Source: Syncephalis fuscata (lineage: Eukaryota > Zoopagomycota > Zoopagomycetes > Zoopagales > Piptocephalidaceae). Taken from it: a stretch of DNA of 64,000 nucleotides. How positions within the stretch are numbered: position 1 is the first letter of the stretch; each line of letters begins with the position of its first letter. Positions 1 through 64,000 of the stretch are shown here, piece after piece. The stretch covers positions 408,435 through 472,434 of the forward strand of contig JAHLTZ010000022.1 of NCBI GenBank assembly GCA_025786725.1, in the 5' to 3' direction. The notes below the pieces were generated by a model. That model saw nothing but the letters and a program-made list of their open reading frames with translations. It was not told where the DNA came from and ran no database searches. The position numbers and the translations under genes are program-made.

Positions 1-303
1 TATCACACAAGCAAGCTTGCGGACTGTATAGGATAGGCCACCATTTGCGGACTCCACAAAACATGTCACTTCATTGGCACAGTTATAGCTGTCTGAAAAT
101 CCCTTGCAATCAATATTGCACATAAAATATTGTACTACAAACATTCCTGGATTAAATATTTGTTTGTGTTTTAATAAATAATTAGTACCATTTAGTTATT
201 ATTAATAATTACTGGTACGCATTTAAAACGTATCATTAATGGAAACAATGTTTAGTGTGTAACTGTCATATCGTATTTTTTATTAATAAAAAAACAGCCA
301 TCA
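1..303. other. Intergenic, nothing recognised
   Basis: AT-rich sequence downstream of the minus-strand apyrase. I see no open frame, RNA gene or repeat that I can support. Confidence 0.4.
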
Positions 304-1710
304 TTATTTTGATACGCGTTCAGCGATATTAAGTCCAATGTCGTTAGCGATATTGACCATTGCACCAAGTGCCCAGCTTAACGTGCCAGTGGGTAGTGAG
401 TCGGAGAACTCAACAGTTCGGTCGAGGGGAATACGATAGCTATCGTGTAGCAATGCAATTGATAAAGCGGCATTAAAACAAATATTGTTCAAGAACGGAG
501 TATTTTTAAATGCCTGTTTGGCAGCAGTATTTGATAGGTGACTGCATTTGTCTTCTGCCGCACGGAGTAAACAACCTACTGTTGATGTTCCATCACATCC
601 GAACAACTTGGCCGTATAATAATAACTGCCTGTAGCGTAAATAGGCATTTTTTCCGGAATATCAGGCTGATGGACTCCATTAATAGCACACGGATCGGTG
701 GCGCAGAAGTTGCCACGGCCCAAAAGAGCCTGGCTAAGAATGGCGCGGCATCGGCCAAACTCGCCCTTACCTACCAGTGTTACAGTGCGATTATTGACAT
801 CAAACGAGGTAGTTGTGCCCAAGAATAGGCAAGGATCGCTAATAAGTCGCTGGCTCTTTGAATCCATCAATGATGCCACCATTCGTTTGCGCGCCTCATC
901 AGAACCAAGCATCAAGTAGGAATGTGTGTAGAGATCATGTGTAGTGCCGTTAACACGGCTAGCATAGGCACCTTCTAAAGGAGCGACTGTAGGTTCGAAA
1001 GTGATTTGCGTGGAGGCACCACCAAGATCAAGAGTAGCCACTGTTTGCTCATTCTTTGATAACAGTCGGCCCAGCAGGCTGTTGGCAGCCAGCCAGCCAA
1101 ACAATCCTTCGTGCTCGCCAGGAATAACTTGGGCACCCACTTTTGTATCAAATTTGAAAGGCACTTCTGTCTTATTGCTCATAAAAGCGGCAACTGCATC
1201 GATAAGTGCCTGGCGTTGCTGGCGAGGAACAAGGCGCATACCGGCCGTAGCCTTTAAATAAATGTAAGTGTTGGCATGGTGGCTTTGGGGAATAAACTGG
1301 GTAGCATTCTGGATTAGTGGTCGAAGATATTCAGCAACATTTTGAGGCTGCTGCGCTGATAAGCCAGGCGTAACTTTTGCTTCTAACTGTTTTTTGCCCT
1401 CTTTATCAAGTAATGGATAAACGGCAACTTGTGTCTGGTTGAGTCGAATACTGCTCCAGTAGAATGGATAGATTCGACTACCACTGCTACCTGCATCAAT
1501 AAGTAGACCATAACTAATATCATCAGTTATTGTTGATGGATTTGCAGTAGTAGCAGTAGCAGCACTATCAGCAGTAGCACTATCAGCAGTAGCGAATTTA
1601 ATAGGACCTTCAAGAAATGGCAATGTTGCACCAATACTTGATGATACTAGACTAGTCGCAAAAAGCGTAATAGTTATGGTAACGTGTACCAAGCGAGCCA
1701 ATCGATTCAT
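304..1710 (-). CDS. Ecto-apyrase / NTPDase (GDA1/CD39 family), copy 1
   Basis: Hydrolyses nucleoside tri- and diphosphates, probably in the secretory lumen or outside the cell. It is a single uninterrupted exon of 468 residues from the chosen Met. An upstream in-frame Met at 1734 adds eight residues, but the start at 1710 places a typical signal peptide (MNRLARLVHVTITITLFATS) at the very N-terminus. The apyrase conserved regions appear in order: DAGSSGSR (phosphate binding), KATAGMR, GWLAANSL, LDLGGAST, and a C-terminal SWALGAM block. A short Ala/Thr/Asp-rich stretch with an ATADS repeat separates the signal peptide from the catalytic domain. No C-terminal membrane helix is seen, so a soluble secreted enzyme is likely. 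It is paralogous to the plus-strand gene at 8241. Family assignment is firm; substrate preference is not visible. Confidence 0.93.
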   Translation of the reverse strand: MNRLARLVHVTITITLFATSLVSSSIGATLPFLEGPIKFATADSATADSAATATTANPSTITDDISYGLLIDAGSSGSRIYPFYWSSIRLNQTQVAVYPLLDKEGKKQLEAKVTPGLSAQQPQNVAEYLRPLIQNATQFIPQSHHANTYIYLKATAGMRLVPRQQRQALIDAVAAFMSNKTEVPFKFDTKVGAQVIPGEHEGLFGWLAANSLLGRLLSKNEQTVATLDLGGASTQITFEPTVAPLEGAYASRVNGTTHDLYTHSYLMLGSDEARKRMVASLMDSKSQRLISDPCLFLGTTTSFDVNNRTVTLVGKGEFGRCRAILSQALLGRGNFCATDPCAINGVHQPDIPEKMPIYATGSYYYTAKLFGCDGTSTVGCLLRAAEDKCSHLSNTAAKQAFKNTPFLNNICFNAALSIALLHDSYRIPLDRTVEFSDSLPTGTLSWALGAMVNIANDIGLNIAERVSK

Positions 1711-2856
1711 GATGAAAAAGTGGATAAATATCAACTATCGTATTGAATTGGTAATAAAGATCAAAAGATGGATCTAATAAATAGAGAATAGGTTGTGTAC
1801 TCGTTACGAAACGGAAGGAATCAGACTGGGAACTGCAAATAATAAGGAGTTGAACAAACAAGTCGATCATTCATTATGTTAAATACTTCTATTTCTACTG
1901 TCCGTTTTTCTTTTCTAGCTTGTGCTTAGATTGCTAAATCTAGAATATTGAAACGGCGGTCAATATCCACATGGCTGTTTCCCCCTTTAGCCACGATATA
2001 TGACATCTCCTAAATTCAACTTTATCGTTTCTTTCTTATTGATACTACTCTCATGTAGCAACAATCATAGACGCAAGGCTAGCCTTAGATTCACCTTGTA
2101 CCTGCACCAATTCACATGGAACACAAACAGTTGGATGAAATCCAGGTTCATTGACTACATGCCGGCCCACAAGAATTGTTTATTACATTTACTAAATCAA
2201 GTAATTCTTTTTATATACATTAACCTATTGTGGTGATAATTAGTGATGCTGGCCATGAGCACGAGTATCTAATCGTCAATACAAATAAAATAAATAAATA
2301 AAGATTTTATAGCTATAGGCCTATATCTACATATGGCTTAGTTTTAGTTGCAGAGTTTCCAAGTCCAATGACTTGTTAAAGTGTAACATTGTTGTATGAA
2401 TATTTATAACGGGTATTGTACTGATCCAACATCACGATTAACGTTTTCCAAGCATCTGGACAATTAGTCTATTTTACGACATTTATTATCCGACAATTAA
2501 TTGTTGTTATACAAATGGAGCGTTTTACAATGGCACATGACGCGTGACCGCCATCAGCACTAAAAGGCAAACTCGTGTCAGTGATGACCACACTGGCCCA
2601 GTATTGTTTTGCATTCCTTTAATCTATGCATTCCTGCACTATTTCCTATCATTGCTGCTCCTCGTATACTGAATAGCAGAACGACAGTAATATTGGTTCT
2701 AGCAGTCCCGCCCCTTATCTCCTTTTGCCTGGGAAAAGAAAATTTGGCGAATAGTTACTGAGTCTAGGCACTGACTGACATACCCATGTAGATATTGCTA
2801 TTCATTCGCCGGCAATCACTACAATCGCAACTCTATTGTCCTTGGCCGTGTTTAAC
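1711..2856. other. Intergenic region between divergent apyrase and MFS genes
   Basis: About 1.1 kb separating two divergently transcribed genes, so it should hold both promoters. A 78-codon frame at 2000-2236 (plus) begins with a hydrophobic signal-like stretch, but it has no homologue I recognise and no cysteine framework. I do not call it as a gene. No repeat or RNA gene is seen. Confidence 0.4.
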
Positions 2857-4860
2857 ATGACGTTCAGCTATAACGATTCGAACAACTCTAGCCTTTTGGC
2901 TCCTCGACCTCATGATACAAATGCACATCAGCAGCGTCAATCGCGACGTATTAGTCGGAATCGTGAATCTTATGGCTCTATAGAGCCTTCCAGAAGAATT
3001 AGCACAGCAACACATTCCAGTCTAGCTACGGAGACGAGTACACAGAACTGGTATGAGCGTACACGACGGTCACGACCAGCACTGATGTTCCTTGTATCAC
3101 TTGTATTATTCAAGTAAGTTAATAAAAATAGTAATATGAATAATGACAATATTTATTAATCGTCCAACGTTTAGCGATATGCTTATTTATGGCGTAGTGG
3201 TACGTGTATAATTAGTCAGTAGCTAATGTCAAAAAGATTAATTGAAATTAACAGGTGCCAGTATTGCCATTAATTGTCCGAGAACGGCTGGGCGGCGATG
3301 CTAAAAGTGTTGGATTTCTTTTTGGCAGTGTTGGTAAGTATTTAATTTAATATTGGTTATGTAATGCGCTTACATTAATGAATAAATTATGGTGTACATA
3401 TAGCTATCGGTATTCTTATTGCCACACCAGTCTTTGGTATTCTTAGTGATAAATACAATACACGGCGACGGCCTATGATGGTGGCATTGCTGTGCTGTGC
3501 TGTAGCCACATTTAGTTTTGCATTTGCCACTACTTTCTGGCAACTATTAGTGGCGCGTATTATGCAAGGTGTAGCCGGTGGTGCTTCATGGACCATTAGT
3601 TTAAGTATGATTGCCGATGCATTCCCCCCTAATAAATTAGGCGTAGCTATGGGCTCAGTCTTGGTGTGGAATAGTTTTGGCTTTTTGGCTGGGCCAGCTA
3701 TTGGCGGATTTCTATTTGAATATGGCGGCTACAAAATGCCGTTTATCTTTTGTGCGGTCGGTGCACTTATTACGTTATTGGTGCATCTGTTGTTATCCCT
3801 CCAGTATTGGCCAATGAAGTCACGCTACTTGAACATGATGAAGGATTTACTCCGTCGGCGGGGTCGGTCTTTTACGAATCGGAGAATCCACGACCTCTTT
3901 CACGCACATCTGATACGTATGTGACGCCGCTAACCGATCCTGAAGATGATGATGGATTGGCGCGCGGCTACTGGGAAGCCGAGTCGGAGTTTGCTCTCTC
4001 GCGTATATCGCTTAATTCGCATGGTCATTCCCCGCTTACCTTTTTTACTCTAATTTGCGACAAGCCTATTATTGTCAATTGTATTACTATTATGGTGGCA
4101 TCCAGTGTATTTTCAGGTAAGCAATAACAAAAGTTATCATATTAAGCAATTAACCAATTAAATGTTTAATAAATAGGCATTGAGCCCACACTGCCACTTC
4201 ACCTTATTGATCGGTTCGAGTTGGATCCATCATTAATCGGCCTCTCATTTATGGCTATTGTTCTACCACATATGATTGCCACACCGATGATCGGCTGGCT
4301 TTGTGACCGAGTCAGCTGCAAATCAGTGGCTGCCATTGGTCTGCTGCTCTTTGCTCTTGCCACACCACCTATTGCACTGCCTAGTCAGTTGGATACAGAA
4401 ATATTATGTTTAGCAGCATTTGGATTCACGGCAGCTATTGTAAGTAATCTAGCAATTAATTAATTAATTAATTAATCAGTAATGTAACTAATGAATAATT
4501 CTATAGGCTATGACGCCTGTTTTGCCTGACATGGCAAATCATGTTACAGTACGTGGTGGTGGTGCCTATGCTCAAGTATTTGCTCTTTGGAATATGGCTT
4601 ATAGTCTAGGTAATTTATTATAAATTGTGCCAATCATTAATGACTTATATAAGTATAAATACATATGGTAAATAGGCATGTTAGTGGGACCTGTAATTTC
4701 CGGCTTAGTGATGGAGCAATATGGCTTTTTGTACAATATGGTTATTTTCGCTGTAATGCTTTTATCTACTGCCCCCTTAATTGCCCAAACTGAGGCAAAG
4801 ACACGCCAACGCATTGAAGATGAGAGAAGAATGAGCTATGGCGAGATTGTTGATGTATGA
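2857..4860 (+). CDS. MFS transporter, vesicular-amine-transporter-like (DHA1)
   Basis: A 12-helix major facilitator protein resembling the VMAT/SLC18 branch of the drug:H+ antiporters. Exons by frame and splice signals: 2857-3113, 3175-3199, 3255-3333, 3404-4116, 4177-4439, 4507-4609, 4676-4860. All donors are GT (GTAAGT, GTACGT, GTAAGC or GTAATT) and all acceptors AG, with phases matching. TM1 carries DMLIYGVVVPVLPLI. The loop after TM2 has the family signature GILSDKYNTRRRPMM, and TM5 has a motif-C-like GFLAGPAIGGF. The long central loop is acidic (DPEDDDG). The frame breaks near 3780-3800, where one base appears to be missing between the GALITLLVHLL helix and the loop, so the protein is not continuous as given. 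The N-terminal 80 residues are Ser/Arg-rich and cytosolic. Substrate unknown; export of amines or drugs is only inferred. Confidence 0.85.
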
Positions 4861-5140
4861 CATGTAGCCAATAACACAAACAAATTATATATATCTCTCT
4901 TAGCGTTGTACTGTTTATCATGACAACAATAAATTTACTTAGCAATTGACTGTGCACACGTGATTTGTCACTTGAAATCTAATGCGCATGACCGCAGTCC
5001 ACACTCCTGAACTTCGTAAGCGCATGTTCATTTCTATATTATTCGTTCAAACTATTATTCAGCCGTCCAGTATTCGTATTTCTGACCTATATTTGTGAAA
5101 ACTAAGGCTGTATCTTTATACTGTACTATTCTTTTAAGCA

Positions 5141-7142
5141 ATGGCCGACAAAGAAGAGCAATTGCAGCCAAGTGAGACATCACCAATACTGAATACACCA
5201 CCACCACCAACGGATCCTGGCGCAATTGAACCAGAAGAAGAGGCGGCCTTTAATATACAAGGCGGTCGTCATCACGACCGTAGACCACATTCAAGAGCAA
5301 CTTCACCTCGAGGCAATCAACGTAGTTCAACTCATCATGGCGGTCGCGGCAATCGAAATAGCCGTCACTCGTCTCACGTAAAGACAGAGCAAGACCCGTT
5401 GCTTAATCACGATAACAACAGCGACATAAATGATATAGATGATATACAAGCAGCCGTAGTAAGTATATTTACTATATATATACAATCTCAATTGACTAAT
5501 AGGCTGTAGTTGAGAAGACAGAGACGCCAGCGTGTTTATCATATATCAACGATAGCTTTTATCGCAATATTGATTATTGGCACTTCAATATTTGCCTTGG
5601 TAGTTGGTCCTATCTACTGGGGCCCTATACCTCTATACTCTAACGGTACTGACTGGTTTGCTAAAACAGTTGTTATGATATCGGTCGATGGAATGCGTGC
5701 CGACTATCTTGATCATGGACAAACCTCAATATTGACACGAATGGCTCGTGAAGGTGTAAGGGCCGAGTACATGCAGCCATCTTTTCCAGTAAGTAAATAA
5801 ACAAAATAATATATCAATAAGCTAACAATGCAATATTACTCTAATGCATCAGTCGACTACATTTGCCAATCATTATACGCTTGTAACTGGACTGTATCCA
5901 GAATCACATGGCATTATCAGTAATACCTTTTACGACCCAGAAACTAATGATACATTTTGGTACACGGATCCAGCACGTAGCCATGATAGTAAATGGTGGG
6001 GCGGTGAGCCGGTAAGCGGACACAGAAGCATTGTCAAAACCGCCCTTAACTTATCAGTTTCAATGTCATTCATAGATTTGGGTGACAGCTGTGAAACAAA
6101 AACAACGATCGGCCATACACATGTGGCCAGGAAGCTCGTCGGAAATAGCTGGCCATCGCCCAACCTACTGGGATCCGTTCAACAAGGATACAACACCGGC
6201 CCAAAAGGCCAATCGGATACTAGACTGGCTTGATATGCCTATGGGCGACAGGCCACAGCTTATCGGTGCCTATATTCCAGCAGTGGATACGGCCGGCCAT
6301 GACTTTGGCCCTGATTCATCAGAGGTAAACAATTAAAGCGATAAATAGCGTAGTATAGGCCGACTTATTTATTGATTTATTTCATTCATTTGTTTAATGC
6401 GTTAGGTCGATTTTGCACTACGACAAGTCGATGATATGATGTCGCGTCTATTCAATGGATTAGAACAAAGAAATTTGACAGACATTGTTAATGTGATCGT
6501 AGTAAGCGATCATGGTATGACTCGTGTGAATGAACACCAAGTAATTCATCTTGACAATATTATTGATATGACAAAGGTGGCATCTAATCACGGCTTTCCA
6601 TTGGCACTTTTAACGCCTCATTCGGATAAAGGTAAGCGTGTAACGATCAGTAAGTAGCTATTATTGATTGTAGTACTTGTCTATGACAGATATACATTCA
6701 CTATATCAAGCATTGTCTAAGGCTAGTCAAACGTCAAAATTCCAAGTTTACCTTAAAGAATCCGTGCCAAAACACTATCACTTTTCGGCTAATGAGCGTA
6801 TTCCACCGATTGTCTGCATTCCTGACTTGGTAAGGCTAAAAGATCGATGTAAATATGTATTTATGACTAATAATTTAAATAATAAATTAGGGATGGAATT
6901 TTGTGACGGGCAATGAAACAATAAGAAGTAAGGGAATGCACGGGTACGATAATCGGTCTAGAGATATGCGAGCATCATTTCTGGCTCGTGGACCAGCTAT
7001 AAAGACAAGTAATAACGTTCACGCATCAGGATTCCCCAACGTAAATGTCTATAATCTAGTAGCACGTATTCTTGATCTATCGCCATCAATTAATAACGGC
7101 TCTGACTTTTGGGTAGGATCCAGCGGCATCCTACGGGATTGA
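5141..7142 (+). CDS. Ectonucleotide pyrophosphatase/phosphodiesterase (ENPP type)
   Basis: Type II membrane enzyme of the alkaline phosphatase superfamily that cleaves phosphodiester or pyrophosphate bonds of extracellular nucleotides. Seven exons with consistent phases: 5141-5458, 5510-5788, 5853-6011, 6076-6324, 6406-6631, 6690-6829, 6891-7142. About 110 cytosolic residues (Pro-, His- and Arg-rich) precede one transmembrane helix (TIAFIAILIIGTSIFALVVG). The catalytic domain shows first metal ligand SVDGMRADYL, nucleophile region STTFANHYTLVTGLYPESHG (catalytic Thr kept), then WVTAVKQ...WPGS, DTAGHDFGPDS, SDHGM and GMHGYDN, which supply the zinc ligands. No nuclease-like or somatomedin domains are present, as in fungal and plant members. 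It lies between two apyrase genes, which suggests a shared job in extracellular nucleotide breakdown and phosphate or purine salvage. Confidence 0.93.
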
Positions 7143-8240
7143 TCAATTGAATAAGTCATATTACTATTACTATTAAGCTATTATTAAATAAACTGCAATT
7201 TATTTATTTGTTATTTCTATTATTATAATATTTATTGATTTGATTAATGTTATTTTAATATAAATTAATGTTTGATTAGTGTATTTTAATTAATAAATGT
7301 ATAATATCTGATGTTTAAAATATTGACTTGTTGCAGGATCAATAAACAAAGGCATATCAGCTTATTAAAATCAAAAATAATAATAGATGCATCATCATAA
7401 ATCGAATAAAGCACAGAAATAGCTGGTTTGTATTACTAAATGTTACAGAAAGCATAGGTGTTTTGTGTAGCACAGAACTAGTTGAGCGACGATTCCAATG
7501 ACTTGGATGTATACATTATATAAAACAAACTGTACCCTCATTAACGCATGGAATTACGCCTTATCTTCATATTTTCTCCGCTTATTTGTTATAGCAACAC
7601 AATTCGGTTAAATACTACCTGATTACCACCAATCAATCGCTGATATTGATAGTAAAATATTGAATAGTTGGTTAGTTATGCTGTTAAGAGCATTGAAAAA
7701 TAAAAATGAATGGACACAAATAGTTCTTTTCGATGTTTCAAATTGATAAGTGCCTAGTGATTTGCATAAAACGTAGTTTGCAGTATTTATTAAATAAATA
7801 GTAATGGATGAAACAGTTTGTAAGTATGCGCTTTAGTATTAATTGTTTATACATTTATTGGCTAACGATGACCATAACATATGTATAGTCATTTGACTTT
7901 TATGGTATACAGCTGCTAAATAAATGTACTTTAGCCGGTCGTCCAGGCTGATAAACAATACAACCCACCCAAACAAAGTGGAACTGGTTAATTCTAATCA
8001 AAACAGGTTTACAAGGCCAGTCAATCGGCATATGGAAGAGCATTTGGCCTTTGACATACTGCTTTACATGTGACCTCCTCATGGCTGTCAGGCTTCTGCA
8101 TCGCAAACTATTCGTGAATAGTTCACTATAAAAGCTCCCGTAATGTTCGACTGTTTTATCGCGCGTATAATCTTGCTTAATTTCTTTATTTAATTAAATA
8201 TTTCTCCATATTATTGTCATTTATCTATAGCTAGTCTACC
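7143..8240. other. Intergenic, nothing recognised
   Basis: AT-rich sequence between ENPP and the second apyrase. A 68-codon minus-strand frame near 7900-8106 has no recognisable features and I regard it as chance. The last 100 bases contain a TATA-like tract (8126-8133) upstream of the apyrase start. Confidence 0.35.
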
Positions 8241-9586
8241 ATGATTCCATTGACTGGTATCATTAAAGCTGTAGCGATTGCTACTCTCTTTTTCTCAACT
8301 AGCGATTTAATTAGCGTAGTATCAGCTACCCCTTTGGATAATAATGGTAATAATGGTACACCACAAACTACTGAACCAATTTCCTACGGCCTTATGATTG
8401 ATGCAGGCAGCAGTGGAAGTAGAATTTTGCCGTTCTATTGGAGAACGGTCCAGCCAGGCGAGCTGAATGTTGCTGTTAATCCTTTGTTGAAAAATAATAA
8501 AGATAAACAGCTAAAGGCGAAGATAAAGCCTGGGTTGTCGCTACAAACACCAGAAGGTGTGGCTGAATATTTTCGGCCGCTTATAGAAGAGGGCAAGAAA
8601 TTTATTCCTGCAGAGAAGCACGGTGACACAATAATCTTTCTAAAGGCTACTGCAGGAATGCGGTTGGTGCCATTAGCGCAAAGACAGAAGATTATTGAAG
8701 CAGTTATAGCCTATTTCAATGACAAGAACAGGTACCATTCAAGTTTGATCCCGCGGTAAACGTTCAAGTTATTTCGGGAGAGGATGAAGGCGTATTTGGA
8801 TGGCTTACCATCAACTCCCTGTTAAATAGATTGAGCAGCGCAACAACTCCTGGAACAGTGGCAATTTTAGATCTTGGTGGTGCATCTACTGAAATCACTT
8901 TTAAGCCAAATTTAGTTCCGCTGGAAGGCACCTATAGAACACGAATCAATGGTACCAATTACAATTTATACACACATTCCTATTTACGTCTTGGCGTAAA
9001 TGAGGCTCGCGATCGAGTTATTGCTGCGCTTGCTGCTAATAGCAAGGATAATACCGTACACGACCCATGCATGCTTAAAGGGCAAACCCAGGCCTATAAG
9101 CTGGGTAGTGTTGTTGTTAATTTGGTTGGCCAGGGTCAATTTGAAGAATGCCATAGACTAACAAAAAGCGTACTGCTTGGGCGTAAAACATTCTGCGCCA
9201 CCGAACCATGCGCAATTAATGGTGTTCATCAGCCAGACATCCCGGATAATATGCCTATCTATGCCATAAGCAACTTTAACGATGTTGCAGATGTATTTGG
9301 CTGCCATGGCAAATCAACTCCCGGCTGTATTTATACCTCAGCGCAAGACAAATGCAATCGGCTTACTGCAGAAGAATTTAAAGCTCCATTTTCGGACAAT
9401 GTTTCAGTTGAATCGGCATGTTTTGCTGCGTCACTTTCTTTGGCATTAACTTTTGATAGCTACCGAATTCCTAATAACCGTGAGGTTTATTATGTCGACA
9501 GGCTACCTATTGGCCAACTAGGCTGGGCACTGGGCGCCATGATTGATGCAGTCAATAACATAAAACTTGACATTCAAGATAAATAA
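8241..9586 (+). CDS. Ecto-apyrase / NTPDase (GDA1/CD39 family), copy 2
   Basis: Paralogue of the minus-strand apyrase at the window start, with the same motif order and length (about 448 residues if the frame is joined). The N-terminus has a signal peptide (ITGIIKAVAIATLFFS then DLISVVSA). Motifs: DAGSSGSR, KATAGMR, GVFGWLTINSLL, LDLGGASTEITF, and GQLGWALGAM at the C-terminus. Paired cysteines in the second half match copy 1 (FCATEPCAINGVHQPDIP is almost identical). The reading frame breaks at about 8730-8735: the text before it ends in FNDKN and the homologous VPFKFDP continues one frame over, so one base appears lost. Everything before and after is well conserved, so I favour a sequence error over a pseudogene. 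Both copies are intronless, unlike their neighbours, consistent with duplication of an intronless ancestor. Confidence 0.9.
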
Positions 9587-11124
9587 TAAAAACAATTTAA
9601 TGTTACTAATAAATCTTTTATTTAGCCTAATTAATATGGAATAACAATATATAATATTTGGCTAGAATTTTTTGGCGTGTCTAGCGTAGTGTCTGTACAT
9701 TGTGTTGTATAAAAATATCAGTTTAATGCATCAAACTTGCTGTTGCATTAGTGTTGTACACTAGCTGGTATGTATTTAAGTATTGAGAATTCAATTGATG
9801 AAAGTAATGGCAAAGGTATTGTTATTGCTAACTAAATTGCATAATTCAACAAAGTTCAGTTTAAGCTTTATTCTACTATAATTAAGGTTTTCCCATCAGG
9901 GTTCATTGCATTTACGCGCCATTTAATTGCCGACAGTATTATAAATACTTAACACTGTCGGCCAAACATGGAATAAATAGCTTTTCCTACTTTCAATTAT
10001 TTTTTAGCATATTTTCAGATTTATACAGTGGAGATTTTTGTATAAAGTACTGAATAAATCTATTTATTGGTAATAAAGGTCATTAAGATACTAAATTTAT
10101 AGTCTTTGTTAATCTAAGTAGCTAATATCTTAGTAAGCCACCTTTATTCCTTCTACTCTATTTGGTTGCTTAGCAAACCTTGCAATATCATATAGTTGGT
10201 TTTTTAACAACATTATTATAGCTTTTATAAATCCAACACTATTTACACTATATAATTGAATCGTGTAACAAAAATACAGATTAATATGTACATTTCTACT
10301 GCATACATACTGTTTATTAAAATAGTCGTGCTATCTGTCTAAATGTCGAACTGATTAAAGCAAAGAACTAAGCTGCATATTAGTATGTCCTTGATATATT
10401 GGTGTATACGTGCTTTAAGCTATCATACGAATATGTTTTATTGTTCTATATTGCACATCAATGCTACAGCTCATACAGTAGATACTTCAGACATCTCAGT
10501 ATAACCATAAACGTAAATAGCTCACAAAATACATACAGCTAATTGTGATGTCATTATCACACTCACTTTCCGCTAAATACTCACTACTATTTGTTTATAT
10601 TAACACAGTTTATTGTCTACTTTGGTTGGCTTAACAAATCAATATCGTCACAAGGCCTCCTATTGCCGTCGTCTGCGCCATCATATTGCTAGCAAATCTG
10701 CATCTAACTGTTTCTACTCAGCTGTGTAAAGTTACAGCAATAAACGTATGGTTTCATTTTAACTAAATTTTATTAATTTATTATACTTATTTTTATATAA
10801 TCTGCATTTAACAATTAACAAACAAAAATGAGCGAGTAAAAATACTAATATTAAATTTATACGGATATGCTATATTAGCTACAAATACGAATTAGCGTAA
10901 TTATAACAAGATTATTATTTGAATAACAATTTAATACATAAACACTGTAGCATTACACGTCAGTAATGCAATTAAATAAATTTATTTGCAAGTACACCAT
11001 CACTCTCGTTGTAGTTGTTTTATTCAATAAAGCTTAGTGTATCATTATCAGCAAACATTAGATACTAGTTATGCATGTTTAAACAAAAACATTTCAATAA
11101 AAGACAAATTATTTGCATTACAAA
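9587..11124. other. Intergenic, nothing recognised
   Basis: About 1.5 kb of AT-rich sequence lying downstream of both flanking convergent genes. I find no coding frame, RNA gene or clear repeat. Confidence 0.4.
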
Positions 11125-13223
11125 TTATAGCTCTAGTGTCTCAACAGTAGGACAATAATCAACAGCCAGCCGCGAAAGACTATAGTTATTAAGTAAAATA
11201 ATATCATCGCCAACAAGCATCATATTGTTATTGACGCTGCAAGGCACTTGAAAGAGAATCTCGTTATTTTCCAAATCCAATCCAAACATGTGCCCTTGTC
11301 GAGTTTCACCAAACATTAACGATCCTAGTGGCTGTATTTGTGACGCTCCATCGATAAGACTTTTAAATTTCTCAATCAGTGTACCTTGAACTCGACATTG
11401 TGCTTGATCAGCTTTGGTTTTGTCGAATGTTTCCCGTAACTCTGTTGCATAACTATGATGGGCGTGATGGGGTGGGATATTTAGCATACCATCTAACGGG
11501 TACGCTTGAAGGCCACGTGTATTTACTATTAGAGTTGGGCTGTTCTCGTTATTGTCGTCTGTATTATCCGTTGAGTCAGAGTCTTCCAAAGGTGGCACCT
11601 TTGTGGTAAAACCATGTTGTGATGAGTTACAAGATAGACTATAGATGAAAATACCGTTACTTAGGCTATCTTCATGAACAATCGGTACAGTAGTAACAAT
11701 TAGTCGCGATAAAATCCCACTATACGTAGCATCGTACAATGTACCGGTTAATCGGACTATATCAGCACCATTACCAGGTGGTAAACTAATACGCGCTATG
11801 GGTGTTCCATCTTGCGCTGACCATATACAAAAGATACCGTTTACATGTGTAGTTACTACGTAGTTGGGATAGCGTGGATCAAAGTGAATGTAATAGGTGA
11901 TTTCGTTGCTCAACATTATAATCTTTAGTCGATTATCGGCCGGTTTTTGGTAATTGTAATAGAATATAAAGGGCCGAAATAGCTGATTACCCGCTTCAAT
12001 ACCGACTATGACTACTTGGAGGGAATCTTGCCATCGAATAGGCATAGCACCTTGAGTGCGCTCGAGTGATGTCGGTAAGGCACAAACCACCCAGGCGGAG
12101 AATCGAAAACCAGGCATTTCAAAAGTATCGATTTGATGCATTGATGTTCCAGTAAGCCCATAGATACAAATCTTTGTCCATCTGTCGCTTTCAATTTCAT
12201 CCTCTTTAACGGCCGTTACTAAAATGCGTGCTGTCCAGCTTAATTCCAACAGCTCTTCGCGTGAATTAGACACCAATGTTTGATTAAAAGGAATTCGAGC
12301 GGCCATTTGCCAACTTGGAAACGACCATACTAAAACCTCATAATTTGTCGCTGACGAAGTATAACCGCCACATGCTACAATGCCACTTTTTTCAGTTTCA
12401 TAATCAAATACAAGAAAATCAGTCAATCTTGGCTGAAATTCGATACTATCTGATGGTAAATCCCGAATATAACAAAGATACTGACGAATCGGATCTTGCT
12501 GTGGGTCATTAAACTCCAATGAGCATTGTATATCTGATTCCGAGTCTGTGTCATCTATATCGTCTTCCACTTCCATATCCTCCATGCTAAATGGTTCATC
12601 CTGAGCACCAATAGTATCTGAAATCACCTCTGGTTCAGTGAGTATAGCTATTGCCGCTTCATCTGCACCCGCGTTGGGTACTAATGCTTCAGTGATGACT
12701 GGATTTTGTTGAATACGGGCTGCTAAAATCCTATTTAATCGATCTTTCCTAGCCTTACGGTACACTTCTAGCTGTGTATTGATGCGTCGACCAAATTCTT
12801 TCCACCGGCCACGTGTTGTCAGTTCTTGTCGTAGCTGATCTCGCCAGGAAAACTTTGGTAGCGCACCATACCATAAACCATTACTCCAACGTGAAAAACG
12901 ATTTTGATATGCATGGAACCATAGTTTCTGTTCAGCGCATATTCTAATATTTATGTTGTCAGCTCTGTGCCATTGGTGTGCCAGCAATGTATGTCTGTAT
13001 TCAGCTTACCGATGAAACCGTTGGCAAGTACGGTCGAGTGCTAGTAACGTACTGGCATCTGGCTAGCAAATCGAAACACGCGCAATAGCACCTCATCTGG
13101 TGCTTTATGGTAAAAGAAGCGAGAATGCCCGTGGAAGTTAATTCCGATACTACTGTATTTACAGAAGATATCGATGTCATCATTGCTGGTATTAAAAAAA
13201 GGTATGTATATAATTACGCACAT
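11125..13223 (-). CDS. F-box protein with large C-terminal propeller-like region
   Basis: Probable substrate receptor of an SCF ubiquitin ligase. The N-terminal F-box reads APDEVLLRVFRFA, then PDASTLLALDRTCQRFHR, then after an intron ADNINIRICAEQKLW, which is the standard F-box layout ending in LW. The intron is 12965-13009 (45 nt, GTAAGC...CAG). The first two F-box halves lie in different frames with one base apparently missing at about 13062-13066. The remaining 600 residues include an acidic segment (EDDIDDTDSESD) and repeated beta-rich stretches of the WD or propeller sort, for example an FCIWSAQDGTPIARI strand pattern. The start is uncertain: the Met at 13223 is the first in the F-box frame, but a short upstream exon is possible. 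The target is unknown. Confidence 0.75.
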
Positions 13224-13477
13224 ATCAATCTATGACTCGTCATTGAATAGAACACAGTCACGTGATGTGAATTAAACAATTGTACCGTGCTGTATTGGCG
13301 CTAAAGCAATTATGTATAACCAATCAATTAGCAATAATTGCTATTAAGCATTGTTATAATTGATATAAAACGGTGTTTTTTAAATATGTAATATTAATAC
13401 AACGGAAATACAATTGTTCGTTAAATTGCATCATAGTTTATTTATTTTATTTACGATATCTTAATAAATCATTGGCA

Positions 13478-14771
13478 TTACCAATCATTGACCTGACATG
13501 CATTAACTGTTTTACTGTGTTTAGCACTGCGTCCACCTTGGTTTAAAGCAAAGTACCAATTATGTTTAGTGCAAATCAGCTCCTCGCCCATAACCGCTCC
13601 CTAACATACAAGATCAGCTATTGTTAATTAAGAACTTATGACTATCTATCTTACCCTAGTAGCCATATCTACACGTTTATGTGGACAGAATCGATCTGCT
13701 TCGTATATTTGACCAGAAGAGGTGCAAACACGAATACGCTGTCCATTAATTGCCTTTATTGTTGGAAATATTGGTTTTGTTGTCTGTACATCATAGCTAA
13801 CTTGTAGCTCTTTACTATTTCTTTCTTCTTTTTCATTCTCTGAAGAGGAAGATGATGATGACGATGATGATGAAGAAGAGGAAGAGGACGAAGAAGATTT
13901 ATCGGACTTCTTTTTCTCTTTTTCATCTTTTTAGATGCATTATATTCCATTACGATATCGGTTTCATTATTTACTTCTTTATCATTGAGTAAATCCATAG
14001 CCGATGTTGCTTCTTTAGCAGCTATTGCTTTCATTTGCTTTGATATTAAACTACGTTCTATTACCGTGATTAATATTTATATTTTTATTATTAATAATTC
14101 TACCTTTTTTTATCTTTTTCAATTGCTTCTTAATCTTTTTTGCATACTTTTTCATATTCATCTCATTCGATTGCCCTTGATAAATAGCAGCCATGGAACG
14201 TACTTTTTCCAAATCTACATCTGGTGTTTTCCCAACATTAATTGCTACTTTAAGTAAATCCTTAACAAGTGGCAGTAATGGGATTGCCTTTATACACATA
14301 AATGTTAATAAATGTATCAACAATAACAACAGCTTACATTCCAGCCATCCGATGATAGAGTGCGTAACTCGCCAATTGTATACAGTCGATTCTGCTCAAT
14401 AGTTGCAAGATCACTAGATATTTGTTCATTTGTCCAATAGTGTTCTTTGCCAATTTGTTCCAATAGCGTAGTAACCCGCTAATAAATTAAAACGTTAATT
14501 TTGGTTATTAATGTCACAATAATTACTACTGTATAATTTACCATTGTATCGGGCAGTGGCACTACATCGTCTAAGGGCCAAGAATAAATAGCTATTATTA
14601 GTAATGCAATAATATAGCTTACGTCGCCTCATTACCTGTAATATTGGCCGTGTTCGCCATTGGTGATGCCATAAAAGTACTACCGCTCGTATCGCGTACA
14701 TTAAGGTAGGTATCGAGTAAGGAAGCGGCACTAGCACCACCGCCATAGTATTTCTTTTTATGTTTCCCCAT
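13478..14771 (-). CDS. Rieske [2Fe-2S] domain protein with basic, Ser-rich middle
   Basis: Not previously obvious because it is split over several exons. It starts MGKHKKKYYGGGASAAS at 14771 and ends VNACQVNDW then TAA at 13478. The C-terminal part has a complete Rieske cluster motif: CPH in YEADRFCPHKRVD, then after an intron (donor at about 13651, acceptor just before GAVMGEEL) CTKH followed by NWYFAL. That is CxH...CxxH with 17 residues between, suitable for two Cys and two His iron ligands. The middle is highly basic (KKYAKKIKKQLKKIKK), followed by a run of about 17 serines and an acidic tail, suggesting a nuclear or nucleolar protein rather than a respiratory one. The frame breaks in an A-rich tract near 13910-13935, again one base short. 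Function unknown. Confidence 0.7.
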
Positions 14772-15029
14772 AACTATATACTATGGTAAACTATACAGTA
14801 TGGAACAAGAAAATAAAGTAAGGGAATAAAATGAGAAAATGGGGCAAAATGATGGATATGTTATATTCAAATCGCCACTATCTCTTTATAATCCGATATT
14901 ATTATACAAATCAAATGAACACAACACTCGTTAGTTTTCTTTTCCTTAGGAAGAAAAATGTTAATAATAATTATTAGCATTAAAAAGTAAAAGTTATTGA
15001 TTGTTTAGTTTCTGTGTCTAGTTAAATCC

Positions 15030-16522
15030 ATCTAAATGCAATAGTCATGGCATAAATCTGGCCGGAATTGCCGCTGGGAAACTGATTATTTTATGGAGTT
15101 GCTCCTGAGGCAACACTTGGCTCTTATCGCGTATTTGGTTGCAAAGGTCCAACTTCAACTTCGTTGGTGTTGCAAGCCTTAACAACTGCAGTACAATATG
15201 ATAAAATGGAAATTATTGTATTACCGGAAATTGCCATCGTAGATAAATACAGCATTGAACTGAGAGAAACAATAGAAGTTGCTGCGAGACAGGGTGTAAT
15301 TATGATTGTTGCAGCAACAACTAATAATTTCATGAATCAGCAATATTTTTCATACCAAGGTCTTTCTGTATTAAGCGTTGGTGGCGCCAGACAAGATTAT
15401 CGTCCAATGCATTGGTTTGAAGAAAAACAACCCGACGTCGTATTGAGTTTATGTCTTCATGTTCAGGCATGAGCTACAACTTTGGTAAGAAATGGACATT
15501 ATTCCTAGTAGTCATAAAGCACTTTGAATGAACGTTTTAACGGATTTAAAAAAGAAAGCATTGCACTTGTTTGGTATGATAGATCAAAAATGCCTGATTT
15601 GTTCGAGCGCGCTAAAGCAATAGGAATGACTGCGCTTATCATTGTAAACGATGCTACTAGAATGAGACAAAAATGTGATATACCTCTATTCGGTATCAGT
15701 GAAAGAGATGCTTTATTTATAATAGAAGGCTACAAGAATAAGCTTAAATACAAGTATATTTTTGCAGAAAAATATGGCTACATCGAGAATGGCAATGTTA
15801 CTGTCGATACGGCTGGACCGCAAAACAAACCATTCATACCACCTTTCTATCCTGACATATTGGCACCAAGCCATGAAATCTATACAGCTACTATTACGCA
15901 AAAACAAAACAAGCCTCATTTCAGCGATATATCTGCCGCTGTTGCCTATGTTGCCGGTGCAGCTGCACTGATAGCCGAAGCCAATCAATATAGTTCCATT
16001 GATATTGAATATATCAAGACTGCATTGCAAAACAACGCAGTTCCACTCAAAGACACCAGTACAGATTATTATGCTTCCGCCTTATATCAAGGTGCCGGCA
16101 TGCTTAATCTTAACAAACTAATAGACACTGAAGCCATCTACGTTTCTCCATCTTCGATTGATGTGGGAGTTACACATGCCAGTGTAGTGAATGTCCCAAT
16201 CCAGATTTCACCTTTATCTGCTACATTGTTATCGTATAAACTTTCACATATTCCAACTGCTGCAGTTTTAATGTCGAAACCTATTGGTAATATGTTCTCA
16301 AGGCCACCTGTAGCTGCAGTTGTTTCTTATCCACAATATATTAATTTACAACCAAATCAGATAGATGAGTTCACTATAACAATCAGTATGCCGATGAATA
16401 TATTAAAGGATGAAATATGGTTATATTCCGGATATATTGTCATCGATCCCAATCCGAGAATTAATGGATTACCATCGAACCGTGCTGTTTTTGTTCCGTA
16501 TTATGGAACAGTCTATGGCTAA
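15030..16522 (+). pseudogene. Degenerate subtilisin-like serine protease (S8) remnant
   Basis: Recognisable pieces of a secreted subtilase in order. The catalytic-His region reads SHGINLAGIAAG (family HGTHVAGIAAG). After a frame change comes GVAPEATLGSYRVFGCKG, then an oxyanion-hole-like AATTNNF, an inserted PA-like segment (15524 onward), and a catalytic-Ser region reading FSDISAAVAYVAGAAAL where functional enzymes have GTSMAxP. A C-terminal Fn3-like domain follows (SPSSIDVGVTHASVVNVPI). The catalytic Asp region and signal peptide are not found upstream, a frameshift lies near 15080, and a stop occurs at 15469-15471. Key residues around the Ser are eroded, which single-base errors cannot explain. 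I therefore call it a pseudogene, though a pseudoenzyme with unseen upstream exons is possible. Confidence 0.7.
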
Positions 16523-17566
16523 ACAACTTAGATACAGATCATGTTCAATGTTATTTTATTATTCTATTGGCAGTATTTTTTATAATAAACTAACTAGCAG
16601 ATCATATTAAAGTTGTCCATGGTTCTAGTTAGCTAGATTATTTAACATAGTGTATTTTCTGTCTAATAGATCCAATTTTAAATCGAAGAATCTTGAACCT
16701 CTGTTAGAAGCTAAATAAATGTAACAATCGCATAAAATGTTGTGCTATTTAACATTATTATACATCTTGTTTTTATTAGCAAATTTATTAACCATTCAAT
16801 ATGATTTGGAAGAAAATAATTACATTCAATAATATCCAATCTATTGAACATGATGATGGATAGTGAATGACATCAATCATCAAAATACTCATTATCGTAG
16901 ATTTATTATCCAATATGCATATATTCAGTATACATATATGTCATTTACATAGCCTATTCATACCATTATATTTGGATCACATTCTATTTATTACACTATA
17001 CTTTTATTGCCAATGTTTATGCATTTTTTAAATATTCATTCTTATTATATTATTTTATTAATTTATAATTGTATTTCAGTATCAATAGTAAAGTAAAGCC
17101 AACGATGCATCAAATCAAGAATGCAATTTACATAAACCAATTTCCAGTAATCATCGCATGACAGAGTAATGATTACAATACCAGCATCTGTTGCTTGAGA
17201 AAAGTTTACTATGTTCTATATTTAAGGCAGCATTACAAATATCCAATTTACTAAACTGGAAATGATAGACAATTATGCACAATACAAAACTATATACATA
17301 TACAATTTACGTATTGCCTTCGTAGTGCAATTTTCGTATATAAATAAATACTGATTAAATACACTGATACAAACTGCTGCACCGTCCCAACACATATCCA
17401 GTATTGTCGACCCCTCACAGTGTGCTCAGATACGTGTCACTTGTCTCCTTGTTCATGTTCGGAACTGTACTTATATTATAAACAGGCTTTTCTTATTTGA
17501 ATCCAAATATTGCTATTACTATTTGTTTTGTTTTTATCACTGCTGCTTTACTGTCTATTCTTTAGC
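16523..17566. other. Intergenic with a dispersed repeat segment
   Basis: AT-rich, no coding frame. About 16880-16925 carries a segment shared nearly verbatim with 31226-31268 (core ACTCATTATCGTAGATTTAT), so part of this gap belongs to a dispersed repeat. Confidence 0.45.
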
Positions 17567-18294
17567 ATGTCAGGTAAGTAAAGTATCTCATCTAGTTAGT
17601 TAAATAACAATGATTGTAAGCATCTTGTGCGCAAACAAGCGGGCTATCATTCTGTAATCGAGTGAACTACCGCGTACCAGTACCGAGTGGCGGCAATACC
17701 ACTAATGCGGCACAAGCCTATGATGACCGTGCTCGCAAGTACTATGACAATTTTACACAGTTACTTGATCAATTTGACTGCGATAATCGCTATTCATTTG
17801 AACGTAATTGCGATAATTGCCGAGATGCATACAAAGATTGGCTATGTGCTATGACTGTGCCGCAATGTCATCAAGGGGACAGTGCCGGTGATAGCTACGA
17901 CCCGAAAGATCCTAATCTGCTTGCAAGGCCGAAAGATAATGGACGTGCCTTGCCATCAACAGGTACTTGGACCGAAGTACTGCCATGTGTTGGGCTTTGC
18001 TACCGCGTTGTTCAAAGTTGTCCCGCCTATTTCCAGTTTGCATGTCCAAGTATTAGCCACAACAAAGCAAATAGCTATGGTGTGGATTTAAAGCAGTTAA
18101 CGCAGCCTGAAAGCAAACTATTGAATAATAATGCCGTTCAGTGCAATAACATTGGTATTGGCGAAGCATTAATGAAAAATAGCGGTGCTTGTTCGCATCG
18201 TATGGATACACGTACCACTTCAATGTCAACAGTGTTATTGTTATTATATTTTATTATGGGTACAATAGTACTGCCACTGTTTCCTTTATTCTAA
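17567..18294 (+). CDS. Mid1-like cysteine-rich surface protein, probably GPI-anchored
   Basis: Resembles the C-terminal Cys-rich domain of fungal Mid1 (regulator of the Cch1 stretch- or store-activated Ca2+ channel) and animal NALF/FAM155. Main exon 17663-18294 holds FERNCDNCRDAYKDWLCAMT, then VPQC, then LPCVGLCYRVVQSCPAYFQFACP, the spacing typical of that family. The C-terminus is a hydrophobic tail (STVLLLLYFIMGTIVLPLF) with no charged end, a good GPI-attachment signal. An upstream mini-exon ATGTCAG at 17567-17573 followed by GTAAGT joins in phase to give a start, but it is only seven bases. The preceding sequence also encodes a leucine-rich stretch, so the true 5' end and signal peptide may lie elsewhere. 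At about 212 residues it is far shorter than yeast Mid1, lacking the N-terminal half. The Mid1 identification is by motif only. Confidence 0.65.
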
Positions 18295-18410
18295 GCTGTA
18301 ATTTTGCATTATTATAAACTATTAATTTTTAAATATTTATTATACTTAATGTTGAATATATTTATAATTATAAACTGATTGCAATAAACTAATTGCCGTA
18401 TACACAGAGA

Positions 18411-21400
18411 CTAGGCAAGAATATGCGCTAGCTCTCTATCATCAATTTCTTGCTGGCGTTTGTGTATGAGTTCACACAAGTGCTCGTAGACCAGCCAGGG
18501 AAACGAGAGACGATCGCCGTATTCACCAGCCAATGCACGTTCCGATGGCTCATACGTCACGTAATACCAAGCCGACGCCTTACTACGAATTGCTTCTTGA
18601 ATATGTTCGGGAAAGGGAGCCTTTTTTGATACAGATGATGAAGTAGCAGCAGCAGTAGTAGCCGTGTTAATAGATGATCGGGCCATCAAGTCTTCAAGTC
18701 GTACATTAACAGCACCACCATTATTAGCTGGTTTCGCATCAATAATTGCACTTTCTAGTGGATCAGCCTCTGTAGCAACGGCTTCTTTAAATTCTTCCAT
18801 AAAGTTTCGTTTAAATCGAGCTTCAATACCACTAACAAGCTCCATGACTTGCTGACGCAAATGATAATCACGGCGTTGGAACGCATCTTGGAATTGAATG
18901 ACCCAGCCGCTAATCGCTTCCCATTCAGTAGCAATGCCAAACTGCTTCATCACCCCATCAATTGCTTGATCGTAGTCATGTTTTAGTATGCGTGCTTCTT
19001 TAAGAAATATTTCATAGCCATTAGCTAGCATTCGTTCATCGATTTGTGCATTGTCGTCCGGTTTAAACTCTTCAAGAGTAATTGCATCATAAATCTTGCC
19101 TAGTACTGTCTCAGAATGATACATTGGCTTATCAGACTTTTCCATAAAATGTGGATAACTACGTGGTCTTAATGCACGTTCAAACTCGGCTGGAACACCT
19201 GTTTTTGGGAAATCTACGGCAATTGAATGTAGCTGTGCAAGTCGAATACATGTGCCATGTCGTGCACCATTTGTTAATTGATCAGCCTGTGCAAGATGGG
19301 CATGGGCAATCATACCAAGATTGTCGTATAAAATATAATTGACAAAGAACTAATAATAAAATGAAATGATCAGTGTTAATAACGTTAATAGCCAATTTAT
19401 TCATTTTTACCCTTTTAATATCTCTAATATCAATATTCTCTTTGGTTGGTGAGGTTGGCGGTGTATTGTCCATGGGTTTAAAATCAGCTTCTGGTAATAA
19501 CTTTGGGTCCCAAATACATCTATTACATCAATAATCATAATAATAATAATTGTTAATACCATCTATTATATCTATTAAATATTTTAACTTACGTAAATTC
19601 ATCGCCATCTAAATCACCACCACTACATTGACTTGGTACATCGCGGTCACCCTTTTGACTAAATACAATAACGTTTTTTAAATGTCTTAATTCTGGCTTA
19701 TCAACTGCTGTTAGCAAACGAATATCGCCAGGATGGAAACATGGATTTCTTGTAACGGCACATGGACCAGTAGGTACGTAAGGCTTTTCATAAGCTGGAT
19801 GATCGTATTGAAGAAATATTTCGTGTGGTTCTAGGATATTAAATTCATCCATTACACCAAGTAGCATAACACTTTGTTCAATGGGTATTTTTGCCTTGCG
19901 TTTCAGTTCACGCAATTGGCAGGCCCGGAATACACGTAGTAGATTGGCTAGATACGTTTCATGTTTATCAAGTAGACCAGCCCGTAACATGGCCACCATA
20001 CGATTGACCGTTTCGTATTCATCGCCTGATTGTTGCAATAAACGAATGGCCGTCTCACGCTCGTTCATGGCCCGATTAATACGATCCATCATTTCCGTCA
20101 TACGATTAAGTATAACATTACCATCCACACCTAAACATGTAAGTAAAACAATAATCTGTCGATTAAGTGCACCAGCAGTGTAGTTTGCTACTCGAATGAC
20201 TTCAAGAGCCCGATGATCTGATTTAAATTTACACTGACTGTCACGATATTCAATACGTCGTAGTGTCGATGATAGTGGCGGATGTAGACTCAGTACACCT
20301 TTGCAGCCACCAAGTCTAAACTGGACTGCACTTGGTAGCTCTTTAAGGCCCATCTTTTCTTCAACGGCCCTAGCAATTGCTAATGACATACGACCAACAC
20401 CATCCGAGAATGTATAAGCGCCATCAGTAGTAATAATATCGGGAATACGCTTTAGCTCTTTAGGTTCTAGTTCAATAGTCATTCTTGTACTAGAGAAACA
20501 CTGGCCCATACGTGCGGCTAGCTTGCCAATAATCTTATAGTCTGAAAAGTCACCCATCCATTCACGGATTTGATCGGCAGTAATGCCATTATCGCCTTGT
20601 TTAGATGCAATAAACCAGCAGCCATATTCTCTTAGCTGAGAGGATGAAAAGGCCAGAAACTCATAGTGTCGTCCACCTACAAGTATGCCACGTACTAAAA
20701 TACTGAATAAACGTCGAAATAGCATATCATGGGTTTTTTCTGCGCCACGAATACCGAATAGTGACTCATCCAAAAATTGGATACGTAATAGTCGATCAGC
20801 ATGTTGAGCAAATGACCTGACTACGCGATTTGACGTCTCCACCATCGGTTCAAGTACGTACATTTTTGTTGGTGTGACAACAACTTTAGGAATGGCCACA
20901 CAATAATCCGGTAATGCTGTACGGTTTGTATGTTCACTAATAATACGACCGGCACCTTCAATCCACGTATCTGTTGGCGTATCAGCTTCATATTCGTCGT
21001 CATCTGCATTATAAGGATCCTCATCTGATTTCAATCGACTAATTTCACGTTCAAGCAGCTCATTTATATTATCGGTATCGCGCATTCTATGGACAAGATT
21101 ACGTAAAGCATGTTCAGCAACGCCGTTATCAACATTATTAGCCAATAAGTTTAAAAACTCTTCATCAATAGCATGTTCCGATAAACGTCGTTGTGTAATA
21201 TACTGTTGAAGCCGATACTGTACGGGAAATGACTTGGCACCTAGTGTAGCCAACTTGGACTGGCTAATCTTCTTCCATGGATATTCAAATGGATCATAGG
21301 TGACGTTTAGATCGAGTTGCGTATAAAACGATAATGTTTCCTCAGCTCTAGTACCATTTCTTGACATTGCTGTATCAGTTGTTGTTTTGTCGTTATTTTT

Positions 21401-23454
21401 AACAGTGGCTGGAATGCCTTGTAAAGGATTCATACGCGCATCTTCATTATCAGCCAAATGACGAAGTCCAAATATCTGCGCATTCTTTAGCGTATTAAGA
21501 AATGTTTGACCATCTGATCGTCGATTTGATCCAAAATTAAACTGAAGCCGATAATCTAACCAGAACCAAACAGCACCAATCCTCTGTCTTCATCATGCGG
21601 CAATACTTCAAATGGCTCAGTTTTTGAAGATTGAGGCACTGGCTGCATTCTAATATGCACTACACGTTGCCAGGCATTGTCGCGATTGTAGGTGCCTTCT
21701 TTGTTCGTGCTTGTACTTTCAACACGCTTCTCCAGCCGTTCGACCAATGGTGGCCGTGTTAATTTTAGTAACAACGTAACACTTTGTGGTGGATCTGCAT
21801 CATCGCGCATATTACGTATAGTCTGATCGTTACGTTGAATACGGAACCAACAAGGTGCATCTTTACACCGTAGTTCCATTCTAAAGTCTATGCCATCAAA
21901 TGTAAACTCCAGCTGTACTCGGCCTTTGTTTGGATCAATGGCCATTCGAACACTGCCATCCGGCTCCCAACACGATAGATAGACACCACGACGCGGCTCA
22001 GATCCCAGTTCTAACGAGTCAGCTGTAAATCGCTGCCATCCTATGCCGCTACCTTCTTGTCGTTGATTGTTCGGCAATTGCTCTTGTGGTGGCTGAGTAA
22101 GAAAGCGTGGCAGCAATACTTCTCTCGAAGCACATTCTTCGTCAATCCTACGATGCTCGTCAATTTCTTGATCGCTCATCGCATTGACCCATACTGAACT
22201 GTTGCAAATACTTATACTTAGTGCTTCTGTTCGCTCAATCAATTTTCGAATTATAGTATGAGGGTTTGGACTTATAGGCATATAACAAATGGCACCTCGA
22301 CCCGTATGTCTACTAGCACTTGTATGACCGCCGGTATTTGTCTTAAGATCAAGACGAGCACTATAGAGATTACCAAATTCGCTAAATACTTTGACTATGT
22401 CTTGTAAATTGGCTTGTTCTGGAACACCTCGCAGTGAAATAAGTAAACAGCGCGGCATTCTTACAGTTGTTCTTGTAGATGGAGGCGAATAAGCTGATTG
22501 TTCTGGTCGAGAAGAATAGGAATTACGGCCATTTCTTCTATCGGTGTTATGTTCTGAGCGTCTTGAAAAACGTCTTTCTTCTTCCTGGTTAAGCTGTTGT
22601 CGATATCTATCTATCATATCGCTAAATAATTGATCATTTTATTACATTTAATTAGCACTATTAACGAAAATAATAAACACACCAACTTACAAGCTTATTT
22701 CTGGCGGCTGATTGTCAATTTGTTTGCCATGTTCATCGCTATCATTTATCTGTCTCTCTTGGTGCATTTGACGGAATACAGTTGAAACGCGCGCAATTCG
22801 CCTTGTTTGATTATTGGGTGCAGGTGGACTGCGAACATTATTGCGAATTGTTGCCTCATTGTTGGATTGTTGATTATCGTCTTCGTCTTGAGAAGATGAT
22901 CCATACTGATTTGATCGAATTATTGGTGATCGAGGCTGATCTCTTCTAACAAAACTAATATCCTGTTGGGCATTATAAATATTATTATTGTATATTGGCG
23001 CGCGATTCTCGCCATTCAATCGATCTAGTCTCTCGTCGTATTGAGTGTCATTATGTGAATTATGGCGTTCTCTGTTATACTCTGCTGGCTCGTCATATAG
23101 TCGAGACTGATAATCGTAACTGGCGTTGTTGTTCGAATTAGCTTGCGTAGAATTGAAGCCATTTCGTGGTCTAGTAGCTTGTATTTGTCGAGGGTCAGTC
23201 TGCCGTACAGGCATACCGTCGACCCATATAGTTGTAGAGCCATAGCCAGACGTTGGCCTTGGGTTGCTGCTAGATTCGGCGTGCCGACCATTTACATTGA
23301 AAGATGCTGGTGGCGATGAAGGTTGCGCACGACGCGCTGTTCCGTCACGGCGACAGCTAGGCAGCTGGTCGACAGTTTTACCAAGCTGCGCTGCGAGCAT
23401 TTCACGAAGATCATCGTCGTCTGATGAGCTATCAAAAATATCTGGTAAATCCAT
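18411..23454 (-). CDS. RNA-dependent RNA polymerase (RNAi/quelling type) with RRM
   Basis: Makes dsRNA for RNA silencing. Exons: 22691-23454, then 19593-22621 (broken once), 19411-19519 and 18411-19349, with GT-AG introns and matching phases. Residues 1-250 are disordered, rich in Asn, Arg and Ser. An RRM-like fold follows (RCLLISLRGVP...IVKVFSEFGNLYSARLD). The catalytic core shows YTFSDGVGRMS, VQFRLGGCKGVL, then the metal-binding hallmark QCSGGDLDGDEF continuing TCIWDPKLL, and FFVNYILYDNLGMIAHAH in the last exon. One base appears missing at about 21580-21590, where the frame passes into WLDYRLQFNFGSNRR. The total is roughly 1,600 residues. An upstream Met at 23532 in frame is possible, but 23454 opens the acidic MDLPDIFDSSSDDDD typical of a cytosolic N-terminus. 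Identification is firm. Confidence 0.93.
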
Positions 23455-25393
23455 ATTGATAGTGGTTAAAAAGAACAAAGAGGTATAAACAGTGGATATG
23501 ACGTAAACGTCAAAGGATGCTATTGTGAGCAAGCCAGAACATCAGTTAAGTAATCGTTTACGTTATTTGGTACACGTTGTGCCACTTACGGACTGTATTA
23601 AATGTGAATGTAATTAAATAATATTTACCAACTATCATTAATTTGTATAGTAAAAGATGTACCAATAAAAACTCAACACAATATTGCAATAGCCATGAAT
23701 ATAGCTTTGTACAAATAATTGCAATACTTGATTATTTATTAAAACACTGCTATAAGGCTATTATAGTTTATTTCAAAATTATTTTTGAAGTTCAATGATT
23801 GCATTTCCAAATAGTTTTATCTGTCAATTAACCTGCTGTTTAGTTAATCTAGCGTCAATGATAGTTCGTGTAAAACAATAATAGCATCAGGAGAGCTATT
23901 GAATGTTCGTTGTTTAGATGTTATTTGTTTGATACACATGGCACTATTGTCAAAAATAATACAAGAAACCAAAGTGTATTTTATTAAACATGGTATCTAT
24001 AGATACAAGCTAGCATGTGGATCATCATTTAGTATTATGTGCAACAATCAGAATATTGCTTATAATAATTTTAATATATCAAGTAAGTCACATGTATTAA
24101 TTATGCAGATAGCTATAAAGTAACACTGGATATCAGTCTATATAATTACATTTACGCTCTACAGAACAGCAGCAAATAAATAGCAATATACGCTTTTAAG
24201 TTTATAAAACATTCAAAACTAATAAACAACAATTTTACAGCATATTTTATATTACTGTAATGATACTGTAGTATATTTTATGCTGTTAGAAATCTGTTTA
24301 ATTTTTAAAAGACTACAACCATAAAGATCGAGATTAGCAAGTATTGACAAAAATATGCTAAGTTTACATTAACGTAGATTAGCTATTGCACACAAGAAAA
24401 ATCTAGATTGGATATTCAATTAGATTTAAGCGGTAATAGATTGAAATGCTGATTTTTATTTGCGCTGATATTGACCGAATATATCAACACAATAACCATA
24501 GTTTTCTAAACATACTATATAAAGCTTGTGGTTTAAAAAAAGCGTAGTATTATAATAAAGCAGGTAAAAGGCTTAGAGCATATGGCCGTTGCTATATAAT
24601 TTATGATTTATAATCTGCTAGACTATAACTGCGGACATGGCAATGCATTAATAATGCTATAGTTGATACAATCACTCGTAAAATAGCTATGCAAAAATAT
24701 TACATTAGTAAATAGTACCTTGCTGTAAACATTATCTTAGTCGTGAATATGTTCAATATGCGCCGAGAGCCATCACAATCTACATACAACGGCAATGAAG
24801 GCTATATCTAAATGAAGCTGTAAGCAATAGTTGTTCAAAACATACGTACATAATTGTGGTATTTCTATAACCATTGAACATGGGATCCCACAATAACTAT
24901 CATTGTTTTGAATGCTTGTTTTCTATTTTTAAACCGGAATGAATGTTTCTAAAAGCTATATGCAAATCGCTTGACAATCAAACCATGTGGAGTTGAAACC
25001 TATATTTACTTGTAGTAGTTCCAAGTCTGGTACACCCATACATAATCGTACACAAATTTACCTTTTTGGTCTACGATTGATGTGCTAGCAGTCTCAGCTC
25101 ATTTATTTTTCCTATCATTATGTAGATTGCCTTTTTGAGCTGCAGTCGATGTTGCAGCCGTTTTGAATTCAGCTATTTTTACATGTGGCACATCCGCATT
25201 ATCTTCTATGCTGGATAATTAATCAGCTACAGTTTTTCAAATTTGCTATAAAATGTCCATAGTTTGACCATCTGTTGCCGTGTATTTCCTATACACACTT
25301 CGCTTATACTGCTATCTCTAGAGGCATTTTACAAATTCCACTTTTACATAAAATATATAACTTGCTATCCTTGTCAAACGATTAAAAATTGCC
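23455..25393. other. Intergenic, nothing recognised
   Basis: Nearly 2 kb of AT-rich DNA. A 74-codon frame at 23899-24123 has no codon bias or motif that I recognise. No RNA gene is seen. Confidence 0.35.
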
Positions 25394-26549
25394 ATGATAA
25401 TTTCCAATCCCAAGCCTCTCATTGCTCTCGTGGTTGCTGCATCGACACTAGTATCCGCCATAAATGCTACCCCACCACCTGCTTCAGCATCTGTTGCATC
25501 ATCTGCCGTAGTACCTCAAGAGATTCAGGATTAATAAACAAGCGCAAGGAACATTTAGGACAGAAAGAATCAACCATCCGAAGGTTTGACGGTATGATAC
25601 AATATCAAGTCGGCTATGCCGTCAAATCAATTTCAATGAGATTGAAAGACAATACTAAACTTGTATTCTAACCTAAATCTGTATTTTTATTTTAAAATTT
25701 CAAAATCACATTAGTTAATGAAATATTTAAAGGAAAACTAAGAGTATACGATGCATTCGGCATATCAGGTCTTTTTATTGAAAAAGCATCCTATCACGAA
25801 AGTGGTTATATTGTAACTAGATCAAGACTAGGCAACAGCAAAGTTCAATTTATTTGCGGAGATGACGAAGTAAAAGCACCAAGTTTCCGATTCTTTAAGG
25901 TATGTTCACATTTAATATTGGACTATTGCTAACGTGCTTGAATAACAACAGGATGCTTATGAGCTTTCACAAACGCATCCAGGGCTTTATGAAGGTACTG
26001 AATATGTATCTGGACCTAAACAGCGAGTATTTGAGCCCAAGTTCAAGCTTGAATGCTTTTTGGGCACCCAAAGCGATGGCGGCACAGCCTTAGAAGATAT
26101 CTTTGCAGGAGGAAACATATCAGTTGAAGTTGCAACGAAATATGTTGAACGAATTTCAAAAGGTAAACAGGCACACAAATAGTATAAGCATTATAACATA
26201 GTATCAATTAGGTCTGCAATACATGCGCACAATAGGCTGGATGCCTAGCAAAATGGATCACAGTAAGTTTGATTGAACTTTAGTCTGCATTACAATGGCA
26301 CTGATATTTGATTTAGACTTTGTTGGAGATAAAAATGGATATCTATTCTACAGGTCTCATGCTGACAGTGTTGATTTGAACTCCAAAGATTTGAGTTTAG
26401 GTGTGAAAAAAGCACTAATCAATGACTATAACGAGACCCTTTGGGGAGTACTTGGAAAATTGTACAAGATAATTCTTAAAACCAAAGACTACGAATTATC
26501 AAAAGAAGAGGTCAAGAAGAGATACATACAATACAAAATAGTATTTTAG
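25394..26549 (+). CDS. Secreted protein of unknown function (multi-exon)
   Basis: Unrecognised family. The first Met gives a good signal peptide (MIISNPKPLIALVVAASTLV, then SAINATPPP). The frame breaks near 25528 (one base missing) and continues GLINKRKEHLGQ...MIQYQVGYAVKSISMRLKDN. Probable exon joins are a donor GTATTC at about 25663 with acceptor TTAG before 25711, a donor at 25899 with acceptor 25952, a donor at 26162 with acceptor before 26212, and a last exon from about 26355 reading SHADSVDLNSKDLSLGV to VF at 26549. The phase of the last join is not clean. Two cysteines (FICGDDE and LECFLGT) could form one bridge. Start and general layout are reasonable; exon limits are provisional. It is similar in style (signal peptide, about five exons, few cysteines) to the gene at 45865, but I do not see sequence homology. 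Confidence 0.5.
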
Positions 26550-27072
26550 CAATAAAACCGAGTTTACAGATAATATTTTCGGCATATAAACATAACTATC
26601 GTATACCCAATTCACTTCCCGTTGTTTATGAGTATAATACTTAGTTATATTACCAGCCATAGTATCTTAAATTGCAAAACTAAATGTCATAAGCAATAAA
26701 TTCGAATTTATTCTAAATCATTATTGTTCAAGTATTATTTTATTAATGCTTTTAATAGTCAATAAGCGTCAATTTAAACGAACTGTCCATTAATTTAATT
26801 ATCATAGAAATGCTAATAAGTTTATTCATATGACAGTAGCTAGTAATAGTATATAGTATCATCTGCGCACAATTCATTGTAAAATAGACAAAATGGAATT
26901 AGCAATGGGCTAAGCATGAATAAGAAGATAAAGTATATGACGAAGGAGTAAAATTACTATATATTGGGAAATAAAAGACACTAGCGCATAGTGTAGCAAA
27001 GTAAACGATACATAAACAGTGGACTATCAGTGTATACAAATGTACACATCTGTTACTTATCGCTTGCTTGTT
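26550..27072. other. Intergenic between convergent genes
   Basis: AT-rich 3' flanks of two convergent genes. Nothing further is recognised. Confidence 0.4.
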
Positions 27073-29541
27073 TTAAAAGCTCATTTGCGACAGCGTGGCC
27101 CAACTTCGTCGTGCACCAGCCATGGCATCGACCATTGAAGAACGCCAAACATTTCGTTGATTGTTTGGGCCATTCTCAGCCAGTTCTGGATTACGGCCAC
27201 CACCCACAAGTTTTGTAGGACTTGTTCGTGGTGAAGATGGCAACGAAGTAGTACTAGAATTATCGATGGTAGTGATACCATTTTCTGTAGTTGTCGCTAA
27301 TACATTGCGTGAAAGATCAGGCGCCGATTTACGCTTTGAACAGCCGTCGATGATAGAACCAGCAAGACTGCTATGTCCAGCAGAGGTGTTATTAGCACCG
27401 ACAGGCTGTGCTACAGTATGTGCACCATGTACTGGTAAAGTGGCAGCACCTTGCACACCAACACGTGCCAAAAACATACGCATTCGGTGTCGTAAAATAT
27501 CGTGATAGATTTGTTCAGGTTTAGCACGGATAAGACCACGACGCATAAGGCGCACGTAAGCCCAGAATTCACACGCAGACACAAGACGAAGTCGGCAATC
27601 GGCACAGATTAATCGTTGTGACTGCGATGTTGTGTCATTTTGACGTGTTGTAGCATCACGTTCGCCTTCTAAAAAAAGACGATGACTGGACTCAGGTGGG
27701 CATGGACATTCGCAAAGCGTACATGGCGGTTGAAATGTTGAGCCTGGCGAAGTAAGCATTGTTTGATAGGCAAACAATTGTCTAGCATCCGACAAAGCAA
27801 CTGGTTCAAGAATTAGAGTGCCTGACTGAACACCTGTGTGGATTTTACGCTGTAAAAAGTAACCAGCACGATCAAATCGTACACATGGCTCGACATCGTC
27901 GTTTTGGCAACGACGTAAGAATTTTGAATTGCCTGTCGTTACCGGCTCAACTGCCAGGGATGCTGTTTCCACTAACGTCTTATTAGGTATACCATTTGAA
28001 TAGCCAATGTTAAGTACATTTGCTTCTCGTAAGCACAAACGATAAAATTCTTCAAAGTCCGTGTAACGACGACCTTTCAACTCAAAAGCAAGTAGAGCCG
28101 CAACTGGATCGATAAACGAGGTTACAGTTGGTGAGTTAATATCCGAACCATAGGCACTATCAGTACTTGGCAATGAGCCTAAAGAAGCAATGGATCCATG
28201 GGCGGCATGTCGGGCTACCGTTAATGATGGCTTCTGTGTTGCTACATCAGTAGTACCACTATTGCTGTCAGTTGTTGATGCAATAGCTGTATTATTCTGA
28301 TCGCCATTTGATTGTTGCTGTTGCTGCTGCTCTGTTGCACTAACTGTAGACATAGCCTTTTCCATCATTCGTTTCAAGTCGTTTAATTGAGCCTTTAACA
28401 TTTGCTCAACATCTTGTAGTTCTTGTACACGAGCAAAGTATGAATCACGTTTGCGTTCAGCTTCAGCGCGTGCACGGCGTTCATCGACCACCATCTTTTG
28501 GGCCTCTTCAAACACAGTACGCGACAAATCTTCTAGTTGAGCCTCAATGCTTGCCTTTGCATTTTCAAGTTCACCACGACGACGTGTTTCGACCACAAGC
28601 TTTTCAGAGGTTCGTTGCAGTTCAGATCGTAACTGTTCAATAAGAGTTTGTGATGTTTGTGGCTCATCTGGCTGTGTAAAAGCACCAAGTGTATTTGGCA
28701 TGCCAGTAGATGTAAAAGTTGTCAAATCATTCAGCGTGTGTTGATTACCAAACTCTTGACGGTGCTGCGGTGCTGGTTTAGAAATAGTCGAGTTAAGACG
28801 AGCATCATACGATGTAGTATGTGCGATGCCCGTGTTATTTAATGAATAGTTGGTGGTGTAATCCGACTGATGATGCTGGTCATCATGTTCGTCTTCATCA
28901 TCTGTCACATCGTCAGTAGCAAATTCCTTCTCTGCCTGCTCTTCCATCGATGATAGTTGCGCACAACGAATGGGTGATAAAGGCATTGAGTCTTGATCTA
29001 TACCAATAGGTGTGACAGGACGTAAAAGAGCAAGGCGCATTTCAGCCTCACGTAATTCTTGCTCAATACGAATACGCTCTTCTCGTAGCGTATCCACTTC
29101 TTGTCGCCAACGATCATTTTCTCGTTGCATTGATTGTTGTATCCACTCAAGTTCATCACATCGAGCGGCCAATTGCGCCGTATGTGCAGCTAAAGGACTA
29201 TCGTGTCCATCAATTAAATGATGGGCTTGAGCTATGGCTGATGATGGTGCAAAATTCAATGTACCTGCTATTACGGGTACTGAAGCAATTGAAGAAGACC
29301 TTGAACGAGATGATGGATAGTTTGAATTGTCGGCGTCGGACAACGCGCTTATGCTAGTCGATCGATGAACTGGCAATGGCGTGGGTGGCAATAAACCAGT
29401 ACTGCTACTCAATTGCATTGTTGAACCACGTTGCCAACAAGTAGAAGATGAGTGTGGCAATGGAATAGTAGCTGCTGCTGTTGTAGCTGCTGCTGTAGTA
29501 GTAGTCGTAGCCATTGTTATCGCTATTGTGGGTTCATCCAT
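27073..29541 (-). CDS. Sec2/Rabin8-like Rab guanine-nucleotide exchange factor
   Basis: Likely activates a Sec4/Rab8-type GTPase for exocytic vesicle traffic. One uninterrupted exon, 822 residues. The N-terminal 100 residues are Thr/Ala/Ser-rich. A first coiled coil at about residues 125-175 contains IQQSMQRENDRWRQEVDTLR. An acidic linker follows (DDVTDDEDEHDDQHHQSD). The long coiled coil at about 300-410 (QTLIEQLRSELQRTSEKL onward, including TVFEEAQKMVVDERRARAEA) is the part resembling the Sec2 GEF helix. A later domain at about 490-690 has a CTLCECPCPP cysteine group and an ICADC group, like the C-terminal part of fungal Sec2 and Rabin proteins, and could bind zinc. A Gln run (QQQQQ) sits at about 415. 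The assignment rests on the coiled coil and domain order. Confidence 0.8.
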   Translation of the reverse strand: MDEPTIAITMATTTTTAAATTAAATIPLPHSSSTCWQRGSTMQLSSSTGLLPPTPLPVHRSTSISALSDADNSNYPSSRSRSSSIASVPVIAGTLNFAPSSAIAQAHHLIDGHDSPLAAHTAQLAARCDELEWIQQSMQRENDRWRQEVDTLREERIRIEQELREAEMRLALLRPVTPIGIDQDSMPLSPIRCAQLSSMEEQAEKEFATDDVTDDEDEHDDQHHQSDYTTNYSLNNTGIAHTTSYDARLNSTISKPAPQHRQEFGNQHTLNDLTTFTSTGMPNTLGAFTQPDEPQTSQTLIEQLRSELQRTSEKLVVETRRRGELENAKASIEAQLEDLSRTVFEEAQKMVVDERRARAEAERKRDSYFARVQELQDVEQMLKAQLNDLKRMMEKAMSTVSATEQQQQQQSNGDQNNTAIASTTDSNSGTTDVATQKPSLTVARHAAHGSIASLGSLPSTDSAYGSDINSPTVTSFIDPVAALLAFELKGRRYTDFEEFYRLCLREANVLNIGYSNGIPNKTLVETASLAVEPVTTGNSKFLRRCQNDDVEPCVRFDRAGYFLQRKIHTGVQSGTLILEPVALSDARQLFAYQTMLTSPGSTFQPPCTLCECPCPPESSHRLFLEGERDATTRQNDTTSQSQRLICADCRLRLVSACEFWAYVRLMRRGLIRAKPEQIYHDILRHRMRMFLARVGVQGAATLPVHGAHTVAQPVGANNTSAGHSSLAGSIIDGCSKRKSAPDLSRNVLATTTENGITTIDNSSTTSLPSSPRTSPTKLVGGGRNPELAENGPNNQRNVWRSSMVDAMAGARRSWATLSQMSF

Positions 29542-31825
29542 AGAGTGTTGTTGTTGTGTTGTTGTTGATGGTTATGCATTCTGTGCTAATAGTTCGATTA
29601 CCGTAGAATTGATCGATATTCGTAAATGCTAAATGGAAAGGTTATAGTGGCGAGAGTGAAGAGCAATAACGCTAATCGACAGTTATGCTAAATGAAAGGA
29701 ATAAATACAGCAGGTTAGTAACAATCGATATAGCAGTTATTTGCTTGTTTGTCAAGTGAATGATAGCTTGTTTTGCAAAAAGAATAGCAAGTTGGTAAAG
29801 GAAGAGGTAGAGGTAGAGTGAAAGAGCGAAAAAGAGTTATAAAAGAAAAATAAGGATCGTCCAACTAAAAAACCAAGTATTGCCTATTTGAATAAATTTA
29901 TATCTTATTTAGGTGGGTGTGAAAATGTCATCCACTTGCCGAAAAGAACTATTAGTGTGATGGTCACCTAGTCTATTGACTAACATCAGCTGATGGACAC
30001 ATGTAAGATATCCACTACCACCACACATACAACATGCCACTAAGATCGTTTTACTAGATCTATTCTTATATCTAATCAAGCTGGATCAATAGTGGTCATA
30101 AAGATATACAATGATGTATATTTGTATCAATTTATACATTTATCCATTACTCCCTTTTGGTCTATTTGAAACAAGTAGAAAGATAGACCAAAAGGGAGTA
30201 ATGGATAGCTGTATAATCGATACAAATATACCAAAAAAGCAAGTGAATGATGTGTATATTGTAGAATAAATGGCTAGAGTATAGAACAAGCATATGCAAA
30301 GAAAGAGTGGTGCACGAGGTGTGTGCGTACGTGCATATCACTAGGGTGCGTGTATATACAAGTACAAAGACACCCAATGCACTATTGCCACCGTTGCTAT
30401 TGCTACTTGATAGTTACACGAAATAGCAATTGACTGACTTAAGCGGCTGATAGATAGCCGCAATAATAATAACGTTACTGTTATTATTGTTATTGTTGTT
30501 GTAATGAAAAGGGGAAAGGCCAGGTAGACCGTGGTGTGTATATATAACACGCGGAGCAGCATAGAAAGGAGAAGCGCTGAGTGATAAAGGACTGCTTTAC
30601 AGATTACTTACCGGTCAATCACTTTATATAAACGTCGCCGACTATAGGTAGGTACTTGTGTGTATGGCACTACACTGTATAAGCACTAGTATGAATGAAG
30701 ACAAGAACGATAAAACACGATGTTTAGTAGAATAAAAAGTAGAGACGCAAAGTAGAAGAATGAAGAACAAGTGAATGAAAGAATGAAAAGAAGCAACACT
30801 GTAAAACTGCAATGCAGCCTCCTTAACCGTAATAAACTGATTGTGTGCAAGAATAGCGAGTGAGTAAGCGAGTGAGTGAGTGAGTATGAGTACTAGTCAA
30901 GGACAGTATGCATATTAATTGCAGCGTTTTCTACATTTATAAAATGCCAAGCATTCAAAGGGGAAATGGAAATATTACTCGGACATAATTGACCGAGGCT
31001 GGTTGATAAGTAGTCACATTAAGACATATTACTAAATATATTATGTTTTAGTAATTAAGCTTGTAATCCGCCATTTTACTTTCCTGGTGAATGATACTAA
31101 TGACTAGATTATTACATCATAGTGTGACTTGGGAGTCGAATGACCACATTTAATAATATTCGCGTAATTAAACTAGATATTCTTTCTATTAAACATAGAA
31201 TTACGTGGTAAGTGATATTAAATATCAAATACTCATTATCGTAGATTTATTATTTGGTATGCATATATATATATACACTCTATTCACCTATATCATTCCC
31301 ATTCTATTCTACACTAACATATATCACTCTATGATGTACTAGACACACTCTATTGTTTATATCTTCCAATACACTTTATTCACTCCACTCATTATGTTAT
31401 ACACATTATAACTTTGACATTATTTTATGTACTTTTTCACCGTACACTTATCATTTTATACATCCTTCTATACTCACTTAGCCTTCCTCTATTTAAAACT
31501 ATTTTTATTTCTGTTCTAGCTTTATTATTAACAAATGTCGACTCATTTCGTTCATTGTGCTTATTAGACTATATATATGAAACTCGTAACAAATAGGATG
31601 TATTCAATATGGCATAGAATGATATATAGTGGTGCAGAACAGAGCAGAAATGCTATATATTTATTAAAAACCTTTATTATTATTACTTATCATGGCAATA
31701 TTGTTTGTTCTCTGACATATAAATACTTAAACAAATTGCTTTTATTATTCTTTTGTAAAATAAACAATCTATATTGATTATTTATAATTTACAAATGTTA
31801 TTTATGGTGCTATCGCCGTAGCTGC
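29542..31825. other. Long intergenic region with hairpin and repeat
   Basis: About 2.3 kb without a supportable gene. It holds a perfect 25-bp inverted repeat (30141-30165 with 30183-30207), a GAGT-type microsatellite at about 30862-30890, and a copy of the dispersed repeat also seen near 16.9 kb (31226-31268). The 31270-31560 stretch is low-complexity, rich in CACTCTATT-like and CATAT words. Confidence 0.6.
30116..30232. repeat. Long inverted repeat / hairpin
   Basis: Perfect 25-nt arms (30141-30165 and 30183-30207) separated by a 17-nt loop. The pairing continues imperfectly outward to about 30116 and 30232 (both flanks share GATACAAATATAC in opposite orientation), giving arms of about 50 nt. 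The transcript on either strand would fold into a long hairpin. It could be a MITE-like remnant or a small-RNA source. Confidence 0.85.
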
Positions 31826-34490
31826 TTAACCGCTGCACATCATACAAGCATCCTTGTTGTCAAGTGAGCACTGGAGTCGCATAGCATCGGTAATATCGTC
31901 GGCATTGCTACCATCGATGCTTGCATCTCCTTTCTCTTCGCCATTTGTGTTGCTTGACATTGCTTTGAGTGACTGTTGATCAACGGTGAATTTGATGGCA
32001 TCGACAGCGGGACGTGAACGCAAATAGTACATGCCTGTCTTGAGTCCCTTCTTCCAGCCGTAAAAGTGCATTGAAGTTAGCTTTGCATAGGAAGGCTCGG
32101 CAATATGGATGTTAAGCGATTGAGACTGATCGATAAAGGCACCACGATCGGCTGCCATATCAAGCACGGCCTTTTGCGATATTTCCCATACAGTACGATA
32201 AAGCTGGCGGATTTCATCAGGTATACCAGGTGCACGTTGTACCGATCCATTATCGGCAATAATACGGTTCTTCATCTGATCGTTCCATAGACCCATTTCA
32301 ACAAGATCTTTAAGTAGCCATGGATTGACAACTTGGAATTCACCGGCCAAAACACGCCGTGTATAGATGTTGGATGTGTATGGCTCGAAGCATTCGTTAA
32401 ATCCAAGGATCTGTGAGGTTGATGCAGTAGGCATTGGTGCAACGAGCAATGAGTTGCGGACACCATGTTTTTGGATACGTTCGCGCAATGGCTCCCAGTT
32501 CCATTGATCGGTAGGCGTGACATTCCACATATCGTGTTGTAGAATGCCTTGTGAGACTGGGAGTCGGCGTAAGTCTCATAGGTGCCGTAAAGTTCGGCCA
32601 ATTCGCTCGATGACTCGAGTGCAGCGTGGTAAATCGTTTCAAAGATGCGCTTATTAAGTTCGCGGGCCTTTGGTGATTCAAATGGCATGCGCATCTTAAT
32701 AAATGTATCGGCCAATCCTTGAACACCAAGACCAATAGGACGATGGCGCATATTCGACTTGTGTGCTTCAGGTACTGGGTAGTAGTTGACATCGATAATC
32801 TTGTTCAAATTACGCGTAACGACCTTTGTAACCGAGTGGAGTTTCTCAAAATCATATGTATCGCGATCGATGACAAATGACGGCAAGGCAATACTTGCCA
32901 AGTTACAGACGGCAACTTCATCGGGTGATGAGTACTGGACAATTTCCGTACAAAGATTGCTGCATTTAATCGTACCAAGGTTCTTTTGATTCGACTTTTG
33001 ATTACAGCTATCTTTATACAGCATATACGGCATTCCTGTCTCTGTCTGGGCATCAATAATGGCCGACCATAGCTTTTGGGCCTTTATTGTCTTGCGAGCT
33101 TTGCCTTCCTTTTCGTACGATTCGTATAGACGCTATGTATCGTATTATTAGCATAACTTAATAAAAAACTGTTTACAATACTATTTAGCTTATTCATAAT
33201 ATACTTACGACAAATTCATCGCCATAGCAGTCTTGTAGGCCGGGACATTCATGTGGACACATAAGCGACCAGTCACCGTTTTGTTCAACACGTTGCATGA
33301 AAAGGTCGGGTATCCACATAGCGTAGAAAAGATCACGAGCTCTTGCCTCTTCTGAGCCGTGGTTTTTACGCATGTCGAGTATTTGGAATACATCTGCGTG
33401 CCATGGTTCAAGATAGATGGCAAATGCGCCAGGTCGCTTATTGCCACCTTGATCGACGTAGCGTGCCGTGTTATTGTAGACACGTAGCATTGGTACAAGT
33501 CCATTTGAATAGCCATAAGTACCGGCAATATATGAGCCAGATGCACGAATGTTATGCACGTTAAGGCCAATGCCGCCGGCTGTCTTGGAGATCATAGCAC
33601 ACTGCTTTAGCGTGTCGTAAATGCCTTCAATCGAGTCATCGGCCATGGTCAACAAGAAGCAGGACGATAGCTGTGGGCGTGGTGTACCGGCGTTAAAGAG
33701 TGTCGGCGATGCATGGGTAAAGTAACGTTCAGACAATAAATGGTACGTTTCAATAGCGGCATCAATATCCTTGCCATGAATGCCGACAGCAACACGCATA
33801 AGCATATGTTGTGGTCTTTCAACGGTGCGGCCATTCAGCTTCAATAGATAGGACCGTTCGAGTGTTTTAAAGCCAAAAAAGTTGTAGCTAAAGTCACGGT
33901 CGTAAATAATAGCCGAATTTAAACGTTCAGCATTCTCTTTTACAACTTGATACGTCAATTCCGAAATCATTGGAGCTGGTAGGCCGGTTTTGGGGTTGAT
34001 ATAAGTGTATAGATCTTCAACGACCTGTGAAAATTGCTTCTTGCTTTCTTTATGCAAGTTTGAAATAGCAATACGGGCAGCAAGAATGGCATAGTCCGGA
34101 TGCTTGGTCGTCATATAGGCGGCAGTCTCTGCGGCAAGATTGTCGAGTTCAACGGTCGTTACGCCTTGGTAGACACCAGAAATAACCTAGTACAGGCCAG
34201 ATATAGTCAGTGATAAAATTTTATTACTAAGCAATCAATACTGCCAATAACTTATCGCACTTTGACACTTTACATACCTTTTGAGCAATTGCTGCTGGGT
34301 CGACATAGTTTGTATCGAGTCCATAGCAAAGCTTAACAATACGAGCCGTGATTTTATCAAAGGCCACCTTCTCGGTATGTCCACCTAACAAACAATCAGC
34401 GAGCCAATCAATATTCATATTAGTTTATTACTATAAAACAAATAGGTTTATATTTAGCTGTAACTACTTACCTCGTTTAACGACAAACAT
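31826..34490 (-). CDS. RNR1: Ribonucleoside-diphosphate reductase, large subunit (R1)
   Basis: Class Ia R1 subunit, which reduces ribonucleotides for DNA synthesis. Exons: 34472-34490 (MFVVKR), 34278-34384, 33209-34186 and 31826-33132, about 803 residues once joined. Seen in order: [20 protein letters not shown], the C-terminal part of the ATP-cone region, LSSCFLL (active-site Cys), [20 protein letters not shown], the radical-site block [11 protein letters not shown] (redox Cys and neighbours), [19 protein letters not shown], and a C-terminal [14 protein letters not shown] tail with the CxxC thiols for reduction by thioredoxin. One base is missing at about 32560 in a C-run, between SQS and [12 protein letters not shown]. 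As this enzyme is essential, I take it to be a sequence error. It is divergent from the V-ATPase gene with about 680 bp between them. Confidence 0.96.
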
Positions 34491-35174
34491 ACTGTTAGCT
34501 AGCTATATACGTTGTTAAGTAATAGATAGATATAGATAGATAGATAGCTACAAGTATGTGTAGAAATGTGTACCCAAGAACTGGGATAAAAGCGAAAACA
34601 ACAAAAAGAAAGAGGGAACGTGTCAAAGCCGCGTTTTTTCTATAAGTCGCGCCTACATCGCGTCAATAACAAACTGATAGTTTTCAGTTTAATAGTTTAC
34701 TGCTTATTCAATACGAATAGTTAATTAACTAATTAAATAGTTATCATCACGTATTATCATGATCATTATCGTCATTATTATTTACATCATCGTCATCATC
34801 ACCACTATCACCAATTTCAATAAAAGACTGTGATGTGGGTCAGTTGGTTGATCAGATGACAGATATACAACATGTGAGTTCGTTACATCCTTGTCCAGAA
34901 TGGCTATCCATTTGTATGAGTGTAGTCTAGTGTATAGAGTGTATAGCTGCTTATAGTTTTATAACTATATGCCTATGGCCATCGTCATCATCACTGTCAA
35001 CAGCATCACCATCACTATAACACACATTTGAATATTGGCAATAACTCCACAACTCATCACAGTTAACCGATTTCCTTCTTTCTACTGCCATTTCATACTC
35101 ACTTATCACACACGTCATCGCAGTGCATTGTTATTGCCTTTATCAGTATCTTTTCTTGTTCATCTATCGTCTCC
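34491..35174. promoter_or_regulatory. Divergent promoter region, RNR1 / V-ATPase B
   Basis: About 680 bp between two divergently transcribed genes. It contains a GATA-type tract (34528-34549) and a CATCATCGTCATCATCACC-like tract at about 34780-34805, echoed near 34980-35000. No coding frame. A shared promoter is inferred from the geometry only. Confidence 0.5.
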
Positions 35175-37375
<2,201 letters not shown>

Positions 37376-37626
37376 GCGATTGTTTAGTTGTTGGTTAATA
37401 CTAACAGCAGTAATAGCGGAAACAATCATAGGAACAACATTTACATAAGCTGATGCTTACATTGACACATTTATGTTAATGTTGATGTTTGTGTGCAGGA
37501 TATTGTCAATATATTATCCTATTATACCATTTATTATTAATGTTATCAGTGTTATCAATGTTATTTACTGTCTTATCACCAATTTGTTCTTTAAATACTA
37601 TTCATTTATTACAATACTATTGAACA

Positions 37627-39524
37627 ATGACTACACGGTTGGAGCGATATTTGACGTTTGTCAATACACAGATTGCTCGTAATAGTGGCGATAAATTAAG
37701 TGAGCGTCTTCGTTTAAGTGATTTACATACTGAACGACTTGAAGATGAAGTACGTCTTGTAAGTAATATGAGTAGATAACAAGTTATTAAATAACTATCC
37801 TATATACACTAGGTAACAACTAATCTATTTGACTTTTGTATTGAATAGAATACAGAGTATTGTGCTCGTATTTGTCGCAGTAAGCTTAAAGACCCGTGGA
37901 ATGAGCTTGTAGAACAGCATATTCAAGCGGGAATTGCTCATGCACGCCAAGATTGGCAAGGCGCGTTTAACTACCAGTTATCAATGACCAAGTAAGTTGA
38001 ATGCGGCTATACTAAAGCAGGGCCTTATATAAACATTAATAACTAATGAAATGGTATATTTAATGTTAAAGAACTTTATTACGTCTACTATCTACGTGTA
38101 ATCGGTGGATATTACCTGTGCTTTATACTGTTCTACGTGATTTACGTTATATTGCGTATAAAGTAAGTAGTTACAATAACTAATGAGTACTTTATAATCA
38201 CAGGCTATATGAACGACTATTTTAAACTAATTAACTATTAATGCTATAGGCTGATAAATCAGATAACCAAACAAACAAATCGCCACGACTTGAAGAGGCA
38301 GCCCGTACTATTAATCAGGCATTTTCACTTTGTGTTATGGATCGGTAAGTTGAATAAGCAAGTTTTAAATTAACTATAATAATAACAACAACAACAATAA
38401 TAATAATAATAATAATAATCACCATTATAAACCATCTATCTAGTTCGTCGACTATGAATATGTCACGGAAATGGGGCACATACTTTGTTATTAATCTATT
38501 GTTTGGTATTTATTTTAAAGTAATACAATTTGCTATGTTAGCTATCGTCATTCAGCTAATTATGATTTATTGAATTATCTGTCATGAATATTATAGCTTG
38601 GATCACAGAATTTATGTAAAAATATTCTACGAGCTATGACGGCTTCAGCATCTGATTTGCCTGCACTCCACCAATACCCTAAATCACACCAAGCTGGCTA
38701 CAAATACTACTTGGGGCTATTGGCCTTTCGAGAAGAGAAGTATTTAAAGGTACGTGTAGATATGAAGTTATTTAATCCAGATAATACTAATCTACTAACT
38801 AATTAAAAAATAGGCAGAAACCGATTTAGCTGAAGCATTTCGTATTTGTCAAAAAAATGCCATTCAACAGAAAGAGCAAGTAAACAATAGCTATTTAATT
38901 GCATAATTATTGACTTATTGTACAACAAATTATAGGCGTATATTAAAATTCCTCATTCCAATTCGACTGTTGCGTGGTATATTGCCGAGTCGAGACTTAT
39001 TGAAGCGCTATTCACGCATTTCCCTCGCCTACACGCCGTTCATCGAGGCCATTCGTACAGGAGACGTAAAAAGTTATGACAAGATGCTATTTGACCGCGA
39101 ACAACTACTTGCACGTATGGGTACATATCTTACCGTGGAACGGGCACGATACATTGCGGTGCGCACGCTATTTCGCAAAGTGTAAGTTACAACTGCTATT
39201 AATAATACATTGCCATTACTATTTGCTAACAAGTAATATCTCAATTTCTATAGATTTGTCATTAATGGCAAAGATACAAAGATACCAATGGAAAAGTTTC
39301 GTATTGCCCTTCGATTGGTTAATATTCCACATGATATGGATGAAATAGAATGTCTATTGGCCAATATGATTTATAAGGTAAGAGAGAGACACTTATCTGA
39401 CTATTCATCTAATATAACCTATTAATTATAGGGATATCTACGCGGCTATCTATCACATGAACGAGGCTATCTTGTGCTAAGTAATAAGGATCCATTTCCT
39501 GCACTCACTACTCTTTCATCGTAA
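37627..39524 (+). CDS. PCID2/Thp1-type PCI-domain protein (TREX-2, CSN12-like)
   Basis: Subunit that couples transcription to mRNA export. Ten exons, all in phase with no break: 37627-37758, 37849-37991, 38072-38162, 38250-38344, 38444-38519, 38597-38749, 38814-38875, 38936-39181, 39254-39377, 39432-39524, giving 404 residues, close to human PCID2 (399). The seventh intron must use a GC donor (GCAAGT at 38876) to preserve KERRILKFLIPIRLLRG. The TPR-like middle reads SHQAGYKYYLGLLAFREEKY. The PCI winged helix shows RGILPSRDLLKRY, VERARYIAVRTLFRKV, then LLANMIYKGYLRGYLSHERG and the typical NKDPFPAL end. Identity with this family is clear from the full-length order. Confidence 0.92.
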
Positions 39525-39647
39525 TAATGCACATATCAACATAATACACACACACACACACACAGACATACATAAATGGATACGCACATCCTATTTATTC
39601 TGCATTGAATAAAAAGCCATAAAGCAATACTGTTGTTTTAACAATTA

Positions 39648-42612
39648 TTAGCCGTAATTAATCTCCAGATCTCCTTCTCCAGGTGCATCAAGATCCACGT
39701 ATGATGTTACCTCACGATTCTGTCGAGGATCAAGTGCAAGTCTAATGATGAAAGCAATTAGTGTGTGTATGTGTGAACAAAAGTATATAGGCCCACAACT
39801 ATAAATAAATCCATTTCAATCTATTTGATTGGCATAATTACTTACTGGGGTGTCACAACTTGTGGTAAACCCGCCGCGGTCAAAGAACCAATACCTGCCA
39901 TGGCACCGCCTAATGCAGCCATTGACATGGCAGACGGCGTACGAAGAGCGCTTGTGGCCGGTAGTGATAGTGCGGGTGATGCAGTAGGTGGCTCAAATCC
40001 AATACGTGGAATCTGGTCCATGGGTGTGCCTACTGGGGCTGCAGCAATCTGTGGTATAAACGCGTTGGTCTCCCAGCCAATGGCTATTTTCATTGCGATT
40101 AGTTGTAGTAAAAGACTATGATTAATACATTAGCTGTGCTTACCATAAGGCTGATAACCAACTGAAGGAGCACCGCCAGGAGCGTCATTGATAAGAGCGG
40201 GAGAATTATTATTGTTACCATTGTTGTTATTAGTATTAGAAGTACTGCTATTGTTCAATGCAGATGCATTGATGCCTGGGACAGATCCCATCATGGCGGG
40301 GGGTTGTACATTGGGCATCAAACGATTTGGATCTCTAATGTAATTATTGTAGAATTGTTTCTGATAGCCACAATGATTAATAGAGTCGTTATTAGGTGCC
40401 ACTTCAATCAACTTACCTCTACCAAGTCTTCTACATTAATTGTATGTTTGTTGCCTAAATGTTTAATAACGAATTCTGGACCAAGAAATTGCTTATTACA
40501 CATGGTGCATGCATATCTTTGATCAGCTATTTTGGCCATGTAATCCCAGCTAATTATTATATTAATACAGCATCTATTAGAATATCTATATAATTACTAT
40601 TAATTCAATAAAACTTACACATCATCTGCTGCTTTACCACCCAATGCTTCTACATCAATTTTGTGAGCTGGTCTATCCTTAAAATCGAGTCGACCATCAA
40701 GTGCTCTTGTCCATTTATCCGCTTAGTCATTGTCAGCACATTTGTTTAATAATTGTCATTATTATTAAATTTACCATATGAATCGGGAATATCGCCCCTT
40801 TTACGAAAATGATGAACTGGACAGCGACGTTCCAAATCCATTGGACTATCGGCACCAATACCGCAATAGTAGCAGAACATATGGACACGACGTAGATATT
40901 CGATAAATAAATCTAATTGTTTTTTGACCTATTATATTAATTAGTTAATATGTAAATAAAATCGATTACAATAAGAAAATATCAATATCAATAGCTTACC
41001 TTCCATAAATCAATCGACTCCATTGTTCCATTGGTTTCTTCTTCCATCTTTGCCGTACTGATACGCTCAAATAATGCGCCTACTACCTCAATACCATTGA
41101 GTTCACCGCGTACTTCGTCATCTAGCACAGTTACAATATCAGAGATACGAGAAAGATCCTTGCGTAAACGTGCTGGATGACTAGCAACTTCGGGTGCGTA
41201 GCGTGGCTTAGTATTCGAAGCAAGCTTATGGAATCCTAAATGAAATTCAAATTCTTCAATCTAGCCAACAATCATTATTAGTCTTTATTCAATAATATAA
41301 ATAGATCAAAATAATTATTTATCAATACCTTTTGATTATTAAGCTTTTCAAACGACTCTTTTATATCTGCGCCATCTTTTAATACAATCCATCCAATACG
41401 ATGGAATCGTTTAAGTGCATTTGGATCGGATACGGCCAAATAACGGAAATTATCCACAGATTGACACATCTACGTAGTGAATCATTAGTCTAAACCGCTC
41501 CAGGTTATTTGTCGTGTAATAATCATCACTTACCTCTACGACTTTATCCCGACCAATAGCTGGTGTAATACTTTTAACAAATAGAATTGTTTCAGATTCT
41601 GCCTCAGAATCTATATCCATAACTGCCGATTCAACTATAATGACATAATATTAGCCAATGAACATATTCCCCGTTTATGTTGATTATCACTTACTTGGAC
41701 CGCCTTCATCAAGTGAAATATAATCCAAATTACCCGCTTCCACGTCCTCTTTAAACTGTTTATAGTTCTCAATTTTTAGTGTACGCACTTCATCAACCCA
41801 GCGCTTTCTTTCCATAGGATGATATTTTTCCCTAAACCATGCCATTTCTTTATGGGCTTCAAAAAACTTTTTACATTGTCGCTTAGTACAATCACGCTTG
41901 TAGGCGGCATATTGCTCGCTGAGATCACGATCATCATAGCGACGGCCACGTGTTCGACTATTAACATAATCGGCAAATTGACGGAAAGATACCATGTAAT
42001 CTAGCTTGTAAGGATCAAATCTAATTTGCCAAATATTAGTTATGTCTTCAACTGTTCCCTAATTTATACTTACTTGTCACTGTAGATTATAAAATAATTA
42101 TTTCGTAATAATGAATATATATATATTAATAACAATTATATAGCTTATTAGTATTACTAGTATTGTTATTGCTTACTCTCGATCGCGTGCATCATCATCT
42201 ATATGAATATTAGTATATAATAGTATATCTATATGGTAGTAAACAGTGTCGCTCGCGTATAAACATACCTCCGTAGCGCGAAGTTGGCCGATAGCCTTCG
42301 CGACTATAGTCTGGCATATAATGGTCGCCATTATCACCGTGTGGAAATGACCGACGTCTTGGTGAAGGAGAACGATATCGGCGCCGTCCAACTAGTTTAG
42401 ACAGCATTAATTACTGACAATATATCGATATATACATTTGATTAGTTATAATACTTGCATCGTTCAGGACTTCGGCTTCTGCTAGAGCGTGTTCGTCTAA
42501 TACGATCATCTGACGTTTCGGGAGAAAACTCTCTTATGGGACTTCGTCGCCGATCACGTCCAAACTGATCGCGCGATTCGCGACCAAATTCATCGTCGTT
42601 GTAATCTGCCAT
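39648..42612 (-). CDS. ARS2/SERRATE family RNA-processing zinc-finger protein
   Basis: Nuclear adaptor linking the cap-binding complex to RNA fate, including small-RNA pathways. It starts MADYNDDEFGRESRDQ at 42612 with an Arg/Ser-rich N-terminus (RSRSPER, SPSPRRRSFPHG). The first intron has a GC donor (GCAAGT, 42453-42458). Further exons: 41687-41995 region with YMVSFRQFADYVNSRTRGRR and AHKEMAWFREKYHP (the ARS2 N-terminal domain), an RRM-like part at about 41280-41470 (FHRIGWIVLKDGADIKESFE), the signature zinc finger at about 40430-40540 (YACTMCNKQFLGPEFVIKH, then LGNKHTINVEDLVE), a Pro/Asn-rich low-complexity tail (NNNNGNNNNS), and a C-terminal SYVDLDAPGEGDLEINYG matching the conserved ARS2 end. 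The exon number is at least nine; not every boundary was resolved. Its presence next to an RdRP in the same window fits an active RNAi system. Confidence 0.88.
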
Positions 42613-44018
42613 TGTAATAAGCTATCGCTTGCCGTCACCGGTTATTCGACGATTTTAACTGCGTGCGTGCGTGTTTGCGTGTACACTGGCAATTTCCCAG
42701 TAAAAAAAGAAAACTAGAACCAGTGCTTATCGCTGCTATATCGCAAGTTAACCGATGCACTGCACCAGGCGTAGCCAATCGATCACTCTTATGCCCAAAA
42801 GCAAAGCAGAGTGTATACACGACACTGTTATTAGAATCTACCAGATAAAGCCACGTAAAAACCCAACCGGATTAGCATATAGTCCACAGGGTCAGTCAGT
42901 AAGTAAATAAGTAAATAAGTAAGTAAGATTGAAATATAATAAAAAAGAGAGAGAGAGGAATCATAACAAAAGAGATCGCGCAACAAAATAGTCATCGCGT
43001 AGCATATATATACTAGTCGCATACAATAGTAATTGCCATAGCAAATAACAACATCAGCATGCCCGTTATCGTGTATACAACTATTTACCAATATCTCTAT
43101 TAGTAAACCAGGCTGCATCCGCCGACCTGGCAACAACAAACTAATAGTGTATGTGCGATTGTGGGTGTGAGACCTACCAGAAAACAGAGAGGCGACAAAT
43201 GCTTGTGTGAACAAGAAGTCAGTCTCACAGCATTGAAGGCGTATTTTCCACTTCTCCACTTGCGCGGGACAAGAAGTAGCTGAGCTATCTATGGCATCAA
43301 TGAAGATTTAAAACTATGATAGTTTAAAACTGGCAAAGTTGATTTAGTGCTTTATGATTTGCAATTTAGATAACTAAACAACACGTTATCCTGGTGTTAT
43401 ATTATAACGTTAGTTTCCGATGCTTATTATCGCTTACCTTAACACTCGAAATACAATGTGTTAGTTGATTATATTATTTGATAATAAACTTACTCCTTAT
43501 TGGTTAATAATTACCACAGTTTTAGTTATAGTAAATTAAGTAGCTTGTATAACACCGTGGAAATAAAATGAAACTAGAGGTTAATAATATTTTATTGATA
43601 TTAGTAGTTATGGTTATATAAAAAACATAAATAAATAGAATATAAATACTTTGTACTATTTAATTACTAAAGCAACGTATTAGCCTGTATAGCTGCTTAT
43701 AGGTTTATAGCTAATAAGTAATTACTAGGCGTATTATTGCTAATAGTTATCGTTGATGATGTTTTATATACATACTATTTCTGTGACCGATCGTGTGCGA
43801 CTTTGATTATTCAATCACATGGTATATTCTAAACCACACTTTCACAGGACCCTGTCCAAAATATCAGGATAGTAACAATATCAATGGTGCGAGTCATTAT
43901 TGTTGTTGCCGCTTTTTGCCTATCAACTATTTATTAATAGTATTGGTAACCAATCTAGGCTCTTTTCTGTCGATCGAATATAGATTTTTGGAAATATTGA
44001 CCTTTTCAACCAAACGCC
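42613..44018. other. Intergenic between divergent ARS2 and UPF0662 genes
   Basis: About 1.4 kb. The near side contains simple-sequence tracts: GTAAGTAAATAAGT-type at 42898-42930 and GAGAGAGAG at 42946-42957. Two frames over 60 codons occur, but they are Arg/Leu-rich with no features. Not called. Confidence 0.45.
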
Positions 44019-45595
44019 ATGTCCATCTCAACTACGCCATCAGCTGAGCGAGCCGCCCTAACTGATCTTGTCTCACTAAAGCATCGTCTTATGCTATTAA
44101 GACGAACTACAGACTCTATTAGCACACCAGCCATAAATCAGATTTATAGCGAAGTAAATGAGAAAGTTAAAGAGTTACTAAGCGAACGGGATAAAGAAGA
44201 TAAAGCGGCTGAAGCTTCTAAAAGTGCAATTCTAAGCAATGGGGAATCGGCCAATGAAGATGCCAGCCCGTATTCCATACGCAGTCGTGTCAATGATGTA
44301 ATCAATACTATATATCAAATAATTTCTTTATTCTGGATGGCATTGGGTAAAAATCGCGAGCCACCTGCTACCTATATCCAACTTGTTACGTTAAAGGTAA
44401 GCGTACTAGCTATGGCTTGTATTAGAGTGATTAATTAGCTTTATTAGCGTTCGTTGACGGTATTGGATGAATCGGGAGTTTACACTACGAGTAGGCGATA
44501 CAATTCGTAATAATCTAATTAGCAATACTAATAACTTATTAGATGATATAAAGCCTTATGAGACGAGACTTAACGAGCTAATGGAAATTATAAAGCAGAC
44601 TCCGGCTGGAAATATGCCTAGTGGTTTAGAATTACTAATTCAATCGGTATCCAAGTTATGTGGTAAGTAACTGCCTCATTGCTTTATTAATTTATATTAA
44701 TGTAGCTATTAGAGAATTTGGTAGAAAACTAAAACAAACAGCCGAAGAAGTTAATCCAATACTTTTACCAATTCAAACAAAATTGGTCAATTTGCGTAAT
44801 AGACTTTCTTGTTTGGTTGCAGATGAAGCAGAAATTTGCAATGAAGAAGTCATTCAACAGTTACAGCGTGAATTACGTGAAATCGATTCACAGCGTAAAG
44901 ATGGAAAATTTGTTGCGCCGGATGGTTCGATCCTAAAGGACAGGCTCAACTAGTTGGAATGTTAGAAGACTGCTATGACGATATCCACGACCTATTGGCA
45001 CTCGACAGAAAGTTATGTCGGATGAGATTCAACCGTTTTATGACAAACTAACTGAACTGCGGCGTCATCTCCAGTATTTATTGTCAACACATCGGTGGAC
45101 GTGTCGTGAGACGGATCTATGGCAGTATCAATTGCAGCTTCAAGAAATATCAAGTCTTCGTCGCCAAAATGGCCAGTTTGTCAATTCGGATGGAGAAATT
45201 ATTGCCGGCCAATCAGTATTGCATTATTTACTTCAGCGTTGCTATAGATTACTTAATATGCTTTATTCGGCAAGCGAACCCATTGCCAACTCATTAGTTC
45301 CTATTCATAATCAACTGTTGACGGTACGCAGATTTCTGATTGAAATTCACAAACTAGAAGGTGCACCATCAGGTAAATAGTGCTATAAATTGAAAATGTA
45401 TAATTAATTGCCTTAATAGAATCCGAGCTATTTCCATTGCAAATGAAACTAGCGCAAATAGATAATATTCGCGTTAACGGCAAGTTTGTTGAAGAAGACG
45501 GTACTATTCCAGAAGGACAGGCAATTGTTATGTCATTGTTGAATGAGTGTTATGATCGTTTATTTGAACTTCGTGCAGAAATACCATCGCAGTAA
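44019..45595 (+). CDS. UPF0662 / DUF2408 family protein
   Basis: Fungal family of unknown biochemical role, related to yeast YPL260W. First exon 44019-44396, then 44448 onward, with further introns at about 44665-44706 and 45374-45419, ending at 45595. The helical repeat unit is seen three times. Each starts with a PIQTKL- or PFYDKL-like helix and ends with a conserved turn: RKDGKFVAPDGSI with GQAQLVGMLEDCYDD, RQNGQFVNSDGEIIAGQSVL, and RVNGKFVEEDGTIPEGQAIV with LLNECYDRLFEL. This internal repetition is characteristic of the family. The frame breaks near 44495, 44935 and 45010. The last two each look like one missing base; the first is an extra base or two missing. Broken frames at three points would normally mean a pseudogene, but the same error type occurs all over the window. 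Confidence 0.82.
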
Positions 45596-45864
45596 AAATT
45601 TATGTTTGTTGTTGATTTAATAAAGCAAAAAGTAATAATGTTGCTACAAAAATGACTAATAATTGTTCCCTGTCATTACGTATTATGTATTATTTGAAAA
45701 CGCAGTTTATTTTTATTATTATTATTATTATTTACTAAGATTAAGTCAAAATAGTCAGGTTGTATCATAATGGCTATTTATTGAGCCGTATTGTGACAAC
45801 TCTTTTAAATATACCATAATAATTCTTTTTAGCTACATTATACTAGTTAATTTTTAGTTGATTA

Positions 45865-46957
45865 TTAAATAGGCTGTGGAATAAGCAGCTCTTTAATAGT
45901 CTTGCAAATGGCGCGTTTAATTTCTAAAAGTGGCTGATCGATTCCATCACGAATACATGAAGAAAGTGATTTCCCATCCGCTGGGACAAAAACTGATTGC
46001 ATAATTCCTGTAATATGTTCATTCGCTTCCTTAACCTCGTTGTATGTACCCTTTGATCTCTTTTCGACAGAGCTTACAGTATAGGCTTTTTCGAATTGTA
46101 CAAATGATATAGCATTTCCATTATCATTAATACAGACATCTAAACACTATGTTAAAGCCATTCAAATACTACTATACATAATACTTACCGCCCAGGTCAC
46201 GATTAACATGCCATCCAAGTCTTCGAATTGCCAATAAAACTAATACAATGCTTGTTTAATAGAGCTTTAATAGAATAGTTCAAACACTTACCATCTTTGA
46301 TGTTTTCGACTACTTTTAATCCAAATGTATCAATTTTCTTTGTTCGGCTTCATCTATCTTTGGCCAGCGATAAAATCCTTTTCCAAAATCGTGCCAATGT
46401 TCTGACACCATATCATATTTTTTAAATAAGCCTCTACCGTAATCGACAAGTTTTTGGTCACATCGATAATCTGTAACGTAGCAAGTCGATGCTTTCATAG
46501 CAACCGGAAAAGCATGAATAGGGCCATGGCTTATTTTTTTACCTGATTCGTTATTGATAACCTTATGGAGCAGTTTCTAATAAAATGACAGGAATTAGTT
46601 AATGGCAGCAAATTGCTATATATAGCGTACATCATGTAATTGTTTGGCCGGTTTATTTTCAGGAATACATGTCACCATAATCTTGTTGTTTTTGAACATT
46701 CCTATAGCTGAACTACTACTTGATCCAGATATTTCAGTAATTTCGACATTATTCTGAGCAAACGGATCGGTTCCATCCAAAAATAACCATAAAAGTATTT
46801 TACTATTGTAAGATTAAGTACATACATAGGAAAAACTGATAAGCTACAAACCTTTTGAAAATGGCCCTGGAACAGCATCAACATTAGACAATACTGAGGC
46901 TATTGTCAAAGTAATAGCAACAAAAGTAAGCTTAAATTTGGTATTCAGTATCATCAT
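45865..46957 (-). CDS. Secreted protein of unknown function (multi-exon)
   Basis: Unrecognised. The start at 46957 gives a signal peptide (NTKFKLTFVAITLTIASVLS) followed by NVDAVPGPFSK. About six exons join through GT-AG introns. Recognisable stretches: DPFAQNNVEITEISGSSSSS, GMFKNNKIMVTCIPENKPAK, then ASTCYVTDYRCDQKLVDYGR, WHDFGKGFYRWPKIDEAEQ, one base missing near 46340 in an AAAGAAAA tract, then IDTFGLKVVENIKD, FYWQFEDLDGMLIVTWA, CLDVCINDNGNAISFVQFEK, and a C-terminus IRDGIDQPLLEIKRAI ending PQPI. Six or seven cysteines suggest disulfides. I do not know the family. The sequence of exons is coherent, so I consider the gene real. Confidence 0.6.
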
Positions 46958-47522
46958 GATATGATACTAAGTGTTCCGTCAATATAAAATTCGTATTGAA
47001 TATGAGGCATACTTGCGAAAAAGGAGGTAATGATAGGCAAAAGGCTTAACAAAAATACTTCTGGTTTATATGTTGCATACTGAGTTAATTTATTGATACT
47101 CCATAAAGAAATGGTACGCGTGGGCGCCAGGATATAATTGTACAATCACGTTTGTTTCAACCAGTAGAAATAGGCGAATGACTTTCTATATTTACCAAAT
47201 TCTGGATTGGATACCATTTTGAACTATGACCCAGTTCATTTAGATAGCACTGTGTCTTGTATTTACAACACGTAAATAACAAACTGTCATTAAACTGAGT
47301 TTTTAGTACAAATTAAATCTATTTGGACGTAATAAATAGTAATTGTGAACTTGTCAAAGCTATACATATATATTGCTTAAATAACTAATTATTTAAATAT
47401 TCAATGCTTTAATATATATAAATATTTTTTATTATTTAAGTGCGTAAATATACTAATAAAAATAGCGTTTGACACTGCGTTATAAATATATAAAATAATA
47501 ATAATAAACGTATGATAAATCA
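46958..47522. other. Intergenic, nothing recognised
   Basis: AT-rich gap between two minus-strand genes. A 63-codon frame at 46954-47145 has no features. Confidence 0.35.
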
Positions 47523-49102
47523 TTAATTCTTTGGTCGCCATCGTGCACCATATAAATAAACTAATGCTGGCAATATACTACTAACTGAAAAGACCAGTGC
47601 TATGATTGTAAATGTCCAACCATTACCAAGTGAATCAACCATTTGAACAGCAAAAAGCGGTGTGATAGAAGCGAGCACTGCGCGTACAAAATTAGCCAGA
47701 CTAACTACAGATGCTGATCTTGACGTAAACGCATCAATTAAATAAACATTGACTACAGTATTGCTAATCATTAAGCCAATAGACACTATAATAATAGTGT
47801 TGTTAGCACTAAGCTATATCATTTAAACAATTCCACTTACTAATGAATGTTCCAATCAATGGTGTAAACCAATGAAAATTGGCATTTAAAAACCAGCCAT
47901 ACCTGTTGGAAACAGTTAGTTACTATTATGGTGTTGCTTAATAAACTTACAATAGAAATCCAAGTGGTGTTAAAATTGCCGAGGGCCATAATGCAATTAA
48001 ACGTACTTCAGCAGGTGGTTTCTCTTGTCTTTTGGCCTGCTCCTTGGCAAGAATGTAGTCGGCGTATTTCCCGCTAATTATTGTTCCAGTAATATTCCTA
48101 AGCCACTGGCTAAAAACGTTAAGCCAACCTGAGTCGTTGTAAATCCATACTGATTGATGAATGTGCGAGGCAATATAGTGATAAGCAAATACATAAAGCC
48201 AAATGCTATTCCAGGATATAGCATAGAAAATGTGACTGCTGGGAAGCGGAAGAAAATCAGCGGTCGAATTGGATTGAAACGACCTGACTTTTGGCGCATT
48301 TCTTTGTATAAAGTCTCGGGCATGGATAATACGTTAACAATGAGTGCCAAGCCACCTAATCCAGTCAGTAACCAAAAGATACTGTGCCATCCATGATATT
48401 GATTTAGCACACCACCAATTATTGGGCCTAGAATAAAGGTGTTAGTTAATATATACTATATTCTAATAGACTACATACCAATAACTGGGCCAATAAGAGG
48501 TCCAAGTAAAAAATAGCCCATTTTACTGCCTCGTTCGTGAATGTGGAAAACATCTGCAACACTTCCTGCACCAACGGCTGTGGCAGCCGACGAGCTACTT
48601 GCTTGGAGTATCCGCATAACGAGCAAAAGGCCTATACTGTTTGAAAGAGCGCATCCCACTGAAGTAAGAACGTACAATGCCAAAGAGACAATGTAAATTG
48701 GACGGCGGCCAAGTCGTTCCGAGAGTGGTGCCCAGACCATGGGTGCTATACCATAGAATAAAATGAAAAGTGAAACTGTAAGATTTACCATGGTGGTGGT
48801 GGTGTTTAAGTTTGTGGTAATATCCAGCAGTGCTGGTACATAGATGGTACTTGAAAGCGGGCCAAAAAAACCTGCTAACCCAGCTTGAAATAGAATCCAG
48901 TTCTTTTTTCGTTGGCTGAAAGCATTCACCGGAAGGTGTTCATCGTTGCCAGCTACGATATCTGATGCCAATGCAGGATTGGCATGCTTGGTGTCAATAC
49001 TAGGAACGGCAATAGCTACAGATGATTCAACTAGCAACAGAATTAGTAACCTGGTCGTTAATAAATGATTTCCTATTTACCTGTTTCTGTGTTAGCCGCC
49101 AT
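47523..49102 (-). CDS. MFS drug:H+ antiporter (DHA1-type, 12 TM)
   Basis: Plasma-membrane exporter resembling fungal multidrug or polyamine transporters. The first exon, 49081-49102, encodes MAANTET. Then 48479-49030, about 48000-48428, a small exon at about 47840-47900 (YGWFLNANFHWFTPLIGTFI) and the last exon ending at 47523. TM1-TM2 read FQAGLAGFFGPLSSTIYVPA. Motif A between TM2 and TM3 is WAPLSERLGRRPIYI. TM4 is MRILQASSSSAATAVGAGSV. Motif C is LLGPLIGPVIGPIIGGVLNQ. TM6 onward: HGWHSIFWLLTGLGGLALIV. One base is missing at about 48078-48085 before TIISGKYADY. The substrate cannot be read from the sequence. Confidence 0.87.
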
Positions 49103-51300
49103 ATTAGCTATGCTAGTTTCGTTAAAATGCTACAATAGGTAGCGAAGACTTAGGGATAATGCAATGGATAATAAAGGGTATCCATTAGACTTGAGAACAA
49201 AGAATTTATACAGTTCCTCCACATCAATTCAATTTCATCTGATATTTCTGGATTTCCTTTTTTGGATGTGATGAATAAGCATTTAGCCGGATAAAGCACT
49301 GAGCACAATGTATCACTATGACTCGGCTCCGTTTAGAATCACGAGTTGCATCGGCATTCCCGCTTATAAGTTTATCCCACGCTATTCTATTTCTGTAACA
49401 GGTTGAAGGGGATAAAAAAACAAATCAACTCGGATATTCACGGAACTTGAAATTAACAGGACTGGTTTGTTTCGTTTTTTTGGTACATCTGCACGACTGC
49501 AATAAATTAATATTGGTTTACTCGAGTTTTTTTGCTATTCAAAGCGAAAGCCATTGAAATCATATCGTGACAATACTTTATTGATGGCATAATTGTAGTA
49601 TTTTTGTTCGAAAACCGTACTGCTTAAGTCCTTACTGCCTTTAGCACAAAAATAAAGCATGAAACAGCTACAATCGAAAAATAAGGTGGATTAGGACATA
49701 TTTCCACAGATTCAAAATTGTAACGTAGGATATAGATAAAAACATAATGCTTACAGCAATCTAACTAAATAAAGATTAAAAAAGGCAAGCTCTTTAGCTA
49801 TAAATAAACACTTTATAGTATATCAATGCTTGTAACACTTATAGTGGACCTATTGCACTAAAATTGTATTTTCGCTTGAATGGTAAATATAATTGAACCG
49901 ATGTTAATGTTTAGTATGGTAGCGAGCATTTGTACTACTACAATTGTCTCAAAAAATACACACTAAATTGTGTAAGCATCAATTTCTCGTTCATTGTCAC
50001 TTTATCCACTTACCAATGGTATATGTTATATAGTTTTGCATGGCAGTGACAGCAATGGAAGTGCATATTGATTGAATAAAATTTACATAGTGATAAAGCG
50101 CAATTAATGCCCCAAAGCCAATAATGTAAAAACCAATGCCGCCCATAGACTGGGCTGTAGTCAGCGTTTATGTAAATGCATGTGTCAGTATAATGAATGT
50201 ATATACATGTAAAGTTTGATATTTTTTAAGACCTACTGTTGCAAATCATCAGGCTAATACCTTGTTTTTTATAAAAAATTACAATTATTGACGCACCTAC
50301 CGTAAAGCCCACTATTACAAGTACAACCAGTGATTTTTTAAGCTTGGAAATACGTAAAACTTTTGAACTTAAAGTTGGAATAGTGAGCAATTGGAAAAAT
50401 TCAACCTTATTGTTTAATAATACACCAGATAGTCATCATAATATTAGACCAGTGAATATTTATATGAATTATATTTAAACTTATATCTTATATCACGTAT
50501 GCTTAAATTTTAGACTAAATAATAAATTATGGTTGTATTAACTTTTTAAAATTCATAGTAATTACAGCAATGTTTTATGATTAATAATAGTAACAATGTA
50601 ATTCCTCATACCGGCCACAAATGTAATAATATGGAATTAAATTATTTTATTTATATTGTTACTGTTCTGATATTCCAGACAGGGTCTTGTGCAAGTGTGA
50701 CCAAGAGATATACCATGCGATCGATTACAAGAATAATATATTTATCGAATATTAGTACCGATTACTAGTAACAAATGCCTATTACGACAATATGACGAGT
50801 AGCTACTTGTTAGTTGTAGGCATGTGAGCAGTTACCTGAACTAATATGCTGCACTAATGATGAAATACTACAAGGCATTCCAGTTTTATTATTAGTTATG
50901 TTTACTATATAATGATAGCTTTATTCAATATCAATAAAGAATAATCAAGTTTCTAGTCCAATATTATTTCTACTTAGTGTCATACAAGTTATTCAGTTTA
51001 TTATAGTTAAACTGTGGTAATTAATGACCAATAAGGAATAATTTTATTATAAAAGCAATACAGCCAAACAACACATTGTATTCTGAGCGTTAAGGTAAGC
51101 GTTAATAAGCATCAGAAATTAGCGTTACAGAATAGCAACAGGATAAGATGTTGTTTGGTCATCTAAGTTGCGATTTCTAAAATTAGAAGCGTAATAACAT
51201 TAATAAATAATAACAAAGTTTAAGAAAGTAAATGTTTTCAAGTACTAGCCTATAAACAAATACTTAGTATTATTTGTAAATGAAATTAGCTAATATGATC
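49103..51300. other. Mostly gene-free; possible small membrane-protein gene
   Basis: Between about 50010 and 50400 the minus strand encodes two hydrophobic segments flanked by plausible splice sites: LKKSLVVLVIVGFT followed by a GTAGGT donor, and MGGIGFYIIGFGALIALYHY followed by a GTAAGT donor. Together they could be part of a small multi-pass membrane protein, but I cannot find a start or end. The rest shows nothing. From about 50900 the sequence resembles 58240-58540, i.e. it belongs to the duplicated block described below. Confidence 0.35.
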
Positions 51301-51808
51301 TAAACGCAAAATATTTATAATATATTTTTGAATAAACAGTTAATTTTGTTGTCAATATATATAATTACAATATCTGCATTTAACGTTGATATATTCATAC
51401 TATCTTATGCTTATAACTAATACAATATAATTGCAAATGTCTTTAGTTAGTTTGACTAATAATTAATAATTATTGGATGCAAATAGAACATGAGTATAGA
51501 TATAACAATTCGATTGTATATAGCTAAAATGAACCACAAGTTTATTACTATAAGCTTGCACAGTTGAATAGAAACAACTAAATGCAAGCCTGTTGATAAA
51601 ATAATATCCCATTGATTAAAGACTGGATAAACCGGAGCATTGGCCAAAACTTGATATATAGATGACTGAATGGCGTAGTTGTCAAATAGTCTTGCATTTC
51701 ACCGAATATATACCTAAAGTGTGTTAAAATAGTGGTTTGATTGCACTACCAATGCTGATGTCTTGAAAGCACCTATTGTCCTGTGTTTACGAATAAAAAT
51801 ATTACATG
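51301..51808 (-). repeat. Duplicated 3' flank of micro-exon gene A
   Basis: About 500 bp nearly identical to 58570-59022, downstream of gene B (shared words include AACCGGAGCATTGGCCAAAA and TGGATGCAAATAGAACATGA). It gives the downstream limit of a tandem segmental duplication. It probably includes 3'UTR and terminator of both genes. Confidence 0.85.
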
Positions 51809-54800
51809 TCCTATAATTAATTTTATAGGTTAACAATATATAATACTACTTACATTCTATTAATATTAAACAATTAATAAGTACATTTCATGGTATAAAA
51901 TTAGCACATAATCAGTTAATACAAAATACAACTTACTTTCTATTATATTAAGTTGTTGATATACAGAATACATAGTATATAATTAGTCTATGCTCTATTG
52001 ATATACAATGCTACTTACCGCCTATTAGTATTAAGTTGTTAATACACATGGTGTATAGCATGTGGTTAGTGCATATTCAGTTAATATACATTACCACTTA
52101 CAATCTATTGATAATAAGTCATTAGTACAATCAACAAATAGTAGGCGATTAGTTTATAGTTAATTAATATACAATACAACTCACAAGCTATTAAGATTAA
52201 GTTATTGGTACGCACAGCACATGGTACATAATTAGCGCATAATCATGTAGTATACAATACGACTTACTTTCTATTATATTAGGTTATTGATACACACAGT
52301 ACATGAATATAATCAGCGAGTAATTAGTTAATATACAATATAACTTACTGCCTATTGGTATTAGATTATTGGTACACATGGTGTATAACACGTGGTTAGT
52401 GCGTAATCAATTAATACACAATACAACTTACACTCTATTATATTAATTAATTGGCACAATTAGTAAATAGCATCTGATTAATGTATAGCCAATTAATATA
52501 TAATGCCACTTACTTTCTATTATATCGAGTCATTGGTACATACAGTACACGGCACATAGTTAATGTATAATCAATTAATATACAACGTTACTTGCCCACT
52601 ATATATTAAATCATTGATACACACAGTGCACGACACATAATTAATGAATAATCAGTTAAATACACAATACAACTTACTGCCTATTATGTTAAATTGTTAA
52701 TGTACGCAGTGCATAATATATGGTTAGTGTATAGTCAGTTAAAATACAATACAACTTACATTCTAATAATATCAAGTTGTTGGTACACAGATTACATAGA
52801 TATAATTAATGATTAATTATTTAATATATAGTATTACTTACCGCCTATTATATTAAGTCATTGATACACACAATGTACAATATAAAATTAAGATATAGTC
52901 AGTCAATATACAGTAAAACTTACTATCTATTAATATTAAGTTGTTCATACACACAGTACATGAGATATGATTAGCGTATAGTCAATTGATATACAGCACA
53001 ACTTACATGCTATTAATATTAATATATCGATACACAAAGTACGTGGCATATAGTTAATAAAAAGTTAGTTAATGTACAATACAACTTACTGCCTAGTATA
53101 TTAATTATTATATACACAGTACATGGTATATAATTAGTCTATGTTCTATTGATATACAATGCTACTTACAATCTATTATATTAAATTGTTAATATACACA
53201 GTACGTGGCATATAATTAGTGCATAGTAAGTTGATATAACATACAAATTACCAGCTATTAACATTAAATCATTGATACGCACAGTGCATGATATATAATT
53301 AGCACATAGTCAGTTAATATACAATATAACTTACTGCCTATTAGCATTAAGTCATTGGTGCACACAATACATGACATATACTTAGTGCATATTTAGTTAA
53401 TATACAATACCACTTACAAACTATTAATAAGTTATTGGTACAATCATTAAATAGTATGTGATTAATGTATAGTTAATTAATATACAATACCACTTACTTT
53501 CTATTGTGTTAAGTTGTTGGTGCATATAATACATAATGTATAATTAGTTTATAAGCCAGTAATATACGATGTTACTTACGGTCTATTATTATTATTAAGT
53601 TGTTAATGCATACAGTACATGGCATATAATTAGCGCAGTCAGTTAATATACAATACAACTTACGACCTATTAGTATTGTCATTGGTGCACACAATATATG
53701 ACATATAATTAGTACATATTTAGTTAATATACAATACCACTTACCATCTATTATATTAAGTCATTGGTACACAAAGTACATGACACATAAGTAGTACATA
53801 TTTAGTTAATATACAATATAACTTACTATCTATTAATAATTCATTAGTACAATCAACAAATAGTATGTGATTAGTGCATAGTTAGTTAATATACAACACA
53901 TCTTACCGCCTATTATATTGCGTCATTTATACACATAGTGCATGGCATATAATTAGTGCATAGTCAGTTAATATGCAATACCACTTGCCCCCTATTAATA
54001 TTGATTCATTGATACACATAGTACACGACATATAATTAGTGCATAGTCAGTTAATATACAATACCACTTGCCCCCTATTATATTAAGTTTTTGGTGCATA
54101 TAATATATAATGTATAATTAGTTTATAAGCCAGTAATATATGATGCTACTTACGGCCTATTATTATTAAGTTGTTAATGCACATAGTATATGGCACATAA
54201 TTAGCGCACATTCAGCTAACATACAATACCACTTACTAGCTATAATATTAAATTGTTGATGCGCACAACACATGGCATGTAATTAGCGCAGTCAGTTAAT
54301 ATGCAATACAACTTACGATCTATTATATTAAGCCATTGGTACGCGCAGTACATGGCGCATAATTAGTACATATTTAGTTAATATACAATATAACTTACTA
54401 TCTATAAAATTAAATTGTTCATACACATAGTACATGGCACATATTAGGACATATTTAGTTAATGTACAATACAACTTACTGCCTATTATATTAAATTATT
54501 AATATACACAGTACATGGTATATAATTAGTCTATGTTCTATTGATATACAATAGGACTTACAAGCTATTAATATTAGGTTGTTAATGCACACAGTACGTG
54601 ACATATAATTAGTGCATAGTAAGTTGATATAACATACAAATTACCAACTATTGATATTAAGTGTTAATGTACACAGTACATAGTATATAATTAGTTTATG
54701 TCCTATTGATATACAATAGAACTTACGACCTATTAGTATTAAGTCATTGGTGCACACAATACATGACATATAATTAACACATATTGAGTTAATGTACAAT

Positions 54801-55956
54801 ACCACTTACCACCTATTATATTAATTTTAATATACACAGTACATGGTATATAATTAGTCTATGTTCTATTGATATACAATAGGACTTACAAGCTATTAAT
54901 ATTAAGTTGTTAATGCACACGGTACATAACACATGATTAGTGTGTGGTCAGTTAATACAAAATTCCACATACAAACTATTGATATTAAGTGTTAATGTAC
55001 ACAGTACATGGTATATAATTAGTCTATGTCCTATTGATATACAATAGGACTTACAAGCTATTAGTATTAAGGTGTTAATACACATGGTGTATAGCATGTG
55101 ATTAGTGCATATTCAGTCAATATACAATATCGCTTACGGTCTATTATATTAAGTTGTTAATATACACAGTACATGGCATATAATTAGTGCATAGTCAGGT
55201 AATATACAATTTTACTTGCCCACTAATATATTATATTGTTGATACACACAACACAATATATAATTAGCGCATATTCAGTTAATATACAATACCACTTACT
55301 ATCTATGGAATTAAGTTGTTTATACACACAGTATATAGCATATAATTAGTATATAGCCGGTTGATATACAATACAACTTACTGCCTATTACATTAAATTG
55401 TTGCATACAGTACATGGTATATAATTAGTCTATGTTTTATTGATATACAATAAAACTTACAAACTATTAATATTAAATAATTGGTACAATCAATCAATAA
55501 CATCATCAATGTATGGCCAGTTAATATACAATACAACTTACAGCCTATTAATATTAAATAATTGATACAATTAGCAAATAGCATCGTTAATGTATAACCA
55601 ATTAATATGCGAATAACTTACGATCTATTAGTATTAAGTAATCGATACACACAGCACACGGCATATAATTAGTGTATAGTCGGTTGATATGCAATATAAC
55701 TTACAGCCTATTAATATTATTTATTAATGAATATAATATATAGTATATAATTAGCGAGTAATTAGTTGATACATAATATAACTTACGCTCTATTATAATC
55801 ATTAGTTAGCAATATTATTGGTAAGCAAATTCTATGGCATATTTATTGTTATTACAACATACCACGACGAACTAAGGCTGGCTTAGCATCCACCATGGCT
55901 GTACTGGCCACAAGCGCCACGACGATAGTGCAAATGACGGCAATAGAAAGCTTCAT
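51809..55956 (-). CDS. Secreted Cys-rich peptide encoded by 49 three-nucleotide exons (gene A)
   Basis: Exon 1 (55863-55956) starts MKLSIAVICTIVVALVASTA, a signal peptide, then a short pro-segment ending in the dibasic site LVRR, and stops after one base of the next codon at a GTATGT donor. Then follow 49 exons of exactly 3 nt, each between TAG and GTAAGT-like signals, period about 82 bp. Their lowest coordinates are 55787,55705,55622,55542,55461,55382,55300,55220,55138,55055,54973,54890,54810,54727,54645,54562,54480,54399,54317,54237,54154,54072,53989,53907,53827,53745,53664,53580,53498,53418,53335,53252,53170,53090,53007,52924,52842,52760,52678,52596,52514,52432,52349,52268,52185,52102,52019,51937,51854. 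The last exon begins at 51810. In exon-1 phase there is no internal stop. The product after Arg-Arg is 49 residues with eight Cys (C-x6-C-x3-C-x13-C-x2-C-x4-C-x3-C-x3-C), and TGA forms at the last junction. Predicted total: 80 residues. Function unknown; transcript evidence would be decisive. Confidence 0.72.
51857..55786 (-). repeat. Tandem intron array, 48 repeat intervals of about 82 bp
   Basis: Each unit, read on the minus strand, is one intron of about 77-81 nt plus 3 exonic bases. The consensus begins GTAAGTTGTATTGTATATTA, passes through a GCACTAATTATATG-like middle and a TACTGTGTGTATCAA segment, and ends in CTTAATATTAATAG. Donors are GTAAGT in most units, with GCAAGT (after micro-exons 8, 22, 23 and 40), GTAAGC (9), GTATGT (11), GTAATT (15, 32), GTAAGA (24) and GTGAGT (45). 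All acceptors are TAG. No unit has lost its donor or acceptor, although the intron bodies have diverged. Units 10, 12 and 16 share the same exon triplet and nearly the same following intron, as do 22 and 23, showing duplication of intron plus exon as one unit. Confidence 0.9.
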
Positions 55957-56110
55957 GGTGATATTGATTTGTTGAGACAAACAAATAAAAAAGATAGTAG
56001 AGTGTGGTTGGTATAGAGTGGGGAGTAGTGTGTGTTTAGAAAGAAGTAGAGTGTGATGATGATATCGCAGTTGGTTGTGTATATTTTGTGAGCTATTTAT
56101 ACTTATGATT
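55957..56110 (-). promoter_or_regulatory. Promoter and leader of micro-exon gene A
   Basis: Reading on the minus strand, a TATA-like GTATAAATAGCTC lies at about 56092-56104, about 140 bp before the ATG, followed by ACAAAATATACACAACC. The same block (AAATAGCTCACAAAATA, then CACACAAC) precedes gene B at 60600-60650. Conservation of this block while the flanks diverge suggests a functional core promoter. Confidence 0.6.
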
Positions 56111-58560
56111 ATGCTGAGATGCTAGTATACTGTAGTATACGAAATATACTATTACTGTGTAGTATGAACCAATAAAACAATCCAAATAATGGTTTGAGGT
56201 GCACATGTACCAATAGATTCATGGTGTGACATCATGGTTTCCAGCCTTGAGTTTAACATACTTGGTCTTGATTTTAACCTGACCGGTCTTTACTTCAAGC
56301 TGCTCGGCATTTACACAGATGACACAGCAATTTCAATGAGCAGCATGTATGCAATAGAAACATGTACGTCATTCTGTATTTTTTTGTTACACAGTTTAAC
56401 TATTTGATAAAAGCAAGATATTATTTGACTTTGTAAAAACGACAAAGGCGCCTTTGCTGTTGCTTCCACGAATAACTCGGCCCTCAATATCCGCATGCAT
56501 AAAAAATAACGCATAACCTACCCGGTCTTTATTCCAATCTACTAATCATTTGTACGAATGGCACAATAATGATAATAACTCAGTACATATGCGATAAAAA
56601 TAGACATATGAGTTTGTATTTTTGTTACACGGTCTAACTATTTGGTGAAAACAAGTATACTGTTTGGTTGTGTAAAAACGACAAAGACGCCTTTGCTGTT
56701 GCTTCCATTAAATAGCTCAGTCTTCAATATTTGCATGCGTACAAAATAGCACACAGCGCTGACGCAAAAACAAGCTTAACATATCAAATTGGTATTTTAT
56801 ACAGCTTTTTACTACCCTAAAGCCAGTTATAATTTTAGATTATAAAGTGTGTTGATTGATGCATGTATACATTTCATTCGACACTATGCCCATTGTTATG
56901 GGGGTAATCATTGCTTTGAGTTCACAAATGTATCACATCCAAGCATATCATTCCACATATTGTGCAACTACCATCATTCAAATGGCGGCTAATCCAAATT
57001 ACCTGGAATCAACTATACAATAAGTACTGATTGTAGGGTGATGCATCACAGCATTTTGAGCAATGGAACATTCCAACAAGTCATTTTCGTCATCAGTTTT
57101 CAGTTGTAAACTAGATTGGATCGGCTAAACCACAAGCAATACAGTATGCAGACACTAGACTAGACACAAAAAAGTACTAACCAAGTACCAGCAATTTCAG
57201 GTGCATAATGACGGCGGGTTGCATATTAACTGGTAATCATCCAAGGCCTAAGTTCTATCCACCTTTCTGAAACCAATCCTGACAAGTTAAGCAAGATAGA
57301 ATGTAGAAAAACAAGCCAAAGCAGAAACCAATGGAAAAGCAATTAGCAGCTCAAAGGCTTACTGGTTTAGCTTATAGCAAGTCATTATCGCCATACCATG
57401 TTAGACTGAGTTTATTAACGATCCAACTATTGATGATGCAGCTAGAACAATAGCGCTAAACGAAAGTAACGCATGAAAACAAAGCATTGTACATAGCATT
57501 TAACAAAACTGCAAACTAAACACATGCTGTTATGCTTTGCATTGTATAAGGCGAGTACTTGAGGAGAGGGTGAACGAACGAAAAGAAATTAGACAATAGC
57601 AAATGATATTGTCAACAAATGTCTATTCATGAGGGCATTGACCAGTTAAAATTAGGATTGATATAGTTACATATCATAAGCAATGATTTCATGTTGTTTT
57701 AAGTTATTAAACAGGAAAAAAGGAAAAATTCATTTATTAGATCGAAATGTGTACTCAGAATCATTTATATTAGCCGTTTGTTACATAAAAGCATGTACAG
57801 CTAAAGCCAATAGTAAAGTAGTATTGACACCATTTTTATTATAAAATATATAGTTTATACTATGTGTAAATGCGTAGTAATCCAATATCAGATATTGTAC
57901 TAATCAAATATCAGTTTAATTCACTTGACAATAAAAATAACAGGATGTTGTTACGGTACCAGATTACGGTATTATGGTCACATAATTATCTACTATGCGA
58001 TTGATTCATGATATTCACCATGTAATCGAACAACATGCCAATGATAACATGTGAAAATTTACGAGTATACTAAACACTATTATTAACAATCATAAACAAA
58101 CAGCCATCCAAGGACATAACCAGTAAACACTTGTTATTTACTAACATATGAGCAATCATATGAACAAGGCTCAAATTCCATTAGCAATGGTGTTTACTAT
58201 AAAATACTAGCTTTATTGGAATTATAATAAACACATCAGCATATTTGGTTCTATATTATTTTCTCTACTTTAATTGAAAATGCTATTCGGCTATTAAAAG
58301 CTTAACTGTGGTAACCAATAATTAAAAGGAAAATTATCTTTGTTTATTTTATAATAGCATCAGGTTCATGTTATATTAATTCAAACAATTAATTAGTAGT
58401 CGTTGACGCTTAGGTGATAGAAGTAATTGTAAACAAGACGGTAGCCATTAAGTTGCTAGTTGTTACAATGTAATGCTAAGTTGTTAACAATCAACAATTA
58501 TTCTTATACCAACACCAGTACAGTATTATTTCATCATATGATAGTGATAGATTTGTTACT
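56111..58560. other. Gene-free spacer with internally repeated segment
   Basis: No supportable gene. Two copies of a block of about 180 bp lie at 56340-56520 and 56590-56760 (shared core CGCCTTTGCTGTTGCTTCCA). A third copy is at 60870-61000 upstream of gene B. The 56.9-57.5 kb part resembles 61.1-61.7 kb. The spacer is therefore part of the duplicated unit, with the block duplicated once more on the A side. Confidence 0.6.
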
Positions 58561-58569
58561 ATCCATGGT

Positions 58570-59022
58570 ATATTTTTGAATAAACACAGTCAACTTTATT
58601 GTCAATAGATAATTACAATATCTGCATTTAACGTTGATATATTCATATCATCCTATGCTTATAACTAATACAATATAATTGCAAATGTCTTTAGTTAGTT
58701 TGACTAATAATTAATAATTAATGGATGCAAATAGAACATGAGTATAGATATAACAATTCGATTGTATATAGCTAAAATGGAACCACAAGTTTATTACTAT
58801 AAGCTTGCACAGTTGAATAGAAACAACTAAATGCAAGCCTGTTGATAAAATAATAATCCCATTGATTAAAGACTGGATAAACCGGAGCATTGGCCAAAAC
58901 TTGATATATAGATGACTGAATGGCGTAGTTGTCAAATAGTCTTGCATTTCACCGAATATATACCTAAAGTGTGTTAAAATAGTGGTTTGATTGCACTACC
59001 AATGCTGATGTCTTGAAAGCAG
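58570..59022 (-). repeat. Duplicated 3' flank of micro-exon gene B
   Basis: Near-identical to the 51.3-51.8 kb block. Differences are mainly single substitutions and one-base indels, so the duplication or a conversion event is recent compared with the divergence of the intron arrays. Confidence 0.85.
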
Positions 59023-60498
59023 CTATTGTCCTGTATTTACAAATAAAAATATTACATGTCCTATAATTAACGTATAAGCCATTAATATACAATAAAACTT
59101 ACTGCCTATTAATATTAATTTGCTTATACATAAATTCAATAGCAAGCGCTTAGTAAATGGTCAATGAATATAATGTGGCACTTACAGCCTATTAATATTA
59201 AAATGTTGATACATATTAAATAACATGTAATTAATGCATAATCAAGTCATATAAAATATCACTTACGAACTATTATATCAAGTTGTTGATACACACAGTG
59301 AATAACATGTAATCAGTGCATAGTCGGTTAGTATACAATGCTACTTACCCACTAATATATAAAGTTATTGATACACACAGTACATAGTATGTAATTAGTA
59401 AATGGCTAATTGGTGTATAATCCCACTTACTGACTATTATGTTAAATTATTGATACACATAGTATGCCACACATTTACTAAATAATCAGTTAATATACAA
59501 TACTACTTACGACCTATTGATGGTGAGTTATTGATACACAGTAAATAGTACGTAATTAGTACATAGCCAATTATTATGTAACCTCACTTACCGCCTATTA
59601 CATTAAGTTGTTGATGCACACAGTAAATAGCAAGCGATTAGCGGATTATTAATTAGTATGTAATATTACTTACCACCTAATATATTAAGTTGAAAATATT
59701 ACAGTAAACATCACACAATTAATAAGTTATTACTTTATACACAATATAGCTTACAACCTATTAATATTAAGTTATTAATGAATACAGTAAATAACATGCA
59801 GTTAGTGTATAGTCAATTATTATGCAATGCTATTTACCAGCTATTGATATTAAATCATTGATAGGCACAGTATACCGTATTCGATTAGTACATAGTTAGT
59901 GTGTGTGTAATATCACTTACGGGCTTTTTATATTAAATTATTGGTATACACAAGATATAGCATGTGATTAGGGAATAGTCAATCAATATACAACACCGCT
60001 TACGCTCTATTGATACAGAATTGCCGATACACGCAGTACATAGTATATAATTAGTATATAGTTAAGTACTATAGAATATCACCTACCAGCTATTAAATTA
60101 AGGCATTGATACACATAGTATATAGCATTTAATTAATAAGCACTTGCTTAATATATAATATCGCTTACTGGCTATTATATTAAATTATTGGTATACACAA
60201 TAAATAGTATATAATTAGTGAATATTCAATTAATATACAATACTACTTACGACCTATTAAGCCAAATTGTCGATACACGCAGTACATAGCATGTAATTAG
60301 TATATAGCAGGCTATTATAAAATGCTACTTGCCGTCTAACACCATAATCAGTTAAGCATAATATTAGTAAATATGATGTTATATTTATTGTAATTACAAC
60401 ATACCACGACGGGCTAGAATTGGATTAGCATCCACCATGGATATAGTGGATATAAAAGCCACAATAATGGTACAAACGACGGTAATAAAAAGCTTCAT
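59023..60498 (-). CDS. Paralogous secreted peptide with 16 three-nucleotide exons (gene B)
   Basis: Exon 1 (60405-60498) is the same length as in gene A (94 nt) and encodes MKLFITVVCTIIVAFISTIS, then MVDANPILARR, with the same GTATGT donor and phase. Sixteen 3-nt exons follow, lowest coordinates 60333,60251,60169,60087,60004,59921,59838,59755,59674,59592,59511,59431,59349,59267,59186,59103, spaced 80-83 bp. Donors are GTAAGT, GCAAGT, GTAAGC, GTAGGT or GTAAAT. Acceptors are TAG except one AAG (before the sixth). Joined in phase there is no stop. The terminal exon from 59060 continues HVIFLFVNTGQ then TAG at 59023. The predicted product is 59 residues; the micro-exon part has only two Cys and no resemblance to that of gene A. 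It may be a shortened array or a separately evolved peptide. Confidence 0.6.
59106..60332 (-). repeat. Tandem intron array B, 15 repeat intervals
   Basis: Same architecture as array A: introns of 77-80 nt, donor GTAAGT-like, acceptor TAG, 3 exonic bases. Intron bodies are recognisably related to those of array A (ATACACACAGTACATAG-type segment) but more diverged among themselves, so array B is older or evolves with less homogenisation. Confidence 0.85.
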
Positions 60499-60598
60499 GG
60501 CGATATTGATTTGTTAAAACAAACAAATAAAATAGGCAATAGAATGTAATTGGGATAGAGTAAATAGTAGTGGGGGTTTGGCAGAAAGTAGAGTATAA

Positions 60599-60655
60599 TG
60601 ATAATACCACTGGTTAGTTGTGTGTATTTTGTGAGCTATTTAAATATGTGTTTAC
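60599..60655 (-). promoter_or_regulatory. Promoter of micro-exon gene B
   Basis: TATA-like ATTTAAATAGCTC at 60636-60648 on the minus strand, followed by ACAAAATACACACAAC, matching the block upstream of gene A at the same relative distance from the start codon. Confidence 0.55.
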
Positions 60656-61801
60656 ATTGAAGCATCAATATATATATATATGTTATGCCATTGACATGCA
60701 ATATGGACCAATAACAATGCATCTAAATAGTGACTTGAAATACAAGTATGCTAACACATTGATAGCATGCTGATATGCATTCGTTTTTGTTTCAATTTGC
60801 CCGCATCTACATAGTTAGCGTAGCAATATCAATAATTCAGTACACATGTGATAAAATCATGCACGTCAACCTGTATTTTCTTGTTATACAGTTGTCTATT
60901 TGGTGGAAATTAATGTGATGTTTTATAAAAACAACAATAACGCCTTTGCTATTGCTTTCACCGACTCAGTATTCAATATCTACACACATAACAGGCAGCA
61001 TGCAACACCAACATAACAACTAGTTTAATACATTAAACTGGTATTTTTATACAAGTATTTACTGCTATACATAAACTAATCGTAACCTGAATTATAAAAT
61101 ATACTTGTTGGTTTATATATGCATTCAATTTGGTATAACAGCTGCTTTTACAGAAATAGCCAATATACTGGACTGACAATGCACTATATTCAGGCGTATC
61201 ATGTCACCTGTGCGATTATCTTCATTCCAAATAACAGATCATCTAAATAATCTGAAAATAGACTGTATAATGAGTACTATTATACTATAATGCAGCATGG
61301 TATTTCCAACAATAGACCATTCCAACAAGTCTCGGCTGTTATCAATTTCTTGGCTGTAAAGTAGATTGCATCGGGTATACTACATGTAATACAATATACA
61401 AACACTAGACTAAATACACTAGATGATTCTAGTCAAATATCATCAACGTCGAGTGCATAATGGCAATGAATTGCACATCAGGCAGTAATTATCCAGTACC
61501 TAGTTAATGCCCAGCACTTTTGAAAAATGACTCTGACAACAAATCAATTTGTCTTTGGAAGAACAGAGTATAAACCAATGAAAAAACAGTTGACAGTACA
61601 AACTGATTGCTTTGGCTTTATAGCAAAGTTTATAAAAAAAGCAAGTCACTGTGACCATACTAAGTTAGATTGTATCTATTTGATATTTAACGGCTACTGA
61701 TGCAATTAAAAGACTGTTGTTTTATTTCATCTATACCTGCAAATGAACAATAAACTAATACTAAAGCTTTACAGCCAAAGTATCAACGCCAAAAGACATA
61801 A
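60656..61801. other. Gene-free spacer, duplicated counterpart of 56-57.6 kb
   Basis: No gene supported. The sequence is alignable by eye in several patches with the spacer upstream of gene A: CGCCTTTGCTATTGCTTTCA at about 60940, and the block around 61300-61500 with CATTCCAACAAGTC. Confidence 0.55.
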
Positions 61802-64000
61802 TTATAGCTTGGCACGATTCACGTTCGACTCGGTCCAGCTACCAATCTCACCCTTAATTAATGGACGAATATAATCATGATAGCCTCGAATAACACCATC
61901 TTTCATCTCGCTGTTGTTTAGTGGCTCGCGTTTAAGACACTCGACCATACGTTCGTAGGCCCGTCCATCGCTCGATCCAAGTGCCGAATTAAGCAAAAAG
62001 TCAGGCCAGCCATAACTTTCAGCCAAACCGACAGCATCTGGCCGAATAGCCCGCAGCAAAACACGAACTTCATTGCGAATGAGGTTCGCTTGATTCAACG
62101 ATACAAATCCATCTTCGACGAAATCGCCCATATCCTGTTCTATAGTATAGAGATGATAAAGATTCATTAGGCGAATAATGGCCGTTTGTGTTGCATTAGA
62201 TAAAGCGGCAAATTTATCACTTTCTAAATAAGCAGCAATACAGTGTGCCACCAAATATTGGCAATAGGCACGTGATGCGCGTAATGATTCAACTTGTAAG
62301 TCTTCCCATGCAATGCCGCTGTGTTTCGCCCGCGCCAACTCGGATACAACACGAGCTGCACGATGGGCATAAGCACAAAGAATCAACTCGTGATTTGTAA
62401 GATCTTGAGCTGATTGCACTGACCAACGTTGTTGCAAAAACAACGAAGGTTCCACCAATTGACGAAGGAAACTTGTGGTCGATGATAATGCATCTAGCTG
62501 TCCCTGGTGCACAAATTCAACTTGTTTCAACAAATACTTGGCCGATTGTTGCTATAAATAGCCATGAGTAATATTAAACTTGACCCTTCCATTAGCTTAC
62601 CGTAAGTAAATAGTTTTCACCCTCATAAGTATTACTAGGCAAGGATGTATTGTAGTAATCAGGAATACCCGAAAACATGGAGTATCTATAACAAATCAAT
62701 ATAAACAATAAGCAACCATGATTAATACTATTATTAATAATACAGCTATATAGCTTACCCGTGACCGCCCATACACTTGCGAAGGTCCTCAACACCTTCT
62801 ATCGCTACAGTGGTTGTGTAGCTCTTTAGGCCCGAGCTGTAGGCATGCACATCAGCCAACATACCCACATCATTATTTGCAAGCTGGGCCATTAATTTCT
62901 CGTACATCTCCAACATCCACATGCCAGTAAACCGTAAAGCATAGGTTTGAGCAACACGTGGGAAGACACGATACTGCACCATAAGATGATCAAGTGTTTG
63001 TGGCTCAAGTTGGCCGGGAGCTTTAACGGGACCTTGACGACGTACAGCAAGATAGCGTGTAGCTATAGTACAAGCACGCGAAAGAGTGACTGCAGAATTC
63101 TCGACCAATTCGACACGAACATAAGTCTATAGCCATAAATAAAATTAATATTTATCTGGTGGTCCATCTCTGTTACCTACCATAGCACCATAAGCCAATT
63201 TATTATGAATTGGTTTGTGTAGACACCATCACGTGATACTTTAGAGTAACGCATAAGCATATTCTCTCGTGGTACACGGTAATGATTAAACATCATAAAA
63301 CCATTATCCATATGTTAGCACCCACTTTTGGTCCAATATCATGAATAGTCAATCCAGGGAATGTTTTATGGTTGTCAAGCGATCGGATAGGCACAAATAG
63401 TGGATGTGCACCATAATCACGTCCATCGATAATAAGTTTGGCCACCACAATGGCGTGGGTCGCCGTCTTGCCAAGAGCACCAATCCAGAACTTTGCTGAC
63501 TATCATGTATTTACAAGTATTAGCCGTGACTATTGACTAGATAGATAGACTCACCGATAAATGAGGCGAGTGAATAACCCATTCATCTGTCGCTTTATCT
63601 AATGTAGCTGTGGTCTCTAGACCAGATAGGTTACTACCATGGCCTAATTCAGTCTGAGCATAGCTATTATTACAAAATAGTTAATTAAACGCTGAGAATA
63701 TGCCAGAATAGAATAATACTTGCCATCCAAGAATACGAAGCTGTTTTGCTAGTCCAAGCCATTTCGCTTGTTGTTCATCGCTCGCTTGCCCTTCAAGTGT
63801 TGGTATAAACATATCAGTGTGCAAATAGATCTATTATTATAACAATTATAATATTTAGTACCAATATGTATATATCTATAAAATATAAATAATAACAATG
63901 ACTACTCAAACTTACTGGCACATATTCATCACTGGCCAATCGAAGTGTATTTACATCAGTACTGGTCAAATTATGTTCATTTCTTAGTTCCATCATACGA
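61802..64000 (-). CDS. Peroxisomal acyl-CoA oxidase, partial (5' end beyond window)
   Basis: First step of peroxisomal fatty-acid beta-oxidation: FAD-dependent desaturation of acyl-CoA with H2O2 formation. Exons run from the window edge down to 61802: [10 protein letters not shown], then [40 protein letters not shown] with WVIHSPHLS, then [49 protein letters not shown], a long central exon with FRVLRT-like dehydrogenase helices, [18 protein letters not shown] across a junction, and the C-terminal domain 61802-62533. The protein ends NRAKL, a good PTS1 peroxisomal targeting tripeptide (AKL). The start codon and the first residues lie outside the window. Confidence 0.93.

What the first reader, a model, noticed from the sequence alone, without database searches (positions are those of the whole stretch)
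51809..55956. A gene made of 49 consecutive three-nucleotide exons
Seen directly: a 94-nt signal-peptide exon, then 49 exons of exactly 3 nt separated by introns of about 79 nt, then a terminal exon. Every one of the 50 introns keeps a GT or GC donor and an AG acceptor although intron bodies vary. Joined in the phase set by exon 1 there is no stop for 49 codons, eight cysteines appear, and the stop TGA is created precisely at the last junction. Known micro-exon genes (schistosome MEGs, aphid bicycle genes) have larger exons. A long run of single-codon-sized exons is, to my knowledge, undescribed.
Basis: partly seen in the sequence, partly recalled or inferred. Interest (0 to 1): 0.98.

Follow-up and report, generated by a model that had tools for sequence, protein, structure and literature searches.

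The report
Secreted-peptide genes with one-codon-sized exons
In the fungus Syncephalis fuscata, small secreted cysteine-rich peptides appear to be encoded almost one codon at a time, in long rows of three-letter exons separated by near-identical introns; an intron-free sister gene indicates that the pieces really spell the peptide.

Summary
The minus strand carries a 94-nt signal-peptide exon (55956-55863), 49 consecutive 3-nt exons with introns of 73-81 nt, and a terminal exon that I place at 51780, not 51809. It is not a satellite. Joined in the phase set by exon 1, the exons give a signal peptide, an RR site and a 49-aa peptide with 8 Cys. An intron-free paralogue (L070) matches it: 14 identical residues in a row, and four nucleotide differences in 42, all at third codon positions. 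The match scores 132; 20,000 shuffles of exon order reach at most 67. In 24 non-redundant array genes (629 exons: 600 of 3 nt, 26 of 6, 3 of 2), joining gives 4 stops (31 expected on shuffling) and 100 Cys (48 expected). The assembly holds 114 matches to the exon-1/intron-1 junction and, by rough extrapolation, about 4,000 micro-exons. In several, not all, gene pairs the micro-exons diverge 4-9 times more than their introns. A role as mycoparasite effector or antimicrobial peptides is a guess. No RNA data were available. The listings I saw describe no such gene.

The parts
55863..55956 (-). Exon 1 of the focal gene (94 nt, ends in codon phase 1): signal peptide and KPALVRR pro-site
   Evidence: sequence; homologues with the same or a 3-nt longer boundary in the genome
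51854..55789 (-). Array of 49 micro-exons of 3 nt (first 55789-55787 AGC, last 51856-51854 AAT), period about 82 nt; all coordinates
54645..54647 (-). Micro-exon TTG with weak donor GTAATT (alternative donor GTATGT 7 nt downstream)
53252..53254 (-). Micro-exon CTG with weak donor GTAATT (alternative donor GTATGT 7 nt downstream)
51600..51780 (-). Terminal exon start (51780) with the stop at the junction (T|GA) and 3' untranslated region; the 3' end of the exon was not determined
   Evidence: similar 3' sequence follows the stop in intron-free L003 and L013
60405..60498 (-). Exon 1 of the second array gene in the window (94 nt)
59103..60335 (-). Array of 16 micro-exons of 3 nt in the second gene; product RRDGPTEPPGCGGLMVRCRQ*
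58840..59030 (-). Terminal exon start (59030) and 3' region of the second gene, near-identical (by eye) to that of the focal gene
56093..56101 (-). TATA-like sequence TATAAATAG upstream of the focal gene (motif recalled, function inferred)
   Evidence: sequence; upstream DNA shared across family members

Best explanation
This is one member of a large Syncephalis fuscata family of precursor genes for small secreted cysteine-rich peptides. Exon 1 encodes the signal peptide and a dibasic (Kex2-type, inferred) cleavage site. The mature peptide is spread over a tandem array of similar ~82-nt units, each a 3-nt (rarely 6-nt) exon plus a ~79-nt intron. Inferred mechanism: the ordinary spliceosome works by intron definition. 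Introns have strong ends (GTAAGT...TAG) and about the length of the one ordinary intron I checked (76 nt in the ribonucleotide reductase gene), and are removed one after another; because a 3-nt exon can hardly hold both splice-site complexes at once, removal is probably stepwise. Each step adds three nucleotides, so the frame is never lost; every codon is made from the last base of one exon and the first two of the next. The stop comes from the last junction or the terminal exon. Some relatives lack the whole array and carry the continuous coding sequence, most simply by recombination of the locus with reverse-transcribed spliced mRNA (inferred). Shown from sequence: gene structure, coding phase, intron-free counterpart, shared cysteines, fast exon divergence in some pairs. 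Inferred: transcription, order of splicing, Kex2 processing. The role as an effector or antimicrobial peptide in attacking host fungi is a guess (about 50%).
For: 1) Intron-free paralogue L070 against the focal joined product: local score 132. Exon-order shuffles reach at most 67 (mean 25.6, n=20,000), other phases 12-13, unspliced six-frame translation (against L070 mature from residue 9) at most 44. CTYSECMEKCKTYC is identical in 14 of 14; 4 of 42 nt differ, all at third positions. 2) 24 non-redundant genes, 629 exons: 4 stops against 30.9+-4.3 expected (minimum 15), 100 Cys against 47.8+-5.1 (maximum 66), 21 stop-free genes against 7.2 (maximum 14), 5000 shuffles. 3) Parser without length preference (signals first learnt from the focal units; duplicate loci included): 651 of 684 exons are 3 nt, 26 are 6 nt, 7 other, whereas lengths of introns up to 100 nt fall in all three remainders modulo 3. 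4) Of the mature peptides, 22 that I picked (11 of 24 array products, 11 of 15 intron-free ones) align with four Cys columns invariant in 22 of 22. 5) A stop in phase at the junction or in the terminal exon in 12 of the 15 array genes where that exon was found. 6) 1734 exact unit matches and 114 exon-1/intron-1 junctions in the assembly, reversed-pattern controls 0. 7) Intron-free L003 and L013 share 1.3-1.6 kb of upstream DNA with several array genes; the two forms need 5 changes on the best tree, at least 2 by well-supported branches. 8) Divergence: exons 18/66 against introns 66/1357 (L038/L041), 12/36 against 28/768 (L028/L029), both p<1e-7. 9) Probable allele of the focal gene: 7 of 7 micro-exons identical while introns differ at 10 of 539 sites.
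Against: No RNA or peptide data could be reached. Two of 49 focal donors are weak. 4 of 24 genes (L026, L030, L041, L044) contain 2-nt or degenerate units, and 3 of the 15 genes with a terminal exon fail: L041 and L044 read past the stop, L035 stops early; these may be decaying or misassembled. The second window gene has only 2 Cys, and intron-free L066, left out of the alignment, has a different Cys pattern. The focal gene alone gives only p=0.003 in the shuffle test; the case rests on the family and on L070, the one intron-free gene that matches an array product closely. The parsed genes are the best matches to the focal signal peptide, not a random sample. Direction of change (intron loss against gain) is not rooted. 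In L038/L041, differences near changed exons are also raised (11/180 against 1/324), so part of the exon divergence may be unit replacement and not point changes under selection.
Confidence: 0.93

Rival explanations
1. The array is a non-coding 82-bp satellite inside one large intron; the mRNA joins exon 1 to the terminal exon and the micro-exons are accidental.
For: Units are homologous repeats, 71% alike, so shared AG/GT positions could be inherited with the repeat. Conserved bases also lie beyond the splice sites (donor +10 to +12 are 93-94% ATT).
Against: Codons exist only after joining, yet stops are removed and Cys doubled, and the joined product matches an intron-free gene. In several pairs the 3-nt stretch between splice sites is the fast-changing part while its length stays 3 or 6 nt in 677 of 684.
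Confidence: 0.03
2. The array genes are real but decaying; the working copies are the intron-free paralogues.
For: 4 of 24 array genes carry 2-nt or degenerate units; 12 of 629 introns are 223-901 nt long, probably through inserts.
Against: 20 of 24 lack such units and 21 of 24 are stop-free. The probable allele pairs L051/L052 and L050/focal keep exons identical (0/99 and 0/21 differences) while introns differ by about 1.8%, though the L051/L052 contrast is not significant (p=0.41). Of the 30 best signal-peptide hits, 27 have the array-type donor and 3 are intron-free.
Confidence: 0.1
3. The arrays arose by repeated insertion of introner-like elements into an intron-free gene, once per codon, rather than intron-free copies arising by loss.
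For: Introns are similar to one another, as introners are (recalled); the root of the tree is unknown.
Against: Would need independent insertions at exact 3-nt spacing and constant phase through the whole mature region and none in exon 1. Intron-free L059/L060 sit inside a supported array clade, where loss is simpler. Loss by reverse transcription is inferred for a plant 1-nt-exon gene (passages of PMC8831610).
Confidence: 0.15
4. Micro-exons are mostly skipped or chosen in combinations, so one array yields many peptides (a combinatorial library).
For: Nearly all exons are 3 or 6 nt, so a skip keeps frame; phase 1 means a skip also makes a new codon at the joint.
Against: No transcript data. 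A shared cysteine pattern in the peptides aligned and identical exons in probable alleles suggest a defined full-length product.
Confidence: 0.25

Closest known systems
Schistosome micro-exon genes (MEG)
   Same: Secreted parasite proteins from many short exons whose lengths are mostly multiples of three (abstract and passages of PMC10526429)
   Different: MEG exons are 6-81 bp in the text (3-81 in the abstract), mostly 15 bp, 10-20 per gene, with introns of 0.1-5 kb; here nearly all are 3 nt, up to 49 per gene, with ~79-nt mutually similar introns. No homology claimed.
Aphid bicycle / megacycle genes
   Same: Putative effectors with many small internal exons, almost all of one phase, highly divergent; a megacycle gene has over 100 micro-exons (passages of PMC9168663)
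   Different: Animal; about 17 exons on average; no arrays of single-codon-sized exons in the passages seen.
Isolated 3-nt and 1-nt exons (mouse Ncam, Drosophila TnT, plant APC11 and VPS55)
   Same: Shows that spliceosomes can include exons this small (passages of PMC8042270 and PMC8831610); APC11 also has intron-free copies ascribed there to reverse-transcription-mediated intron loss
   Different: Single exons within ordinary genes, not a consecutive run that encodes the whole mature protein.
Alpha-hairpinin / vicilin-buried peptides, EcAMP1, kappa-KTx (grouping recalled)
   Same: CxxxC...CxxxC cysteine pattern (recalled for those families); weak profile hits 7uv4 E=0.018, 2l2r E=0.047, 7zru E=1.4 among 7 hits with E up to 10
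   Different: Scores too weak to claim kinship; extra cysteines; fungal; no structure predicted here.

Membership tests
Schistosome MEG family | Secreted product from many short exons whose lengths are multiples of three | tested here: met
   signal-peptide exon plus 3/6-nt exons; the signal peptide is judged by eye only
Schistosome MEG family | Typical exon size 6-81 bp (mostly 15) with introns 0.1-5 kb | tested here: not met
   600 of 629 exons are 3 nt; 615 of 629 introns are 60-100 nt; MEG values from passages of PMC10526429
Schistosome MEG family | Sequence homology to MEG proteins | not tested
   the relatives found in 5.8 billion proteins were 13 of 13 Syncephalis fuscata at E up to 0.1; no direct comparison with MEG proteins was made
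Alpha-hairpinin peptides | CxxxC-Xn-CxxxC pattern (recalled) | tested here: met
   four invariant Cys columns in 22 of 22 peptides that I picked, in CxxxC...CxxxC arrangement with small spacing changes; at least intron-free L066 and array product WIN_B (2 Cys) do not fit and were not among the 22
Alpha-hairpinin peptides | Two disulfide-linked antiparallel helices | not tested
   no structure prediction was run; profile hits only weak
Introner elements | Near-identical introns dispersed at many unrelated genes | not tested
   1734 exact unit matches were counted but not assigned to unrelated genes
Introner elements | Insertion with target-site duplication or terminal repeats | not tested
   not examined
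Ordinary spliceosomal (U2-type) introns | GT-AG (or GC-AG) ends, branch-point-like motif, usual length for the genome | tested here: met
   609 GT and 20 GC donors of 629 units chosen by a signal-based parser; CTRAY motifs most often 26, 44 and 53 nt from the intron end; one control intron, ribonucleotide reductase, 76 nt GTAAGT...TAG

The most novel reading that the evidence does not exclude
The row of single-codon-sized exons is itself a diversity generator. By turning almost every residue into its own exon-intron cassette of ~82 homologous bases, the genome can add, drop, swap or, by exon skipping, omit single residues without ever losing frame. About a hundred arrays (by extrapolation about 4,000 micro-exons) thus form an evolvable, perhaps also splicing-variable, peptide library aimed at host fungi, from which spliced versions are now and then frozen as intron-free genes.
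Probability: 0.35. Interest if true: 0.98.

Novelty: new variant of a known kind. Interest (0 to 1): 0.95.

Why it matters
If borne out by cDNA, it shows that a spliceosome can build most of a protein three nucleotides at a time, dozens of times in a row and in about a hundred genes. That bears on the lower limit of exon size, on how splice sites 3 nt apart are handled, and on whether exon definition is needed. Such genes can escape annotation: the two deposited models whose signal peptides match fetched array loci (P0001 with L015, P0002 with L024) continue into residues unlike the array products. The intron-free sisters make the reading testable with one RT-PCR, and the excess of exon over intron divergence in some pairs makes the evolution of these peptides measurable residue by residue.

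Tried and rejected
Satellite or chance explanation: rejected by shuffles and by L070. Reading each micro-exon as one codon (phase 0): few stops too (5), but 5 Cys in 589 codons (whose first de-duplication left out the focal gene), and a score of 12 against L070. Dispersed retrocopies as the source of intron-free members: not supported for L003 and L013, whose upstream DNA is shared over 1.3-1.6 kb; in-place loss is preferred. tRNA-derived inserts in long introns: ARAGORN found no tRNA in 7 loci, which does not exclude degenerate ones. RNA families and tRNAs in the window: none. Pfam: no family for L013 or L003; among the 22 aligned mature peptides eight families each hit one member, best Toxin_2 at E=4.7e-05. 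Relatives in other species: both protein searches returned Syncephalis fuscata only, 6 of 6 and 13 of 13; other eukaryote genomes were not available to search. Papers: eight searches, of which one search was for bicycle genes. I saw listings only, at most 20 rows each where more matched (44,702 papers, 76); none of the listed papers describes a run of 3-nt exons by title or abstract start. Passages were read in four papers. The library lacks most subscription journals, so this is no proof of absence. Structure prediction was not run, because the spliced peptides are not letter-for-letter in the window and fetched genome loci are not among its stated allowed sources.

Rows dropped: 22 loci were not parsed because a longer copy of the same gene was; 4 of the 28 parsed were dropped as identical to, or a prefix of, a longer one, leaving 24. 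For the alignment I left out 13 of 24 array products (partial, degenerate, near-duplicate, or, like WIN_B, L035 and L053, without the full pattern) and 4 of 15 intron-free ones (L057, L060, L073 near-duplicates; L066 with another pattern). Of 21 pairs compared, one gave no output line; Fisher tests were run on 6. One of 20 loci (L114) was not classified. The first parser was too strict and was replaced.
Full report
WHAT IS THERE. On the minus strand at 55956-55863 lies a 94-nt exon encoding MKLSIAVICTIVVALVASTAMVDAKPALVRR, followed by 49 units in which exactly three nucleotides lie between an AG and a GT or GC. Tandem Repeats Finder sees the region as an 82-bp repeat of 47.4 copies, 71% alike, and a second such array at 59081-60307. 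In 1000 first-order randomisations no chain longer than 3 arose, against 49 observed. Introns are 73-81 nt. The second array is a second gene: its own 94-nt exon 1 at 60498-60405, 16 micro-exons, and a matching terminal exon.

ORGANISM. Protein search with the intron-free relative L013 returns only Syncephalis fuscata hypothetical proteins (6 of 6), on contigs whose lengths equal those of the window's own assembly (for example 837042, 571950 and 1005272 bases). S. fuscata is in the Zoopagales; that Syncephalis species parasitise other fungi is general knowledge.

A LARGE FAMILY. The signal peptide has 150 scored matches in the 28.95-Mb assembly out of 345 candidates, a lower bound. The exon-1/intron-1 junction pattern has 114 matches with up to three mismatches and the exact unit TATNAATAGNNNGTAAGT has 1734; both controls read backwards give 0. 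The exact unit pattern catches 271 of 629 parsed units (11 of 49 in the focal gene), so about 4,000 micro-exons is a rough extrapolation; both haplotypes may be counted. Of the 30 best signal-peptide hits 27 have the array-type donor and 3 (L003, L004, L013) are intron-free. Of 40 further loci picked from those with open frames of at least 55 aa (not all such loci), my reading of the outputs is 21 continuous, 18 starting with an intron-1 donor (L098 and L108 assigned by eye) and 1 unclassified.

THE READING IS CODING. Exon lengths, parsed without length preference, are 3 nt in 651 of 684, 6 nt in 26 and other in 7 (duplicate loci included, signals first learnt from the focal units). With a mild preference for multiples of three and duplicates removed: 600 of 3, 26 of 6, 3 of 2 nt, in 24 genes. 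These are the array genes among the best signal-peptide hits, plus the two in the window. Introns up to 100 nt show no such rule (239, 237 and 139 in the three remainders). The parser scores splice signals and lengths, not exon content. Joining in exon-1 phase gives 4 stops and 100 cysteines in 655 codons; shuffling exon order within genes gives 30.9 and 47.8 on average and never as extreme in 5000 trials. For the focal gene alone the joint chance is 0.003. Terminal exons supply a stop in that phase, or at the junction, in 12 of 15 genes; L041 and L044 (each with a 2-nt unit) read past it, and L035 stops early.

THE NATURAL EXPERIMENT. Some family members have no introns: the same signal peptide, then a continuous frame, Cys-rich in most, then similar 3' sequence (L013; L003; 13 of 20 loci are continuous). 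One of them, L070, resembles the focal gene's product: CGLACNNPSRGG...CTYSECMEKCKTYC against CDRACNRPSRGG...CTYSECMEKCKTYC. The 14 identical residues come from micro-exons 33 to 47 of the focal gene, spread over about 1.15 kb; their 42 nucleotides differ from L070 at four sites, all third codon positions. The score of 132 compares with at most 67 in 20,000 exon-order shuffles, 12-13 in the other phases and 44 for unspliced six-frame translation. This match crosses both weak-donor units, which favours the 3-nt reading there. No other array product tested matched an intron-free one nearly as well: the next full-peptide scores were about 60, somewhat above shuffled maxima of 42-55; a score of 78 for L044/L105 lies in 3' sequence read through in both.

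HOW THE TWO FORMS RELATE. Upstream DNA of intron-free L003 and L013 matches that of several array genes over 1.3-1.6 kb (exon 1 included) at about 76-82%, so these two are not retrocopies dropped elsewhere. A tree of 50 upstream-plus-exon-1 rows (35 array, 15 intron-free) needs 5 changes between forms (at least 2 forced by well-supported branches; the bootstrap had not fully settled), with intron-free L059/L060 inside a supported clade of array genes. Recombination with reverse-transcribed spliced mRNA is the simplest account (inferred; a plant precedent is given in PMC8831610, passages). The root is unknown, so gain is not excluded.

EVOLUTION. Where introns align well, micro-exons differ more than introns in several pairs: 18/66 against 66/1357 (L038/L041), 12/36 against 28/768 (L028/L029), 25/75 against 116/1468 (L039/L054), each p<1e-7; some pairs do not show it (L034/L037 5/99 against 47/2030, p=0.09; L051/L052 0/99 against 36/2013, p=0.41). 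Pairs that share a gene are not independent. With stricter flanks, changes that alter an amino acid (14.5 of 49.2 sites in L038/L041 plus L039/L040) are more frequent than silent ones (1.5 of 10.8); numbers are small and this contrast was not tested, so diversifying selection is suggested, not shown. Against a pure point-change account, some pairs show more differences around changed exons (L038/L041 11/180 against 1/324; L039/L040 13/216 against 8/360), while others do not (L038/L039 16/252 against 5/72): unit replacement may contribute.

PRODUCT. 22 mature peptides that I picked, 11 of 24 spliced and 11 of 15 intron-free, align with four cysteines invariant in 22 of 22, in a CxxxC...CxxxC arrangement; intron-free L066 and the second window gene do not fit this pattern and were left out. 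A profile finds only weak solved-structure matches, notably vicilin-buried peptides, EcAMP1 and a kappa-KTx toxin, all recalled by me as helical hairpins; one of the 22 peptides hits Pfam Toxin_2 at E=4.7e-05. This points to a small disulfide-stapled peptide; membership is not claimed. A conserved signal with a variable Cys-rich mature part is, from general knowledge, typical of antimicrobial, venom and effector peptides; for a mycoparasite an action on host fungi is the likeliest guess.

SPLICING. In the parsed units donor positions +1 to +6 (GTAAGT) are each 95% or more conserved, 20 of 629 donors are GC, and acceptors are mostly AATAG; the parser selects for such signals, so these figures are partly circular. 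One control intron in the window's ribonucleotide reductase gene is 76 nt, GTAAGT...TAG. So the introns look ordinary for this genome as far as one control tells, except for their mutual similarity; what is unusual is the 3-nt spacing. Stepwise removal by intron definition is inferred.

NOVELTY. The passages read give 6-81 bp (abstract 3-81) for schistosome MEG exons and mostly 15 bp (PMC10526429), about 17 exons for bicycle genes (PMC9168663), and isolated 1-nt or 3-nt exons elsewhere (PMC8831610, PMC8042270). I found no described gene with a consecutive run of 3-nt exons in the listings, some of them capped at 20 rows. No held paper combines Syncephalis with exons and introns.

Noticed in passing
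window 58840-59030 and 51600-51780: The 3' parts of the two array genes look almost identical by eye although their arrays and signal peptides differ clearly, which suggests recent local gene conversion.
   Followed up: no
L031, L035, L040, L044, L047, L051, L052, L053, L054: Single introns within arrays are 223-901 nt long, probably through mobile-element inserts; the neighbouring micro-exons are still called.
   Followed up: partly
L107, L102 (and P0003): The same signal-peptide cassette is followed by mature parts without the Cys pattern, in L107/P0003 with further dibasic sites, so the promoter and signal cassette may serve several peptide types.
   Followed up: no
L031, L034, L038, L045 and others: The 6-nt exons have a different acceptor context in most cases (TATTAG|NNNNNN instead of TATTAATAG|NNN; exception L047 at 3192) and recur at about the same place, near the start of the array, in many genes.
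   Followed up: partly
L003, L013 against L002-L030, upstream 1.3-1.6 kb: Long upstream stretches are shared across the dispersed family; the repeated unit is larger than the gene and its borders were not found.
   Followed up: partly
L041, L044 and L026 (2-nt units), L030 (degenerate unit): A few arrays contain 2-nt or degenerate units that break the frame; decay or sequencing error.
   Followed up: partly
window 304-1734 (-) and 8235-9586 (+): A GDA1/CD39 nucleotidase gene (Pfam E=4.4e-81) and, by eye from the translation, a second similar one in two frames; Pfam was run on the first only.
   Followed up: no
window 19589-21589 (-): RNA-dependent RNA polymerase gene, Pfam RdRP E=1.6e-147.
   Followed up: no
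P0001, P0002: Deposited gene models whose signal peptides match array loci L015 and L024 continue into unrelated residues, so the annotation seems to miss the micro-exons.
   Followed up: partly
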